DNA of 64,000 nucleotides, taken from assembly GCF_001678665.1 (NCBI RefSeq), contig NZ_LZRP01000008.1:62001-126000 (forward strand), read 5' to 3'. The position numbers were made by a program, and so were the translations under genes. This document shows, one piece after another, positions 1 to 64,000 of the stretch (position 1 is its first letter; each line of letters begins with the position of its first letter). Source of the DNA: Erythrobacter sp. QSSC1-22B (GTDB taxonomy: Bacteria; Pseudomonadota; Alphaproteobacteria; Sphingomonadales; Sphingomonadaceae). Under the pieces are notes generated by a model. It had not been told where the DNA came from. It ran no database searches and saw only the letters and a program-made list of their open reading frames with translations.

Positions 1-1
1 A

Positions 2-298
2 TTACTGATCCGTCACAGCGACACCGGAGAGGGCGTCGGGAGCGATCCCGGCGCCATTTTCATGCGCGCCCTGCAATTGCGCCACCAGCCAGATGCGGAT
101 TGCACTCGCCAGCCCCGGCGGGGTTTCGGCGCGGATCCGCTCGGCATCGATCTGCGCGACCAGCGTACTCAGCGGCAGTCCAGCCTCTTCGGCGGCGGCG
201 TGGAGCAGCTCCCAGAACAGCGGTTCGAGGCTGATCGAGGTGCGATGCCCGAGGATGCTGAGCGAGTGTTTGACCGGTGGGTGATAGGGGGCGGCCAT
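2..298 (-). CDS. Ribbon-helix-helix domain protein (RHH_4-like)
   Basis: The product is 98 residues. The N-terminal half begins with a short strand region (HSLSILGHRTSISLEPLFW) followed by two helices containing EEAGLPLSTLVAQID. This layout matches the RHH_4 family of small putative DNA-binding proteins, which are common in alphaproteobacteria and whose targets are mostly unknown. The ATG at 296-298 was chosen because it lies 13 bases after the fumC stop; longer in-frame starts would sit inside fumC. The close spacing suggests co-transcription with fumC. A role as a repressor is inferred only from the fold. The stop codon is at 2-4, so the gene is complete. Confidence 0.8.
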   Translation of the reverse strand: MAAPYHPPVKHSLSILGHRTSISLEPLFWELLHAAAEEAGLPLSTLVAQIDAERIRAETPPGLASAIRIWLVAQLQGAHENGAGIAPDALSGVAVTDQ

Positions 299-311
299 CG
301 GCTGCGGACTC

Positions 312-1709
312 TCAGTCGCGGTCCGGGCCGAGCATGGCTTCGGGCCGCACGATCCGGTCGTAATCCTCGGCCGAGACATCGCCGCTGGCAATCGCCGCCT
401 CGCGCAGGGTGAGGCCCTGCTGGTGCGCGGTCTTGGCGATGGCGGAGGCGTTGTCGTAGCCGATCGTCGGCGCCAGCGCGGTCACCAGCATTAGCGAATT
501 GGCGACCCCGCGCGCGATATTGTCCTCGCGCGGTTCGAGCCCGTCGAGCAGATTGGCGGTGAAGCTGCGCGCGCCATCGGCCAGCAGCCGAACCGATTGC
601 AGAAAGGCATAACCCATCACCGGGCGGTAGGTGTTGAGCTCGAACTGGCCCTGGCTGTCGGCGAAGGTCAGCGTGGTGTGGTTGCCGAACACCTGCGCGC
701 ATACTTGCGTCAGCGCCTCGCATTGGGTCGGGTTGACCTTGCCGGGCATGATCGAGGAACCCGGCTCGTTCTCGGGCAGCGCCAGTTCGCCCAGCCCCGA
801 GCGCGGACCCGAGCCGAGCAGGCGAATGTCGTTGGCGATCTTGTAGAGGCCCGCCGCCAGCGTGTTGAGCGCGCCGTGCGCGAACAACAGCCCGTCCTGC
901 GCCGCCAGCGCCTCGAACTTGTTGGGCGCGGTCGCGAAGGGCAGCCCGGTCGCCTGAGCGATTGCGGCGGCGATGGCCTTGCCGAACCCCTCGGGTGCGT
1001 TGAGCCCGGTGCCGACGGCGGTGCCGCCCTGCGCCAGCTCGTAAAGCCCGGGCAGTGTCGCCTCGATCCGCTCGATCCCCACCGCGACCTGCCGCGCATA
1101 GCCCGAAAACTCGTCGCCCAGCGTCAGCGGGGTGGCGTCCTGCGTGTGCGTGCGGCCGATCTTGACGATGCCTGACCAGCTTTCCGCCTTCGCCTCGAGC
1201 CTATCGCGCAAGCTCACCAGCGCGGGCAGCAGCGCCCCCGTGACCTCGCTGGCCGCGGCGATGTGGATCGCGCTGGGCACGGTGTCGTTGGACGACTGGC
1301 TCATGTTGACATGGTCGTTGGGATGGACCGGCTTTTTCGCCCCCAGCACGCCGCCCAGCGCCAGATTGGCGCGGTTGGCGATCACCTCGTTGGCGTTCAT
1401 ATTGCTCTGCGTGCCCGAGCCGGTCTGCCACACCACCAGCGGGAAATGCTCGTCGAGCTCGCCGCGCGCGACCTCCCCGGCGGCGCTGGCGATGGCATCG
1501 GCTAGCCTGCCGTCGAGCAGCCCCTGCGCGGCGTTGACCCGCGCCGCCGCAGCCTTGATCGTCCCCAGCGCGTGGACCATCGGCAGCGGGATGCGCTCGT
1601 CGCCGATGCGGAAGTTCTGCAGGCTGCGCTGCGTCTGCGCGCCCCACAGCTTGTCGGCAGGAACGGCGATGGCGCCAAAGGCGTCGGTTTCGGTTCGGGC
1701 ATCGGTCAT
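312..1709 (-). CDS. fumC: Class II fumarate hydratase
   Basis: The 465-residue product is the normal length of iron-independent fumarase, which interconverts fumarate and malate in the cytosolic TCA cycle. It begins with [21 protein letters not shown], carries the active-site stretch [20 protein letters not shown], and has the superfamily signature [11 protein letters not shown] in the C-terminal third. The ATG at 1707-1709 gives the standard N-terminus; the open frame continues upstream but without family similarity. The next gene on the same strand is the RHH protein. Close relatives in the superfamily (aspartase, argininosuccinate lyase) differ in the N-terminal motif, so the assignment is secure. 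Confidence 0.95.
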
Positions 1710-1864
1710 GGGGTAACCATAGCCGGGCGAGGGAGGATGGGGCAATCGCCTGCGGCGTCGCAGCGCGCACGGGTCGGACCTATCTTGTCCGCGCGAGGTC
1801 ACGTCCTCCTCCGGTATAGGGCGGGTCAGTGACGGCCCCGGCTGCTCGTCCAGGGAGGCCGCGC

Positions 1865-2185
1865 ATGGCCTGGCTTGCACTCGTCATCGCCGCACTGTTC
1901 GGAGTGGTCTGGGTGTTCTCGATGAAACAGTCGGCGGGCTTCACCCGGCTGTGGCCCTCGGTAGTGACCGTGGCCGCGAAGATCGACAGCTTCGCGCTGC
2001 TGTCATGGTCGATGGTGGTGCTGCCGCTGGGCACCGCCTACACGATCTGGACCGGGATCGGCGCGGTCGGCGCGTTCATTCCGGGCATCATGGCCCTGGG
2101 CGAATCGGCCAACCCGCTGCGAATAGCCGCCGCGCTGATGATCGTCGGCGGGCTGGTGCTGATGAAGCTGTCGAGCCCGGCGTGA
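1865..2185 (+). CDS. SMR-family (SugE/Gdx-like) membrane protein lacking the conserved Glu
   Basis: The 106-residue protein has four hydrophobic segments and aligns end to end with SugE/Gdx guanidinium exporters: [12 protein letters not shown] at the start, [15 protein letters not shown] after helix 1, [17 protein letters not shown] in helix 3 and [13 protein letters not shown] before helix 4. In the family, residue 13 is an invariant glutamate that binds protons and substrate. Here codon 13 is GGA (Gly), one base from GAA. Proton-coupled export by the usual mechanism therefore looks impossible, unless the protein acts with a partner subunit. No second SMR gene is adjacent. The ATG at 1865 was chosen by alignment; the frame is open from 1829. 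It is transcribed divergently from fumC. Confidence 0.85.
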
Positions 2186-2293
2186 CGTGCCAAGCAACCG
2201 TCCGCTTTCGAGAGGAAGCCGATTAGAAGGCATCGTCCATTTTTGGGGTGGATAGCTGCCGACCGCTTTTGGCTGACAAACCGGGAAAAGGGA

Positions 2294-2704
2294 TCATGGA
2301 CGGCAAAATTCACGCATCATATTAATCACACGCTGCTTATCACGATTCCAAGACTCAGATGGCGACACGTCGATGAGGGGGGAGATCTGTCGATTAATAT
2401 ATCCGGCATTGCCAAAATAGGCCAACCTCCAGTCTCGGCAGTTCCTTTGCTCTATTGCACGGTCTTCTAAGATTTTTATATCCTCATGCCTTGTATCTTT
2501 GGCGATGGCAGCGATAATGCTATCAACTCCAGCGATTGGGCCTTGAAGAATCTGACTGAAATAACGATCCGTCGCAATCAGAGCGCCGGAAACATTTGCC
2601 GCCCCGTTTTTGCGTTTGGAAGCATTAACTATATCGGCCAGTTCTTCTTCTAATAATTCATGTTCTAGCTGGTGGGCGCTCACATATAAGATTGATTTTA
2701 TCAT
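2294..2704 (-). CDS. BLUF-domain blue-light sensor protein
   Basis: The 136-residue protein is almost entirely one BLUF domain, which binds FAD and signals blue light by rearranging hydrogen bonds around the flavin. The expected key residues are visible: Tyr7 in SILYVS, an Asn near position 33 before VSGALI, Gln51 in FSQILQG, DTRHEDI near 70-76, and Trp92 in DWRLAYFG. About 30 residues follow the domain, with no recognisable output module, so it is a short BLUF protein that presumably acts on a partner protein. The gene and its flanks are clearly more AT-rich than the rest of the window, which suggests horizontal acquisition. The ATG at 2702-2704 places the first strand correctly. Confidence 0.9.
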   Translation of the reverse strand: MIKSILYVSAHQLEHELLEEELADIVNASKRKNGAANVSGALIATDRYFSQILQGPIAGVDSIIAAIAKDTRHEDIKILEDRAIEQRNCRDWRLAYFGNAGYINRQISPLIDVSPSESWNRDKQRVINMMREFCRP

Positions 2705-3183
2705 AGCGCCCTTCAATGGCAAAAAGTCTTCGTATCGATAACATTCCGATTGCGGCCCCTTTGGTGAGCAATCAGTCTAGAACTACTGCTATACAGCGGT
2801 CAAAATAAAATATTTGGATCATCGCCAGTCAGGCCATCTTTCAAGGGTAATCGACGACATTACGGACGGGCAGGCAGGCTTGACGCCAAAAGCCTAAGTG
2901 AAGGAACGCGAGGTTTCTGAAAAATTGGAACGCTCGGTTCCACGGCCGCTAATGGGTCGTTTGCTGACTGTCCGTTTTTGGCAATGAATCGCGACAAGCG
3001 GTCGGCCTCTGTATGGCGAACACCTCGTCATTGCGAGGAGCGGAAGCGACGCGGCAATCCATTGTGTGACTGCGGACAGTCGCAGCCGCCGGGTCGGGCG
3101 CAAAGCGTCTGCCATGGATGGCCACGCCGCCTGCGGTGGCTCGCAAAGACGAGGGTACCGTTTTCTCCCTGAAGCAGGCCAAA
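2705..3183. other. Gene-free, partly AT-rich intergenic region
   Basis: No convincing coding frame is present. The part next to the BLUF gene (about 2705-2900) is AT-rich and should hold its promoter, but I see no clear -35/-10 pair. The part from 3026 is GC-rich and contains the degenerate dispersed repeat listed separately. Confidence 0.6.
3026..3151. repeat. Degenerate inverted dispersed repeat (CGTCATTGCGAGGAGC type)
   Basis: The left arm at 3026-3062 reads CGTCATTGCGAGGAGCGGAA and continues AGCGACGCGGCAATCC. The right arm at 3114-3151 is its imperfect reverse complement (ATGGATGGCCACGCCG ... CTCGCAAAGACG). The strings CGTCATTGCGAGGAGC and GACGCGGCAATCCA occur in a dispersed palindromic repeat seen in many proteobacterial genomes. 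A related half copy lies at 16138-16157. Short reading frames across this element are artefacts. Confidence 0.7.
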
Positions 3184-3969
3184 TCATGGCTTGATCGCTG
3201 CGCCCTCGAGTGTCGCCCACAGGCTCCAAAGCTTCGCAGCGATGCTCTCCAGCGCGGCGAAATGCGCCCCGCCGACGAGGTTGATCCGGGTCACATTGGC
3301 GCCGCCCGCTGCTTCCAGCCTGATCGCCGCCTCCGGATCCACGACCTCGTCCTTCGAGCCGTGCAGCACCACCACCGGCTCGGTGACGCTGGCGATGGCC
3401 GCGAGGTTGTCATAGCGGTCGGGCAGGAGTGGGCGCAGCACGGCCGGAACCTGATCGGCAAGCCGCGTGAAGGCGCCGAGCGTTGCGACGCCCGTCACCT
3501 CATGCCGCGCCGCGAGTTCGAGCGCGACCGCGGCGCCCAGCGAGAAGCCGAACAGATAGGTCCGTCCTGCGAGATTGAGTTCGCGGGCCTTTGCGAGCCA
3601 GGCTTCGCCATCGCTGAAGAGCCCTTCTTCGGACGGCTGGCCGGGATTGTCGCCATATCCACGGTAGGAGGCGATCAGCACGCCGTGGCCGCCTTGCCGC
3701 AAGGCTTCCGCCCGGCGAGCCATGACCAGCTGGTTGTAGTCGCGGCCGTGAAAGACAACGACCAGCCGGTCATTGCCCGTTTCGGGTGCCCAATAATACC
3801 CTGCGAGCACAAGCCCGTCGGCGGTGACGGCCTGCAGCGGCAAGGGCGGCTCGCCTTCGAATTCGACCTCGGTGTCCGCGAGCGAAACGGGCGAATAGAT
3901 CCGGTCGCGGATGACATCGGCCTGCGCCGGAGCCGCCAGCAGCACGAGCAGGGCAATCGCGAGCCTCAT
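3184..3969 (-). CDS. Secreted alpha/beta-hydrolase
   Basis: The 261-residue protein starts with a cleavable signal peptide (MRLAIALLVLLAAPAQA) and then shows a serine-hydrolase fold: VVFHGRDYN as the oxyanion-strand region, SYRGYGDNPGQ, the nucleophile elbow GFSLG with Ser143, the acid in HGSKDEVV (Asp207) and the histidine in GGAHFAA (His236). It resembles BAAT/ABHD13-like peptidase-type hydrolases. The substrate cannot be told from sequence. It lies 38 bases downstream of phbB on the same strand and could be co-transcribed with it. The location is periplasmic by the signal peptide. Confidence 0.85.
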   Translation of the reverse strand: MRLAIALLVLLAAPAQADVIRDRIYSPVSLADTEVEFEGEPPLPLQAVTADGLVLAGYYWAPETGNDRLVVVFHGRDYNQLVMARRAEALRQGGHGVLIASYRGYGDNPGQPSEEGLFSDGEAWLAKARELNLAGRTYLFGFSLGAAVALELAARHEVTGVATLGAFTRLADQVPAVLRPLLPDRYDNLAAIASVTEPVVVLHGSKDEVVDPEAAIRLEAAGGANVTRINLVGGAHFAALESIAAKLWSLWATLEGAAIKP

Positions 3970-4007
3970 CCAATCGATCCTTCAGAACGGCGCGACATTC
4001 GCCACCC

Positions 4008-4730
4008 TCAATACATATGCTGCCCGCCGTTGATGCTCATCGTCGAGCCGGTGACGAAGCCGGCGTCCTCGCTGCACAGGAAGCTCACCCCGCGGGCGAT
4101 CTCGCTCGCCTGGCCCAGCCGGCCGACCGGGATCTTGGCGACGATCTTCTCCAGCACCGGTTCGGGCACCGCGGCGACCATGTCGGTGTCGATATAGCCC
4201 GGTGCGATCGCGTTGACGGTGATGTTGTAGCGCGCGCCTTCCTGCGCCAGCGCCTTGGTGAAGCCGTGGATCCCGCTCTTGGCGGCGGCGTAATTGACCT
4301 GGCCGTACTGCCCCGCCTGGCCGTTGATCGAGCCGATGTTGACGATCCGCCCCCAGCCGCGCTCCTTCATCCCCGGGAAGCAGGCCTTGGCCATGGTGAA
4401 ACAGCCGCCCAGATTGACGCGCATCACGTCGTTCCAGTCGTCGTAGCTCATTTTGAGCAGAGTGCCGTCACGCGTGATCCCGGCGTTGTTGACCACCACC
4501 TCGATCGCGCCGATCTCCTCGGCGATCTGCGCGCAGCCAGCAGTGGCGGCCTCGTGATCGCCGACATCGAAGCGATAGACGGGAATCCCGGTTTGGTCGC
4601 TGAAGGCGCGCGCCGCTTCGGCATTGCCCGCGTAATTGGCGACCACGCGAAAGCCGTCGGCCTGCAACATTTCGCACACCGCGCGTCCGATCCCCCGGGT
4701 TCCCCCGGTTACAACTGCCACTCTTGCCAT
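4008..4730 (-). CDS. phbB: Acetoacetyl-CoA reductase (NADPH)
   Basis: This 240-residue short-chain dehydrogenase reduces acetoacetyl-CoA to (R)-3-hydroxybutyryl-CoA for polyhydroxybutyrate synthesis. It has the nucleotide-binding TGGTRGIG at 8-15, NNAG at 81-84 and the catalytic set Ser134, Tyr147 and Lys151 in NIGSINGQAGQYGQVNYAAA. The GQAGQYGQVNY stretch is characteristic of PhaB rather than of FabG. The ATG at 4728-4730 is preceded by a purine-rich stretch (GAGAGAGG). phaZ lies elsewhere in the window, and no PHA synthase is present here. Confidence 0.92.
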   Translation of the reverse strand: MARVAVVTGGTRGIGRAVCEMLQADGFRVVANYAGNAEAARAFSDQTGIPVYRFDVGDHEAATAGCAQIAEEIGAIEVVVNNAGITRDGTLLKMSYDDWNDVMRVNLGGCFTMAKACFPGMKERGWGRIVNIGSINGQAGQYGQVNYAAAKSGIHGFTKALAQEGARYNITVNAIAPGYIDTDMVAAVPEPVLEKIVAKIPVGRLGQASEIARGVSFLCSEDAGFVTGSTMSINGGQHMY

Positions 4731-4789
4731 GATTATCCTCTCTCTCCATTCCCCAGCGTCAAGTTCTAGGTGAAAGCGGAACCGGGACA

Positions 4790-4812
4790 AGAAAAACCCC
4801 GCCGGAGCGGAG
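4790..4812 (-). terminator. Intrinsic terminator after the exported protein gene
   Basis: Read on the minus strand, CTCCGC-TCCG-GCGGGG forms a 6-bp stem (one G-U pair) followed directly by TTTTTC. It lies between the stop of the 4857-5618 gene and the start of phbB, so phbB probably has its own promoter. Confidence 0.6.
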
Positions 4813-4856
4813 CTTTCGGAGTGGATTGTGCAACGGGTGAACCCGAATGGCGTGGA

Positions 4857-5618
4857 TCAGAAGCGGAACTGGGTTCCGACATAGACCGCCTGATTGTCCT
4901 CGATCCCGTCGGTGAGCGGTGCGAGGCGATCGCGTTCCTGCGACAGCCGCACGCCGGCGGTGACATCGAGATTGCGCGTCACGCGGTAGGAGCCGCCGAC
5001 ATCGACGCTCTGTTCATCCAGCGATTCGAGCGGGCGCGAGGCGCTGACCGGCAGATCGTCCCGTTCGGATGCGATCCGCGGCTGGAACCGGCTGGGCTTG
5101 CCCTGCGGCTGCGAGGGGCGGAATTCCGCGAGATCGGGCATGGCGATATCGCGCACGCCCGACAGGCCGGCAATCGGTTTGGGCGCGGGCTGGGTGAAGC
5201 CCTGATAGCCGCGCGCGATGCCGAGATCGTAGCGCGTTGGCGCCAGCGCCAGCAGCGGCGAACCGCGGCCCGCCTCGGTGGCGCCGTCGATGGTGTTGCG
5301 AACCGAAATCGCCCGCGCGGTTGCCTGATCGACGCGGACCGCGACGGTCAGCGTGCGATCCTTGCGCCCGGGCCGCGCCGCGGGGGTGAAGCGCAAGGCA
5401 TCGAGCCCGACCGAAGAGGCCAGTTCGCTCATCAGCGAGGCATCCATCCCAGCGGGGGTGAAGGGCATGAATTCGAGATCGGCGCCCGATTCGCTCGCGG
5501 TGGTGGGAGCACCCACGACTGCAGCGCCGGTGGAGGGAAGCGTGAGCGCAAGACCGGCGCCGACGAGCAAGGCGGCCGTAAGCCGCACCTTTCCGCCATT
5601 ACCTGTGCTGCGTTTCAT
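4857..5618 (-). CDS. Exported protein of unknown function, possibly outer-membrane beta-barrel
   Basis: The 253-residue product has a positively charged start and a hydrophobic segment (VRLTAALLVGAGLALTLPS) typical of a signal peptide. It ends in a strand-like tail finishing with Phe (QAVYVGTQFRF), preceded by RNLDVTAGVRLSQERD. This alternating pattern and the terminal aromatic residue are typical of outer-membrane barrels. The middle (about 150-200) is proline-rich. I do not recognise the family. The ATG at 5616-5618 was chosen because it directly precedes the signal peptide; the open frame runs further upstream without protein-like composition. It is transcribed divergently from the DUF3576 gene. 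Confidence 0.7.
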   Translation of the reverse strand: MKRSTGNGGKVRLTAALLVGAGLALTLPSTGAAVVGAPTTASESGADLEFMPFTPAGMDASLMSELASSVGLDALRFTPAARPGRKDRTLTVAVRVDQATARAISVRNTIDGATEAGRGSPLLALAPTRYDLGIARGYQGFTQPAPKPIAGLSGVRDIAMPDLAEFRPSQPQGKPSRFQPRIASERDDLPVSASRPLESLDEQSVDVGGSYRVTRNLDVTAGVRLSQERDRLAPLTDGIEDNQAVYVGTQFRF

Positions 5619-5986
5619 GATCTTCGTGCCCCGTGAAACCTGTTGTGACGAAAATTTCGTCTGTATCTCGACCCGCATTAGACCACTCAGGCCGTTAACG
5701 GTTCCTGAAGTTGCCATCTTGCGAGTCTTTCTCGATGCGATTGTTAGGAAGATGACAAAAGGAGAGCCAGCTTTTCCACAGCCCGGAGGCAACAAATCTG
5801 CCGACTGTTGCCGGCTCTCCACACCGGGCGGTCCCGGGAACGCAACGCAGGCACTTGCCGGCAAAGCGGAATTCAGCGGCTATTCAGCGCCCGGGCTCCT
5901 AATTCGAGCGCCGGGGAAGGTGCACGATCCCTTGCCCGTCGCGCCTGGGCGTCTATAGGACGCCATAAGACAGACCAAGGACCAGC

Positions 5987-6439
5987 ATGACCCTTTATCC
6001 CGCAAACCGCCGCTCCGCTCTCCGCATCGCCACCGCCTTCGCCGCGGTGGCCACGCTGGCGGGTTGCGCCGGGAACGAGCGTCCACGGGCCGATCTCGCC
6101 GCGGCGCAGGTCAACACCATCGGCGTCAATTCCTACCTCTGGCGCGCTTCGCTCGACGCGGTGAGCTTCGCGCCGCTGCTTCAGGCCGATAGCGCCGGCG
6201 GGGTGATCGTCACCGACTGGTACTCCAATCCGGCCAATCCGGGCGAGCGGGTCAAGCTCACGGTTTCGGTGCTCGACACCGATCTGCGCGCCGATGCGCT
6301 GCGCGTCGCCGCCAGCCGCCAGGTCGCGCAGGGCGGTGGCTGGATCGAGGCGCCGGTTCAGGCCGCCACGGTGCAGAAGCTGGAAGACATCATCCTCACC
6401 AAGGCACGCGAATTGCGCCGCCAGGCGATCGCCAGCTGA
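5987..6439 (+). CDS. DUF3576 lipoprotein
   Basis: The 150-residue product has a lipoprotein signal peptide with lipobox TLAGC (Cys27). After it comes a compact domain with NTIGVNSYLWRASLDAVSF and VIVTDWYSNPANPGERVK, characteristic of DUF3576, a family found mainly in alphaproteobacteria and commonly directly upstream of leuS. The gene is 77 bases ahead of leuS on the same strand, so they are likely an operon with lptE and holA. Its biochemical role is unknown; an envelope role beside LptE is plausible but only inferred. Confidence 0.9.
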   Translation: MTLYPANRRSALRIATAFAAVATLAGCAGNERPRADLAAAQVNTIGVNSYLWRASLDAVSFAPLLQADSAGGVIVTDWYSNPANPGERVKLTVSVLDTDLRADALRVAASRQVAQGGGWIEAPVQAATVQKLEDIILTKARELRRQAIAS

Positions 6440-6516
6440 TCGCGAACGCGCGACACTAAGGCCGAGACACCAACCGGCGCAAACAGCCGCAGCAAGACAG
6501 AACGACAGGGGCGCCC

Positions 6517-9045
6517 ATGGCCGAGAGCAGTTTCGATCCGTCGCAGGCCGACGGACGCTGGCAGCGGGCATGGGACGAGGCGCAGACCTTCCGAGCCGAC
6601 AGCGGCTCGAGCAAACCCAAGAGCTACGTCCTGGAGATGTTCCCCTATCCCTCGGGGCGCATCCACATTGGCCATGTCCGAAATTACACCATGGGCGACG
6701 TGCTTGCGCGCTACAAACGGATGCGCGGGCACGAGGTGCTGCATCCGATGGGCTGGGACGCCTTCGGGATGCCCGCCGAGAACGCCGCGATGGAAAAGGG
6801 CGTCCACCCCGGCCAGTGGACCCGCGCCAATATCGAGCACATGAAGGCGCAGTTGCAGCGCCTCGGTTTCGCGCTCGACTGGAGCCGCGAGCTGGCGACC
6901 TGCGAACCCGAATATTATGGCCACGAACAGGCACTGTTCCTCGATCTGTATGAGGCGGGGCTGGTCTATCGCAAGGAGAGCGAGGTCAATTGGGACCCGG
7001 TCGACCAGACCGTGCTTGCCAATGAGCAGGTGATCGATGGCAAGGGCTGGCGCTCGGGCGCCGAGGTCGAGAAGCGCAAGCTGTCGCAATGGTTCCTCAA
7101 GATCACCGATTTCGCCGAGGAACTGCTCGAGGGGCTGGGCGCGCTCGAGCGCTGGCCCGACAAGGTCCGGCTGATGCAGGAGAACTGGATCGGCCGCTCG
7201 CAGGGGTTGCAGTTCTCCTTCACGCTCTCGACCGGCGAGCCGCTGGCAGTCTACACCACGCGGCCCGATACCATTTTCGGGGCAAGCTTCGTCGCGGTGG
7301 CGGCGGATCACCCGGTGGCGCGCGCTGCGGCGCAGGGCAATCCGAGCGCGGAAGAGTTCATCGCGCTGTGCAAGCGCGGTGGGACCACCGCCGCCGAGCT
7401 GGAAACCGCCGAGAAGCTTGGTTTCGACACCGGAGTGACCGCGCGCCATCCCTTCACCGGCGAGGCGCTGCCGGTCTATATCGCCAATTTCGTGCTGATG
7501 GATTACGGCACCGGGGCGATCATGGCGGTGCCGGGGCACGACCAGCGCGATTTCGAATTCGCGACCAAATACGGCTTGGCGATCCCGCGTGTCGTCGCCG
7601 ACAGCGTGGCTCAGGCAAGCGATCCGTTTGGTGTGGGTGCCGAATCGGGCGAGGGCGTGCTGGTCAATTCGCGCTTCCTCGACGGGATGGGCGTGGACGA
7701 GGCCAAGGCCGAGGTCATCCGCCGCGCCGAAAGCGAAAGCTGGGGCGAGGGCAAGACCGTCTGGCGGCTGCGCGACTGGGGCGTCAGCCGCCAGCGCTAT
7801 TGGGGCACGCCGATCCCGTTCATCCATTGCGCGACCTGCGGGGTGGTTCCGGCCCCCAAGGAGAGCCTGCCGATCACGCTGCCCGAGGATGTCGATTTCC
7901 AAACCCCGGGCAATCCGCTCCAGCGCCACGAGGTGTGGAAGCGCGTCGAGTGTCCGCAATGCGGCGCCGAGGCCACGCGCGAGACCGACACGCTCGACAC
8001 TTTCGTCAATTCGAGCTGGTACTTCCTGCGTTTCGCCAGCCAGCCCGCCGATCGGCCCTTCGACCCGGAAGAGGTCGCCAAATGGCTGCCGGTCGAGCAA
8101 TATATCGGCGGTGTCGAGCATGCGATCCTGCACCTGCTCTACGCGCGCTTCTGGACCCGTGCGCTCAGGCGCATGGGGCGGCTCGAGGTCGCCGAACCCT
8201 TCGCCTCGCTGTTCACGCAAGGCATGGTGACGCACGAGACCTACGCGCGCCGCGGTGCCGACGACGGGCGGCAGAGCTTCTTCAGCCCCGAGGAGGTCGA
8301 GCGCAGCTCCGACCGCGCGGTGCTCAAGGCAGACGGCTTTCCGGTCGAGATCGGCCGGGTGGTCAAGATGTCGAAGTCGAAGAAGAACGTCGTCGACCCC
8401 GACACCATCGTCGAGCGCCACGGCGCCGATGCGGTGCGCTGGTTCATGCTGTCGGACAGCCCGCCCGAACGCGACCTGCCATGGTCGGACGCCGGGATGG
8501 AGGGCTGCGCGCGCTTCGTCCATCGGCTGTGGCGCCTGTTTGGGCAGTATGATGCCGGAGCAGAAGGAACCGAGGACAAACCGCTCGAGCGCAAGACCCA
8601 CCAGACTATCGCCGCGGTCGCCACCGATATCGAGGCGCTCGGCTTCAACAAGGCGGTGGCGCGGATCTACGAACTGACCGCAGCGGTCGAGAAGGCGGCG
8701 CCTGCGGCCAGCCGCTCGCGCGCAATTCTCACGCTGGTCCAGCTGGTCGCGCCGATGATGCCGCATCTGGCGGAAGAGGCCTGGCAAAAGCTCGCGCAGC
8801 CCGGGCTGGTGGCCGATGCACCCTGGCCCGAGGTCGACCCCGCGCTGCTGGTCGAGGACGAGGTCACCATCGCGATCCAGCATATGGGCAAATTGCGCGA
8901 TACGCTGAGCGCCCCCAAGGGCGCGTCGAAGGCGGATCTCGAAGCGCTCGCGCTGGCCAGCGAGAAGGTCCAGCGCTCGATCGATGGCGCGGCGATCCGC
9001 AAAGTGATTGTCGTGCCCGACCGTTTGGTCAATATCGTCACCTGA
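6517..9045 (+). CDS. leuS: Leucyl-tRNA synthetase
   Basis: The 842-residue class I synthetase charges tRNA-Leu. The HIGH motif is at residues 50-53 ([13 protein letters not shown]) and KMSKS at 617-621. Between them lies the CP1 editing insertion, with the ATP-independent hydrolysis region around [12 protein letters not shown] and [16 protein letters not shown] zinc-type CxxC...CxxC element (CATCG, CPQCG) follows near 440-490. The C-terminal anticodon-binding domain is complete. The stop overlaps the lptE start by one base (TGATG), indicating translational coupling. Confidence 0.97.
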
Positions 9046-9557
9046 TGCGCCGGATCGCCACCCTTCTCCCCCTGCTCGCTATCGCGCTGGCGCTGCCCGG
9101 CTGCGGGCTGCAGCCGATGTATGCCGGCGGCGGCAGCGGCGTGGTGGCGCAGGGGCTCGCTGCGGTCGAGGTCCCGGCGATCTCGGGGCGCGCCGGCTGG
9201 CTGATGCGCAACGCGCTGGTCGACCGGCTGGGTGCCGCAGGCGAGGCGGCGCCGCGCTACCGGCTCGATGTCCGGCTCGACGACCGGCTCGAGGGGCTGG
9301 GCGTGCTGGGCGACGACACGATCGGGCGCGAACGGCGGACGCTGCGCGCGCGCTACCAGCTGATCGACAGCGAAACCGGCTCGATCCTGCTCGATGCCAC
9401 CGCCGGTTCGGACGCCGGGATCGACGTCGTCTCGAGCGAATACGCCACCATCGCCGCCGAGCAGACGGCGCTGGAGAACTTGGCGCGCGAGGTCGCCGAC
9501 CGGATGGTGACGCGGATCGCGATCACCCTGCGCAATCGGGATCAGGCGTCGCAGTGA
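9045..9557 (+). CDS. lptE: LPS-assembly lipoprotein LptE
   Basis: The 170-residue product has a lipobox ALPGC (Cys20) followed by GLQPMYAGGG, the typical alphaproteobacterial LptE start. LptE plugs the LptD barrel and helps deliver lipopolysaccharide to the outer leaflet. The family's alternating strands and final helices (AEQTALENLAREVADRM) are present. Its position after leuS and before holA matches the order in many alphaproteobacteria. lptC and lptA lie about 1.1 kb away on the opposite strand. Confidence 0.9.
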   Translation: MRRIATLLPLLAIALALPGCGLQPMYAGGGSGVVAQGLAAVEVPAISGRAGWLMRNALVDRLGAAGEAAPRYRLDVRLDDRLEGLGVLGDDTIGRERRTLRARYQLIDSETGSILLDATAGSDAGIDVVSSEYATIAAEQTALENLAREVADRMVTRIAITLRNRDQASQ

Positions 9558-9581
9558 GGGCGCCCAAGTGAAGGCGCCCCG

Positions 9582-10619
9582 ATGAAAGCGACGCAGCGCG
9601 ATTTCGCGGCCAAGGCGCGCGGTGCGCTCGGCACGGTCTCGATCTTCTTCTTCTGCGGTCCCGACGAGGCCGGTGCCTCGGCGGCGGCGCGCGATCTGGT
9701 GAGCCTGCTTCCCGACCCCGGCGAGCGGGTCGAGCTGGCGGGCGGCGAGCTGCGCTCGGACCCTGCAAGGCTCGGCGACGAGGCGCGTTCCACCTCGCTG
9801 TTCGGTGACAGCCGCCATATCCTGGTGCGCGCCAATGGCGACGAGGCGCATGACGCGCTGCGCACGCTGGTGGAGACCAGCGACATGGGCGCAGGGAAGG
9901 CGTGCCCGGTGCTGGTGGTCGCCACCGCGGCGACCGACAAGTCGCGCACCGCCAAACTGCTGGAAAAGCGCAAGGATGCGCTGGTCACGATGTTCTACCC
10001 GCCCGATCTCGGCTCGGTGACCCATGCGGTGCGGGCGATGGGCGACGGCGCCGGGGTGCAGTTCAGCGGGGGGCTGGCCGAGCGGATCGCGCGCGCCGCC
10101 AATCTCGATGTCCGGCTGGCGCAGTCGGAGATCGACAAGCTGGCGCTTTATCTCGACGCCACCCCGCAATCGCCCAAGCAGGTCGATGCCGCCGCGCTCG
10201 ATGCGATCGGTGCGGTGAGCGACGAGGATGGCTTCATGTCGCTGGTCAATGCGGTGCTGTCGGGCGACCAGCCCAAGCTTGCCGCCGAGATGGTGCGGAT
10301 GCGCGAGATGGGGTTGAACCCGGTCGGGCTGCTGCTCGCCTTCGAGCGCCGCGCGGCGCAACTGGCGCGGATCGCGGCGCGGATCGGCCCGCGCGGGTCG
10401 TTCGAGGATCTCGGCAAGGGCGAGAAGGCGCAGCTGGGGATCTTCTTTCGCGAGGAACGCGAGATCCGGAACCAGCATGCCTATTGGCGTGGGCCGCGGC
10501 TCGACCGGCTGACCACCCGGCTGGTGGAACTGCACCGCGAATTGCTCGCCAACAGCCAGGCGGCGCATCTGCTGCTGGCGCAGGCGCTGACCGGGATGGC
10601 GCGGCGGCCGCGTCGCTGA
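9582..10619 (+). CDS. holA: DNA polymerase III subunit delta
   Basis: The 345-residue protein is the clamp-loader delta subunit, which opens the beta sliding clamp. It has the family's N-terminal RecA-like region (FFFCGPDEAGASAAARDL), the central SLFGDSRHILVR strand, and a C-terminal helical collar (QHAYWRGPRLDRL, AHLLLAQALTGMARRPRR). As in the family, the Walker A is degenerate. The ATG at 9582 is 24 bases after the lptE stop. The gene ends 12 bases from the convergent lptA stop, with no terminator hairpin visible between them. Confidence 0.93.
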   Translation: MKATQRDFAAKARGALGTVSIFFFCGPDEAGASAAARDLVSLLPDPGERVELAGGELRSDPARLGDEARSTSLFGDSRHILVRANGDEAHDALRTLVETSDMGAGKACPVLVVATAATDKSRTAKLLEKRKDALVTMFYPPDLGSVTHAVRAMGDGAGVQFSGGLAERIARAANLDVRLAQSEIDKLALYLDATPQSPKQVDAAALDAIGAVSDEDGFMSLVNAVLSGDQPKLAAEMVRMREMGLNPVGLLLAFERRAAQLARIAARIGPRGSFEDLGKGEKAQLGIFFREEREIRNQHAYWRGPRLDRLTTRLVELHRELLANSQAAHLLLAQALTGMARRPRR

Positions 10620-10631
10620 ATTGGCGCGCCG

Positions 10632-11186
10632 CTAGTTTTCGGGGACCGAGAAGCTCCCGCTGACCCGTCCGCCATCTCCGGTGGTGGTTTCGCCCGCGAC
10701 ACCCGAGGAGCCGCTGGCGCTGCCATCGACGCTCGATACGCCGCTGACCAGATCGATCACCAGCCGTCCGCCGTTGAGCGTGTCGCTGCCGCGCCGCAGC
10801 CGGACATTCCCCGACAGCGTGATGATCCGGCGGTTGAAATCATAGACTGCATTGTTGCCCGAGGCGGTCTCGTTGCCGCGCCGCACATTGACCCCGCCGG
10901 TCGCCATGATCCGCTGAATCCTGAGGCTCCCGGCATCGGTGTAATTGACCAGCGTGCGCGCTGCGGTCAGCTGCAGCCCGGCCTGGTCGATCACCACATT
11001 GCCCGACAGCACGACGCGGTTCTGCCGGTCCTGCAGCTCGATCCGGTCGGCGGCGTAATTCACCGGAGCGTTGGAATTGTGCCCGGCGATCGCCTGGGCG
11101 TTGAGCTGGATTCCCGCCATCAACGCCAGCGTGGCGGCAAAACCGCCGATCAGCCAGCGGCGCGAGGTGGCAAGCAGGTTCGTCAT
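10632..11186 (-). CDS. lptA: LPS-transport periplasmic protein LptA (OstA-like)
   Basis: The 184-residue product has an N-terminal signal or anchor segment (WLIGGFAATLALMAGIQLNAQA) and a periplasmic OstA beta-jellyroll with the repeating pattern AADRIELQDRQNRVVLSGNV ... GNNAVYDFNRRIITLSGNV. LptA forms the periplasmic bridge carrying LPS from LptC to LptD. The start ATG (11184-11186) overlaps the lptC stop by one base; a GTG three bases upstream is an alternative. The Ser/Gly-rich tail after about residue 150 is probably disordered. No lptB follows; holA is met head-on instead. Confidence 0.88.
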   Translation of the reverse strand: MTNLLATSRRWLIGGFAATLALMAGIQLNAQAIAGHNSNAPVNYAADRIELQDRQNRVVLSGNVVIDQAGLQLTAARTLVNYTDAGSLRIQRIMATGGVNVRRGNETASGNNAVYDFNRRIITLSGNVRLRRGSDTLNGGRLVIDLVSGVSSVDGSASGSSGVAGETTTGDGGRVSGSFSVPEN

Positions 11187-11863
11187 CACGGCATCCTCAA
11201 CAGGCCCGGCACCATGCGCAGGCGGGCATTGCCGACCAGCGCGACGGTCCGCGCCCCGAGGTCGACTTCCAGACGGTTGGCGGAAAAGGTCCCCGCCGGG
11301 ATCGCGCCCGAGACGCCATCGCTTCCGACGACGCGCTGGGTGTCGAGATTGATCTGCACATCGCGTAGCAGCATGCGATAGCCATCGGCCGCAGTCATCC
11401 GCATCGCACCGGGCACGATCATGGTCTCGGCATCGATGTCGTAGGCGCCCCCGCTCGCATCGATGATCGCCGGCCCCTCGGGCAGCAGCAGCCGCGCCGC
11501 CATATCCTCCATCCGGACGATGCCCTCGATGCTCGAGCGCTGGACGGCTTCGCCCGCGGTCAGCGAGAAGGGGCGGCTGCGCTCATCCTGTCCGCGATAC
11601 ATCGCGTTGTCGACGCGCAACCGCTCGTCGATCACCGCGACCTTGTTGCGGTCGAGCAGGAAGCTGACCTCGCCCCGCGGGCTGAGCGGGGTGATCACCA
11701 TCAGCGCCGCGACCACGCCGACGCCCAGCGGCAGCGCGCGGGCGAGGAAGCCGACCAGCCGGTCGTGCGATCCGCCCGGCGCCGCGAAATGCTGGCGCTT
11801 GCTGCGCAGCGCGGCGGCCCGCCTGGTTTCTCTGCGCTCTTCGGGCCGTGGGGTGGAGACCAT
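11186..11863 (-). CDS. lptC: LPS export ABC transporter periplasmic protein LptC
   Basis: The 225-residue product has a basic cytoplasmic start (RPEERRETRRAAALRSKRQH), one transmembrane helix (LPLGVGVVAALMVITPL at about 47-63) and a periplasmic LptC/OstA-like domain with NARLRMVPGLLRMP at the end. LptC receives lipopolysaccharide from the LptBFG transporter and hands it to LptA. The ATG at 11861-11863 is 11 bases after the nrnC stop, and the gene overlaps lptA by one base, so nrnC-lptC-lptA form one operon. Confidence 0.88.
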   Translation of the reverse strand: MVSTPRPEERRETRRAAALRSKRQHFAAPGGSHDRLVGFLARALPLGVGVVAALMVITPLSPRGEVSFLLDRNKVAVIDERLRVDNAMYRGQDERSRPFSLTAGEAVQRSSIEGIVRMEDMAARLLLPEGPAIIDASGGAYDIDAETMIVPGAMRMTAADGYRMLLRDVQINLDTQRVVGSDGVSGAIPAGTFSANRLEVDLGARTVALVGNARLRMVPGLLRMP

Positions 11864-11874
11864 GCGCTGCGACC

Positions 11875-12492
11875 TCAGGCGTGGCTGAAGATGTCGTGCT
11901 CGGGCCAGCCGGCGATATCGAGCCGCGCGCGGGTGGGCAGGAAGTCGAAACAGGCCTGCGCCATCTCGGCGCGCCCTTCGCGCTCGAGCCGCTTCTCCAG
12001 TTCCTCGCGCAGGCGATGGAGATAGCGCACGTCCGAAGCGGCGTAGTCGCGCTGCGCCTCGCTCAGCACCGGGCCGCCCCAGTCGGAGCTCTGCTGGTGC
12101 TTGGAGAGGTTCTCGCCGAGCAGTTCCTCGACCAGGTTCTTCAGGCCGTGGCGATCCGTGTAGGTCCGCACCAGCTTGCTGGCGATCTTGGTGCAGAACA
12201 CCGGCGCGGCCATCACCTCGAGGTAATATTCGATCGCGGCGAGATCGAAACGCGCGAAATGATAGAGTTTCACGCGGTTGGGATCGGCGAGAATCGCCTT
12301 GAGATTGGGCGCGTCGTAGGTGCTCTCGGGCCCGAAGCGGACCAGATGCTCGTCCTTGCCGCCATCGCTGATCTGGACCAGGCACAGCCGGTCGCGCGGC
12401 GTGATCAGGCCCATGGTTTCGGTGTCGATGGCGATCGCGCCGTCGCCGAGCACGCCTTCGGGGAGGTCTTCTTCGTGGAAATGTACAGTCAT
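11875..12492 (-). CDS. nrnC: NrnC-type nanoRNase (DEDD 3'-5' exoribonuclease)
   Basis: The 205-residue protein is a stand-alone exonuclease domain with the DEDDy metal ligands: Asp23 and Glu25 in AIDTETMG, an Asp in HFARFDLAA, and YAASD near 150-155. It lacks the HRDC domains of full RNase D. Length and the stretch CTKIASKLVRTYTDRHGLKN closely match NrnC from Bartonella and Brucella, which degrades very short RNAs, especially diribonucleotides, and replaces Orn in many alphaproteobacteria. The ATG at 12490-12492 fits that family's N-terminus. It may be annotated elsewhere as ribonuclease D. Confidence 0.88.
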   Translation of the reverse strand: MTVHFHEEDLPEGVLGDGAIAIDTETMGLITPRDRLCLVQISDGGKDEHLVRFGPESTYDAPNLKAILADPNRVKLYHFARFDLAAIEYYLEVMAAPVFCTKIASKLVRTYTDRHGLKNLVEELLGENLSKHQQSSDWGGPVLSEAQRDYAASDVRYLHRLREELEKRLEREGRAEMAQACFDFLPTRARLDIAGWPEHDIFSHA

Positions 12493-12574
12493 ATGGCGAA
12501 GGGCCTTAGGCGCATTGGGGATTGGTGGAAAGGCCTGCTGGCGAGCGGCGTTCCGACCGCCTAGCGTGGCGCGC

Positions 12575-13270
12575 ATGAACGACGGCAAGCTCCCCGAAAG
12601 TTGGCGCGATGTGCTCGAACCGTTGCTGGCGAGCGAGGAGGCGCGGCGGCTGGGTGGCTGGCTGCGCGCCGAGGAAGCGGCGGGCAGGGCGGTCTATCCG
12701 CCACGCGGCAGCCGCTTGCGCGCGCTCGAACTGACCGAGCGCGAGGCGGTCAAGGTCGTGATCCTCGGGCAGGACCCGTATCACGGGCCCGGCCAGGCGA
12801 TGGGGCTGAGCTTCTCGGTGCCGCGGGGCGTGCGGGTGCCGCCGAGCCTGGCGAACATCTACAAGGAATTGCACGCCGATCTGGGGCTGGAAATCCCGGC
12901 GCATGGCGATCTGACGCCCTGGGCGAAGCGCGGTGTGCTGCTGCTCAACACCACGCTTACGGTCGAGAGTGGGCAGGCGGGCAGCCATGCCGGTCGCGGC
13001 TGGGATGCGGTGACCGACGGGGTGGTCGCGGCGGTGGCGGGAAGCGATCGGCCGACCGTATTCGTGTTGTGGGGTGCGCATGCGCAGAAGAAGGCCGCGC
13101 GGCTGCCGGGGCTCGCGGATGGCCGCCATCTGGTGCTGCGCAGCCCGCACCCCAGCCCGCTGTCGGCGCATCGCGGGTTCTTCGGGTCGAAGCCTTTCAG
13201 CAAGGCCAATGATTTTTTCGAGGCAGCGGGGCGCAAAGCGATCGACTGGAGCCTGCCAGCCGAAGGCTGA
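12575..13270 (+). CDS. ung: Uracil-DNA glycosylase
   Basis: The 231-residue family 1 enzyme removes uracil from DNA to start base-excision repair. It carries the water-activating loop GQDPYHG, the LLLNTTLTV strand that reads the base, and the C-terminal minor-groove loop SPHPSPLSAHRGFFG. The ATG at 12575 gives the usual short N-terminus; the frame extends upstream through the antisense of nrnC without family similarity. It is transcribed divergently from nrnC and ends one base from the convergent porin gene. Confidence 0.95.
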   Translation: MNDGKLPESWRDVLEPLLASEEARRLGGWLRAEEAAGRAVYPPRGSRLRALELTEREAVKVVILGQDPYHGPGQAMGLSFSVPRGVRVPPSLANIYKELHADLGLEIPAHGDLTPWAKRGVLLLNTTLTVESGQAGSHAGRGWDAVTDGVVAAVAGSDRPTVFVLWGAHAQKKAARLPGLADGRHLVLRSPHPSPLSAHRGFFGSKPFSKANDFFEAAGRKAIDWSLPAEG

Positions 13271-13271
13271 A

Positions 13272-14537
13272 CTAGAACGCGGTCACCAGCCGCAGCCCGG
13301 CCAGCAGCGCCGTATCGCGCGGGGCGATGGCGCTGTCGATCAATTGGAGGTTGGCGGTGAGCCGGAAAGTCTCGTTGAGGCCGAGCGTGTAAAATGCCTC
13401 AACGCCCTCCTCGTCCTCCAGCGGGACGCGCGCGGCGAGCGCATCGACCAGACCGTCGGTCAGCGAATAGCGGAACCAGCCCAGCCCGAAGCGGTCCTGC
13501 GGGCGACCGGGCGGATTGCCCGCGATCCCGGCCTGCGCGCTGACATCGAGAAAGGTCGGATCGCCCGCCGAGAGATAGACTTGGCCGAACACCCCGATCC
13601 CGCCCCCCGGATCGCGCGGTCCCCCGGCGAGATACTGGCTGGCTGCGAGAATGGCGGCGAATTCGCCCCGGCTCTCGCCGAAACCCGATCCGGGCGCAGG
13701 GATCAGCACGGGCGGCAGCGCGCGGCTGCTGATACCGCGCCGGGTGCTGGCGGCGAGTTTGAGCGCGTAATAGCCCTGTTTTCCGCCGATCTTTGCAGGC
13801 ACTGTGACCGAGGCGAGCATGCCCACCCCATCCTCGAACAGCGTCGGAATGCCGCTGCGACGCGAGGCGAGATTGGGGTCGAACACCCACAACCGGAACA
13901 GCGCCTTGCTGGTGGGTACATTGAGCAGCGCGCCGACCAGCGATCCCGGCACGATGGCGCTGGGCGGAAGCGCGAAGGAGAGGTTCTGGAACCCCTCGAT
14001 CCCGCCGCCGCCGGTGATCGGCAATTGCGCCGCAAGATCGAAAACATTGACCTTGCCCACGGTCAGCGAGGTGCCGCTGCGCCAGGTCTTGGTGAGATTG
14101 GCCGAAAGGTCGAACTGTTCGCCCTCGCTGGCGGGATAGAACAGCGCGCTGTTGGTCGGCAGCAGCCCGATCTCGCCATTGCTCGATTCGCCCAGCCGCA
14201 TCTCGGGATGGATGTGGAGCGAGAACGTATCGTCGAGCCCGAACAGGCTGCCCTTGAGGTCGATATAGGCATCGAGCTTGAGGCCGTATTCGACATCACC
14301 GGGCGAATCACCCGACAATGGCATGTCGAGGAACTGCGCCGCGACCAGCCTGATGCTGACGGGATCGGCGCGCGCTGGCGGGTCAAGGGGCTGCGGTGAA
14401 ACGGTCGCGGTTTCAACGACGGGATCGGAGAGAGGATCGGCGACTGCCTGATCCTGCGTCGCCGCGTGTGCGTTGTCCGGCAACGAACCGCCAAGCACCA
14501 GGCCGCCAGCGGCCAGCGCGCCCATCCAGTGTCGCAT
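13272..14537 (-). CDS. OprB-like carbohydrate porin
   Basis: The 421-residue product has a signal peptide (MRHWMGALAAGGLVLGGSLP) and a long run of alternating strands ending in Phe (ALLAGLRLVTAF). Segments such as GLGWFRYSLTDGLVDAL and EAFYTLGLNETFRLTANLQL are characteristic of OprB-family outer-membrane porins for sugar uptake. The actual substrate is unknown. The ATG at 14535-14537 directly starts the signal peptide. The gene converges on ung. Confidence 0.82.
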   Translation of the reverse strand: MRHWMGALAAGGLVLGGSLPDNAHAATQDQAVADPLSDPVVETATVSPQPLDPPARADPVSIRLVAAQFLDMPLSGDSPGDVEYGLKLDAYIDLKGSLFGLDDTFSLHIHPEMRLGESSNGEIGLLPTNSALFYPASEGEQFDLSANLTKTWRSGTSLTVGKVNVFDLAAQLPITGGGGIEGFQNLSFALPPSAIVPGSLVGALLNVPTSKALFRLWVFDPNLASRRSGIPTLFEDGVGMLASVTVPAKIGGKQGYYALKLAASTRRGISSRALPPVLIPAPGSGFGESRGEFAAILAASQYLAGGPRDPGGGIGVFGQVYLSAGDPTFLDVSAQAGIAGNPPGRPQDRFGLGWFRYSLTDGLVDALAARVPLEDEEGVEAFYTLGLNETFRLTANLQLIDSAIAPRDTALLAGLRLVTAF

Positions 14538-14651
14538 TGCGTCCCCCCCACAAGACCGGCCGGAGCAGTGATTGCCCGCATTCCGTCGCTGCGAAACTAG
14601 CCGACCCCCACCGGTTGGCAAGGCATCGGGATCATATCGGAGCCATTGCCC

Positions 14652-16088
14652 TCAGCGCGGCAGTTCGCTTGCCCCCATCAGCGCCTCGTCCACCGCACGC
14701 GCGCACTGGCGGCCCTCGCGGATCGCCCAGACCACCAGGCTCTGCCCGCGCCGCATGTCGCCGCAGGAATAGACCCCCGGCTCGCTGGTCACGTAGCTGT
14801 CGGTATCGGCGGCAACCGCGCCGCGATCGTTGAGCGCCACCCCCGCCCGGTCGAGCAGCCCGCGCCGCTTGGGACCGGTAAAGCCCATCGCCAGCAGGAT
14901 GAGGTCGGCAGGAAGGGTGAAGGTGCTATCCGGCACTTCCTCGAATTTCCCGCCATTCCATTGGATACGGACGCATTCGAGCCCCGAGATGCTGCCGTTT
15001 TCGGCGACTACGCGCTTGGTGAGCACGCCCCAGTCGCGCTCCGCGCCTTCCTCGTGGCTCGAGGATGTGCGCATTTTGAGCGGCCAGTCCGGCCAGGTCA
15101 GCGCCTTGTCCTCGTGCTCGGGTGGCTGGGGCATGATCTCGAGCTGGGTAACGCTCTTGGCGCCCTGGCGGTTGGAGGTGCCGACGCAGTCCGATCCGGT
15201 GTCGCCGCCGCCGATGACGATAACGTGCTTGTCCGTGGCCGACAGCGTCCCGCGCGGCGCGGCACGCAGCTCGTCGTCGCCGGCGTTGCGCTTGTTCTGC
15301 TGGGTGAGGAATTCCATCGCCAGTCGCACGCCCGGCATTTCGGCGCCGGGGATCTGCAACTGGCGCGGTTCTTCCGCACCGCCGGCCAGCACCACCGCGT
15401 CGAAATTGTCTTGCAGCGCCTTGAAGCTGATCTCGACCCCGACTTCGGCACCGATGCGGAAATGGACGCCCTCGGCCTCCATCTGTACCGCGCGGCGATT
15501 GATGTGCTGCTTGCCCATCTTGAAGTCGGGAATTCCGTAGCGCAGCAACCCGCCGATCCGGTCGCTCTTCTCGAACACCGTCACCGCATGGCCCGCGCGC
15601 GCCAATTGCTGCGCGCAGGCGAGCCCGGCGGGGCCGCTGCCGATCACCGCCACCGATTTGCCCGTCTGCCGCTCGGGGAGCTGCGGCTGGATCCAGCCTT
15701 CCTGCCATCCGCGATCGACGATGGCGCATTCGATCGATTTGATCGTAACCGGGGCGTCGACGATGTTGAGCGTGCAGGCCGCCTCGCAGGGCGCGGGGCA
15801 GACGCGGCCGGTGAATTCGGGGAAATTGTTGGTCGAATGGAGCAGATCGAGCGCGTTGCGCCAGTCGTCCTCGTAGACGAGGTTGTTCCAGTCGGGGATG
15901 ATGTTGTTGACCGGGCAGCCGGTATGACAAAACGGAATCCCGCAATCCATGCAGCGCGCGGCCTGATCGCGCAGTTCCGCTTTTCCCATCGGCACGGCGA
16001 ATTCGTCGTAATTCTTCACCCGCTCGGCGGGTTCGAGATAGTCGCGGTCGCGCCGCGCGTATTCGAGGAAGCCGGTCTGCTTGCCCAT
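14652..16088 (-). CDS. gltD: Glutamate synthase (NADPH) small subunit
   Basis: The 478-residue flavoprotein passes electrons from NADPH to GltB for glutamate formation. It has N-terminal iron-sulfur cysteines ([13 protein letters not shown], Cys46/49/54/58, and CPAPCEAAC), an FAD site [18 protein letters not shown], and an NADPH site [17 protein letters not shown]. The C-terminus contains the second FAD motif [19 protein letters not shown]. It follows gltB on the same strand across a 97-base gap that holds a repeat fragment. Confidence 0.96.
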
Positions 16089-16137
16089 CAGATGCTCCCG
16101 GATGGATTGGATTGGTTGGCCGATGGCCGCTTTCGGC

Positions 16138-16157
16138 CCGCTTCGCTCGCAATGACG
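16138..16157. repeat. Half copy of the dispersed repeat, between gltB and gltD
   Basis: GCTTCGCTCGCAATGACG corresponds to the right-hand end of the repeat family also seen at 3026-3151. The preceding GATGGATTGGATTGGTTGG resembles its inner part. It occupies most of the gltB-gltD gap and would be transcribed within the operon. Confidence 0.55.
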
Positions 16158-16185
16158 ATGCCTGGGTGGGATATGATCGAGAGCA

Positions 16186-19100
16186 TCATTCCGCCGCCTC
16201 CATCGCCGCTTCCTCGCGCTCGGCCTCCAGCGCCTGCAGCGCGGTCTCGTAATCGAGCGGCATCACCTTCTTGAACTGCCGCAGCGCAGAGTCCCAATCG
16301 GCCAGCAAGGCATCCGCCCGCGCCGAGCCGGTGTGCAGCAGGTGTCGCTCGACCAGCACGCGCAACCGTGCGGCATCGTGATAGAGCGGGTCGCCCATGC
16401 CTGTGTCCTCGACCGAGCGGGCGCGCTGCTGTGGCTCGCCCCAGCTGTTCTGCGCACCCTGACCTTCGCCCGGCTCGATGGGACGGATATCGACCTGCGC
16501 GCGGTTGCACAGCGCGGTGAAGCTGTCGTCGGGGTCGTAGACATAAGCCACGCCGCCGCTCATCCCCGCGGCGAAATTGCGCCCCGTCGGGCCGAGCACG
16601 CAGACCACGCCGCCGGTCATATATTCGCAGGCGTGGTCGCCGGTCCCCTCGACCACCGCGACGGCGCCCGAATTGCGCACCGCGAAGCGTTCGCCCGCGA
16701 CCCCGGCGAAGAAGGCCTCGCCGGCGATCGCGCCGTAGAGCACGGTATTGCCGACGATGATGTTGTCGCTCGCCTCGCGGGTCACGTGCTGCGGCGGCCT
16801 GACCACGATGCGCCCGCCCGAGAGCCCCTTGCCGACATAGTCGTTGGCATCGCCGGTCAGTTCGAGCGTGACGCCATGCGCCAGCCAGGCGCCGAAGCTC
16901 TGCCCGGCGACCCCGGTAAGGGAGATGCGGATGGCGTCGGGCGCGAGCCCGCGATGGCCATGCGCCTCGGCGATCCGGCCCGACAGCATCGCCCCGACGC
17001 TGCGGTTGACGTTGCGGACCGTGCGTTCGAGGACCACCGGCTTGCCGTCCACAATCGCGGGCTGGCAGGCCGCGATCAGTTCGCGGTCCATCGCCGCGCC
17101 GAGCCCGTGGTCCTGCGTTCCGGTCTGGCGCAGCGGCGCATCGGGTACGCGCTCGACCGAGGCAAGCAGCCGCGACAGATCGACACCCTTGGCCTTCCAG
17201 TGCCGCGCGACCCGGTGGGTGTCGATCAGATCGACCCGGCCGATCATGTCCTCGACGCGGCGGAAGCCCATCTCGGCCATGATTTGGCGCAGTTCCTCGG
17301 CTACGAAGAAGAAGTAGTTGATGACGTGTTCGGGGGTGCCGGTGAAGCGCTTGCGCAGCACCGGATCCTGCGTCGCCACGCCCACCGGGCAGGTGTTGAG
17401 ATGGCATTTGCGCATCATGATGCAGCCCGCGGCGATCAGCGGCGCGGTGGCGAAGCCGAATTCGTCTGCGCCCAGCAGCGCGCCGATCGCGACATCGCGC
17501 CCGGTGCGCAGGCCGCCATCGACCTGCACCGCGATGCGGCTGCGCAGATCGTTGAGCAACAGCGTCTGCTGGGTTTCGGCGAGGCCGATTTCCCACGGGC
17601 TGCCGGCATGCGTCAGGCTGGTCAGCGGGCTAGCGCCGGTGCCACCCTCGTAGCCCGAGATGGTGACATGGTCGGCCTTGCACTTCGAGACCCCCGCCGC
17701 GACCGTGCCGACCCCGACCTCGCTCACCAGCTTGACCGAAATCCGCGCTTCGGGCTGGACGTTCTTGAGGTCGTGGATCAGCTGCGCGAGATCCTCGATC
17801 GAATAGATGTCGTGATGCGGCGGCGGCGAGATGAGGCCCACCCCCGGGGTCGAATGGCGCACCTTGCCGATGGTCTTGTCGACCTTGTGGCCGGGCAATT
17901 GTCCGCCCTCGCCGGGCTTGGCACCCTGCGCCATCTTGATCTGGATATCGTCGGAATTCACGAGATATTCGGTGGTTACTCCGAAGCGGCCGCTGGCGAC
18001 CTGCTTGATCCGGCTGCGCATCGAATCGCCATTGGCCATGGGGACGAAGCGGTCGGGTTCTTCGCCGCCTTCGCCGGTGTTCGAACGCGCGCCGATGCGG
18101 TTCATCGCGATCGCCAGCGTGGTGTGCGCCTCGCGGCTGATCGAGCCATAGCTCATCGCCCCGGTGCTGAAGCGCTTGACGATCTCGGCGGCGGGTTCGA
18201 CCTCGTGGAGCGGAATCGGCTGGTCGAGCGTGTGCAATTCCATCAGCCCGCGGATCGTCAGCAGCCGTTCGGACTGCTCGTTGATGGCCTTCGCGAAAGC
18301 GGCGTAATTGTCGGGCTTTTCGCCGCGCACCGCGTGCTGGAGATTGGCGATCGTCTCGGGGGTCCAGGCGTGGTCTTCGCCGCGCAGACGGTATTGGTAG
18401 ATGCCGCCGGGATCGAGCATGGTGCGGTAGATCGGCGCATCGCCATAGGCCATCGCGTGGCGCCGCACCGCTTCCTCGGCGACCTGTTCGAGCCCGGCGC
18501 CTTCGATGGTGGTCGAGGTGCCGGTGAAATAGGCATCGATGAAACTGCTCGACAGCCCGACCGCGTCGAAGATCTGCGCTCCGCAATAGGATTGGTAGGT
18601 CGAGATGCCCATCTTGGACATGACCTTGAGAATGCCCTTGCCCACCGCCTTGACGTAATTGTCGCGGACCTTTTCGGGCGCGAGTTCGGGCAGCCGGTCG
18701 GCGCGCAGGCTCTCGAGCGTCTCGAGGGCGAGATAGGGGTTGATAGCTTCGGCGCCGTAGCCGGCCAGCACGCAGAAATGGTGGACCTCGCGCGCTTCGC
18801 CGGTCTCGACCACCAGCCCGGTCTGCATCCGCAGACCTTGGCGGGTGAGCTGGTGATGGACCGCGGCGGTGGCCAGCGCGGCAGGCATGGGGATGCGGTC
18901 AGGGCCCTGCAGTCGGTCCGACAGGATCAGGATGTTGTGATCCTGCAGCACTGCCTCGGTCGCGGCCCAGCACATCTCCTTGATCGCCATCGCCAGACCC
19001 CCGGCGCCAGATGCGGCGTCCCAGGTACAGTCGATCGTCGCAGTGCGGAACGCCCCGTCGAGCGCCGCTTCGACCGAACGGATCTTCCCAAGATCCTCAT

Positions 19101-20841
19101 TGGTGAGGATCGGCTGGCTGACCTCGAGCCGCTTGTGCAGCCCGGCGTCGCGGCCCAGCAAATTGGGGCGCGGGCCGATCATCGACAGCAGGCTCATCAC
19201 CAGCTCTTCGCGGATCGGATCGATCGGCGGGTTGGTGACTTGCGCGAAGTTCTGCTTGAAATAGTCGTAGAGCAGCCGCGGACGGTCGCTCAGCACAGCG
19301 ATCGGCGTGTCGGTTCCCATCGAACCGATCGGATCCTGACCCGATTCCGCCATCGGCTCGAGGAAGCGCGTCAGGTCCTCCTGCGTATAGCCGAAGGCCT
19401 GCTGGCGATCGAGCAGCGTGGTGGTGGCCGTCGGGAACTCCGACAGCTCGGGCGCGATATGCTCGATGTCCTCGAGCTTGAACTGCGCCTGTTCGAGCCA
19501 TTTCTCGTAAGGATGCGCCGCCGCCAGCTCGGCCTTGAGCTCGGCATCCTCGATGATGCGGCCTTCGTCGAGATCGATCAGCAGCATCTTGCCCGGCTGC
19601 AACCGCCATTTGCGTACGATGTCCGCTTCGTCGATCGGCAGCACGCCGCTCTCGCTGGCGAGGATGACGTGGTCGTCCTTGGTTACGCAATAGCGCGCCG
19701 GGCGCAGGCCGTTGCGATCGAGCGTGGCGCCGATCTGGCGCCCGTCGGTGAAGCACACCGCCGCCGGCCCGTCCCAGGGCTCCATCAGCGCGGCGTGGTA
19801 TTCGTAGAAGGCGCGCCGCGCGGGATCCATCAGCGCATTGCCCGCCCAGGCTTCGGGCATCAGCATCATCATCGCATGGGCGAGGCTGTAGCCCCCGACC
19901 AGCAGCAGCTCGAGCGCGTTGTCGAGACAGGCGGTGTCCGACTGGCCATGCGGGATCAGCGGCCACATCTTGTCGAGATCGACCCCGAGCAGCTCGCTTT
20001 CCATCGTCCGGCGACGCGCGTTCATCCAGTTGACGTTGCCGCGAACCGTGTTGATCTCGCCGTTGTGCGCGGTGAAGCGATAGGGGTGCGCGAGCCGCCA
20101 GCTGGGGAAGGTGTTGGTGCTGAAGCGCTGATGGACGAGGCCGAGCGCCGAGACGCAGTCGGGATCGCGCAGATCGTTGTAGAAGCTTTCGACCTGATGC
20201 GCGAGCAGCAGGCCCTTATAAACGATGGTGCGGCTCGAGAAGCTCGGGATATAGGCCTGCGTCAGGCCGGGGATGCCGTGCTTTTCCGCCAGCCGGGCGA
20301 GCGGGTTTAGGGTCTGCTTGCGGATCACGACCAGCTTGCGTTCGAAGGCATCCTGGTCGGCGCAGTCGGGGCCGCGCCCGACGATGCACTGGCGCATGAT
20401 CGGCATCGAATCGATCACCGCCTGGCCCAGGCCCTCGTGCGTGGTGGGCACATCGCGCCAGCCGAGCACGCGCTGGCCTTCCTTGACGACGAACTTCTCG
20501 AGCTGGTCGACCACGAATGTGGCCGCCTCGCCCTCGCGCGGCAGGAAGCATTGCGCGACGCCGTAATCGCCGGGTGAGGGGAGGTCGATGCCTTCGCTTT
20601 GCGCCCATTTGCGGAACAGCGGGTCGGGAACCTGCAACAGGATACCCGCGCCGTCGCCGAGCAGCGGATCGGCGCCGACCGCGCCGCGATGATCGAGGTT
20701 GCCGAGGATTTCCAGCGCGCGGGTGACGATCGAATGGCTTTTGTCGCCACGGATATGCGCGACCATGCCGACGCCGCAGGCGTCGTGCTCGTTGCGCGGA
20801 TCGTAGAGCCCGCCGGCGGGCGGGGGGGCCGATAGAGTCAT
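16186..20841 (-). CDS. gltB: Glutamate synthase (NADPH) large subunit
   Basis: The 1551-residue protein makes two glutamates from glutamine and 2-oxoglutarate. The class II glutamine amidotransferase domain begins at Cys22 in [14 protein letters not shown], the nucleophile exposed after removal of a 21-residue propeptide. It is followed by the central domain, the FMN-binding synthase domain with [15 protein letters not shown], the 3Fe-4S ligands in [15 protein letters not shown], and the C-terminal GXGXG helix domain ([20 protein letters not shown]). It is full length. It precedes gltD in an operon. A very long frame on the opposite strand here is an artefact of high GC. Confidence 0.97.
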
Positions 20842-21042
20842 TCGCTTCCTTCACACCGTCCGGCCCGTCGGAAGCGCGGGGCTTCCGGGGGACCTGACTG
20901 CTGGCGCGCCGGTCGCAGCGCTGCCGGATTGTCGTGAGGCACCGTCATGACAATGCGAATGCGATTTTGCAACCGCGAGGGGCGAAGGAAAGTTTCGTGT
21001 CCGGCAAGTTTTGCGTAACAGCCTTGCCGAACTGTGCGCTGC

Positions 21043-22380
21043 TCAGGACTTGCGGCTGACCCTGTCGAGCTTGTCGAGCGCGTTGCGCAGCCCGGCACGA
21101 GGGTCGTCGGCTTGCTCGTTGCGCGGTTCACCGGGCGCACCACGATCGCGGTCCGCTTCGCGGCGCAGGAAGGCGATCACCGGATCGCCGGACTGTTCTG
21201 TGGGGCCGGATGCAGGCTGCGGGTCCGCGGGGGCTGCAAGGTCCGAAGCCGATCGCGAGCGCTGCGCGGCCAGCGCGGCATCGAAACGGGCGACCAGTTC
21301 GGAGAGCGAAGCCGCCGCAAGATCGCGCGGCGGCGATTGCAGGGTTTCCGGCGCTTCGGCGGGGTCTGCCGAGCGCGGATCCTCGTCGAACCGGGGCTCG
21401 GGTTCGGCGGGAATATCTTCGTATTCGGCTTCCTCGATCAGTTCGGGCCCGTCGCGCTCAGGTCCTTCGCGATCAGGCCCGCCGAAATCGGGCTCATCGA
21501 AATCGGGACCTTCCCGATCGGTATCCCGCGGTTCGGTGCCAATGTGCTCGTGCTCGGGCTCCGGCCAGGCTTCGAGATTGGGTTCCAGTTCGTGCTCTTC
21601 GGCAACCGGTTCGGCGCGGGACCAGTCCTCGAGCGGATCCTCGTCGAAATTGCGGCGCTGGACGCGGGGGAGCCCGGCGACCAGCCGATCGGCGGCGAAG
21701 CGGTCCAGATCGTCATCCCCGTCGGCCGAAGGTGCTTCGGTTTCTTCCGCGGCGACGGTTTCCGCTTCGGCTGCGTCTTCAAGGCGGATTTCGCTTGCCT
21801 GCAGGATGCGCTCGACCGGGTCCTCGGCGAGCCCTTCTTCGGCAGCCTGCTCCTCGGTGATCTGCTCCTCGGGAAGCGGCTCTTCGCGTTCGCTCAGGCT
21901 GTGGCGTCGGGCCAGCCGCGCCGGGACCGCGCCCACGGTCTCGCCGGTGCCCTCGCCTGTCGCCGAATCGTCGCGACCGGCCATGTCCGTGGATGCCTCT
22001 TCGGCCACTTCTTGCATCGTCGTTTCGTCGTCATCGGCGAGCCAGGGAGAATCCTGTGCCGGTTCGGCCGCTTCGCTCTGGGTCTGCGCTGTGGTCTGCC
22101 CTGCGGCCTGCACCCGGCGGACACGCGCCGCGATTGCCAAGCCCAGCAGCGCACCGAGCAACGCGGCGACAGCGCTGATGGCCAGACGCGCGGTGTCGCC
22201 CAGCGGCGGTGCGGCAGCGGGCACCAGATTGGCGAGCCCGGTTCCCACCACCAGCCCTTCGAAATTCGCGGGCGGCACGACGAAGGTGCCCAGCCCGAGC
22301 AGGGCGGCGAACCACAGCGCCACGATCACCGGAAAGGCCGGATGCGCGGTAAACGGTTTGGTGGTGCGGCTGGCGCCCAT
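21043..22380 (-). CDS. Acidic membrane protein of unknown function
   Basis: The 445-residue product has two hydrophobic helices near the N-terminus (FPVIVALWFAALLGLGTFVV and LAISAVAALLGALLGLAIAA). A very acidic, low-complexity region of about 300 residues follows, rich in Glu, Asp and Pro (for example EEPLPEEQITEEQAAEEGLA), with short imperfect repeats around FDEPDFGGPDREGPERDGP. The C-terminus ends in NALDKLDRVSRKS. I do not recognise a family. It lies 37 bases downstream of the exosortase-associated glycosyltransferase gene and is probably co-transcribed with it. Confidence 0.75.
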   Translation of the reverse strand: MGASRTTKPFTAHPAFPVIVALWFAALLGLGTFVVPPANFEGLVVGTGLANLVPAAAPPLGDTARLAISAVAALLGALLGLAIAARVRRVQAAGQTTAQTQSEAAEPAQDSPWLADDDETTMQEVAEEASTDMAGRDDSATGEGTGETVGAVPARLARRHSLSEREEPLPEEQITEEQAAEEGLAEDPVERILQASEIRLEDAAEAETVAAEETEAPSADGDDDLDRFAADRLVAGLPRVQRRNFDEDPLEDWSRAEPVAEEHELEPNLEAWPEPEHEHIGTEPRDTDREGPDFDEPDFGGPDREGPERDGPELIEEAEYEDIPAEPEPRFDEDPRSADPAEAPETLQSPPRDLAAASLSELVARFDAALAAQRSRSASDLAAPADPQPASGPTEQSGDPVIAFLRREADRDRGAPGEPRNEQADDPRAGLRNALDKLDRVSRKS

Positions 22381-22417
22381 AGTCGCGTCGTTCTCTTTGT
22401 TATGCCTCAGGATACCG

Positions 22418-23689
22418 CTATCGGGCGGTACGCGAGAGGTTCTTGTCCGATTTGCGCCCTAGCAGGCTTAGGTAAACGGCCTGATAACGATGAAGATTAT
22501 GCGCCCAGTCGTGATGCGCTGCAACCTGCGCTCGGGCCCTTTCACGCATCGCGTCCCATTCGCTGCGGGAATCGAGCAGATCGGCGAGCGCATCGGCGCA
22601 ACCTTGCGGATCGTCGGGCGGGAACAATATCCCGGTGCGGCCATCCTCGATCAGCTCGCGATGCCCGCCGACATCGGATGCCGCGACGATGCGCTGCTGC
22701 GCCATCGCCTCGAGCGGCTTCAACGGCGTGACCAGATCGGTCAAACGGCTGCGCTTGCGCGGATAGGCGAGCACGTCGATCAGCGAATAATAGCGCTCCA
22801 CCTCGGAATGCGGGACCCTGCCGGTAAAGACGATGCCATCGGCGGCGGGGCTGGCGGCGGCGCGCGCGCGCAAGGCCTCGTCCATTGGTCCGCCGCCGAC
22901 CAGCAGCAGCCGCGCCCGCGGATGGCGTGCCCGCAGCAATGGCAGCGCAGCGATCAGATCGTCGAGGCCCTCGTAATCGTAGAAACTGCCGACGAAGCCG
23001 ATCACCGGGCCGCCATCCAGCCCCAGCTCGTCGGCCAGCGCATCGTCGCGCACTGGCGGATCGCCGAACAGCGCCAGATCGACGCCATTGGGCGACAGCC
23101 CGATCTTGCCTCCATCGTGGTCGCGCGCGACCAGATCGTCGCGCAGGCCTTCGCAAATGGTGAACACCGCATCCGCCCCCGCGACTACGCGGTTTTCCAG
23201 CGCGCGGGTCAGCCGGTATTTGAGCGATCCGGGCCGGCCGGTGCCGTTGCCGACCGCGGCATCTTCCCAGAAGGCACGGATTTCATAGATGAAGGGCAGG
23301 TTGAGCCGGTGCGCGGCGCGCAGGCCCGCCATGCCGGTAAGCGCGGGCGAATGCGCATGGATGATATCGGGCCGCCAGCTGTGCGCTGCCTGTTCGATGG
23401 CCCGGCGCAAGCCCTCGATCTCGTTCCATTCGCGAACACCGGGCCATTCGCGAAAGCCCGGCGGGCCCGAGGGCAGCGTCGGCGCGCGGAAGAAGGTCAG
23501 CCCCTCGGCCTCTTCCATGCTTACGCCCTCGGAAGGCATCGCGGAGGCATCGCCGCCCTGCCGCGGCCCTGTGAGCCCGCGCACCTCCATCCCCGCAGCG
23601 ATCTGGCTTTTCATGATCGCGCGCGTACGAAAGGTGTAGCCGGAATGCAGCGGCAGCGAGTGGTCGAGGATATGCAGAACTCTGGTCAT
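22418..23689 (-). CDS. Exosortase A-associated glycosyltransferase
   Basis: The 423-residue GT-B glycosyltransferase has the N-terminal VLHILDHSLPLHSGYTFRTR characteristic of the family TIGR04063, glycosyltransferases associated with exosortase A (XrtA) exopolysaccharide loci. The C-terminal GT1 donor-binding half is present (SPNGVDLALFGD, VGSFYDYEGLDDLIAALP, EAMAQQRIVAASDVGGHREL). It probably adds a sugar to the exopolysaccharide repeat. The ATG at 23687-23689 fits the family start; an in-frame start at 23707 is less likely. It is divergent from the O-antigen-ligase-like gene, also XrtA-associated, and no exosortase is visible in the window. Confidence 0.88.
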   Translation of the reverse strand: MTRVLHILDHSLPLHSGYTFRTRAIMKSQIAAGMEVRGLTGPRQGGDASAMPSEGVSMEEAEGLTFFRAPTLPSGPPGFREWPGVREWNEIEGLRRAIEQAAHSWRPDIIHAHSPALTGMAGLRAAHRLNLPFIYEIRAFWEDAAVGNGTGRPGSLKYRLTRALENRVVAGADAVFTICEGLRDDLVARDHDGGKIGLSPNGVDLALFGDPPVRDDALADELGLDGGPVIGFVGSFYDYEGLDDLIAALPLLRARHPRARLLLVGGGPMDEALRARAAASPAADGIVFTGRVPHSEVERYYSLIDVLAYPRKRSRLTDLVTPLKPLEAMAQQRIVAASDVGGHRELIEDGRTGILFPPDDPQGCADALADLLDSRSEWDAMRERARAQVAAHHDWAHNLHRYQAVYLSLLGRKSDKNLSRTAR

Positions 23690-23790
23690 CGGGCTATGCT
23701 GTTGCACAACAGGCTTAACGCCCCGTCAACCGCGATGGCCTAGGGCGGGGCCGACCGCGCGCACACCGCGCCTTGCAAGAGACGCAGTAT

Positions 23791-23985
23791 TTGATCGACT
23801 ATTTCGCCCTTGCCCTGACCCACGGCCTGCTGCTGATCGCGCTGTTGCGGCTGATCGGGCGCGAGGACGTCGATATCGATCCCCCGGTCTCCGACGAAGA
23901 ACCGGAGCCCGTCGCACCTGCACAACCGCCCGTGAGCGGCGCCGCGGCGCGACGCGCGGCGCGAAAGCGGCGGCGCAATGCTTGA
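23791..23985 (+). CDS. Small membrane protein upstream of the exosortase-associated ligase
   Basis: This 64-residue frame starts at TTG with an AAGAGA element 8 bases upstream; another TTG at 23773 gives 70 residues. The product has one hydrophobic segment (YFALALTHGLLLIALLRLI), an acidic proline stretch and a strongly basic tail (ARRAARKRRRNA). Its stop overlaps the start of the next gene by 8 bases, which suggests translational coupling. No family is recognised. The lack of an ATG leaves some doubt, but the position and membrane-like composition support a real gene. Confidence 0.5.
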   Translation: MIDYFALALTHGLLLIALLRLIGREDVDIDPPVSDEEPEPVAPAQPPVSGAAARRAARKRRRNA

Positions 23986-25372
23986 TCTGGCGCTCTTCGC
24001 ATTCGTCCTGGCGTTTCTGGCGCTTGGGATCGCGCGCCCTTTTCTGTGGGTGCTTGCCTATATCTATATCGACATCCTCGCGCCGCAGAAGATCGGCTGG
24101 ACGCTCTCGCCCGCGCTCCCGATCTCGCTGATTGCATTCTGCGCTGCCTTTGCCGGCTGGCTGCTGACCGATTCGAAGAAGGAGACGAGGATACACTACC
24201 GCCAGGGGCTGATGGTGGCGCTGCTGCTCTATTGCGCCTTTACCACCACGCTATCCGCCTTTCCGGTCGAGGCGGCGCACAAATGGAGCTGGGTGTGGAA
24301 AGCGCTGGTGTTTGCGATCTTCCTGCCATTCACGCTCACCACCAGAACGCGGATGGAAGCGCTGCTGGTGACCGTCGTGCTGACGTTGGGTGCGATCGTC
24401 ATTGCCACCGGGATGAAGACCGTGCTCGGCGGGGGCGGCTACGAAAGCCTCTATTTCTTCGTCAACGACAATTCGGGCATCTACGAAAGCTCGACCCTGG
24501 CCACGGTTTCGATCGGCTCGATCCCGCTGGTCCTGTGGTTGATGAAGCACGGCACTATCTTCCTTCCCGACTGGCGGGTGAAACTGTTCGGCTATGGGGT
24601 GATCTTTTCCTGCCTGCTGATCCCGGTGGGGACCGAGGCGCGCACCGGGCTGGTGTGTATCGCGGTGCTGGGCGTGCTGATGCTGCGCGATGTGAAGAAC
24701 CGCATCCTCTATCTGCTCGGCGCCGGCGTGCTCGCTATCGCGGCGCTGCCATTCCTGCCGCAAAGCTATTACGAACGCATGGCCACCATCGGCAGTCACG
24801 ATGGCGATGCCTCGGCGTCGACCCGGGTCGCGGTGTGGAACTGGACGCTGGACTATGTCGCCGAGCACCCGCTCGGGGGCGGGTTCGATGCCTACCGCGC
24901 CAACAGCTTCACCTATATGATGCCGGTGCGGACCCAGCAGGGCAATTCGATCGCGGTCGATTATGTCGAGGTCACCGACAAGGGCCGCGCGTTCCATTCG
25001 GCCTATTTCGAGCTGCTCGGCGAACAGGGCTATCCCGGCTTTCTGATCTGGATCGCGCTGCAGATAACCGGCCTGATTCAGATGGAGAAACTTCGCCGCC
25101 GCTATCGCAAGCGCGACGGGCCACGCGCCGCATGGAAGGCCGATCTCGCCAGCGCGCTGCAGGCGGCGCAGATCGTCTATCTGGTCGGCGCAACCTTCCA
25201 GGGAATCGCCTATCAGCCGGTAATCTATCTGTTCCTTGGGCTGCAGATCGCATTGTGGACCTATTGCGCGCGGCGCGAATCGGCGCAGCCGCAGGAATCC
25301 GACAGCGGTCGCGAGGCCAAGCGTGCGCGGCGCCGGCGTGACCCGCCGCAACGCGACCCCGCCTTGCCGTAA
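23978..25372 (+). CDS. O-antigen ligase-like protein, exosortase A-associated (PEP_O_lig_1 type)
   Basis: The 464-residue multi-pass membrane protein has about ten hydrophobic segments. It contains the N-terminal FLWVLAYIYIDILAPQKIGW typical of TIGR03097, putative O-glycosylation ligases linked to XrtA loci, and the ligase-type periplasmic loop RVAVWNWTLDYVAEHPLGGG with HSAYFELLGEQGYPG. These proteins probably transfer or polymerise glycan at the periplasmic face. The C-terminal 30 residues are basic and proline-rich. Together with the divergent glycosyltransferase it suggests exopolysaccharide decoration. Confidence 0.88.
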   Translation: MLDLALFAFVLAFLALGIARPFLWVLAYIYIDILAPQKIGWTLSPALPISLIAFCAAFAGWLLTDSKKETRIHYRQGLMVALLLYCAFTTTLSAFPVEAAHKWSWVWKALVFAIFLPFTLTTRTRMEALLVTVVLTLGAIVIATGMKTVLGGGGYESLYFFVNDNSGIYESSTLATVSIGSIPLVLWLMKHGTIFLPDWRVKLFGYGVIFSCLLIPVGTEARTGLVCIAVLGVLMLRDVKNRILYLLGAGVLAIAALPFLPQSYYERMATIGSHDGDASASTRVAVWNWTLDYVAEHPLGGGFDAYRANSFTYMMPVRTQQGNSIAVDYVEVTDKGRAFHSAYFELLGEQGYPGFLIWIALQITGLIQMEKLRRRYRKRDGPRAAWKADLASALQAAQIVYLVGATFQGIAYQPVIYLFLGLQIALWTYCARRESAQPQESDSGREAKRARRRRDPPQRDPALP

Positions 25373-25462
25373 GGGCAGCATTCGCGCGGTTGCGCGCGCC
25401 TTTGCCATCCGCCATGACGATCCGCGACCGCGTGGGGCTTCCCGCGCGCAATTTGCGTATTC

Positions 25463-25472
25463 AGAGGAGAGG
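25463..25472 (+). promoter_or_regulatory. Strong ribosome binding site of the MaoC gene
   Basis: AGAGGAGAGG lies 3-8 bases before the ATG at 25476. It decides this start among several in-frame upstream alternatives. Confidence 0.7.
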
Positions 25473-25475
25473 CAT

Positions 25476-25925
25476 ATGACCCCGCAGGACATGGCAACCA
25501 AGGCCGGCGAACATCTCGGCACCAGCGAATGGGCCGAGATGAGCCAGGAGCGCATCAACCAGTTCGCCGAGGCGACCGGCGATCACCAGTTCATCCATAT
25601 CGACGAGGAAAAGGCCAAGCTGACCCCGTTCGGCGGGACCATCGCCCACGGCTTCCTGACCCTGTCGATGATCCCCTATCTGTCCGCCAATTCCGACCTG
25701 CCCAAGGTCGATGGCGTGAAAATGGGCGTCAATTACGGTGGCAACAAGACGCGCTTCATCAGCCCGGTGAAATCGGGCAAGCGCATCCGTGGCCACTGGA
25801 AGCTGGTCGATCTGACCGAGAAGCGCCCCGGCCAGTGGCAGCAGACCAGCGAGATCACCATCGAGATCGAAGGCGAGGACAAGCCCGCCCTGATCACCGA
25901 ATGGATCATGCAGTTCTTCGTCTGA
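25476..25925 (+). CDS. MaoC-family (R)-specific enoyl-CoA hydratase-like protein
   Basis: The 149-residue single hot-dog domain carries the hydratase-2 motif with Asp and His in [14 protein letters not shown], followed by [13 protein letters not shown]. Such enzymes hydrate trans-2-enoyl-CoA to (R)-3-hydroxyacyl-CoA, linking beta-oxidation to polyhydroxyalkanoate synthesis. A thiolase gene follows 52 bases downstream and phaZ is convergent, which fits short-chain acyl-CoA or PHA metabolism. Substrate chain length cannot be read from the sequence. Confidence 0.88.
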
Positions 25926-25977
25926 TCGCGCCCCTTCCCGGCGACATCATCACGACTCAATTTTGAAAGGATTTCCC

Positions 25978-27156
25978 ATGCGCGACGCAGTCATCGTATC
26001 CACCGCCCGCACCGCCATCGGCCGCGCCTACAAGGGCGGCTTCAACGACACCACCGGCCCGACTCTGGGCTCCTACTCGCTCAAGGCCGCGATCGAGCGC
26101 GCCGGTGTCGAATCCGACCTTATCGACGATGTGGTGTGGGGCGCCGCGCTCCAGCAGGGCACGCAGGCGGGCAATCTCGCGCGTCAGGTCGCGCTGCGCG
26201 CCGGCTGCCCGATCGGCACCAGCGGCATGACGATCGATCGCCAGTGTTCCTCGGGCCTGATGGCCATCGCCACCGCGTCGAAGCAGGTCACGCTCGACCG
26301 CATGGACGTGGTCGCCGCCGGCGGGCAGGAATCGGTCAGCCTGGTGCAGACCAAGGAAATGCGGGTCATGCCCGATCCCGAGCTGATCGCGATGCACGGC
26401 GCGATCTACATGCCGATGCTGCAGACCGCCGAAACCGTTGCCCAGCGTTATGGCATCAGCCGCGAGGCGCAGGATGAATACGCGCTCCAGTCGCAGCAGC
26501 GCACCGCCGCGGCGCAGGAAGCGGGCCGCTTCGACGCCGAAATCGTGTCCGTCAGCACCACCCACAAGGTCAAGGACAAGGAGACCGGCGAGGTTTCGGA
26601 CCACGAGATCACCATTGCCAAGGACGAAGGCAACCGTCCGCAGACCAACCTCGAAGGCCTGTCCTCGCTGCAGCCGGTCATGGGGCCTGGCACCAGCATC
26701 ACCGCGGGCAATGCCTCGCAACTGTCCGACGGTTCGTCGGCCAGCGTGATCATGGAAGCCAAGCTGGCCGAGCAGAAGGGCTTGCAGCCGCTGGGCCGCT
26801 ATATCGGCATGGCGGTTGCGGGCACCGAGCCCGACGAAATGGGCATCGGTCCGATCTTCGCCATTCCCAAGCTGCTCAAGCGCTTCGACCTCAAGGTCGA
26901 GGATATCGGGCTGTGGGAACTGAACGAGGCGTTCGCGGTGCAGGTGATCTATTGCCGCGACAAGCTGGGGATCGACAACGACAAGCTCAACGTCAACGGC
27001 GGCTCGATCTCGATCGGTCACCCCTATGGCATGACCGGCGCGCGCTGCGTCGGCCACACGCTGATCGAGGGCAAGCGTCGCGGCGCGAAATACGGCGTCG
27101 TCACCATGTGCGTCGGTGGCGGCATGGGCGCAGCGGGCCTGTTCGAGATCTTCTGA
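25978..27156 (+). CDS. Acetyl-CoA acyltransferase (thiolase)
   Basis: The 392-residue thiolase has the acyl-accepting Cys90 in [11 protein letters not shown], the catalytic NEAFA and His in [16 protein letters not shown], and the second cysteine in [12 protein letters not shown]. It would cleave 3-ketoacyl-CoA or condense acetyl-CoA. Sequence alone does not separate a FadA-type from a PhaA-type role. GAAAGGA precedes the ATG at 25978. A long double hairpin ends the unit. Confidence 0.92.
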
Positions 27157-27168
27157 TGGATTGAGGCT

Positions 27169-27212
27169 GGGTGGGGGTTCGGCGCTTCAATTGACGCGCC
27201 GAACCCCCACCC
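27169..27212. terminator. Long perfect inverted repeat between convergent thiolase and phaZ
   Basis: Arms GGGTGGGGGTTCGGCGC (27169-27185) and GCGCCGAACCCCCACCC (27196-27212) are perfect 17-bp complements around a 10-base loop. The position between convergent genes suits a bidirectional terminator or REP-like element. There is no clear U-tract. Confidence 0.6.
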
Positions 27213-27216
27213 TGAC

Positions 27217-27235
27217 CCCTCCCCGTTGGGGAGGG
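27217..27235. repeat. Second hairpin of the REP-like pair
   Basis: CCCTCCCC (27217-27224) pairs with GGGGAGGG (27228-27235) around GTT. It is 4 bases from the longer hairpin and 19 bases from the phaZ stop. Confidence 0.55.
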
Positions 27236-27254
27236 AAGCTTCGCACCTAAGAAT

Positions 27255-28493
27255 TCAGCCGTGCGCGGCGATGAATTCCTCGACCACCGGAGCGATCTTG
27301 TCGCGCCAGCGGCTGCCGTTGAAGATGCCGTAATGGCCCGCGCCTTCGGCCATGAAATAGCGCTTCTTCGAGGCGTCGAGATTGGGGGTCAGCTCGAGCG
27401 CCGCACGGGTTTGACCCAGCCCCGAAATGTCGTCGCGTTCGCCCTCGATCGCCAGCAACGCGGTCTTGGTGAGCGCGCCCAGATCGACCAGCCGGTCGCG
27501 ATGGGTGAAGGTGTTGTTGGGGATCGAGTGCTCCTGGAACACCTCAACCACCGTCTGGAGGTAGAATTCCGCGGTCATGTCGCAGACCGAGCGGTATTCC
27601 TCGTAGAAATCCTTGGTCGCCTGCGCGCTCTCGTCGTCGCCCGCGTTGATGTGTTTGAACATCTCGTAATGGCTTTTCATATGGCTGCCGAGGTTCATGC
27701 TCATGAAGCTCGCGAGCTGGAGGAAGCCCGGATAGACCCGCCGCCCGGCGCCGCGATGCTGCATCGGCACGGTTACGATCACCGTCTGGCGGAACCACTC
27801 GATCGGGCGATCCATCGCCATGTCGTTGACCGAGGTCGGCGAGCAGCGGGTGTCGATCGGCCCGCCCATCATGGTCAGCGTGGCGGGTGCACAGGGGTGG
27901 GAATCCCGGTTCATGATCGCGGTCGCGGCAAAGACCGGCACCGACGGCTGGCACACCGCCATCACATGCGCGTTTTCGCCAATATGCTCGAGAAACTCGA
28001 TCACATAGTCGATATAATCGTCGAGATCGAAGCTCCCCTCGTGAAGGGGGACGGTCTTGGCATCGGCCCAGTCGGTGACATAGACCTCGTAATTCTCGAT
28101 CATCCGCTCGACCGTGCCGCGCAGCAGCGTGGCGTAATGCCCGCTCATCGGGGCCACGATCAGCAGCCGGGGCGCGTCCTCGGGGAGGCTCTCGCGGCGG
28201 AATCGCTTGAGATCGCCGAACGGCTTGTTGAGTACCGTCGCTTCGACCACGCGGTCGTCCTTGCCGTCGATTGCCACGGTCTCGATGCCCCAGGCGGGTT
28301 TGCCGCGCGGGGCCGAGGCGTGGGCGAAGACCTCGAGCGCGGAGGACGCGATCGGTCCCAGCCCGAGATAACCGGACGGGCCGGTATAATTTGCCGGATT
28401 GGCCGGGTTGGTCATCATCTCGGCGCCGATGGCGGCCCAGGCGCTGGCACTCGAAAGCCAGCTGCGTTGCAATTCATAAGCGTGGTAAAGCAT
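27255..28493 (-). CDS. phaZ: Intracellular polyhydroxyalkanoate depolymerase
   Basis: The 412-residue protein matches the intracellular PHB depolymerase family. It has the N-terminal MLYHAYELQRS, the nucleophile Cys181 in MAVCQPSVP (intracellular depolymerases use Cys instead of Ser), the acid region EGERDDISG and the His in EGAGHYGIFNGSRWR. It mobilises stored polyhydroxybutyrate granules in the cytoplasm. The ATG at 28491-28493 is the family start. With phbB, the MaoC hydratase and thiolases it indicates a PHA cycle; the synthase is not in this window. Confidence 0.93.
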   Translation of the reverse strand: MLYHAYELQRSWLSSASAWAAIGAEMMTNPANPANYTGPSGYLGLGPIASSALEVFAHASAPRGKPAWGIETVAIDGKDDRVVEATVLNKPFGDLKRFRRESLPEDAPRLLIVAPMSGHYATLLRGTVERMIENYEVYVTDWADAKTVPLHEGSFDLDDYIDYVIEFLEHIGENAHVMAVCQPSVPVFAATAIMNRDSHPCAPATLTMMGGPIDTRCSPTSVNDMAMDRPIEWFRQTVIVTVPMQHRGAGRRVYPGFLQLASFMSMNLGSHMKSHYEMFKHINAGDDESAQATKDFYEEYRSVCDMTAEFYLQTVVEVFQEHSIPNNTFTHRDRLVDLGALTKTALLAIEGERDDISGLGQTRAALELTPNLDASKKRYFMAEGAGHYGIFNGSRWRDKIAPVVEEFIAAHG

Positions 28494-28683
28494 TGGTTTC
28501 CCCTGCAAACGCCTTGTCCTGACGTCCAGACATTGTGGCAAGGTGGCGCTTTGGCGCCCATTGTGCAATGCACAATCGCCCGCGTCCTCCCATGCGCGCC
28601 GTCGCGGAAACCCTCGGGCAAGCCATCTAAACCCGGCGAACAAACTCCGGGAGTGGATGGATTTCGGCGACGCGGGAGCCTAG

Positions 28684-30522
28684 GTGAGTTCCATGGACGG
28701 TGCACAGATGAACGAAAGCGTTCCCCGCGAAGAATTCCAGCGTGCCAGCCGTGAAGGCGAGCCGCCCAAGGCGCGTTCGATCAGGCCGCTGTTCATGGTC
28801 TGGCGCGCCGCGCTGGCCTATCCGGGCTATCTCGCGCTGGCGTCGCTGGCGCTGCTGATCACCGCCGCTGCGACCCTGGCGATCCCCGCCGGGTTCAAGC
28901 TCATCATCGATCAGGGCTTTGCCGCAGGCGCCGATCCCGATGCGATCGGACGCTGGTTTCGCTACCTGCTGCTGATCGTGCTGGTGCTGGCGGGCGGCAC
29001 GGCGATGCGGTTCTATTTCGTCAGCTGGCTGGGCGAACGGGTGGTCGCGGATATCCGCCTCAGCACCCATCGCAACCTGATGCGTCTGGCGCCCGATTTC
29101 TACGAGGAGAACTCGCCCAAGGAAATCTCCAGCCGGATGACCAGCGATACCACGCTGATCGAACAGGTCGTGGGCACCACCGTCTCGGTGGCCTTGCGCA
29201 ACCTGCTGATGGCGATCGGCGGGACGACCTACATGTTCTATCTGGTCCCGCAGCTGACGCTGGGGCTGATCCTGATCATTCCGGCCATCGTCGTGCCGCT
29301 CACCTATTTCGGGCGGCGGTTGCGCACGGTCAGCCGCACCAGCCAGGACCGGGTGGCGGATATCGGCGCGATGGTCACCGAAGTGCTCTCGGCGATGAAG
29401 ATCGTCCAGGGTTTCAACCAGCAGGAGCGCGAAAGCGAACGGTTCGGCGGCGCGGTGGAGCAGACCTTCACCGTAGCCCGCCGCAGGATCCTGATCCGCG
29501 CGGCGATGACCTCGATCATCATCCTGTTCGTCTTTGGCGGGATTACCATCCTGATCTGGCGCGGCGCCACTGCGGTGGCCGAGGGCACGATCACGGGCGG
29601 GACCATCGCGGCATTCGTCCTGACCGCAGGGCTGGTCGCGGGCGCCTTCGGCTCGCTCACCGAAGTCTATGGCGACCTGCTGCGCGGGGCCGGCGCGGCG
29701 AGCCGGATCGCCGAGCTGCGGCACGAGCGCCCCACCGTCGCCGCGCCCGAACGGCCGCAGGCGTTGCCGGTACCGCCGCGCGGCAGCCTGTCGTTCCGCA
29801 ACGTCACCTTCCGTTACCCGACCCGCCCGGAAATCGCGGCGCTTGCCGATTTCACTCTCGAGGTCGAACCGGGCGAGACGGTGGCCATCGTCGGCCCCTC
29901 GGGAGCGGGCAAATCGACCATCTTCCAGCTCGCCGAGCGGTTCTACGACCCGCAGGCGGGCACAATCCGCCTCGATGGCGTGCCACTGACCAGCGCCGAT
30001 CCGTATGCGGTGCGCGAACGGATCGCGATGGTGCCGCAGGATGGCGTGCTGTTCAGCGCCAGCGCGCGCGACAACATCCGCTACGGTGCCTGGGATGCGA
30101 CCGAGGAAGATCTGTGGGAGGCCGCACGGGCGGCCAATGCGGCGCAATTCCTCGAAGCCCTGCCCGATGGGCTCGACACCTATCTTGGCGAGAACGGCAC
30201 GCGGCTGTCCGGCGGGCAGCAGCAGCGGCTCGCCATCGCCCGCGCGGTGTTGCGCAATGCGCCGATCCTGCTGCTCGACGAGGCAACCAGCGCGCTCGAT
30301 GCCGAAAGCGAGCGGCTGGTGCAGGATGCGCTCGATCATCTGATGCGCGACCGCACCACTTTGGTCATCGCCCACCGGCTCGCCACCATCCGCGCCGCCG
30401 ACCGCATCGTGGTGATGGAAGACGGCCGCATCGTCGAGCAGGGCACCCACGCCCAGCTTTCGGCCGGGGGTGGGCTCTATGCCCGTCTCGCGACGCTCCA
30501 GTTCGGGCTCGAAAGCGCCTGA
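28684..30522 (+). CDS. ABC exporter with fused membrane and ATPase domains (MsbA-like)
   Basis: The 612-residue half-transporter has six membrane helices in the first 340 residues. Its ATPase domain contains Walker A GPSGAGKST, the signature LSGGQQQR, Walker B ILLLDEATSALD and the switch His in IAHRLATIRAADR. It works as a homodimer or heterodimer. The substrate is not evident; the family includes lipid A flippases and multidrug exporters. The GTG at 28684 has GGGAG five bases upstream; ATG codons at 28693 and 28708 are alternatives. No partner gene is adjacent. Confidence 0.9.
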   Translation: MSSMDGAQMNESVPREEFQRASREGEPPKARSIRPLFMVWRAALAYPGYLALASLALLITAAATLAIPAGFKLIIDQGFAAGADPDAIGRWFRYLLLIVLVLAGGTAMRFYFVSWLGERVVADIRLSTHRNLMRLAPDFYEENSPKEISSRMTSDTTLIEQVVGTTVSVALRNLLMAIGGTTYMFYLVPQLTLGLILIIPAIVVPLTYFGRRLRTVSRTSQDRVADIGAMVTEVLSAMKIVQGFNQQERESERFGGAVEQTFTVARRRILIRAAMTSIIILFVFGGITILIWRGATAVAEGTITGGTIAAFVLTAGLVAGAFGSLTEVYGDLLRGAGAASRIAELRHERPTVAAPERPQALPVPPRGSLSFRNVTFRYPTRPEIAALADFTLEVEPGETVAIVGPSGAGKSTIFQLAERFYDPQAGTIRLDGVPLTSADPYAVRERIAMVPQDGVLFSASARDNIRYGAWDATEEDLWEAARAANAAQFLEALPDGLDTYLGENGTRLSGGQQQRLAIARAVLRNAPILLLDEATSALDAESERLVQDALDHLMRDRTTLVIAHRLATIRAADRIVVMEDGRIVEQGTHAQLSAGGGLYARLATLQFGLESA

Positions 30523-30659
30523 ACCAGCCAAGCGCTCGACGGGTGACTGAGCCTGCCCGACCAACAGATTTTGCGTTCGGACAGCCAACGGCTAGGCTCG
30601 GCGACACGGTCCGCGGCGCTGCATGCGCGCGGGCGGTCGCACTTTCTGGAGACTAACAG

Positions 30660-32810
30660 ATGATCCGTACCCTTCTCGCTGGTGGCGCCAGTGCCATCGC
30701 GCTTGCCGTGGCCGCACCGGCATTCGCCCAGACGCAGGACGAAACTGGCAGCGCCGCCGCCGCTGCCGAACCCGCCACTCCGACGATGAGCTTCGGCGAT
30801 TGGGGTTTCGATCCGGAATATCTCTCTGAAGATATCGATCCGGGCGACGACTTCTTCGGCTTCGCCAACCAGACCTGGCTCGACGCCAACCCGCTGCCGC
30901 CCGAATTCGGACGCTTCGGCGCGTTCAACCTGTTGCGCGAAAAGTCGACCGTGGATGTGAAGGCGCTGGTCGACGAGCTGGTGGCCAAGGACTCCGCCAC
31001 GTTGTCCGGCGACGAGCGCCGCATCGTCCAGGCCTATCAAACCTATATGGACACCGCCGCGATCGAGGCCGCCGGTCTCGCCCAGGCGCAGAGCTATCTC
31101 GACACCATCAAGGGCGCCGAGACTCTGGCCAGCCTGGTGACGGTGTGGAGCTCGCCGGGCTACGCCACTCCGCTGGGCGGCTATGTGACCGTCGATGCCA
31201 AGGAGCCGGATCGCTATTCGGCCCATATCGGTGCGGGCGGGCTCGGACTGCCCGATCGTGACTATTATCTCGACGAGACCGAGAAGGGCGTCGAAATCCA
31301 GCAGAAGTACCGCGACTATCTCGCCTTCCTGCTGGGCGAAGCGAGCTACGCCGAGCCCGCCGCGATGGCGCAGGCGGTCTATGATTTCGAGGACCGGATC
31401 GCGCGCACTGTTTCCTGGGACCGGGCGGTGCGCCGCAATCGCGACCTGACCTACAATGCCGTCACCCCTGCGGAATTGGGCGAGATGGCGGGCGGCTTCC
31501 CCGTCGCCGCAATGCTCGAAACCACCGGTTTCGCCGCAACCGACCGCTTCGTCATCGGCGATCTGCCGCCGACCCCTGAGGAGGCGGAACGGCTCGGCCT
31601 GACCGAGGAGGTGCTCGCCAAGATCGGCGGCGGCACGCCCGCGATGATGCGCTTGCTGGTCGATACGCCGGTGGAAGTGCTGCAGGCCTGGACGGTCAAG
31701 GAGTTCCTCGAGAACAACGCCGCGATCCTGCCAAGCCGCTTCGACGAGGCTGATTTCGCCTTCTTCGGCCAGACCCTGCAGGGAACGCCCGAGCAGCGCG
31801 CCCGCTGGAAGCGCGCCATCGGCGAGACCGAAGGGCTGATGGGCGAACTGCTCGGCAAGAGCTATGTCGCGCGCTATTTCCCGCCCGAGAACAAGGCGGC
31901 GATGGACGAGCTCGTCGCCAATCTCCGGATCGCGGTCGCGCAGTCGATCGACGATATCGAGTGGATGGGTGACGAGACCAAGGTGCAGGCGCTCGCCAAG
32001 CTCGACAGCTTCGATCCCAAGATCGGCTATCGCGAGAATCTGGAAACCTACGAGGGCCTCGAGATTACCCTGGGCGATCCGCTCGCCAACCGCATGGCGG
32101 CGGCCAAGTGGCAGTGGCAGGACAATCTGGCCAAGCTGGGCGGTCCGATCGACCGGACCGAGTGGTTCATGCTGCCGCAGACGGTCAACGCCTATTACAA
32201 TGCGACCAAGAACGAGATCGTCTTCCCCGCTGCCATCCTGCAGCTGCCCTTCTTCGCATTGAGCGCGGATCCGGCGGTGAATTACGGCGCGATCGGCGGG
32301 GTGATCGGTCACGAGATCGGCCACGGCTTCGACGATCAGGGTTCGAAATATGACAGCACCGGAATGCTGCGCGATTGGTGGACCGATGCCGATCGCGCTG
32401 CCTTCGACGAGCGCGGCACCGCGCTGGTCGAGCAGTATGACGCCTTCTGTCCGCTCGATGAGGGCGAGACCTGCGTCAATGGACGGCTGACGCTGGGTGA
32501 GAATATCGGCGATCTGGGTGGCCTCAGCCTCGCCTATCGCGCCTACAAGATCGCGACCGAGGGCAAGGACGTGCCGGTGATCGACGGGCTGACCGGCGAT
32601 CAGCGCTTCTTCCTCGCCTGGGCGCAGGTATGGCGCTCGGCGCAGCGCGAGGAGACCGCGCGCCAGCGGCTGCGCACCGACAGCCACAGCCCGGAAGAGT
32701 TCCGCACCAACGGCGTCGTGCGCAATATGGATGCCTGGTACGAGGCCTTCGGCGTGACCCCGCAGGACGAACTCTACCTGCCGCCGGAAGAACGCATCAC
32801 CATCTGGTAA
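30660..32810 (+). CDS. M13-family zinc metallopeptidase
   Basis: The 716-residue protein has a signal peptide (IALAVAAPAFA) and the neprilysin-type layout: N-terminal PGDDFFGFANQTWLD, zinc ligands HEIGH at 551-555 and the third ligand Glu614 in GENIGDLGG. The substrate-binding NAYYN and the C-terminal region RTNGVVRNMDAWYEAFGV are typical. It should act on peptides in the periplasm or at the cell surface. GGAG precedes the ATG, and a terminator hairpin follows. Confidence 0.93.
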   Translation: MIRTLLAGGASAIALAVAAPAFAQTQDETGSAAAAAEPATPTMSFGDWGFDPEYLSEDIDPGDDFFGFANQTWLDANPLPPEFGRFGAFNLLREKSTVDVKALVDELVAKDSATLSGDERRIVQAYQTYMDTAAIEAAGLAQAQSYLDTIKGAETLASLVTVWSSPGYATPLGGYVTVDAKEPDRYSAHIGAGGLGLPDRDYYLDETEKGVEIQQKYRDYLAFLLGEASYAEPAAMAQAVYDFEDRIARTVSWDRAVRRNRDLTYNAVTPAELGEMAGGFPVAAMLETTGFAATDRFVIGDLPPTPEEAERLGLTEEVLAKIGGGTPAMMRLLVDTPVEVLQAWTVKEFLENNAAILPSRFDEADFAFFGQTLQGTPEQRARWKRAIGETEGLMGELLGKSYVARYFPPENKAAMDELVANLRIAVAQSIDDIEWMGDETKVQALAKLDSFDPKIGYRENLETYEGLEITLGDPLANRMAAAKWQWQDNLAKLGGPIDRTEWFMLPQTVNAYYNATKNEIVFPAAILQLPFFALSADPAVNYGAIGGVIGHEIGHGFDDQGSKYDSTGMLRDWWTDADRAAFDERGTALVEQYDAFCPLDEGETCVNGRLTLGENIGDLGGLSLAYRAYKIATEGKDVPVIDGLTGDQRFFLAWAQVWRSAQREETARQRLRTDSHSPEEFRTNGVVRNMDAWYEAFGVTPQDELYLPPEERITIW

Positions 32811-32828
32811 GCGCGCGCGGCGACGAGC

Positions 32829-32849
32829 GGATCGCGCGGTGCGCGATCC
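32829..32849 (+). repeat. Hairpin after the M13 peptidase gene
   Basis: GGATCGCGC and GCGCGATCC form a perfect 9-bp stem with a GGT loop. It lies 11 bases ahead of the terminator and may stabilise the transcript end. Confidence 0.5.
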
Positions 32850-32859
32850 TGAAAGCAAA

Positions 32860-32896
32860 AAAGGGGGTGCCGGTCGCTTGACTTGGCACCCCCTTT
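32860..32896 (+). terminator. Terminator after the M13 peptidase gene
   Basis: AAAGGGGGTGCC pairs perfectly with GGCACCCCCTTT over 12 bp around a 13-base loop, followed by CTTC. uppP starts 18 bases later, so the hairpin lies in the uppP leader. Confidence 0.7.
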
Positions 32897-32914
32897 CTTC
32901 ATGGCGCCACAACC

Positions 32915-33721
32915 ATGGACAACACACTCACCGCCATCCTGCTCGGCATCCTCGAAGGCCTGACCGAGTTCCTTCCGGTCAGCTCGACCGGACATCTGAT
33001 TCTCGCGCAGGCATGGTTCGGTTATGACCCCGACCAGTGGCAGCAGTTCAACATCGTGATCCAGCTCGGCGCGATCCTGGCGGTGGTGGTCAGCTATCGG
33101 GAGCTGTTCTGGAAGATGGGTACCGGCCTGCTGCGGCGGGATACCGAATCGGTGCGCTTCACCCGCAACATCTTCCTCGGGTTCCTCCCCGCCGCGTTCA
33201 TCGGGCTGCTGGCCAAGGATGCGATCGACGTGATGCTCGGCGCGCCGCTGGTGGTCGCGGTGGCGCTGGTGGTCGGAGGCGTGCTGATCCTCGTCCTGGA
33301 ACGGATTATTCCGGAGCGCGAGGACAAGGGCGTCGCGGCGCTTTCGGCCAAGACCGCGCTGACGATCGGGCTGGTTCAGTGTCTCGCGATGATCCCCGGC
33401 ACCAGTCGCTCGGCATCGTCGATCCTGGGGGCGCTGGCGATGGGCGTGGGCCGCAAGACCGCGGCCGAATTCTCCTTCTTCCTCGCGGTGCCGACCATGC
33501 TCGGCGCCGCGACGGTCAAGATCCTCGACGACCCCGCGCTGCTCGCGGGCGAGGCGACGATCGGCTGGAGCGAGATCGCGCTTGGCTTCACCGCCGCCTT
33601 CCTGGTGGCGCTGGTGATCATCCGCGCCTTCGTCGCCTTCGTCAGCAAGCACGGTTTCTCGCCGTTTGCCTGGTACCGGATCGTGATCGGCAGCGCCTTC
33701 ATCTACTGGCTGATGGCCTGA
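32915..33721 (+). CDS. uppP: Undecaprenyl-diphosphate phosphatase
   Basis: The 268-residue integral membrane protein carries the BacA/UppP motifs EGLTEFLPVSSTGHLIL (about 11-27) and PGTSRSASSILGALAMG. It recycles the undecaprenyl carrier for peptidoglycan and O-antigen synthesis and contributes to bacitracin tolerance. About eight hydrophobic segments are present and the length is normal. Confidence 0.95.
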   Translation: MDNTLTAILLGILEGLTEFLPVSSTGHLILAQAWFGYDPDQWQQFNIVIQLGAILAVVVSYRELFWKMGTGLLRRDTESVRFTRNIFLGFLPAAFIGLLAKDAIDVMLGAPLVVAVALVVGGVLILVLERIIPEREDKGVAALSAKTALTIGLVQCLAMIPGTSRSASSILGALAMGVGRKTAAEFSFFLAVPTMLGAATVKILDDPALLAGEATIGWSEIALGFTAAFLVALVIIRAFVAFVSKHGFSPFAWYRIVIGSAFIYWLMA

Positions 33722-33874
33722 CAGGCGCCAGCGCGGACCGAGCATTTCGCGAACGGTTCGTCGCAATCATGGCCGAATCAAGGCCATAAGGCTTGCAACG
33801 CGGTGTCATCTGTCGCAGTGGAGGGCACGAGCCGAATCCGCGTTGCGGACCGCTCAAAATCAAGGGGAAATATC

Positions 33875-34135
33875 ATGAAGAGCATTTTCAAGACCTCGAT
33901 GGTCGTTTCGGTCGCCGCCCTCAGCCTGGGCCTCGCCGGTTGCGACAGCGCCGCCGAAGACCAGATGGAAGCTGAAGCCGACGTTGTCGACGCTCAGGCC
34001 GACGTGATCGAAGAAGAAGCCGATCTCGCCGCCGAGCAGGGCATGGAAGGCGAAGAAGAAATGCTGGATCAGGAAGCCGACGCGGTCGAAGACCAGGCTG
34101 ACATGATCGACGATCAGGCCGGCGAAGTCGAATAA
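33875..34135 (+). CDS. Small acidic lipoprotein with heptad-like repeats
   Basis: The 86-residue product has a lipobox LAGC (Cys23). The mature part is made almost only of Glu, Asp, Ala, Gln and Val with repeating units such as EADVVDAQADVIEEEADLAA. This pattern suggests a negatively charged helix or coiled coil. No family is recognised. It shares the string MEAEAD after the lipid anchor with the lipoprotein at 39116-39433. AAGGGGAAA precedes the ATG at 33875, and a strong terminator follows, so it is transcribed alone. Confidence 0.8.
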   Translation: MKSIFKTSMVVSVAALSLGLAGCDSAAEDQMEAEADVVDAQADVIEEEADLAAEQGMEGEEEMLDQEADAVEDQADMIDDQAGEVE

Positions 34136-34157
34136 TCCTGGTTTAATCTAGGTTAGG

Positions 34158-34191
34158 AAAACCGGCTCCGGATCGCTTCGGAGCCGGTTTT
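34158..34191. terminator. Bidirectional intrinsic terminator
   Basis: AAAACCGGCTCCG (34158-34170) pairs with CGGAGCCGGTTTT (34179-34191) over 13 bp and runs into TTTTTTC on the plus strand. It separates the acidic lipoprotein gene from convergent phhA. Confidence 0.85.
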
Positions 34192-34201
34192 TTCTTGCCC
34201 G

Positions 34202-35140
34202 TCAGACCGGTGCGGCGCCGCTCCCGCGCCCGCCGCGCAGGAGATATTCCTGCGTGCCACGGTTGAGCACATTGTCGACATCGATCACCGCCGAATTGGC
34301 GTAGGTGAAGGCGGGCGGCAGGTTGCGATAGAGACGGTCGAAATCGCGCTCCACCGTCTGGCGGTAGAGATCCTCGAAGCTCTCGATCACGAAATAGGTC
34401 GGCTGCAGATCGCTGATCACGTAATCGGTGCGCATCACCCGGTCGACGTTGAGCATGATGCGGTTGGGGCTCTTCGCCTGGGTGGCATAGACGACCTCGG
34501 TCGGGCCCGAGAGGATCCCCGCGCCATAGGCCTTGATGCCATCGGCTTCCTCGATCAGCCCGAACTCCACCGTATACCAGTAGAGCGCACCGAGCGCTTT
34601 CAAGCGGTTGTAGCGCATCGCCTTCCACCCGGCCTTGCCGTATTCCTGCATATAGTCGGCAAAGGTTGGATCGGTGAGCATCGGCACATGCCCGAAGACA
34701 TCGTGGAAGACATCGGGCTCCTGGATATAGTCGAAGGTCTCGCGCGTGCGGATGAAATTGCCCGCCGGGAAACGGCGGTTGGCGAGGTGCCAGAAGAACA
34801 CGTGATCGGGGATCAGCATGGGTACGGGTACGACGCTCCAGCCCGTGAGCTTGCCCAGATCCGCGCTCATCGCCGCGAAATCAGGGACTCCGCCCTTGCC
34901 CAGATCGAGCTTGTCGAGCCCCGCCATAAAGGCGCTCGCAGCGCGGCCGGGGAGGACCTCCATCTGGCGGGAGAAGAGATCGTCCCAGATCGCATCGTCT
35001 TGCGACGTGTAATCGGTCTGCTTGGGCTCGAGCCAGTCCTCACCGAGATGTTCGGGTCGCCGCAGCGGTGCGGTGAAGACCTCCTCAGGCATCTCGGGAA
35101 GGCGGCTGAAATCCTGTTCTTTGATCGCGGTTGTGGCCAT
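34202..35140 (-). CDS. phhA: Phenylalanine 4-monooxygenase
   Basis: The 312-residue enzyme hydroxylates phenylalanine to tyrosine using tetrahydropterin and iron. The iron ligands are visible: His146 and His151 in DVFHDVFGHVPML, and Glu192 in YWYTVEFGL. The single catalytic domain without the eukaryotic regulatory ACT domain is standard for bacteria. A tail of about 25 residues (YLLRGGRGSGAAPV) extends past the domain. No pterin-recycling gene is adjacent. Confidence 0.95.
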   Translation of the reverse strand: MATTAIKEQDFSRLPEMPEEVFTAPLRRPEHLGEDWLEPKQTDYTSQDDAIWDDLFSRQMEVLPGRAASAFMAGLDKLDLGKGGVPDFAAMSADLGKLTGWSVVPVPMLIPDHVFFWHLANRRFPAGNFIRTRETFDYIQEPDVFHDVFGHVPMLTDPTFADYMQEYGKAGWKAMRYNRLKALGALYWYTVEFGLIEEADGIKAYGAGILSGPTEVVYATQAKSPNRIMLNVDRVMRTDYVISDLQPTYFVIESFEDLYRQTVERDFDRLYRNLPPAFTYANSAVIDVDNVLNRGTQEYLLRGGRGSGAAPV

Positions 35141-35172
35141 GCGCCCTATCTAGCGATTACCGGGGCCGCTTA

Positions 35173-35211
35173 CAAATCAGGCGGCCAAATCAGGTGGCCA
35201 AATCAAGCGGC
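35173..35211. repeat. 13-bp tandem repeat, three copies
   Basis: CAAATCAGGCGGC, CAAATCAGGTGGC and CAAATCAAGCGGC follow one another without gaps. The third copy covers the stop codon and last codons of the thiolase gene. Confidence 0.75.
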
Positions 35212-36426
35212 GCGTTCGAACACTGCCGCCATGCCCTGCCCACCGCCGATGCACATCGTCTCCAGGCCGTAGCGGACCTCGCGGCGCTGCATCTCATGCG
35301 CCATATCGGCAAGAATGCGCAGCCCGGTCGCGCCGATGGGGTGGCCGAGCGAGATGCCCGAGCCGTTGACGTTGAGGATGTCGCGGCGGGAATCGTCCTC
35401 GCTCCAGCCCCAGCCCTTGAGCACCGCGAGCACTTGCGGCGCGAAGGCTTCGTTCAGTTCGACCAGCCCGATATCTTCCCAGCCCATCCCGGTGCGCGCG
35501 AACAGCCGCTCGACCGCGGGGACCGGGCCGATCCCCATCCGGCTCGGGTCGCAACCCGCCGCGCTCCAGCTGTGGAACCACAGGATCGGCTCGAGCCCGA
35601 GTTCCTCCACCTTGTCCTCGGCCACTACCAGGCAGGCGGCGGCAGCGTCGTTCTGCTGGCTGGCGTTGCCCGCAGTGACGATCGCTGCGGGATCGCGCTT
35701 GCCATCGATGGCGCGCAAGGCCCCCAGAGATTCTAGATCCGCATCGGCGCGAAAGCCTTCGTCCTGCGCGAACACCAGCGGATCGCCGCGGCGCTGCGGG
35801 ATTTCGACCGGCACCAGTTGCTCGTCGAACCGGCCTGCTTCCCATGCGGCGGCCGCGTTGCGGTGCGAGCGGACCGCAAATTCATCTGCCGCCTCGCGCG
35901 AGATATCGTAATCCTTCGCGAGGTTCTCGGCGGTCTCGATCATCCCGCTGATCACCCCGAAGCGCTCGATCGGCTGGCTCATCAGCCGTCCGCGCGTCAG
36001 GCGGTCCCACAACTGGAGATCGCCCATTCGAGCGCCATGGCGCGCCGCCGTGGTGTAGTGTTCGACATTCGACATGCTCTCGACCCCGCCGGCGAGCACG
36101 CAATCCGCGACGCCGGTCTGGACCATCATCGCCGCGGTCGCGACCGCTTGCAGCCCTGAGCCGCAACGCCGGTCGAGCTGGAAACCGGGCACCTCGATCG
36201 GCATGCCTGCAGCGAGCCAGCTCCAGCGCCCGATCGCGGGGGCCTCGCCGCTGCCATAGCCCTGGCTGAAGACGACATCGTCGACGCGGGCGGGATCGAC
36301 GCCGCTGCGCTCGACCAGCGCCTTGATGATGATCGCGCCCAGCGCACCCGCCTCGAGCGGGGCGAGCGTGCCGAGGAACTTGCCCACCGGGGTGCGGAGC
36401 GGCTTGCAGATGGCGACTTTTCTCAT
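35203..36426 (-). CDS. Acetyl-CoA C-acyltransferase (thiolase)
   Basis: The 407-residue thiolase has Cys88 in DRRCGSGLQAV, NEAFAP, His in GSGISLGHPIGATGLR and the second Cys in TMCIGGGQGMA. It probably cleaves 3-ketoacyl-CoA in fatty-acid or branched-acid degradation. It is the last gene of an operon with the CoA-transferase (11 bases upstream) and acyl-CoA dehydrogenase. Its last codons overlap a 13-bp tandem repeat. Confidence 0.92.
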   Translation of the reverse strand: MRKVAICKPLRTPVGKFLGTLAPLEAGALGAIIIKALVERSGVDPARVDDVVFSQGYGSGEAPAIGRWSWLAAGMPIEVPGFQLDRRCGSGLQAVATAAMMVQTGVADCVLAGGVESMSNVEHYTTAARHGARMGDLQLWDRLTRGRLMSQPIERFGVISGMIETAENLAKDYDISREAADEFAVRSHRNAAAAWEAGRFDEQLVPVEIPQRRGDPLVFAQDEGFRADADLESLGALRAIDGKRDPAAIVTAGNASQQNDAAAACLVVAEDKVEELGLEPILWFHSWSAAGCDPSRMGIGPVPAVERLFARTGMGWEDIGLVELNEAFAPQVLAVLKGWGWSEDDSRRDILNVNGSGISLGHPIGATGLRILADMAHEMQRREVRYGLETMCIGGGQGMAAVFERAA

Positions 36427-36437
36427 GGGATTACCTT

Positions 36438-37673
36438 TTATCGATCCGAAAGGCGGGCGATGTCGCGATCGACCAGATCGCCGATCGCGCCCGAGGACAG
36501 GCCGAGCCGTTCGGCCAGCACCTGCTCGGTGTGTTCGCCCAGAAAGGGAGCGGCGGCGGGTTCGCCCGCTTCCTCGCCCGGCAGGTTGGCGAAGCTGCGC
36601 GGCGCGGGATAGGCGAAGCCGCTGGGGTTTGCACTGGTCTGTGCGAACAGCGGATTGTCCGCGACCAGCACCGGGTCGTTCGCGGCTTCATAGGCGGTAC
36701 GATAGCGTTCGAAAGTTGTGCCTTCGGCGGCCATCCGGGTTTCGAGCTCGGCGTAATCCATGCCATCGGCGACCGACTGGAATAGCTCGAACAGCGCCTG
36801 TCGGTGTTCGAAGCGCGGGCGGTCGCCATCGGCGAAGCGGACCCCGAGCCGCTGTTCGAGTTCGGCGATCGGCGCCTCGATGGCGAAGGCGCGGATGAGA
36901 CCGTCCCATTGCTTGGCGGTCAGCGCCGCGACCATGAAGCGCACCCCGTCGCGGCTGCGGAAATCGCGGCCGAAGGCGCCCCAGATGGCGTTGCCGAGCC
37001 GCTCGCGGTCGCCGCCGCGATAGAGCATTTCCGCCATCGCGCCCGAATTGGCCAGCGTACCGATCGCGACATCGCCCAAGGGCACGCGCAGCTCGTTGCC
37101 CTGCCCGGTCGCATCGCGGTGGCGCAGCGCCGCGAGCAGCGCAAAGGCGCAATAGGCCCCGGTGATGAAATCCCACGCAGGCAACACCTGATTGACCGGC
37201 GGAGCGGTGGCCTGATCCCAGTCATCCGGACCGCACATGAGCGGATACCCGCTCGCGGCGTTGACGGTGAAATCCATCGCCTGGCGCCCATCGTGCCAGC
37301 CCATGATCCGTACGCTGACCAGCTCGGGCGCGCCCTCGGGCCGCCCCGCGCTCATCGCCGCATGGCTGAGGAAGCTCTGCTCGGGCAGGTTGGTGATGAC
37401 ATTGCCGGTCGTCCCCGCGAGCGTCACCAGCAGCTCGCGCCCTTCCGCGCTGCGCAGATCGAGCGCGACCGATTTCTTCGCCCGGTTGAGGTTCTCCCAG
37501 CTGAGCGAGCGGCCTTCCTTGGTCAGCATGTAGCGGTCGTAATCGAGCCCGCCCGCCTTGTGATCGACGCGGATCACCTCTGCGCCCATTTGCGCGCAAT
37601 AGAGCCCGGCGGTGGGCGAGGCGACGAAGCTCGAGGCTTCGACGATCGAGAGTCCCTTGAGGAGTCCGTACAC
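36438..37673 (-). CDS. CaiB/BaiF family (class III) CoA-transferase
   Basis: The 411-residue protein starts with YGLLKGLSIVEASSFVASP and contains the family's CoA-binding region (LNRAKKSVALDLRSAEGREL) and the catalytic-Asp region PAWDFITGAYCAFALLAAL. Class III enzymes move CoA between organic acids through an aspartyl-CoA thioester. The start is a GTG at 37671-37673, two bases after the acyl-CoA dehydrogenase stop (TAGGCGTG), so the two are translationally coupled. Substrates are unknown; the neighbours imply activation of an acid for beta-oxidation. Confidence 0.88.
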   Translation of the reverse strand: MYGLLKGLSIVEASSFVASPTAGLYCAQMGAEVIRVDHKAGGLDYDRYMLTKEGRSLSWENLNRAKKSVALDLRSAEGRELLVTLAGTTGNVITNLPEQSFLSHAAMSAGRPEGAPELVSVRIMGWHDGRQAMDFTVNAASGYPLMCGPDDWDQATAPPVNQVLPAWDFITGAYCAFALLAALRHRDATGQGNELRVPLGDVAIGTLANSGAMAEMLYRGGDRERLGNAIWGAFGRDFRSRDGVRFMVAALTAKQWDGLIRAFAIEAPIAELEQRLGVRFADGDRPRFEHRQALFELFQSVADGMDYAELETRMAAEGTTFERYRTAYEAANDPVLVADNPLFAQTSANPSGFAYPAPRSFANLPGEEAGEPAAAPFLGEHTEQVLAERLGLSSGAIGDLVDRDIARLSDR

Positions 37674-37675
37674 GC

Positions 37676-38860
37676 CTAGCGCTCGATCCCGGCGGCGAAA
37701 TCGCGCAACATGTGCTTGGCGATCTGGAGCTGGAGGATCTGCGTGGTGCCTTCGTAGATGCGATAGATCCGGGCATCGCGGAAGAACCGCTCGGCATCGT
37801 ATTCGGCGAGATAGCCCGCGCCGCCGTAGATCTGGACCACCCGGTCGACCACCCGGCCGCACATCTCGCTGGCGAAGACCTTGAAGGCTGCGGCCTTGCG
37901 GATGACGTTCTCGCCGCGGTCGGCGCGCGCGGTGACATCGGTCATCATGCATTCGGCGGCGTAGATCTCGGTCTCGCTCTCGGCGAGCATCTGCTGGATC
38001 AGCTGGAAATTGGCGATGGGTTCGCCGAAAGCCTTGCGCTCGGTGGCGTATTTGAGCGCCGAATCGAGCGCGCGGCGGGCGTAGCCGGTCGAGGCGGCGC
38101 CCACTGAAATGCGCCCGTTGTCAAGGCTCATCATCGCGAAGCGGAAACCCTGGCCGGTCTCTTCGCCGAGCAGCGCATCGCCGGGCACATGGACATCGTC
38201 GAGCATGATATCGGCGATATGGCTGCCAGCCTGTCCCATCTTCTTGTCGGGGCTGCCGACCGACATTCCCGGCGTGTCCATCGGCACGATGAAGGCGCTG
38301 ACATGCGCGTTCTTGGGCATCGCGTCCTTCTCGGTGCGCGCCATGATCAGCGCGACATCGGCATGCGGGGCGTTGGTGATGTAGCGCTTGGAGCCGTTGA
38401 TGATCCAGCCATTGCCGTCCGGATCGGGCCGTGCGGTGGTCTGCATGGCAGCACTGTCGCTACCCGATCCCGGCTCGGTCAGCCCGAAACAGGCGATCTT
38501 GCCCTCGGCGAGCTGGGGCCACCATTCGGCCTGCTGCGCCGGCGTGCCGCCGTTCTTGAGCGCCGAATTGAACATTCCGATGTTGATCGAGAAGATCGAG
38601 CGATAGGCGGGAGCCGCATAGCTCATCGCCTTGACCGTCCGCGCGTATTGCGTGGTGTTGAGCCCCGCGCCGCCATGGTCCTCGGGGATCGAGAGCCCGA
38701 ACAGCCCCATGTCCTTCATCTCGGTGAGGATATCCTCGGGGATGCGATCGTTCTCGATCATCTCGCGCTCGGCGGGGATCAACCGTTCGCGGACATAGCG
38801 TTCGAGCTGGTCGTGGAACTGTTCGAAGGTATCCGGATCCATTCCGGGATTCATGGTCAT
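37676..38860 (-). CDS. Acyl-CoA dehydrogenase
   Basis: The 394-residue FAD enzyme has ACFGLTEPGSGSD for flavin and substrate binding, SVGSPDKKMGQAGSHIADI, and the catalytic Glu in RIYEGTTQILQLQIAKHML. It removes two hydrogens from an acyl-CoA and passes electrons to ETF. Chain-length specificity cannot be read. The ATG at 38858-38860 overlaps the preceding lipoprotein stop as ATGA, placing it firmly in the operon. Confidence 0.93.
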   Translation of the reverse strand: MTMNPGMDPDTFEQFHDQLERYVRERLIPAEREMIENDRIPEDILTEMKDMGLFGLSIPEDHGGAGLNTTQYARTVKAMSYAAPAYRSIFSINIGMFNSALKNGGTPAQQAEWWPQLAEGKIACFGLTEPGSGSDSAAMQTTARPDPDGNGWIINGSKRYITNAPHADVALIMARTEKDAMPKNAHVSAFIVPMDTPGMSVGSPDKKMGQAGSHIADIMLDDVHVPGDALLGEETGQGFRFAMMSLDNGRISVGAASTGYARRALDSALKYATERKAFGEPIANFQLIQQMLAESETEIYAAECMMTDVTARADRGENVIRKAAAFKVFASEMCGRVVDRVVQIYGGAGYLAEYDAERFFRDARIYRIYEGTTQILQLQIAKHMLRDFAAGIER

Positions 38861-39111
38861 TCGTCTTCCCCCTCGGGTGCGGGTGCGGGTGCGGGTACGG
38901 GTTCGGCGGCGGGTTCGGTCGCGGCGGGTGCCGGCTCCTCTGCGAGCACCTCGGCCGGGGTCTGGCGCTCGTCGATCATCGCGGCGGCTTCGTCGAGCGC
39001 GCGCGCCTCGCCCACGGTCACCCCGCCCGGGCCCGGATCATTGTCCGATGGGCCGCAGGCAGCAAGCGCCGGCATCAGCGCCAGCACGGGAACCAGGAAA
39101 GGCGCGCGCAT
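38857..39111 (-). CDS. Small proline/alanine-rich lipoprotein
   Basis: The 84-residue product has a signal peptide with lipobox LAAC (Cys19). It is followed by GPSDNDPGPGG, a short helix (EARALDEAAAMIDERQ) and a Pro-Ala-rich acidic tail encoded by a GGGTGC hexamer repeat. It overlaps the acyl-CoA dehydrogenase by 4 bases and follows another lipoprotein gene after 4 bases. No family is recognised. Confidence 0.75.
   Translation of the reverse strand: MRAPFLVPVLALMPALAACGPSDNDPGPGGVTVGEARALDEAAAMIDERQTPAEVLAEEPAPAATEPAAEPVPAPAPAPEGEDE
38875..38904. repeat. GGGTGC hexamer tandem repeat
   Basis: There are five units, the first three identical and the last two each with one change (GGGTAC, GGGTTC). 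It encodes the PAPAPA-type tail of the lipoprotein and could vary in copy number without shifting frame. Confidence 0.7.
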
Positions 39112-39115
39112 AGGC

Positions 39116-39433
39116 TTATTCTTCGATCATCGCATCGGCGGCAGCGGCGGCGTTGGCAGCAGCGTTTTCGCTCGCTTCCTCGATTTCCTGTTCCTGCGCG
39201 ACGGCGGCGGGTGCGGTGGTGCGCACGGGCTCGCTCTCGACCGTATTGGCCTGCGGATCCATGACCGGTGCTTCGTCGAGGCCTTCGAGCGCTTCGTTGG
39301 CGGGCATTTCGACCGTGTCGGCTTCGGCTTCCATCGAAGCGTCGTCGGTGTCGCCGCAGGCGGCGAGGGTCAGCGTGGCGAGGGCGGCGGCGCCCACGAG
39401 GGCGAGGCGAGTGTTCATGGGGCGGGTCTTCAT
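39116..39433 (-). CDS. Small acidic lipoprotein heading an acyl-CoA operon
   Basis: The 105-residue product has a signal peptide ending in lipobox LAAC (Cys26). A disordered acidic region with MEAEAD follows, and then an alanine-rich helix (ENAAANAAAAADAMIEE). No family is recognised. The ATG at 39431-39433 gives the complete signal peptide; the ATG at 39418 is an alternative. It is the first gene of the five-gene operon leading to the thiolase and is divergent from recQ. Confidence 0.75.
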   Translation of the reverse strand: MKTRPMNTRLALVGAAALATLTLAACGDTDDASMEAEADTVEMPANEALEGLDEAPVMDPQANTVESEPVRTTAPAAVAQEQEIEEASENAAANAAAAADAMIEE

Positions 39434-39590
39434 GGCATGTCTCCAGTCGATCGGGCGCAGCGGGATGCCGCACCGTAGCTGTGTGGCGGTGTTAATCGGT
39501 CCGGGGGGGCAGGGCCAAGGGGAAAATCTTTCCCGCTGTTGCGTCCTGGGGTCTTTCCCTTTGGCCCCCGCCTCTGGCACAGGCCTGCCG

Positions 39591-41372
39591 ATGCAGACCA
39601 GCGCCCCCACCATCGATGCCGCGCGCGGCCAATTGCGCGAGACTTTCGGCTTCGACCAGTTTCGCGGGCGCCAGGGCGAGGTGGTCGAGCGGGTGCTGGC
39701 GGGGCAGAGCACGCTGGCGGTGATGCCGACCGGCGCGGGCAAGTCGCTGACCTATCAATTGCCCGCGGTGATGCTGGAGGGGACCTGCCTTGTCATCAGC
39801 CCGCTGATCGCGCTGATGCACGACCAGCTGCGCTCGGCGCGCGCCAACGGCATCCGCGCGGCCACGCTGACCAGCGCCGATTCCGACTGGCGCGAGACCA
39901 TCGATGCGTTTCGCGCCGGTTCGCTCGACCTGCTTTATGTCGCACCCGAGCGCGCGAGCCAGCCGCAATTCCGCGACATGCTCCACGCCGCCCCGCTGAC
40001 GCTGTTCGCGATCGACGAGGCGCATTGCGTCAGCGAATGGGGCCATGATTTCCGCCCCGACTACCGCCAGTTGCGCCCGCTGATGGATGCCTTCCCGCAG
40101 GTTCCGCGGCTTGCGCTGACGGCGACCGCCGACCGCCAGACGCGCGACGATGTGCTCGCCCAGCTCGGGATTCCGGTCGAGGGGTTGGTGCTGGCGGGGT
40201 TCGACCGGCCCAATATCCGCTACACGATCGGGCATCGCGACAATCCGGTGCGGCAGTTGACGCAGGTGATGGCCGATAATCCGGGGCCGGGGATCGTATA
40301 CGTGCCCACGCGGCGCAAGACCGAGGAACTGGCGGACAAGCTGGCCGCGGCGACCGGGCGCCCGGTGCGGCCCTATCACGCGGGTCTCGAGCCCGAGCGC
40401 CGCGCCGCCAACCAGGCGGCTTTCGTGGGCAGCGAGGACATGGTCATCGTCGCCACGGTCGCTTTCGGGATGGGGATCGACAAGCCGGATGTCCGCTTCG
40501 TCGCGCATGTCGGCATCCCCAAATCGATCGAGGGCTATTACCAGGAGACCGGCCGCGCCGGGCGCGACGGCGACCCCGCGCTGGCGACGATGCTCTGGGG
40601 CGCGGGCGATTTCGCGACCGCGCGCGCGCGCCTCGAGGAAGTGCCTGCCGACCGCCGGAACGCCGAGCGGGCGCGGCTCGATGGATTGGCCGCGCTGGTC
40701 GAAACGCCGGGGTGCCGGCGCGCGCTGCTGCTGCGGCATTTCGGCGAGGACCCGCCCGCGCGCTGCGGCAATTGCGACAATTGCCTCTCGCCGCCGAAAG
40801 TGACCGATGTCACCGAACTGGCGCGCAAGCTGCTCAGCGCGGCCTATCGCACCGGGCAGAGCTTCGGCTTCGGCCATCTGCAGAAGGTGCTGACCGGCTC
40901 GGCGGACGACCGGGTCCGCCAGCGCGGGCATGATTCGCTCTCGGTGTTCGGGATCGTCGGGTCTGACGAGGCGGCGCTGCTGCAGCCGCTGTCGCGGGCG
41001 CTGCAGGCGCGCGGGGCGCTGGTCTCGACCGAGCATGGCGGGCTGGCGCTGGGCGGCGATGCTACGGCGATCCTCAAGGGCGAGCAGCCGGTGGCGATCG
41101 TGGTCACTCCCAAGAGCGCGCGGAAACGGCGCGGCGATGCCACCCCCAATCCGGTCGGCGATCCGCTGTTCGAGGCGCTGCGGGCGCTGCGCAAGGAGCT
41201 GGCGGAAGAAGCACAGGTCCCGCCCTATGTCGTGTTCCACGACGCGACCTTGCGCGAGATGGCGCAGGCGCGCCCGGGCAGCCTGGCGGCGCTCTCGCGC
41301 ATCCCCGGGGTGGGTGCGAAGAAGCTTGAAGCCTATGGCGCCCGCTTCCTGCAAGTAATCGGCGAGAACTAA
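39591..41372 (+). CDS. recQ: ATP-dependent DNA helicase RecQ
   Basis: The 593-residue 3'-5' helicase has Walker A in PTGAGKS (about 46-52), the DEAH box in AIDEAHCVSEWGHDFRPDY, motif VI ETGRAGRDG, the zinc-binding cysteines around CRRALLLRHF and CGNCDNC, an RQC winged helix and a C-terminal HRDC domain (ALRALRKELAEEAQVPPYVV). It acts in recombination and fork repair. The ATG at 39591 matches the RecQ start; an open frame upstream runs antisense to the lipoprotein gene and is not coding. Confidence 0.95.
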   Translation: MQTSAPTIDAARGQLRETFGFDQFRGRQGEVVERVLAGQSTLAVMPTGAGKSLTYQLPAVMLEGTCLVISPLIALMHDQLRSARANGIRAATLTSADSDWRETIDAFRAGSLDLLYVAPERASQPQFRDMLHAAPLTLFAIDEAHCVSEWGHDFRPDYRQLRPLMDAFPQVPRLALTATADRQTRDDVLAQLGIPVEGLVLAGFDRPNIRYTIGHRDNPVRQLTQVMADNPGPGIVYVPTRRKTEELADKLAAATGRPVRPYHAGLEPERRAANQAAFVGSEDMVIVATVAFGMGIDKPDVRFVAHVGIPKSIEGYYQETGRAGRDGDPALATMLWGAGDFATARARLEEVPADRRNAERARLDGLAALVETPGCRRALLLRHFGEDPPARCGNCDNCLSPPKVTDVTELARKLLSAAYRTGQSFGFGHLQKVLTGSADDRVRQRGHDSLSVFGIVGSDEAALLQPLSRALQARGALVSTEHGGLALGGDATAILKGEQPVAIVVTPKSARKRRGDATPNPVGDPLFEALRALRKELAEEAQVPPYVVFHDATLREMAQARPGSLAALSRIPGVGAKKLEAYGARFLQVIGEN

Positions 41373-41425
41373 TCCGCAACACGAGCGTTATCGACGCAGT
41401 AACTATTGTTGGATACCTTCGAACC

Positions 41426-42409
41426 ATGATCCTACGCCGCGCCTCCCAATGCTCGCGACCCTCGCTCTGGGCGGTGGGTGTGCTTGCGGCGCTCGCGGTG
41501 GCGGCCATTCCGGTGGCGGCTTTGCTGGCCCAGCCGGGTGCAGCACCCTTCACCATCGCCGAGAACGGCCAGGGCTTTGCCGAGTTGCAGGATGCGGTCG
41601 ATGCGATCGGTGACGGCAGCGGCACGATCCTGTTCGCGCCGGGCACCTACAACCAGTGCGCAGTGCAGGAAGCTGGCCAGATCACCTATCGCGCCCGTGA
41701 ATTCGGAACCGCCACGCTGGCCGGCGAGGCCTGTCAGGGCAAGGCGGCGCTGGTGCTCGATGGCGACGCGGCGACCGTGATCGGGCTGGTGTTTGCGGAT
41801 ATTTCCGTACCCGACCGCAACGGCGCGGGCATCCGCCTGCAGCGGGGCGCGCTCGAAGTGACGCAGAGCTGGTTCCGCGACAGCGAGCAGGGCATCCTGA
41901 CCCATGCCGGCGACGATATCCGCCTGCGGATCGACAAATCCACCTTCACCCGGCTCGGCACCTGCGAAGGCGATGGTGGCTGTGCGCATTCGATCTACAC
42001 CGGCGCGATCGCCGAAACCGCGGTGACCCGCAGCCGGTTCGAGCAGGGCACCGGCGGCCATTATCTCAAGTCGCGCGCGGCGCGCACCGTGGTCGAGGAT
42101 TCCAGCTTCGACGATGCCGGCGGGCGCGAGACCAATTACATGATCGATCTGCCCAATGGCGGGACCGGGAACATCGCGGGCAATTGGTTCGTCCAGGGGC
42201 GCGACAAGGAAAACTGGTCGGCCTTCGTCGCCGTGGGTGCGGAAGGCGCGGAGTTTTCTTCCGACGGACTGACGATCGCTGGCAACGACGCGCGGCTGGT
42301 TCCGGGCTTGCGCCGCAACACGGCTTTCGTGGCGGACTGGACCGGCGACCGGCTGCAGATCCAGGACAACACGCTGGGTGCCGGCCTGCGGGAATTCGAG
42401 CGCCGCTAG
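41426..42409 (+). CDS. Exported right-handed beta-helix protein
   Basis: The 327-residue product has an N-terminal hydrophobic segment (LWAVGVLAALAVAAIPVAAL). It is followed by short turns of parallel beta-helix (GQGFAELQDAVDAIGDGSG, GTILFAPGTYNQC, AVTRSRFEQGTGGHYLKSRA, GNIAGNWFVQGRD) of the pectate-lyase-like superfamily. Catalytic residues for a specific lyase are not evident. It may bind or cleave a polysaccharide outside the cytoplasm. It ends 9 bases from convergent ribA. Confidence 0.72.
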   Translation: MILRRASQCSRPSLWAVGVLAALAVAAIPVAALLAQPGAAPFTIAENGQGFAELQDAVDAIGDGSGTILFAPGTYNQCAVQEAGQITYRAREFGTATLAGEACQGKAALVLDGDAATVIGLVFADISVPDRNGAGIRLQRGALEVTQSWFRDSEQGILTHAGDDIRLRIDKSTFTRLGTCEGDGGCAHSIYTGAIAETAVTRSRFEQGTGGHYLKSRAARTVVEDSSFDDAGGRETNYMIDLPNGGTGNIAGNWFVQGRDKENWSAFVAVGAEGAEFSSDGLTIAGNDARLVPGLRRNTAFVADWTGDRLQIQDNTLGAGLREFERR

Positions 42410-42418
42410 AGACGCCGC

Positions 42419-43510
42419 TTAGGGCAGCAGATGCCCCGCCCGGTCGCGCTTGGTGGCGAGATAGCGGGTGTTGTGCGGATTGTCGGGCAGCGCATGCGGG
42501 ACGCGCTCGGTCACCGTGATGCCATGGGCCTCGAGCGCGGCCACCTTGGCCGGGTTGTTGGTCATCAGCCGCACGCTGTCGATCCCCAGCAGTTCCAGCA
42601 TCCGCACCGCAGTGGGAAAATCGCGCGCCTCGTCGGGCAGGCCCAGCCTGGTGTTGGCATCGACCGTGTCGAACCCCTGATCCTGCAGCCGGTAGGCGCG
42701 CAGCTTGTTGATCAGCCCGATCCCGCGCCCTTCCTGGCGCATGTAGAGCAGCACGCCCCAGCCGCCCTGCGCCGCTTCGTCGGCCATCGCGGCCAGCGCA
42801 CCGTCGAGCTGCGGCCCGCAATCGCATTTGCGGCTGGCGAGCACATCGCCGGTGAGGCACTCGGAATGCAGCCGGACCAGCGGCACGCGCCCGCCATCGC
42901 GGCGCCCGATTACCAGCGCAACATGTTCGCGCATGTCGGCGACGTTGCGAAAGGCGATGATCTGCGCATCTTCGCTCGCTGCCACCGGCAGGCTGGCGCG
43001 GGTGACGATGCGCAGCCGCGACGGATCGCTGAACGCCGCCAGATCGTCGATACCGACGCTCACCGCCTCGCCCGCGCCCTCGGGGTCGACCAGGAAGGCG
43101 GGCAGAATGCCTGCGATCCGCGCCAGCTCCAGAGCGGCGCGCGCGGCGTCCTCCCAATCGAGCGCGAGCGCCTTGAACGGCCCCTTCATCGGCGTGGCGA
43201 GATCGAGCGCCGGATCGCCCACCGCCAGTGCGGCGGGCAGGTCGAAGGGTTCGGCGCCGCGTAGCAGCACCGGCTCGCCGGGCACCGCGGCCTCGCGCTG
43301 GTTGGCGAGCTTGAGCGTGGCGGCGCGGCTGGCGGAAATCAGCATCGCGGTGCCGCGCAGCTCTTCGCCATAGGCGGTCTCGACCGGTTGCAGCAGCGGC
43401 GCCTGCCCGATCCGCACCGGCCAGCCGTGGCGCAACGCATCGACCGCCTGCGCGGCACGGCGCGCCGGGGATGGGCCGGGGAATGGGCCGGAAGAGGGCG
43501 CCGTGCTCAG
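42419..43510 (-). CDS. ribA: GTP cyclohydrolase II, probable CTG start
   Basis: The 363-residue product opens riboflavin synthesis by converting GTP to the pyrimidine precursor. The C-terminal 200 residues hold the RibA domain: VPLVRLHSECLTGDVLASRK then CDCG supplies the zinc ligands, and LLYMRQEGRGIGLINKLRAY the catalytic Arg region. The N-terminal 150 residues are an extension of a kind seen in sphingomonads, without DHBP-synthase motifs. The family N-terminus (ARRAAQAVDALRHGWP) begins too early for any ATG, GTG or TTG outside xth. A CTG at 43508-43510 overlaps the xth stop as CTGA. The canonical alternative at 43621 would overlap xth by 115 bases. Confidence 0.88.
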   Translation of the reverse strand: MSTAPSSGPFPGPSPARRAAQAVDALRHGWPVRIGQAPLLQPVETAYGEELRGTAMLISASRAATLKLANQREAAVPGEPVLLRGAEPFDLPAALAVGDPALDLATPMKGPFKALALDWEDAARAALELARIAGILPAFLVDPEGAGEAVSVGIDDLAAFSDPSRLRIVTRASLPVAASEDAQIIAFRNVADMREHVALVIGRRDGGRVPLVRLHSECLTGDVLASRKCDCGPQLDGALAAMADEAAQGGWGVLLYMRQEGRGIGLINKLRAYRLQDQGFDTVDANTRLGLPDEARDFPTAVRMLELLGIDSVRLMTNNPAKVAALEAHGITVTERVPHALPDNPHNTRYLATKRDRAGHLLP

Positions 43511-44304
43511 AGAGCGAACTTTGTCATCAGCGGGACATGGTCGCTGGGCTTCTCCCAGCCACGCGCGTCCTCGTGCACCGAATGCGCGATGGCCTGCTTC
43601 GCCAGTTCGGGGCTTGCCCACATGTGGTCGAGCCGGCGGCCGCGATCATTGGCTTGCCAGTCCTTCGCGCGATAGCTCCACCAGCTGTAATAGCGCTCGG
43701 GCGCGGCGATATGCTGGCGGCCGATATCGGCCCAGCCATGCGCATCGATGAATCGCTGTAGAGTCTCGACCTCGAGCGGGGTGTGGCTGACGACTTTCAG
43801 CAATTGCTTGTGGTTCCAGACATCGCTTTCAAGCGGGGCGACGTTGAAATCGCCGACGATCAGCGTCGGTCGGTCCACCGCATCAGCCCAGCGGGTCATG
43901 CGCTCGAAGAAATCGAGCTTCTGGCCGAATTTGACGTTCTGCTCGCGGTCGGGGATATCGCCGCCCGCGGGGACATAGACGTTCTCGACGATCATGCCCT
44001 GATGTGCGGGACCGGTCAGTTCCACCCCGACATGGCGGGCCTCGCCATTGTCCTGCCAGTCGTGGCGCGAAAAATCGCGGAACGGGATTTTCCCGACCGT
44101 CGCGACACCGTGATAGCCTTTTTGCCCGTGGACCGCGAAATGCTCGTAACCCAGCGCGCGGAAGGCGTCGTAGGGGAACTGATGTTCCTGGCATTTGATT
44201 TCCTGCAGGCACAATATGTCGGGCGCGTGCTCCTTGAGAAAGCGTCCGACGATCGGCATCCGCAGGCGGACCGAATTGATGTTCCATGTAACGATCGAGA
44301 CCAT
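43507..44304 (-). CDS. xth: Exodeoxyribonuclease III
   Basis: The 265-residue AP endonuclease/3'-exonuclease has the N-terminal WNINSVRLRMP, the metal-binding Glu in CLQEIKCQ, GDFNVAPLESDVWN, and the C-terminal RRLDHMWAS and KPSDHVPLM motifs. It processes abasic sites in base-excision repair. The stop overlaps the proposed ribA start. It is divergent from the phosphatase gene. Confidence 0.95.
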   Translation of the reverse strand: MVSIVTWNINSVRLRMPIVGRFLKEHAPDILCLQEIKCQEHQFPYDAFRALGYEHFAVHGQKGYHGVATVGKIPFRDFSRHDWQDNGEARHVGVELTGPAHQGMIVENVYVPAGGDIPDREQNVKFGQKLDFFERMTRWADAVDRPTLIVGDFNVAPLESDVWNHKQLLKVVSHTPLEVETLQRFIDAHGWADIGRQHIAAPERYYSWWSYRAKDWQANDRGRRLDHMWASPELAKQAIAHSVHEDARGWEKPSDHVPLMTKFAL

Positions 44305-44406
44305 GGCGGTCGCTTAGGCTGAGCCAGCGGGCGCGGCAAGTTTCACCGTTTCGTCGCATGGATGCTTCACGTAAGGGCGATGACGAACCCCCACAGGAGA
44401 ATTGCG

Positions 44407-45849
44407 ATGCCCTTCACCCGAGCCCTCGGCCTAACCACCGGCGTACTGGCGCTTTCGCTCGGTGGCTGCAGCGTTACGATGAACGACTACGGCGTCGCTT
44501 CCGCCACACCCTCCTCGCCCGCCTCGCCCGCCACTGCGGCAGCCGAACCGCAGCGGTCCAAGAATGTCATCCTGTTCATCGGCGACGGCATGGGCATTTC
44601 CACCATTACCGCGGCACGGATCTACGCCGGACAGAAGCTTGGCAAGCAGGGCGAAGAGCATGTGCTGCCGTTCGAGAATTTCGATAACGTCGCGCTGGTG
44701 AAGACCTACAACACCAATGCGCAGGTCCCCGACAGCGCCGGGACCGCGACCGCGATGCATTCGGGTCGAAAGACGCGGATCGGTATGCTCGGGATCGGCC
44801 CGGAGGCGAACAATGGCGATTGTCTCGCCGGAGAGCAGCATCACCTGCCGCTGCTGGGCGAGGAAGTGAAGGAGCGCGGGCTCGCGCTCGGCATCGTCAG
44901 CACGACGCGCCTGACGCACGCCACCCCGGCGTCGGTCTATGCCCGCAGCACCGATCGCAATTGGGAGGACGACACCGGCATTCCGGAGGATCAGCGAGGA
45001 TTCGGCTGTCGCGACATCGCACTTCAGTTGGCCGAGGCCGATTTCGACGTTGCGCTGGGCGGCGGCCGGTCGAGCTTCTTTGGCGATGCCAGAGGGGGGC
45101 GGCGCGGACAGACCGATGCCAACCTTCCGGCGGACTGGGCCGCACGCACCGGCGGGACCTATGTCGAGGATGCCGCTTCGCTCGCTACGGCGCCCGGCGA
45201 CCGGCCGGTCCTCGGCCTGTTTTCGGGCAGTCACATGACCTATATGGTCGATCGCCCGGCCGAGACCGCAGAGCCGACATTGACCGATCTGACCGCAGCC
45301 GCGATTGCCCGTCTCGTCAGCGATCCCGAGGGCTATTACCTGATGGTCGAGGGCGGTCGGATCGATCACGCCCACCATAGCGGTCAGGCGGGCTACGCGC
45401 TTGAGGAAACGGTCGAATTTGCCCGCGCGATTCAATACGCGATCGACAACACCGACCCCGCCGAAACGATGATCCTCGTCACCGCCGATCACAGCCATGT
45501 CTTCACGATTGCCGGCTACCCGCAGCGCGGCAACCCGATCTTGGGCCACGTGGTGCCCCCCAATGCGACGAACGAGGTCGGCGGCGAACCGACGCTCGCC
45601 GCGGATGGCAAACCCTATTCCACGCTGGGCTACGCCAACGGTCCGGGCGCAGTGACGGGTGAGCGCGCGGTCCCCGAAACGGACATCGCCGCTCGCCAGC
45701 AGGCCACCATTCCATTGGGCTCGGAAACTCATGCGGGAGAAGATGTTGCGCTCTACGCGAACGGGCCGGGGGCCCAACGAGTGCGGGGAGTGATCGAGCA
45801 GAACCTGATCTACGACATCATCCGCGCCGCCTATGGCTGGGCGGACTGA
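44407..45849 (+). CDS. Alkaline phosphatase, lipoprotein
   Basis: The 480-residue enzyme has a lipobox LGGC (Cys21) and the alkaline-phosphatase core: NVILFIGDGMGIST for metal binding, the nucleophile Ser in VPDSAGTATAMHSG, EGGRIDHAHH and VTADHSHVF. It would release phosphate from esters at the membrane surface. A linker rich in Ser, Pro and Ala (about 33-50) separates anchor and domain. AGGAGA precedes the ATG at 44407. I see no clear Pho box in the 100 bases upstream. Confidence 0.9.
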   Translation: MPFTRALGLTTGVLALSLGGCSVTMNDYGVASATPSSPASPATAAAEPQRSKNVILFIGDGMGISTITAARIYAGQKLGKQGEEHVLPFENFDNVALVKTYNTNAQVPDSAGTATAMHSGRKTRIGMLGIGPEANNGDCLAGEQHHLPLLGEEVKERGLALGIVSTTRLTHATPASVYARSTDRNWEDDTGIPEDQRGFGCRDIALQLAEADFDVALGGGRSSFFGDARGGRRGQTDANLPADWAARTGGTYVEDAASLATAPGDRPVLGLFSGSHMTYMVDRPAETAEPTLTDLTAAAIARLVSDPEGYYLMVEGGRIDHAHHSGQAGYALEETVEFARAIQYAIDNTDPAETMILVTADHSHVFTIAGYPQRGNPILGHVVPPNATNEVGGEPTLAADGKPYSTLGYANGPGAVTGERAVPETDIAARQQATIPLGSETHAGEDVALYANGPGAQRVRGVIEQNLIYDIIRAAYGWAD

Positions 45850-45860
45850 GCGGGGCAGTA

Positions 45861-45917
45861 ACGCACAAAGGAAAACCCTCGCGCCGGGGGCATTGGCACG
45901 AGGGTTCCTTTGTGCGT
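45861..45917. terminator. Large terminator-like inverted repeat
   Basis: ACGCACAAAGG pairs with CCTTTGTGCGT, and after a two-base AA bulge AACCCTCG pairs with CGAGGGTT, giving 19 bp around a 17-base loop (45882-45898). It lies 11 bases after the phosphatase stop, between convergent genes. Confidence 0.65.
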
Positions 45918-46079
45918 TCGTCACGCTAGTAAAGAGCGGCTAGTCGAAGGTCGGGCAACAGGGGGGAAACCCGTCTTCAACCGCTCCCTGTGATTAGAAA
46001 TAGACCGAATCGGATTGACCGAAAATGAACGGCGAGCCGCGTTTGGTCGCACCCAGCGCGCAATCCGCCCTCGACCCGT

Positions 46080-46733
46080 TCAGCCCGGACGACGGGACGA
46101 TTTGCGGGGGTCCGAAAAGCGGAATGCGCTGTCCGCGACCGTCGCGCCGTAGCGGTGGTTGCGCAGCCGCACGACCGTGCGGTGGTTCTGCGCATCGAGC
46201 GCGACCCAATGGGTCAGTTTCAACCCGCCGGGCGACGCCGCATCGCGATTGAAGATCAGGGTGATCACGCCGAATTCGGGGCGCTTGGGATCGCGCACTT
46301 CGACGCTCACCACATCGGGGTGATTGGTGGGCACGAGTTTGCCGAACCGCTTTACGTCGCGGTTGGGATCGAGCAGCGCGCCGAGCGGCGAATTGGCGAT
46401 CGGCCAGCGCTGGACCTGATCGACTTCGTAATCGACCAGATAGAGCGAGCTGCCGTTGGAAACGACCAGCATCTGGGCGCTCTTTTCGTACTGGAAACGG
46501 ATCTTGCCGGGACGCTTGAGCGTCAGCTCGCCGCCGATGGAGCGGCCCTGGCGGTCGGTCTGGGTAAAATCGGCCTTGAGCGTGGAGATACCGCGCAACG
46601 CGGCGACCGCCTTGTCGAGATCGCCCGCGGCGGCCTCGGCCGGAACGGGAGCAACCACCGCTGCCAGCGGCAGAGCCGCTGCGAGCGCAAGCGCCGAAAC
46701 GACGCGAATCGGGGAGGCGAAAATCGAGGACAT
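46080..46733 (-). CDS. lolA: Outer-membrane lipoprotein carrier protein LolA-like
   Basis: The 217-residue periplasmic protein has a signal peptide (VVSALALAAALPLAAVVA ending at AEA). It is followed by the LolA fold with GISTLKADFTQTDRQGRSI, LTLKRPGKIRFQYEKSA, and VSNGSSLYLVDYEVDQVQRW. LolA carries lipoproteins from the LolCDE complex to the outer membrane. This fits the many lipoproteins in the window. An ATG nine bases upstream (46742) is an alternative start. No ftsK, a frequent neighbour of lolA, is visible here. Confidence 0.9.
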   Translation of the reverse strand: MSSIFASPIRVVSALALAAALPLAAVVAPVPAEAAAGDLDKAVAALRGISTLKADFTQTDRQGRSIGGELTLKRPGKIRFQYEKSAQMLVVSNGSSLYLVDYEVDQVQRWPIANSPLGALLDPNRDVKRFGKLVPTNHPDVVSVEVRDPKRPEFGVITLIFNRDAASPGGLKLTHWVALDAQNHRTVVRLRNHRYGATVADSAFRFSDPRKSSRRPG

Positions 46734-46817
46734 GGTTATCATGCTCCGGTTATTGAGGGCGGAGCATTGAACCGTCACTGAACCCGGTGCGTTCCCGCCG
46801 TTCAGCAAGTCACAGGA

Positions 46818-46985
46818 TTACTTGATCTTGGCTTCCTTGAACTCGACATGCTTGCGCACGACGGGATCGTACTTGCGGAAGGACATCTTTTCGGTCGTGT
46901 TCCGCGGATTCTTGCGGGTCACATAGAAGAAACCCGTATCGGCGGTCGAGACGAGCTTGATCTTGACGGTTGCGGGCTTCGCCAT
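46818..46985 (-). CDS. rpmG: 50S ribosomal protein L33
   Basis: The 55-residue protein begins [19 protein letters not shown] and contains [20 protein letters not shown] followed by [16 protein letters not shown], a full-length L33. It lacks the zinc-binding cysteine pairs of the C+ form, so it is the C- (zinc-independent) type. Alternative reading frames across it are artefacts. Confidence 0.95.
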
Positions 46986-47125
46986 GACGCGGTCCTAATC
47001 TGTGTCGAGAGGGGCCGGGCCCCGAAAACATGGGTTTGAAAATCGGTTTGAAAAGCAGGAGGCGACGCATCGCGCCGCCCGTCAAGCTGGGGCCATTGCG
47101 CGAATCGCCCCTCAAAGTCAAGCGA

Positions 47126-47542
47126 TCACCAGTCGGTCCCCTTGCGCACCGCGCCGCGTTTGGCCTTGACCGCGCCGCGTTCCTTCTTGGTCTTGAGCCG
47201 CTGGGTCTTGCCGATCCGGTTGAGCCGCGACTTGCGGCGTTTCTTGGGCGGGGTGAGCGCCTCGTCGAGCAGCGCGACCAGCCGGACGCGCGCCGCCTCG
47301 CGGTTGCGCTCCTGCGTACGGTGCTCGTTGGCGGTGAGCAGGATCTCGCCATCCTGCGTCAGCCGGCTCCCGGCGAGAATTTTCAGGCGCTCGAAGGCTT
47401 CGGGGGGCAGGCCGATCTGGAACACGTCGACGCGCAATTGCACCGCGGTCGCGACCTTGTTGACGTTCTGCCCGCCGGGGCCCGAGGAAGCGATGAACTT
47501 CTCCTCGGCGATCTCCAGCGCGCGATCGACGATTTTACCCAT
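47126..47542 (-). CDS. arfB: Alternative ribosome-rescue factor ArfB (peptidyl-tRNA hydrolase)
   Basis: The 138-residue protein has the release-factor-like GGQ motif in SSGPGGQNVNKVAT and the basic C-terminal tail (RRKSRLNRIGKTQRLKTKKE) that enters the empty mRNA channel of stalled ribosomes. Without codon-recognition domains it hydrolyses peptidyl-tRNA on non-stop ribosomes. The ATG at 47540-47542 starts MGKIVDRALEIAEEKF, as in the family. It overlaps the upstream pseudouridine synthase gene by 8 bases. Confidence 0.92.
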   Translation of the reverse strand: MGKIVDRALEIAEEKFIASSGPGGQNVNKVATAVQLRVDVFQIGLPPEAFERLKILAGSRLTQDGEILLTANEHRTQERNREAARVRLVALLDEALTPPKKRRKSRLNRIGKTQRLKTKKERGAVKAKRGAVRKGTDW

Positions 47543-48191
47543 CCGAAAACCCGAGCGCGGCAAAATCGGCAGGCAGCGGGGCGACCGCCGAAACCGGAGG
47601 CTTGTCGCCGGGGCGCGGTACGGAGAGCGCGGCAGCGTGGAGCATGGTCCGCGCGACGCCATCCTTCACGCCATAGACGGGATCGCCCAGCAGCGGGATG
47701 CCGAGACCAGCGGCGGCGTGGATCCGGATCTGGTGGGTGCGCCCGGTTTCGGGGCGGAACTCGATCAGCGATTGGCCGTCGCGGCTGTCGAGCAGCCGCC
47801 AATGGGTGACCGCCTGCTTGCCCTGCGGGTCCGGGATCATCCGCCAGCCCTTTTCCTCGCTGCTGATCTTGGTGAGCGCGAGTTCGATCACCCCTTCGGT
47901 TTGATCAGGAACGCCAGCGAGGATGCCGAGATAGCGCTTCTCGACCAGCCGTTCCTCGAAGGCGCGCGAAAAGACCTTGAGCGACTTGGGATTGCGCGCC
48001 AGCAGCAGGCAGCCGCTGGTGTCCGAATCCAGCCGATGGACGGGTATCGGCGGCCGCTGAAAGCCCAGCTTGAGCGCCTCGAAATGGTCTTCGAGCGCCA
48101 GCCCGCCCCGACGCGGTCGCTCGACCGGCAGCCCGCCGGGCTTGTCGATCACCAGCGCTTCGCCGTCTTCGAACAGAATAGTGGGGGTCAT
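47535..48191 (-). CDS. RluA-family pseudouridine synthase
   Basis: The 218-residue protein has the catalytic Asp in VHRLDSDTSGCLLLAR, IDKPGGLPVERP, and the C-terminal ETGRTHQIRIHAAAGLGIPL typical of RluA enzymes. It lacks an S4 domain, resembling RluA/TruC-type enzymes. The RNA target cannot be inferred. Its start overlaps the pabB-pabC stop as ATGA and its stop overlaps arfB, so the three genes form an operon. Confidence 0.9.
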   Translation of the reverse strand: MTPTILFEDGEALVIDKPGGLPVERPRRGGLALEDHFEALKLGFQRPPIPVHRLDSDTSGCLLLARNPKSLKVFSRAFEERLVEKRYLGILAGVPDQTEGVIELALTKISSEEKGWRMIPDPQGKQAVTHWRLLDSRDGQSLIEFRPETGRTHQIRIHAAAGLGIPLLGDPVYGVKDGVARTMLHAAALSVPRPGDKPPVSAVAPLPADFAALGFSDG

Positions 48192-49999
48192 GTCAGGAGC
48201 CTTGCAGGGTGCATTCCGCGCAGCGCATTGCCGAGCAGGAAGCCGTGTTCGAGATCGTCGAGAGTGAGGTCCGCTTCGCGCGCTTTGCCTGCCTCGAGCA
48301 GCGATTGGCGCAGCACGCCGGGTAGCAGGCCGAGCGCGGCAGCCGGGGTGAGCAGCATGCCGTCGCGCTCGACGAAGACGGTGCCGATGGAGCCTTCGGT
48401 CACCAGCCCGTCGTCGCGCAGGAACAGCGCTTCGCCCGCGCCCGCCAATGCGGCGGCATCGCGCGCGTCGTCGTAGAAGCCGCGATCGCTGGTCTTGTGG
48501 CGCAGCCGCCAGTCGCCGGGATCGACCGGGATCGGCAGCACGATGCAGTCGATCGGTGCGTCGGATGGCGCGGGCGGATGGCGTGCTTCGAGCGCGATCG
48601 CCCCGCTGCGCGCGATTCGCAGCCGGATGGCGTGCGGCGCGGCGAGATCGAAGCACAGCGCCTGGATCTGGTTGCGCGCCTCGTGGCGGTCGAAGGCGAA
48701 GCCCAATTGCTGGGCGCTGTCCTTGGCGCGCTTGAGATGCAGTTCGAGCAGCGCGATCCCGCTGTCGGGTTCGAACCGCATCGTTTCGATCAGCTCGCAG
48801 CCGGGCGCGGTAAGGTCGGGGGCGCTGGCCCGCGCGAACCCGGCCTTCAACTGTGCCTCGCGCCATTCGACCCGCGGATCGCTATCGGCGACGATCGCGC
48901 CGCCCACGCCGAGCACCGCCTTGCCGCGCGCGTTCTCGATCTCGGTCAGCCGCAGCGTGCGGATCGCGACGTTGAAGGCGGCATCGCCATCGGCATCGAT
49001 CCGCCCGATCGCCCCGCAATAGGGCCCGCGCGCATCGCGTTCGACGGCATCGATCAGTTCCATCGCGCGGATCTTGGGTGCGCCGGTGATCGAACCGCAG
49101 GGAAAAAGCGCGCGCAGCAAATCTTGCGCGCCATGCCCCTCGGCGAGCCGCGCACGGACGGTGCTGACCATCTGGTGGACGGTGGGATAGCTCTCGATCG
49201 CGAAGGGGGCGTCGACACCAACGCTGCCCGGCTGCGCGACCCGGCTGAGATCGTTGCGCAACAGGTCGACGATCATCAAATTCTCGGCCTTGTCCTTGAC
49301 CGACCCGGCCAGTTCTTCGGCCAGCGCAAGGTCCTCCGCCTCGTTCGCGCCGCGCGGGCGGGTGCCCTTCATTGGCTTGGCCTTGGCCTCGCCATCCTTG
49401 AGCGACACGAACAGTTCGGGTGAGAGGCTGATCAGCCAGTGATTGCCGTCGAACACCAGCCCGCCATAGCCCGCCTGCGCCGCGGGGCGCAGCGCGGCGT
49501 AGAGCGCCAGCGGATCGCCGGTGAAGCCCCCTGCGAGCGGGAGCGTGAGGTTGGCCTGATAGATATCGCCCGCGCGAATCGCGTCCTGCAATTGCGCGAA
49601 GGCTGCGTTATAGGCGCCTTGCGAGATCTGCGGATCGAGCGGGCCAAGGCTGGCCTTTCCTTTGGAGCGTTCAGCCAGCCAAGCGGGCATATCGGCGGCG
49701 GGGATGCGTTCGGGCTCGTCGAACAGCCCGAGCCAGACCAGCGGGCCCATGGCGCCCGAGCGCGCATCGGCGAGCGGGGCCAGCCGCGGCTCCAGCGCCA
49801 GGCCTGCCTCATAGGCAATGTAGCCCGCCAGCGGCTTGCCGCACTCGCGCCGCGCCGCATCGGCGCCGGCGAGCGCCGGGGCGACCTCGTCCGGGCGGCG
49901 GGCGACAAAAGTCGCAAGCGGTGCGGCGAACGCCAGCGCGGCCGCCGCGCCCTCGCCGCGCGCGTCGTCGAGCAGGACCATGGGCGTGCGCTCACTCAT
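48188..49999 (-). CDS. pabB: Fused aminodeoxychorismate synthase component I and 4-amino-4-deoxychorismate lyase
   Basis: The 603-residue protein joins two folate-pathway enzymes. Residues 1 to about 370 are PabB: the chorismate-binding site [19 protein letters not shown] with its Lys, [11 protein letters not shown], and [19 protein letters not shown]. From about 395 on it is a PabC-like PLP enzyme ([20 protein letters not shown], the catalytic Lys in [28 protein letters not shown]). Together they make 4-aminobenzoate from aminodeoxychorismate. Such fusions are common in alphaproteobacteria. The glutaminase PabA is not in the window. It is divergent from the HerA-like gene. Confidence 0.92.
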
Positions 50000-50104
50000 C
50001 GTCCGCCTCCTTTAGTCGCTGCTGCTCTCCTGTCGAGACGCTTGACCCGCGCGGCCCGCCTGCGCACATCCGCGCCAAGGACTTTAGTAATCGGGGCGGA
50101 TGCG

Positions 50105-51679
50105 ATGGACGGAATATTCCTGGGGCTCGGAGCCAATGGCGAACGGCAATATCTCCGGCTCGACCAGGCCAATCGCCACGGCCTGATCGCGGGCGCTACC
50201 GGGACCGGCAAGACCGTGACGCTGCAGGGGCTGGCCGAGAGTTTTTCGGCGCGGGGCGTCCCGGTGTTCGTCGCCGATGTGAAGGGCGATCTGGCGGGAG
50301 TCGCCATGGCTGGCAGCCCGCAGTTCAAGAACGCCGACAAGCTCGAGGCGCGCGCGGCGCAGCTGGACATGGCCGACTATGCCTATGCCGACAATGCGGC
50401 GGTGTTCTGGGACTTGTACGGCGAACAGGGCTTCCCGATCCGCACCACGGTCAGCGAGATGGGACCGCTGCTGCTCGCCCGCCTGCTCGATCTCAACGCA
50501 ACCCAGGAAGGCGTGCTGCAGATCGTGTTTCGCCACGCCGACGAGAACGGGCTGCTGCTGCTCGATCTGGGCGATCTGCAATCGATGCTCGCCTGGGCCT
50601 ATGACAATTCCGGCGCGCTGTCGGGGACCTATGGCAATGTCTCGAAGCCCAGCGTCGGCGCGATCCAGCGGCAATTGCTCAGCTTCGAAAGCCAGGGCGC
50701 GGACATGTTCTTCGGTGAGCCCGCGCTCGAGATCGACGATCTCATCGCCACCGACGAGCGCGGCCGCGGGGTGATCAACGTGCTCGCCGCCGACCGGCTG
50801 ATGCGCAGTCCCAAGCTCTACGCGACCTTCCTGTTCTGGCTGCTCGCCGAATTGTTCGAGAGCCTTCCCGAGGTCGGCGACCCCGAGAAGCCGCGGCTGG
50901 TGTTCTTCTTCGACGAGGCGCATCTGCTGTTCGACGGGGCTCCCGCGGTGCTCGAGGACACGATCGAGCAGGTCGTCCGACTGATCCGCTCCAAGGGCGT
51001 CGGGGTCTATTTCGTCACCCAGAACCCGATCGACATCCCGGAAAAGATCGCCGGCCAGCTGGGCAACCGCATCCAGCATGCGCTGCGCGCCTTCACCCCG
51101 CGCGACCAGCGCGCGGTCAAGGCGGCGGCTGAGACCTTTCGGGTCAACGACGCGCTCGATGTCGAGAGTGCGATCACCGAACTCAAGGTCGGCGAGGCGC
51201 TGGTTTCGACGCTGGACGAAGATGGCGCGCCCTCGGTGGTGCAACGCACTCTGATCGCACCGCCGCATTCGCGGCTTGGCCCGGTCACCGCGGACGAACG
51301 CCGGATCGTCAATTCGGTGAGCTTGGTGGAGGGCAAATACGACCTCACGGTCGATCGCGAAAGCGCGACCGAAGTGCTTGCCGCCAAGGCGCTGGATGCC
51401 GCGGCTACGGCTGAGGAGGTCGAGCAGACGGGGAAGGTCGAGGTCGGCCGGCGCAGCCGCAAGACCACGACACTGTGGGAACGCGCGGGCAAGGCCGCCG
51501 CGGGGGCAGCGGCGAGTTCGACCGCGAGCGTGCTGGCGGCGCGGATATTGGGCAAGACCAGCCGCGCCGATCCGGTGCGCACTGCCACCACCGCGGCGGC
51601 GGGAACCATCGCCAGCAGTTTCGGTGGCGCGATCGCGGGGCGGTTCGTGCGTAATCTCGTCGGCGGGCTGATGCGCTAG
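50105..51679 (+). CDS. HerA-like helicase/NTPase (DUF853)
   Basis: The 524-residue protein has Walker [17 protein letters not shown] near the N-terminus, [13 protein letters not shown], Walker [14 protein letters not shown], the sensor region [14 protein letters not shown] and the Arg region [16 protein letters not shown], all as in the bacterial HerA-like DUF853 ATPases. The C-terminal 100 residues are helical and end in Ala/Gly-rich segments. The cellular function of this family is not settled. It is isolated between divergent pabB and the convergent kinase gene. Confidence 0.88.
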
Positions 51680-51680
51680 C

Positions 51681-53105
51681 TCAGCCGGTCGGCAGCCGGA
51701 ATTCGGCCCGCAGGCCACCCTGAGGCCGGTTGGCGAGCACCAGCGTGCCGCCGTGCTGCTCGGCCACCGCGCGCGCCAGCGCCAGCCCCAGACCGGCGCC
51801 CCCGGTGTCTCGGTTGCGGCTGGCTTCGCCGCGGGTGAAGGGCTCGAGCATTTCGGCAAGACGGTCCTCGGGAATGCCGGGGCCATTGTCCTCGACCCGC
51901 AGTACCGCCCAGTCGCCTTCGCGCAGCACGGTGATTTCTGCGGAACCGCCATAGCGTAAGGCGTTGGTGATGAGGTTGCGCAGGCCCCGCTTTACCCAGG
52001 TGATCCGCACCGGGGCGGGGAGGCGGACCTGCTGCTCCATCGTCACCGGCTCGCCCATATCCTCGAACTCCTCGACCACCGACGCCGCCAGCGCGCCCAA
52101 TTCGGTGCGTTCGGCGGGGACATCGCTGCGCCCGATGCGGGCGAGCTGGAGGATCTCGTCGAGCGTGCGGGTGATATCCTCGATGGTCGCGGCCATGATG
52201 GCGCGCGCCTTGGGGTTCTCGACCCCCTCGATCCGGACGCGCAGCGCGGCGAGCGGGGTCTTGAGGTCGTGGCCGATCGCGCCGAGCATCACGTCCTTCT
52301 CGTCGAGCATCGAGCCGATCCGCGCCTGCATCGCATTGTGCGCGGCGATCAGCCGCCGGATGTCCTCGGGCCCGCTGAGCGCGAGCGGCGCGTCGGGCGC
52401 ACCCGTTCCCGAGAACCGCCGCGTGCTTTCGGCCAGCGCGCCGAGCGGGCGAGTGATCCGCCGCAGGACGAACCACAGCAATACCATCAGCACCGCAATC
52501 AGGATCGCGGTCTGCAACAGCAGCGTGCCCAGAATGCGGCCTTCGCGGGGGGGATCGACGACTCGCGCGACTTCCCACTCGCTCGCGCCCTCACGCCGCA
52601 GACCGACGACGAACAGTGCCTGCCGCTCGGCCAGCGCGATGCGAAGGCGCGGCTGGCGCTCCACGGCGGCGGCGATGACGGGATCGGACACGACCGGTCG
52701 CCTGGTCACCACCAGTTCGGCGATATCGACACCCTGCGACGACAGGATCGCGTCGATCGCCGCCTCGCCATCCTCGTGGCGGCTTTCGCCGGGCAGGAGC
52801 GGCGAGGCATCCTGCGTGCTGTAGCGGAGCTGGCGAGGCAGCCGACGCAACGCCCGGTCGTGCCGCGGGTTGCGCGCCCCCTCGTTCATCCGGCGCATCT
52901 CCCGGCGCGCCTGTCGCTCCTCGCCACCGCGCGGACCGGCGGAACCCACCACGAGATGGAAGGCGGCGGCGTTGAGCAGGGCGGTGTCGCGGCGCTGTTC
53001 GGCGGCGCGATAGAGCAGCACCGCCGAGATCGCCTGCGCCACGATCAGCGCGACCGCGACCGCAAGCAGGGTCTGGCCGATGAGGCTGCGCGGGATCAGG
53101 CGCAT
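51681..53105 (-). CDS. Sensor histidine kinase
   Basis: The 474-residue kinase has a first membrane helix (LLAVAVALIVAQAISAVLLY) and a periplasmic domain of about 170 residues that is Arg-rich near its start. A second helix (LLLQTAILIAVLMVLLWFVL), HAMP, the phosphorylated His in GAIGHDLKTPLAALR and ATPase boxes NLITNALRYGG, VEDNGPGIPEDRL and GGAGLGLALARAV follow. It pairs with the response regulator encoded 4 bases upstream. The ATG at 53103-53105 was chosen over an earlier start inside the regulator. The signal is unknown; the OmpR/EnvZ-like layout suggests envelope stress or ions. Confidence 0.92.
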   Translation of the reverse strand: MRLIPRSLIGQTLLAVAVALIVAQAISAVLLYRAAEQRRDTALLNAAAFHLVVGSAGPRGGEERQARREMRRMNEGARNPRHDRALRRLPRQLRYSTQDASPLLPGESRHEDGEAAIDAILSSQGVDIAELVVTRRPVVSDPVIAAAVERQPRLRIALAERQALFVVGLRREGASEWEVARVVDPPREGRILGTLLLQTAILIAVLMVLLWFVLRRITRPLGALAESTRRFSGTGAPDAPLALSGPEDIRRLIAAHNAMQARIGSMLDEKDVMLGAIGHDLKTPLAALRVRIEGVENPKARAIMAATIEDITRTLDEILQLARIGRSDVPAERTELGALAASVVEEFEDMGEPVTMEQQVRLPAPVRITWVKRGLRNLITNALRYGGSAEITVLREGDWAVLRVEDNGPGIPEDRLAEMLEPFTRGEASRNRDTGGAGLGLALARAVAEQHGGTLVLANRPQGGLRAEFRLPTG

Positions 53106-53109
53106 GCTA

Positions 53110-53841
53110 TCAGCCCGCGATCGCGGCGCGCGTGACATCGGCGGCGAAGCGATAGCCGCCGCCGCGCACGGTCTGGATATAGTCGGGGTTGCGGCTGTCG
53201 CTCTCGATCTTGCGGCGCAGGCGGCTGACCTGATTGTCGACCGCGCGGTCGAACAGATTCGCCTCGCGCCCCTGGACCAGATCGAGCAGCAGATCGCGGT
53301 CGAGCACCTGGCGGGGATGATCGCAGAAGGCGCGCAGCATGCGGAACTCTGCGGTCGAGAGCGGCACGGTCACGCCCTCGGGATCGGCGAGCCGCTGCTT
53401 GAGCGGATCGAGCGTCCAGCCGTCGAAACTGTAGCCCAGCTCGGGCGCTTCGGGAGCGTCATTGCGCCCCGACCGGCGCAGCACCGAACGAATCCGTGCC
53501 ACCAGCTCGCGCGGTTCGAAGGGTTTTGTGACGTAATCGTCGGCGCCGATCTCGAGCCCGACGATCCGGTCTGTCGCCTCGCCGCGCGCGGTGAGAAGGA
53601 TCACCGGCAGCTGGCGGTTCTCGACCAGATGGCGGCACAGCGACAACCCGTCCTCGCCTGGCATCATGATGTCGAGCAGGACGATGTCGATCGGTTCGGT
53701 CGCCAGCAGGCTGCGCGCAGCGGCGGCGCCGGAGACTTCGCTCACGACGAACCCCTGACCGGTAAGATACTCGGCCAGGGGTTCGCGCAAGGTTGCCTCG
53801 TCATCGACGAGGAGGATGGTGGTGGGCGCAGGATCGGTCAT
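53110..53841 (-). CDS. OmpR-family response regulator
   Basis: The 243-residue protein has a receiver domain with the phosphoacceptor Asp57 in IDIVLLDIMMPGEDG and the Lys in YVTKPFEPREL, followed by a winged-helix DNA-binding domain (LSTAEFRMLRAFCDHPRQVL and QVSRLRRKIESDSRNPDYIQ). It is the first gene of the two-component operon. The EF-hand gene lies just upstream on the same strand and may be in the same transcription unit or its regulon. Confidence 0.94.
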   Translation of the reverse strand: MTDPAPTTILLVDDEATLREPLAEYLTGQGFVVSEVSGAAAARSLLATEPIDIVLLDIMMPGEDGLSLCRHLVENRQLPVILLTARGEATDRIVGLEIGADDYVTKPFEPRELVARIRSVLRRSGRNDAPEAPELGYSFDGWTLDPLKQRLADPEGVTVPLSTAEFRMLRAFCDHPRQVLDRDLLLDLVQGREANLFDRAVDNQVSRLRRKIESDSRNPDYIQTVRGGGYRFAADVTRAAIAG

Positions 53842-53897
53842 TTGCTGTCCCTGCGCCTAGCGCCGGGGCGATCGCTTCGACAAGCTATACCGCCGGT

Positions 53898-54668
53898 TTA
53901 CTGCTGTGCCTGGCCCGCGCGCCGCTGCTGCATCCGCTCGCGCATTTGCGTGCGCATCTGGGCATGGGCGGCCCGGCGTTCCTCGGCGGTGATGACGCCA
54001 TTGCCATCGGCATCGACGCGGGCGAAGTGCGCTGCAATCGCGGTGTCGAATTCCGCGCGGGTGATTGCACCGTCATTGTCGGCGTCGGCGGTCCGCATGA
54101 TCATGCCGCCCATCGCATGACCGCCACGTCCGCCGCGACCCATCCGGGCCATTCGGTCGCCGCGCTGGCCACGCCGTTCGGCGCGGTCACCGCGTTCGCC
54201 ACGATCGGCGCGGGCTTCGCGGGGGGCGTTCATTTCTTCCTGCGACAAGCCGCCGGATCCGTCGGTGTCGAGCCGGGCGAAACGGGTCGTGCCGCGTTCG
54301 GCCATCTTCTCGCGGCGTTCGGCCATGCGTTCCTGCTGCCGGGCCTGGCGCTGGGCCCGGCGCGCCTCGCCGGCGGCCTGCATTTCGGCCTGGGTAACTT
54401 CGCCGTCGTTGTTCGCGTCCATGGCGGCGAAGCGCGCCGCCTGGCGGGCGGTGCGGTCGGCGGCGTCGATAACGCCGTCGGAATTGGCATCCATCCGCGC
54501 GAATATCGCACCATGCCGGGCCTGCATTTCGGCAAGCGTGATCTGACCGTCGCCATTGGCGTCGGCCTTGGTGCGGTCATTGGTCTGGGCAAGCGCGGCA
54601 CTGCCGCCGGCCAGCGCGAGCGCCGCGGCGGAAAGGGTAAGGGCGATGGTTTTCGTGGGGGTCTTCAT
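53898..54668 (-). CDS. Exported EF-hand calcium-binding protein with six motifs
   Basis: The 256-residue product has a signal peptide (LTLSAAALALAGGSAALAQ) and six EF-hand loops of canonical spacing: DANGDGQITLAE (36-47), DANSDGVIDAAD (60-71), DANNDGEVTQAE (84-95), DTDGSGGLSQEE, DADNDGAITRAE and DADGNGVITAEE. Between loops 3 and 4 and between 4 and 5 lie Arg/Glu/Met-rich linkers (ERMAERREKMAERG, RADRGERGDRAERRGQRGDR). It should bind calcium in the periplasm. It is 56 bases upstream of the response-regulator gene on the same strand. Confidence 0.87.
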   Translation of the reverse strand: MKTPTKTIALTLSAAALALAGGSAALAQTNDRTKADANGDGQITLAEMQARHGAIFARMDANSDGVIDAADRTARQAARFAAMDANNDGEVTQAEMQAAGEARRAQRQARQQERMAERREKMAERGTTRFARLDTDGSGGLSQEEMNAPREARADRGERGDRAERRGQRGDRMARMGRGGRGGHAMGGMIMRTADADNDGAITRAEFDTAIAAHFARVDADGNGVITAEERRAAHAQMRTQMRERMQQRRAGQAQQ

Positions 54669-54702
54669 GGGGCCGTACTCCGTTTCATTTCGATCGGGAG
54701 AG

Positions 54703-54720
54703 TTGCGGCAGCACCGCAAC
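54703..54720. repeat. Hairpin upstream of the EF-hand gene
   Basis: GTTGCGG and CCGCAAC form a perfect 7-bp stem around a short loop, 35 bases before the start codon. It could be a leader hairpin or an operator. Confidence 0.4.
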
Positions 54721-54837
54721 TCATGACCACGCTTCTACAGCGCCTGTGTCGCAGGATTATGCCCGCCGGGGGCGATCTTATCGCAGTTTGTATCGCCGGG
54801 ACCGCGGCGTTCATCCCCCCGCAAGTGAGGGCGCAAG

Positions 54838-55239
54838 TCAGCGGGGCCGGTGCTCGGTCCCCTCGCCCGCGGTGATGAAGATCGCGGTCGCCGGTTCGAT
54901 CACATCGGCGATGTGCCACACGCCCGGAGGATTGATGGCATAATCGCCCGGCCCCAGCGTCACCGTTTCGCGCCGGCCATCGGGCCATTCCTGCGTGAGC
55001 ACCATCGAACCAGCGGTGCAAATGACCAGCTCGCTGCCATGCGGGTGCATCTCCCAGCTCGGCCAGTCCTCGGTGAAACTGTATTGCGAGACCAGCCGCC
55101 CGTCGGGGCCATCGGCGCCATGGCGCCGTTCATAGCTCTCGTACCATTCCATGCTTCCCGTGAAGGCGGGTTGCGAAATCGCGGTGGCGCCCGGCCCGAG
55201 GTGGACGAAGCTTTCTTCGATCCGCTCGGGCCCCGCCAC
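54838..55239 (-). CDS. Cupin-domain protein
   Basis: The 133-residue single-domain protein has cupin motif 1 around EMHPHGSELVICTAGSMVL and motif 2 PGDYAINPPGVWHIADV, with candidate metal ligands His66, His108 and a Glu. The start is a GTG at 55237-55239, one base after the VOC gene stop (TAGTGTG), suggesting coupled translation. The substrate is unknown. Confidence 0.82.
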   Translation of the reverse strand: MAGPERIEESFVHLGPGATAISQPAFTGSMEWYESYERRHGADGPDGRLVSQYSFTEDWPSWEMHPHGSELVICTAGSMVLTQEWPDGRRETVTLGPGDYAINPPGVWHIADVIEPATAIFITAGEGTEHRPR

Positions 55240-55240
55240 A

Positions 55241-55636
55241 CTATTGCGCCTTCGTCATCACGAAGGCGTTCAACTTGTTGCCATCGGGATCGCGGAAATA
55301 GGCGGCGTAGAAGACATTGCCCTGCTCGTCCGCCTCGCCGCGTGGGCCGGGTTCTCCCTCGTCGGTGCCGCCATGTTCGAGCGCGATGGCATGGAGGCGG
55401 TGGACCTGGGCGCTGTCCACCGCTTCGAGTGCCACCATCATGCCATTACCAACGCTTGCAGCTTTGCCGTCATAGGGCTTGGTCGCGGCGATCCCGGCGG
55501 GGCCGTCCATCTTGCCCCAGGCGATGAAGCTGTCGAACTCCATCATCCGCCCAACCCCCATCTCCGCGGCGATGGCGTCGTAAAACCTGGCAGCGCGTTC
55601 GAGGTCGTTGGTTCCGACCGTTACATATCCCAGCAT
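55241..55636 (-). CDS. VOC-superfamily (glyoxalase/bleomycin resistance-like) protein
   Basis: The 131-residue protein has the paired beta-alpha-beta layout with MLGYVTVGTNDLERAARFYD and a C-terminal FYAAYFRDPDGNKLNAFV carrying typical ligand positions. Many such alphaproteobacterial proteins have no known substrate. GGGAG lies 8 bases before the ATG at 55634-55636, favouring it over an ATG two codons upstream. It is co-transcribed with the cupin gene. Confidence 0.85.
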   Translation of the reverse strand: MLGYVTVGTNDLERAARFYDAIAAEMGVGRMMEFDSFIAWGKMDGPAGIAATKPYDGKAASVGNGMMVALEAVDSAQVHRLHAIALEHGGTDEGEPGPRGEADEQGNVFYAAYFRDPDGNKLNAFVMTKAQ

Positions 55637-55705
55637 TCGCATCACTCCCTCGCGACTCGCGACCACAGGAACATTACGCGAACAAAACCGCTGCGACAAG
55701 TTCTC

Positions 55706-57526
55706 CTACAGCGGCGCGCATTCCGCTTCGAGCCAGGCGAGATCGTCGCCCTCGAGCTGCGGCGCGAGGATTGTGCGCACCTGCGCATGATAGGCGTTAC
55801 ACCAGTCGATCTCGCCGTCTGTAAGCAAGGCCTTGTCGACCAGTTGGCGATCGAGCGGCACGGACGTGAGGGTCTCGAAGCCCAGCCAGTCGCCCTCGGC
55901 TCCCTCGATCTCGGCATCGACGGTCAGCACCAGATTCTCGATCCGGATGCCGAATTCGCCCGGCTTGTAATAGCCCGGCTCGTTCGACAGCAGCATGCCC
56001 GCCGCCAGCGGGGTGTCGGTGCCCGCAAAGGCGCCGCCCGATTTGGAAATCCGCTGCGGGCCCTCGTGGACCGCGAGATAGCTGCCCACGCCATGCCCGG
56101 TGCCGTGGCCGTAATCGACCCCGGCCTGCCACAGATGCATCCGCGCCAGCGTGTCGAGCTGGCCGCCATTGGTGCCGACCGGGAACCGCGCCTGCGCCAG
56201 CTGGATATGGCCTTTGAGCACGCGGGTGTTGCGATCGATCATCTCGGCGCTGGGCTCGCCCGGGCCGACCCAGACGGTGCGGGTGATGTCGGTGGTTCCG
56301 TCGAGATATTGCCCGCCCGAGTCGCACAGGAAGATGCTCGAGGGCGGGATCGGGATGTTGGAATCCTCGTCCACCTTGTAATGCGGCAGCGCGGCATGGC
56401 CCGCCGCGGCGCTGATGGTGTCGAAGCTGGTGTCCTTGAGGTCCGGGCTGAGCCCACGGAACTCGCGCAATTTGGCGGCGGCGCCTAGTTCGTCCACTTC
56501 GCCCGAAGGGGCGTTTTCGGCAATCCAGCGCAGGAACCGCACCACTGCGGCGCCGTCACGCGCCTGGGCGTCGCGATGCCCTTGTTGTTCGGCAGGAGTC
56601 TTGATCGCCTTGGGCAGGACCGCTGGATCTTCCGCCCTGCTCACCCTTGCGCCTGCCCTTTCCAGCGCGTGGAAGATACCCGCCACCGCGCGGTCCGGAT
56701 CGACCGCCACGCTCTTGCCCGACAGGCTCTCCAGCGCCGGTACGAACTCGGCGCGGTCGCGCAGCGTCACCGCGTTCCCCAGATGCTGCGCGAGTTCGGG
56801 CGAGACCTTGTCGGGTACGATGAACAGATCGGCGGTGCCGTCGGCGCGGACCAGGGCGTAGGACAGCGCTACCGGGGTGTTGTCGATATCGGCGCCGCGC
56901 ATGTTCATCAGCCAGGCGACCGAATCGAGCGCGGTGACCACGGTCGCGTCATGGCCTTCTTCCTTGAGCCAGTCCGCGATTGCGTTGCGCTTGTCGGCGC
57001 TCGAGCGACCGGCGAAGCGATCCTCGTGCGGAACCGCCTGCGCGGGCGAGGGCGCGGGCCGGTCTTCCCAGATCGCGTCGATCGGATTGGCGTCGAGCGG
57101 GATGAGTTCGATACCCTTGCGGCCCAGTTCCTTGGCAGCCGCTTCGGCCCATTCCACGCCGTGGAGCCAGGCGTCGTAGCCGATCCGCGCGCCCTTGGCG
57201 GAGTGCTTGGCGATCCATTTCGCCGGACTGGTGGCGGGCACATCCTCGTAATCGAAGAGCGTCGCATCGACCTGTTCGCGCACCTGGACGGTGTAGCGCC
57301 CGTCGGTGAACATCGCCGCGCCCTTGCCCGAATATTGCCCCGCCAGCACTGCCGCGCTGCCCGCGCTGCCCGCAAAACCGGTTAGCCACAGCAGCCGCTG
57401 GGCGTAGGAGCCGACATATTCGCTCATGTGTTCGTCGGAGATCGGGATGACGAAGCCGTCGAGGTCGCGGCGCTGCAATTCCTTGCGCAGGGCGTCGAGG
57501 CGGGTTTCATGGGTGTTCATCAGCAT
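55706..57526 (-). CDS. Aminopeptidase P family (M24) protein
   Basis: The 606-residue protein has two creatinase-like N-terminal domains and a C-terminal M24 metallopeptidase domain. Metal and substrate residues are visible in FLCDSGGQYLDGTTDITRTV, GTGHGVGSYLAVHEGP and LLSNEPGYYKPGEFGIRIEN. It resembles the three-domain Xaa-Pro aminopeptidases that remove N-terminal residues before proline. AAAGG lies 9 bases before the ATG at 57524-57526. It is divergent from the oligopeptidase gene. Confidence 0.93.
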   Translation of the reverse strand: MLMNTHETRLDALRKELQRRDLDGFVIPISDEHMSEYVGSYAQRLLWLTGFAGSAGSAAVLAGQYSGKGAAMFTDGRYTVQVREQVDATLFDYEDVPATSPAKWIAKHSAKGARIGYDAWLHGVEWAEAAAKELGRKGIELIPLDANPIDAIWEDRPAPSPAQAVPHEDRFAGRSSADKRNAIADWLKEEGHDATVVTALDSVAWLMNMRGADIDNTPVALSYALVRADGTADLFIVPDKVSPELAQHLGNAVTLRDRAEFVPALESLSGKSVAVDPDRAVAGIFHALERAGARVSRAEDPAVLPKAIKTPAEQQGHRDAQARDGAAVVRFLRWIAENAPSGEVDELGAAAKLREFRGLSPDLKDTSFDTISAAAGHAALPHYKVDEDSNIPIPPSSIFLCDSGGQYLDGTTDITRTVWVGPGEPSAEMIDRNTRVLKGHIQLAQARFPVGTNGGQLDTLARMHLWQAGVDYGHGTGHGVGSYLAVHEGPQRISKSGGAFAGTDTPLAAGMLLSNEPGYYKPGEFGIRIENLVLTVDAEIEGAEGDWLGFETLTSVPLDRQLVDKALLTDGEIDWCNAYHAQVRTILAPQLEGDDLAWLEAECAPL

Positions 57527-57668
57527 CGGTTTTGACCTTTCATCGGGGCCGGTCGGCAAATGCGACTCGGCGCTTGCGGCGCGCGTCGCAGCCGCATAAT
57601 CATCCCACCCGACATAGCGATGCGCAGCCCGGCTTTCCACCGCTTGCGCCTCAAGGGAGGGATCTTTG

Positions 57669-59849
57669 ATGGCTTTCATGCGATTGGGCGGTGTTTTGTG
57701 TGCCGCCGGACTGGCGCTCGCCGCCCCTCTCACCACCCAGACCCCCGTCCATACCCCCGAAGGGAACTCCGTGCCGCAATCCGTTACCCCGCCGACTGCT
57801 CCTCCAATCGCCGAGCAGCGCGAGCATTCCTATACGCGCCACGGCATTACGATCGCCGACCCCTACAACTGGCTGCACGACAAGTCCTATCCCACCGTCG
57901 ATGACGCGGATGTACTCGCTTACCTCAACGCCGAGAACGCCTGGTTCGAAGCGCAGATGAAGCCGCAGCAGACGCTGGTCGACACGCTGTTCGAGGAGAT
58001 GAAGGCGCGGATCAAGGAAGACGATTCCACTGTGCCGCAGCGGCAGGGCGACTATCTCTACTGGTCCGAATTCGAGCAAGGTGCGGAGTACCGGAAATAC
58101 TATCGCAAGCCTGTGGCAGGCGGCGATGCGCAACTGATCCTCGACGAGAATGCGCTCGCCGAGGGCAAGGAATATTTCCGGCTTGGCGCCTTCTCGGTGA
58201 GCAACAACGGGCGCTATCTCGCCTATTCGGCGGATGACGACGGCTCCGAGCGGTTCGATGTCCGGATCAAGGATCTCGAGAGCGGCGAACTGCTCCCCGA
58301 CACGATCCCCGGTACGCTGTCGGGGCTGGTCTGGGTGATGCAGGATCGCGGGCTGGTCTATGGCGTCGCCAACGACAATTGGCGCGTCCACGACGCAACG
58401 TTGCACGTCATCGGCACGCCGGTGAGCGAGGATGTCGAGCTTTATCGCGAGACGCAGGACGATGGTTTCCGCGTCGGCGCCGGCATCTCCGCGCAGGAAG
58501 ACTGGCTGATCATCGGCACCGGCGACAATGAGACCAGCGAGGTCCGGCTGGTGCGCGCCGACGACCCGACCGGCGAGCAGATCGTGGTCGCCCCGCGCCG
58601 CAAGGGTGTCGAATACGATGTCGATATTCGCGACGGGAAAGTCTTTGTCCTCACCAATGACGAGCACGTCAACTTCAGGCTCGCCACCGCCGATCTTGCG
58701 ACGCCCGGCGAATGGAACACGCTGATCGCCGGATCTGACGAATTCTACCTGACCGATTTCGGGCTGTTCAAGGATTACTACGTCACCGAGGGGCGGTTGA
58801 GCGGCCTCGACCAGATCCAGATCCGCGACTACGCGGATCCCGCACTGGTCAAGCCGGTCGCCTTTGCCGAAGCCAGCTTCGATACCGGTCTCTCGGACAA
58901 TCCCGAATACGATCAGGACAAGCTACGCCTTTCCTACGAGAGCATGGTCACGCCCAATTCGGTCTACGATTATAACGTCGCTAGCGGCGAGCTCGAGCTG
59001 CTCAAGCAGCAGGAAATCCCCAGCGGCTACGACCCTTCGCTCTACACCACCGAACGGCTCGAGATCACCGCGCGCGACGGGACCCGGGTCCCGGTCAGCG
59101 TGGTGATGCGCAAGGATCGTCCGAAGGGTGAAGGTGGGCCGCTCCACCTCTACGCCTATGGCGCCTATGGCTATGCAGTGCCGCCGGGCTTCTCGACCAC
59201 GCGGCTGAGCCTCGTCGATCGCGGCTACGCCTATGCCATCGCGCATATCCGCGGCGGCGACGATCTGGGGCGCAAATGGTATCTCGCGGGCAAGCTCAAT
59301 GAACGCACCAACACTTTCAACGATTTCGTCGATGTCGCGAAGGGGCTGGTCGAGGCGGGCTACACCGAGCAGGGCAAGATCAGCATCTCGGGCGGCTCCG
59401 CCGGGGGCGAGCTGATGGGTGCGGTGGTCAACACCGATCCCGAGCTGTGGGGCGCGGTGGTGGCGCATGTGCCCTTCGTCGATGTCCTCAACACCATGCT
59501 CGACGCCGATCTGCCGCTGACGCCAGGCGAATGGCCCGAATGGGGCAATCCGATTCTGAGCAAGCAGGCCTTCGCCTACATCCTCTCCTACAGCCCCTAT
59601 GATCAGGTGGTGGCGCAGGACTATCCGCCGCTGCTGGTGACGGCGGGGCTCAACGATCCGCGGGTGACCTATTGGGAACCGGCCAAATGGGTCGCCAAGC
59701 TGCGCACCACCAAGACCGACGACAACACGCTGCTGCTCAAGACCAACATGGGCGCCGGCCACGGCGGCAAGTCGGGGCGCTTCCAGTCGATCTACGAGAC
59801 CGCCGAGGAAGTCGCCTTCATCCTGTGGCAGATGGGCGAGGCGAAGTAG
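57669..59849 (+). CDS. S9 family prolyl oligopeptidase (oligopeptidase B-like), exported
   Basis: The 726-residue protein has a signal-like start (GGVLCAAGLALAAPLTT). A beta-propeller domain (HGITIADPYNWLHDKSYPTV onward) is followed by a catalytic alpha/beta domain with Ser in ISGGSAGGELMGAVV, Asp in LLVTAGLNDPRVTYWEP and His in MGAGHGGKSGRF. It resembles oligopeptidase B (PtrB), but the predicted signal peptide suggests the periplasm. AGGGAGGG precedes the ATG at 57669. Confidence 0.9.
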   Translation: MAFMRLGGVLCAAGLALAAPLTTQTPVHTPEGNSVPQSVTPPTAPPIAEQREHSYTRHGITIADPYNWLHDKSYPTVDDADVLAYLNAENAWFEAQMKPQQTLVDTLFEEMKARIKEDDSTVPQRQGDYLYWSEFEQGAEYRKYYRKPVAGGDAQLILDENALAEGKEYFRLGAFSVSNNGRYLAYSADDDGSERFDVRIKDLESGELLPDTIPGTLSGLVWVMQDRGLVYGVANDNWRVHDATLHVIGTPVSEDVELYRETQDDGFRVGAGISAQEDWLIIGTGDNETSEVRLVRADDPTGEQIVVAPRRKGVEYDVDIRDGKVFVLTNDEHVNFRLATADLATPGEWNTLIAGSDEFYLTDFGLFKDYYVTEGRLSGLDQIQIRDYADPALVKPVAFAEASFDTGLSDNPEYDQDKLRLSYESMVTPNSVYDYNVASGELELLKQQEIPSGYDPSLYTTERLEITARDGTRVPVSVVMRKDRPKGEGGPLHLYAYGAYGYAVPPGFSTTRLSLVDRGYAYAIAHIRGGDDLGRKWYLAGKLNERTNTFNDFVDVAKGLVEAGYTEQGKISISGGSAGGELMGAVVNTDPELWGAVVAHVPFVDVLNTMLDADLPLTPGEWPEWGNPILSKQAFAYILSYSPYDQVVAQDYPPLLVTAGLNDPRVTYWEPAKWVAKLRTTKTDDNTLLLKTNMGAGHGGKSGRFQSIYETAEEVAFILWQMGEAK

Positions 59850-59854
59850 CCCCG

Positions 59855-60250
59855 TTGGCCGAACGCTTCGAAAAGACCTTCACCGCGGCGCCCCAGCACA
59901 TCGACGTGATGGGCCACGTCAACAATGCGGTGTGGGTCCAGTGGATTCAGGACATGGCGACCGCGCATTGGGATGCGGTCGCCCGGGCCGAGGACCGCGC
60001 GGCGGTGGTCTGGCTCGTGGTGCGGCACGAGATCGACTATCGCGGCAATATCGCCGAGGGCGAAAGCGCGACTGCCACCACCTGGATCGAGGGCGACGCC
60101 CGAGGTGCCAAATCGCTGCGCCGGGTCGATTTCCACAATGCCGCGGGGCGGCTGGTGGTGTCCGCCGCGACCACCTGGGCGATGCTCGACCGCGTGACCG
60201 GGCGGCCGCTGCGGGTCAGGCCCGAACTGCTCGCGCCGTTCCGCGCCTGA
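59855..60250 (+). CDS. Acyl-CoA thioesterase (4HBT hot-dog fold)
   Basis: The 131-residue protein has the 4-hydroxybenzoyl-CoA thioesterase layout with HIDVMGHVNNAVWVQWIQDM, then RHEIDYRGNIAEGESATATT. The N-terminal Asp/His-type catalytic region is intact. The start is a TTG at 59855, five bases after the oligopeptidase stop; there is no ATG in frame near the family start. Substrate is unknown. Confidence 0.87.
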   Translation: MAERFEKTFTAAPQHIDVMGHVNNAVWVQWIQDMATAHWDAVARAEDRAAVVWLVVRHEIDYRGNIAEGESATATTWIEGDARGAKSLRRVDFHNAAGRLVVSAATTWAMLDRVTGRPLRVRPELLAPFRA

Positions 60251-60253
60251 TCG

Positions 60254-61372
60254 CTACTCTGCCAGCACGTCCGCGACCGGGCGGTAGTCGTAGCCCAGTT
60301 CCTTCGCGACCGCCTCGTAGGTCACCGACCCGGCATGGACGTTGAGACCTTCGGCCAGATAGGGATCGCGGCGCATAGCTTCCTTCCAGCCGAGCCGCGC
60401 GATCCGCAGCGCGTGCGGCAGGGTGACGTTGTTGAGCGCATAGGTGCTGGTCCGCGCCACCGCGCCGGGCATGTTGGCGACGCAGTAGTGCACCACCTCG
60501 TCGACCACATAGGTCGGATCGGCATGGGTGGTCGCCCGGCTGGTTTCGAAGCAGCCACCCTGGTCGATCGCGACATCGACCAGCACCGAGCCCGGCTTCA
60601 TGCATTTGAGCATCTCGCGGCTGACCAGCTTGGGCGCCGAGGCGCCGGGGATCAGCACCGCGCCGATTACCAGATCGGCCTCGCAGACCGCCTCGTCGAG
60701 ATTGGCCTTGTTGGAAAAGCGGGTCGAGGCGCGCGCTTCGAAATGGGTGCCGACCTTCTCGAGCACCTCGGGGTCGCGGTCGAAAATGGTGACATCGGCG
60801 CCGAGGCCGACCGCCATTTGCGCGGCATTGAAGCCGACCACGCCGCCGCCGATCACGATGACCTTGCCGGGCATCACGCCAGGGACGCCGCCCAGCAAAA
60901 CGCCGCGGCCGCCATGCGCCTTTTCGAGCGCCGAGGCGCCGGCCTGAACGCTCATCCGGCCCGCCACCTGGCTCATCGGCTTGAGCAACGGGAGCGAATC
61001 ATTGCGCCCCGTCACGGTCTCGTAGGCGATCGCGGTGACGCCCGACTTGACCAGGTCTGCGGTCTGCGCGGAATCGGGAGCGAGGTGGAGATAGGTGTAG
61101 AGGATCTGCCCTTTGCGCAGCTTGGCGCGTTCCTCGGCCTGGGGTTCCTTGACCTTCACCACCATCTCGCATTCGGCGAAGATCGGGTCGGGCCCATCGG
61201 TGATATGCGCTCCGGCGGCTTCGTATTCGAGATCGGTCGCGCCGATCCCCAGCCCGGCGCCGCTCTGGATCCAGACTTCATTGCCCTGAAGCACCAGCTC
61301 GCGGGCGCTTTCGGGTGTCAGGCCGACGCGGTATTCGTGGTTCTTGATTTCGGTGGGGCAGCCGACGCGCAT
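60254..61372 (-). CDS. ald: Alanine dehydrogenase
   Basis: The 372-residue NAD-dependent enzyme interconverts alanine and pyruvate plus ammonia. It begins [20 protein letters not shown], has the pyruvate-binding Lys in MVVKVKEPQ and the His in [10 protein letters not shown], and the Rossmann motif [20 protein letters not shown]. Full length, single gene. It converges with the thioesterase gene 3 bases away. Confidence 0.95.
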
Positions 61373-61584
61373 GGTGAAGTCTCCTTGGGAAGCGCGCCCG
61401 CGTTACAACTGCAACCAGTGCGGCACAAGCTGCGAGGGGCGAGTTATGGCGGTGGTGTGGCATGCGCAGCCGGGTGTGGGAAAAGCGTTTTACGCAAGGT
61501 CGTTGTCGCCTCCAGCCTTTCAGCCCCGGGCCCTCCAGGCGCCGCGCAGGAGACTATTTTCAATATTCATTCTACAATGTCACC

Positions 61585-62805
61585 ATGTACCGTCAGGCCT
61601 TTCTCGAAACACGCGCAGTCGATGGGCTCGACGAGACCGCGCCGTTTCGCAACTGGGCGCCCGAACTTAAGGCCCGGTGGCGCAAATTGTCTTCGGCCAG
61701 GATCAACCGCGAACTGCGGTTCTTGCATGCGATTGGCCTGGCGACCTGCATTGCCTGTCTGTGGTTCGATGCCCATGCTGGTATTCTCGGTCTCGGTCTG
61801 TCGCTGCGGCTGGGTCTGGTCGTGCCCGCCTATCTGGTCGCAATGGCGCTGCTCCGGCGCGGTGACGGGCTGACGCGCACGCTCGCGACGGTCGCTCCGA
61901 TCACGTTCTTTGTCGGCGTTTCGAGCTATCTGGGCATGTCGGTGCAGGGGATTTTCGCCGACCGCTATGTGATGGCCAGCGCGATGCTGATCGCCTTTTG
62001 CATCGTGCTCCTGCCGCTCCGCCTCGGCGCCACGCTGTTGCTCGCCGCTTCAGGCTATGCCGCGATCGCGATCCCGGTCCTAGCCATGTCGGGGATCGAG
62101 GTGGGCAAAACCGATCTGCTCGTCTTCGCGCTGTTGTGCTGCACAGTTCCGATCGCGATCAAATTGCGCAGCGACCGGCTCAAGGACAGCAATTTCGTCC
62201 TTACGCTCAAGAGCCGCAACGCGCAGGATGACCTGCTGGCGATCAACCGTCGGCTCGAGACACTGAGCAGCGTTGACGCGCTGACCGGGGTCCTCAACCG
62301 ACGCGGTTTCGAACAGCGGTTCGCGGCGGCTTTCGAGGCGGCCCGTGAGGCCGACGACGTGCTCGCGGTGATGCTGCTGGATCTCGACAATTTCAAGCGT
62401 TTCAACGACAGCCACGGCCACCAGGCCGGGGACCGCTGCTTGATCGAGGTCGGCCGCCTGTTGAACAGCGAGCTCGACAGCCACGCCGGGTTTGCCGGGC
62501 GCTACGGCGGCGAGGAGTTCATCGCGGCGCTGGTCGGCGAGGCGAGCGGGGAGGCCGAGCGCATCGCAAACCGCATCCGGACGCAGATCGGTCAGCTGGT
62601 GATCGTCGAGGACAGCGGACACGTCGACCCCGCCGACGACAAGCGCCCGTCGGCGTCGATCAGCGTCAGCGTCGGGGTGCGGATCGGCAGCCCGCGGGCG
62701 ACGAGCCGCGAGCGGTTCGTCACCGACGCCGACCGGGCACTCTACGCGGCCAAGGATGCGGGGCGGAATCGCGTCATCGTGCTGACGGAGGAATCATCGT
62801 GCTGA
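61585..62805 (+). CDS. Membrane-bound GGDEF diguanylate cyclase
   Basis: The 406-residue protein has an N-terminal membrane region of about six helices (residues about 45-200) and a C-terminal GGDEF domain with the intact active site RYGGEEF and the substrate region LLDLDNFKRFNDSHGHQAGD. The usual inhibitory I-site RxxD before GGDEF reads SHAG, so product inhibition is probably lost. The C-terminus (TEESSC) is altered by a 20-bp tandem duplication; without it the frame would end TEESGAPGGG. The ATG at 61585 was chosen because upstream in-frame sequence is not protein-like. It is divergent from ald. Confidence 0.9.
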   Translation: MYRQAFLETRAVDGLDETAPFRNWAPELKARWRKLSSARINRELRFLHAIGLATCIACLWFDAHAGILGLGLSLRLGLVVPAYLVAMALLRRGDGLTRTLATVAPITFFVGVSSYLGMSVQGIFADRYVMASAMLIAFCIVLLPLRLGATLLLAASGYAAIAIPVLAMSGIEVGKTDLLVFALLCCTVPIAIKLRSDRLKDSNFVLTLKSRNAQDDLLAINRRLETLSSVDALTGVLNRRGFEQRFAAAFEAAREADDVLAVMLLDLDNFKRFNDSHGHQAGDRCLIEVGRLLNSELDSHAGFAGRYGGEEFIAALVGEASGEAERIANRIRTQIGQLVIVEDSGHVDPADDKRPSASISVSVGVRIGSPRATSRERFVTDADRALYAAKDAGRNRVIVLTEESSC

Positions 62806-62813
62806 CGGAGGAA
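62774..62813. repeat. 20-bp perfect tandem duplication at the GGDEF gene 3' end
   Basis: TCATCGTGCTGACGGAGGAA occurs twice in direct succession (62774-62793 and 62794-62813). The period is not a multiple of three, so the second copy shifts the reading frame and gives an early stop. Confidence 0.95.
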
Positions 62814-62815
62814 TC

Positions 62816-62902
62816 CGGCGCGCCAGGGGGCGGCTGACGCGCGAGGGCAGGACCGCCTTCACCGCGCCTGTCGCCGAGCTGCAGCGGCTGGCGGAATTCT
62901 GA
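62816..62902 (+). pseudogene. Possible remnant of a winged-helix regulator C-terminus
   Basis: A 28-codon open stretch without a start reads GRLTREGRTAFTAPVAELQR and ends LAEF. This resembles the C-terminal tail of small winged-helix transcriptional regulators (pattern LTxxGRxAFxxHxxxL). It directly follows the duplicated end of the GGDEF gene, so a deletion may have removed the rest. The match is short and uncertain. Confidence 0.3.
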
Positions 62903-62920
62903 AGGTGGCGAGAGCCAGAA

Positions 62921-62950
62921 ATCATGCCCGGTGCAAACACCGGGCATGAT
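62921..62950 (-). terminator. Terminator of the fasciclin gene
   Basis: ATCATGCCCGGTG (62921-62933) and CACCGGGCATGAT (62938-62950) form a perfect 13-bp stem with a CAAA loop. On the minus strand it is 19 bases after the stop codon and is followed by TTTCTGG. Confidence 0.75.
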
Positions 62951-62969
62951 CAGAGGTTGCCGAAGGGCT

Positions 62970-63395
62970 TTAGCCTTCCGGGATCAGCACGGTATCGATG
63001 ACGTGGATCACGCCGTTGGTGCATTCGATATCCGCGGTTACCACGTTGGCGCCATTCACGGTCACGCCATCGGTACCATCGACGTGCAGCGCCGCGCCGT
63101 TGACGGTAGCAGGCTCGAGCTTCTGCCCGACGACATCGGCGGCCATCACTTTGCCGGACATCACGTGATAGGTCAGAATTGCCGCAAGCTTGGCCTTGTT
63201 CTCAGGCTTGACGAGCTCTTCGACGGTTCCGGCCGGCAATTTGGCGAACGCATCGTCGGTCGGGGCAAACACGGTAAACGGACCTTCGCTCTTCAAGGTT
63301 GCGCCAAGATCGGCGGCAGTGACAGCGGCAACGAGGGTTTCGAACGTTCCAGCTGCAACAGCAGTATCCACGATATCGTGAAGTGCAGATGACAT
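62970..63395 (-). CDS. Fasciclin (FAS1) domain protein
   Basis: The 141-residue protein is one FAS1 domain. The H1 motif [20 protein letters not shown] and the H2-like end [15 protein letters not shown] are both clear, with the conserved YHVMSGKV in between. FAS1 proteins mediate adhesion at cell surfaces. No signal peptide is visible, which is unusual for the family. The ATG at 63393-63395 was chosen; a TTG four codons upstream is possible. The upstream region holds a chain of hairpins that could form its RNA leader. Confidence 0.9.
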
Positions 63396-63437
63396 AGTAA
63401 ATTCCAATCTTTGGGGGTGTATTGATAATATACGTAA

Positions 63438-63464
63438 GAAAAACCTGTATCTTGAAATACAGGT
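63438..63464 (-). terminator. Intrinsic terminator in the region upstream of the fasciclin gene
   Basis: On the minus strand ACCTGTAT-TTCAAG-ATACAGGT is an 8-bp stem immediately followed by TTTTTCTT. It ends about 45 bases before the fasciclin start codon. Its outer arm shares three bases with the larger hairpin at 63462-63493, so the two cannot form together. Confidence 0.6.
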
Positions 63465-63690
63465 CGCCTAACCTAGGCGGTTAGAAAGCGACCAATTTGA
63501 AGGGTAATTGGGCCAGCTCCCGGGTCGCTTAAGGAGCCGGCCCACCATCGGGTTGGATGGAGACATGGAATTAGTGCAGGCAAGGCCTGTCAGCAATACC
63601 GGCTAAAGCCCGTACCCCATCCGCCGGGATGGCAGCTGGCCACCCGGCTCAAGCCGTCCCCGGTGGTCATCGACGACCCCGGGACCGGTC
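63438..63690 (-). ncRNA. Candidate structured RNA or leader (chain of hairpins), strand uncertain
   Basis: No gene covers this stretch. Stable complementary arms are packed end to end: 63443-63464 (8 bp), 63462-63493 (GGTCGC CTAACC with GGTTAG AAA GCGACC, 12 bp and a bulge), 63510-63543 (GGGCCAGCTCC with GGAGCCGGCCC, 11 bp with one mismatch that becomes G-U on one strand), CAGGC/GCCTG near 63578-63590, CCATCC/GGATGG near 63616-63631, CGGC/GCCG around CTCAAG near 63645-63655, and GTCCC/GGGAC near 63656-63685 with an inner GGTC/GACC. On the minus strand the series ends in the terminator, so that strand is preferred. The family is not identified. Confidence 0.35.
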
Positions 63691-63779
63691 ATGCAGCTTC
63701 AGCAGCAATTTTTGGTCAAAGCCGAATTTCAGGCTTCGACCCAGTTGCGGTCATTCGAATAATCTGGTGCATCGTCTGA

Positions 63780-64000
63780 ATGAAGCGCTTGAGATCGAGA
63801 TTGATATGGTTCGCTGCCGGAGCGGCATGTGCATCGGGTGTCGCTGCTATCGCTCAAATTGCGGACCTTGATCCTGCGCCGGAGCTAGGCTGGTTTCTAG
63901 TCGTCGCGGAACAACACCAATCCATGCACGACGGGGAGGAATCGGCTGTTTGGCAAGGTGGTAAGATTGCTCGCGACTGCGGTGCGCACTCCTTTGAGAT
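63780..64000 (+). CDS. Partial exported protein running off the window
   Basis: An ATG at 63780 opens a frame that stays open to the window end (73 codons seen). It begins MKRLRSRLIWFAAGAACASG followed by VAAIA, a typical signal peptide with cleavage likely near residue 25. The mature start (QIADLDPAPELGWFLVVAEQ) is unlike a shadow frame. No ribosome binding site is obvious, and the family cannot be judged from the fragment. The block of hairpins lies just upstream. Confidence 0.55.
   Translation, partial: MKRLRSRLIWFAAGAACASGVAAIAQIADLDPAPELGWFLVVAEQHQSMHDGEESAVWQGGKIARDCGAHSFE

Follow-up and report, generated by a model that had tools for sequence, protein, structure and literature searches.

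The sugE gene in the window, the 64,000-nucleotide stretch of Erythrobacter sp. QSSC1-22B DNA analysed here, is most probably a guanidinium exporter gene of the Gdx/SugE type that is decaying under relaxed selection in this lineage, rather than a new kind of transporter. In the preliminary description it was said not to resemble a decaying gene. Seven residues never seen in its relatives, a lean toward non-synonymous change and a broken-looking copy in the congener G006 suggest instead that it may well be one. Glu13 and six other constrained positions have changed, as we envision it under relaxed selection. The protein, if still made, would insert as an SMR-like subunit, with a lysine and an aspartate now placed in the portal-forming helix 2. 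Having lost the two central glutamates by which guanidinium and protons are carried, it would be unable to bind either, and would do nothing useful at present. The frame may still be open because too little time has passed for a stop or a frameshift to arise.

Both the open reading frame and the GGA at its codon 13 are as first described (Table 1), and the original assignment to the SugE/Gdx branch of the SMR family is borne out. The product scores 82.9 bits against Pfam PF00893 (SMR), above the cut-off of 23.7, in a match that spans residues 1-89 of 106 and profile positions 1-89 of 93. It aligns without gaps over residues 1-104 with its best PDB matches, 6wk5_B and 8vxu_A, the latter of which we take to be a Gdx-type structure like the 6wk5 set; both chains carry Glu opposite Gly13. 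6WK9, from the same PDB set as 6wk5, is Gdx-Clo (PMC9574504). The top NCBIfam model is SugE (NF008512.1/PRK11431), whose score of 113.1 bits lies under the equivalog cut-off of 126, a shortfall that need not be caused by the lost residues. Guanidine riboswitches are common upstream of Gdx genes and are not required there. None was found within positions 1-6000 of the window, nor was any found at gathering score in the loci of 20 relatives, so that the absence of one at the window gene does not discriminate. Plasmid records with some match to the gene number 2463, the top identity being 68.3%. To judge from these alignments, the gene is a member of the SMR family by descent, and its predicted product lacks the residue that defines the Gdx subtype; with the central Glu missing, we do not count it among the guanidinium exporters.

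Table 1. Features of the window at and around sugE
Feature	Positions	Strand	Remarks
fumC (class II fumarase)	312..1709	-	divergent neighbour of sugE; anchors synteny with G038 and G006
AGGGAGG, ribosome-binding-like stretch	1852..1858	+	6 nt 5' of the sugE ATG
sugE/gdx-type SMR gene	1865..2185	+	106 aa; ATG at 1865, stop 2183-2185; open frame; Gly in place of Glu13
codon 10, Ala	1892..1894	+	in 167 rows: Gly 164, Ser 3
codon 13, Gly	1901..1903	+	GGA; GAG in both syntenic sister copies (G038, G006)
codon 17, Val	1913..1915	+	in 167 rows: Ala 163, Ser 4
codon 39, Lys	1979..1981	+	Met in 152 of 167 rows; charged in no row
codon 41, Asp	1985..1987	+	uncharged in the other 159 distinct genes
codon 51, Val	2015..2017	+	Arg (97) or Lys (68) in all 165 of the 167 rows that cover it
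codon 73, Pro	2081..2083	+	third helix; no Pro in any of the 165 covering rows (of 167)
BLUF blue-light sensor gene	2294-2704	-	
short repeat element	3025..3107		core GTCATTGCGAGGAGCG
alpha/beta hydrolase gene	3184-3969	-	

Position 13 is as invariant among relatives as had been claimed, and every orthologue examined has Glu there. Of the 476 relatives confirmed in the contig scan, the best 80 were compared, and all 80 have Glu. After genus and family stretches were added, 181 of 183 loci matched, and they comprise 178 with Glu (duplicates of one genome included), the window gene twice, and one locus, L087, that ends short of the position; Glu accordingly fills 178 of the 178 rows of relatives that cover it. 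The family contributed 29 loci and 58 stretches from the top of the list, where 141 of 397 genomes had a match and weaker SMR matches lie outside the rows taken. Codon 13 in the 160 distinct coding sequences (identity 53% or more, window gene included) is GAA in 103, GAG in 56 and GGA in one. When the TM1 motif was sought as a DNA pattern that allowed Gly, Ala or Val at position 13, 20 of 385 class genomes gave hits (3 for the reversed-pattern control), and within that set the window's own hit alone lies in an SMR gene. Another of the hits, L193, matches only weakly and in part (37% over 35 columns, E 0.015), with an internal stop and otherwise nothing SMR-like. A widespread glutamate-free Gdx group was considered and is rejected within the sets examined, on the strength of these rows and of this pattern search. 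In the literature, the titles and abstract openings searched, beside PMC9574504, PMC7695847, PMC8517846 and PMC9860125, mention no natural Gdx without the central glutamate, which is not proof of absence.

The expected consequence of the loss follows from work on Gdx. In the Gdx dimer, guanidinium and the antiported protons bind to the pair of Glu13 side chains, which are called "conserved and essential" (PMC9574504). Neutralization of the central glutamates abolished transport by Gdx-Clo (PMC7695847), and E13Q-Gdx serves as a nonfunctional, transport-dead control (PMC8517846). Given that the Glu13 pair is needed in Gdx, a homodimer with Gly13 should not transport guanidinium, and the window protein is, by this analogy, almost surely unable to do so.

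The missing acid could in principle be supplied by a partner, and the preliminary description had offered a heterodimer subunit as one possibility; paired SMRs are indeed known in all four subtypes (PMC9574504). In the genome, scored 100% complete, no other SMR gene and so no such partner was found, however: at E <= 10 the PF00893 profile finds the window gene alone, and a search with the protein at E <= 1 returns just one further piece, of 30% identity inside a 790-aa frame (E 0.2). The Arg/Lys bias of the window protein, with loop limits set by the analyst, is -2, as in 6 of 159 relatives (-1 in 151, 0 in 2), and so indicates no clear fixed topology. A subunit of this kind is thus extremely improbable.

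The change at position 13 does not stand alone. The rest of its helix and the other motifs, at first thought intact, are altered as well: G10A and A17V fall in the same helix, and A10, G13, V17, K39, D41, V51 and P73 are all absent from the 167 rows of at least 53% identity (Table 1). When never-seen residues are counted by leave-one-out, the seven of the window gene place it second among 160; 158 of the 160 carry 0 to 3, and L125 alone is higher, with 9. The window protein is also alone among the 160 in having two charges inside membrane cores besides position 13, under helix limits set by the analyst, and one other has one. In Gdx-Clo, M39 and F43 belong to the hydrophobic membrane portal in helix 2 (PMC7695847); the window protein has K39 in place of M39 and retains F43. 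Other residues with described roles in Gdx (PMC9574504) are all present, namely W16, S42, which is part of the stack that holds the glutamate, Y59, W62 and the GXG fulcrum in the form G64-I65-G66 (GIG). The protein retains 44 of the 48 columns of at least 90% conservation. The window gene thus departs from four such columns; six of the 160 genes depart from more, and four of those six form a group sharing its own departures. By total conservation score the window gene lies outside the top ten, and its end branch ranks 35th of 159.

L125 (G069:C71:4716-5027) merits a remark of its own. It is a strongly divergent Gdx in which Glu13 is present, and its never-seen residues include I65T in the GIG fulcrum, W3L and R86H. 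It is possibly a second decaying Gdx copy.

A set of altered residues of this kind could also be envisioned as a refunctionalised SMR, in which a pocket rebuilt through G10A, E13G and A17V, together with K39 and D41, would move, with no protons involved, a substrate that is uncharged, anionic or lipid-like, a mode of transport supposed for the Arn lipid SMRs, with their Asn at the Glu site. The open frame, the ribosome-binding-like stretch, Tyr59, Trp62 and the GIG fulcrum are in keeping with this, and positions 10, 13 and 17 should by their spacing lie on one helix face; lipid SMRs, moreover, often have Asn for Glu and take noncationic substrates (PMC9574504). Those same proteins, however, have a hydrophobic helix 2 (PMC9574504), against K39 and D41 here; the genome has no second SMR gene; the TM1 pattern found no other SMR in the 385 class genomes with Gly, Ala or Val at position 13; and drift alone would give the observed pattern of change. 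We consider such a transporter unlikely, and it is distinctly doubtful that the protein is a glutamate-free member of the Gdx branch which, with Lys and Asp in helix 2, serves some other substrate as carrier or channel, independently of protons. A functional exporter whose proton- and substrate-binding acid has moved elsewhere, for example to Asp41, is very unlikely. The new Asp adjoins the pocket residue Ser42 of the glutamate-holding stack (PMC9574504), but adjacent residues would face different sides of a helix, and a moved acid leaves K39, P73 and the loss of the basic residue 51 unexplained.

Decay gains in plausibility from the same site in congeners. Full-length relatives of the window gene are rare in the genus: of 60 genomes scanned, 11 have some match at E <= 0.001 and 4, the window's included, have a full-length relative of at least 62% identity, the remaining matches being a fragment in G006 (residues 1-39) and sequences of 27-38% identity only in the other 6. 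G038 has the window's gene order, RHH - fumC - sugE - short-chain dehydrogenase, and its syntenic sugE (L083/L183), in the same place between fumC and the dehydrogenase gene, encodes a protein identical to the window's at 84 of 106 residues. Unlike the window copy, it has Glu13 and no never-seen residues at all. The neighbouring fumC was found in 26 of the 60 genomes, with that of G006 nearest to the window's (identities over 465 residues of 424 for window-G006, 419 for window-G038 and 430 for G006-G038).

In G006, sugE (L086/L182) has a normal start beside fumC, from which it diverges, and Glu13 (GAG). Homology ends after about 36 codons; past the break the frame meets no stop and reads into unrelated sequence. 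This copy seems, from its sequence, to have been cut short, in an assembly that is 79% complete and 6% contaminated and with the break about 142-150 nt from a contig end. Three other genomes (G135, G282 and G388) were considered as holding further pseudogenes of the family and dropped, their internal "stops" being the ordinary ends of slightly shorter proteins.

The sister copies bear on two further ideas about codon 13. Since both have GAG, the GGA of the window is a two-base difference, which argues against a single-base slip or a read error. The earlier suggestion of a recent loss of function by a single base change therefore survives in its first part, which fits decay, and falls in its second. 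A sequencing or assembly error as the source of Gly13 would agree with its occurrence in one genome only. Against such an error stand, besides the two bases, six more never-seen residues scattered along the gene and the intact frames of its neighbours, which make it highly improbable.

Counts of private changes point in the same direction as the residues. In the window/G038 pair, taken with 158 outgroups, sugE shows means of 7.6 non-synonymous (N) and 4.7 synonymous (S) changes in the window and 4.0 N and 8.2 S in G038; N exceeds S with 133 of the 158 outgroups for the window gene and with 9 of 158 for its sister. For fumC, with 23 outgroups, the figures are 8.6 N and 19.1 S in the window and 12.0 N and 26.1 S in G038. 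Per codon, sugE and fumC have similar synonymous rates on the window lineage (about 0.045 and 0.041), and sugE has some four times the non-synonymous rate of fumC. Set against the polarised N:S of fumC, sugE yields a Fisher p of 0.098 on rounded means; taken one outgroup at a time, p has a median of 0.109 and lies below 0.05 for 34 of 158. With the unpolarised fumC count the median is 0.086, and 54 of 158 lie below 0.05. The window sugE lineage thus leans non-synonymous, as drift predicts, and the contrast with fumC is only suggestive, the trend being consistent but its significance not firm in a gene this short. Pairwise dN/dS between the window and G038 copies is below 1 and depends on the method, at 0.28 by NG86 (highest of 7 genes) and 0.073 by YN00 (fourth of 7).

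A three-way comparison over codons 1-36 gave private N:S of 6:2 for the window, 3:5 for G038 and 2:0 for G006 in sugE, against 22:43, 16:31 and 11:49 in fumC (Fisher p 0.048 for the window). It is not relied on as the main evidence, since in fumC G038 and G006 resemble one another more than either resembles the window, whose count may include changes from their common branch. The fumC count repeated with outgroups yielded a weaker contrast than this comparison.

How far drift alone can go was gauged by neutral simulation from the G038 gene. With 13-16 changes, the analyst's estimate of the count on the window lineage, it yields 8.4-10.2 N, 3.7-4.5 S and 5.2-6.4 never-seen residues, the last figure being 4.1 for 10 changes and 7.9 for 20. 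The pattern of change in the window gene needs no selection. The same runs of 13-16 changes leave a 65-70% chance of no stop, indels left out, and because neutral change so often keeps the frame free of stops, the open frame of the window gene is no strong evidence for function.

Downstream of sugE, the G038 locus is without the BLUF and hydrolase genes that the window has at this place. The BLUF gene (PF04940, 74.5 bits) lies in a stretch of 44-49% G+C, against about 63-70% around it; with this low G+C and its absence between sugE and the dehydrogenase gene in G038, it was perhaps acquired. The alpha/beta hydrolase gene, absent at the G038 site, has a likeness in G006, where a 49-nt piece past the break in the broken-looking sugE matches the 3' end of this hydrolase gene at 80% identity (E 2e-7). 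A 21-nt piece of G006 between that break and the hydrolase-like stretch resembles the repeat element of the window insignificantly (E 2.1). The core of this repeat, GTCATTGCGAGGAGCG, occurs at 11 places in the genome at no more than one mismatch (reversed control 0), and a stretch 3' of sugE in G038 resembles the element at 74% over 85 nt (E 6e-9). The repeat is perhaps the breakpoint of an insertion downstream of the window sugE.

If the gene is decaying, it is a modest case from nature of a way in which SMR exporters may disappear, the essential acid being lost from a frame that is still open; across sister species the gene is seemingly cut short in one (G006) and kept in another (G038). A family-based annotation ("SugE, quaternary ammonium efflux") would ascribe to the organism an exporter that is probably missing. 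If the window protein were shown to work, the rule that Gdx cannot do without its central glutamates would be contradicted.

Among known systems, the closest likeness is to the Gdx/SugE exporters. As a single gene, the window sugE resembles those that encode their dual-topology homodimers, and its product shares with them a full-length ungapped alignment, W16, S42, Y59, W62 and the GIG fulcrum; unlike them, it is without the central Glu13, a hydrophobic residue 39 and a basic residue 51. The Arn lipid-flippase SMRs (arnE/arnF) are like the window protein in that the central Glu is often replaced, but the replacement there is Asn, and they suggest that the SMR fold can work without the acid (PMC9574504). 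They are also the most distant SMR subtype, belong to lipid A modification operons and have a hydrophobic helix 2 (PMC9574504), whereas helix 2 of the window protein is charged.
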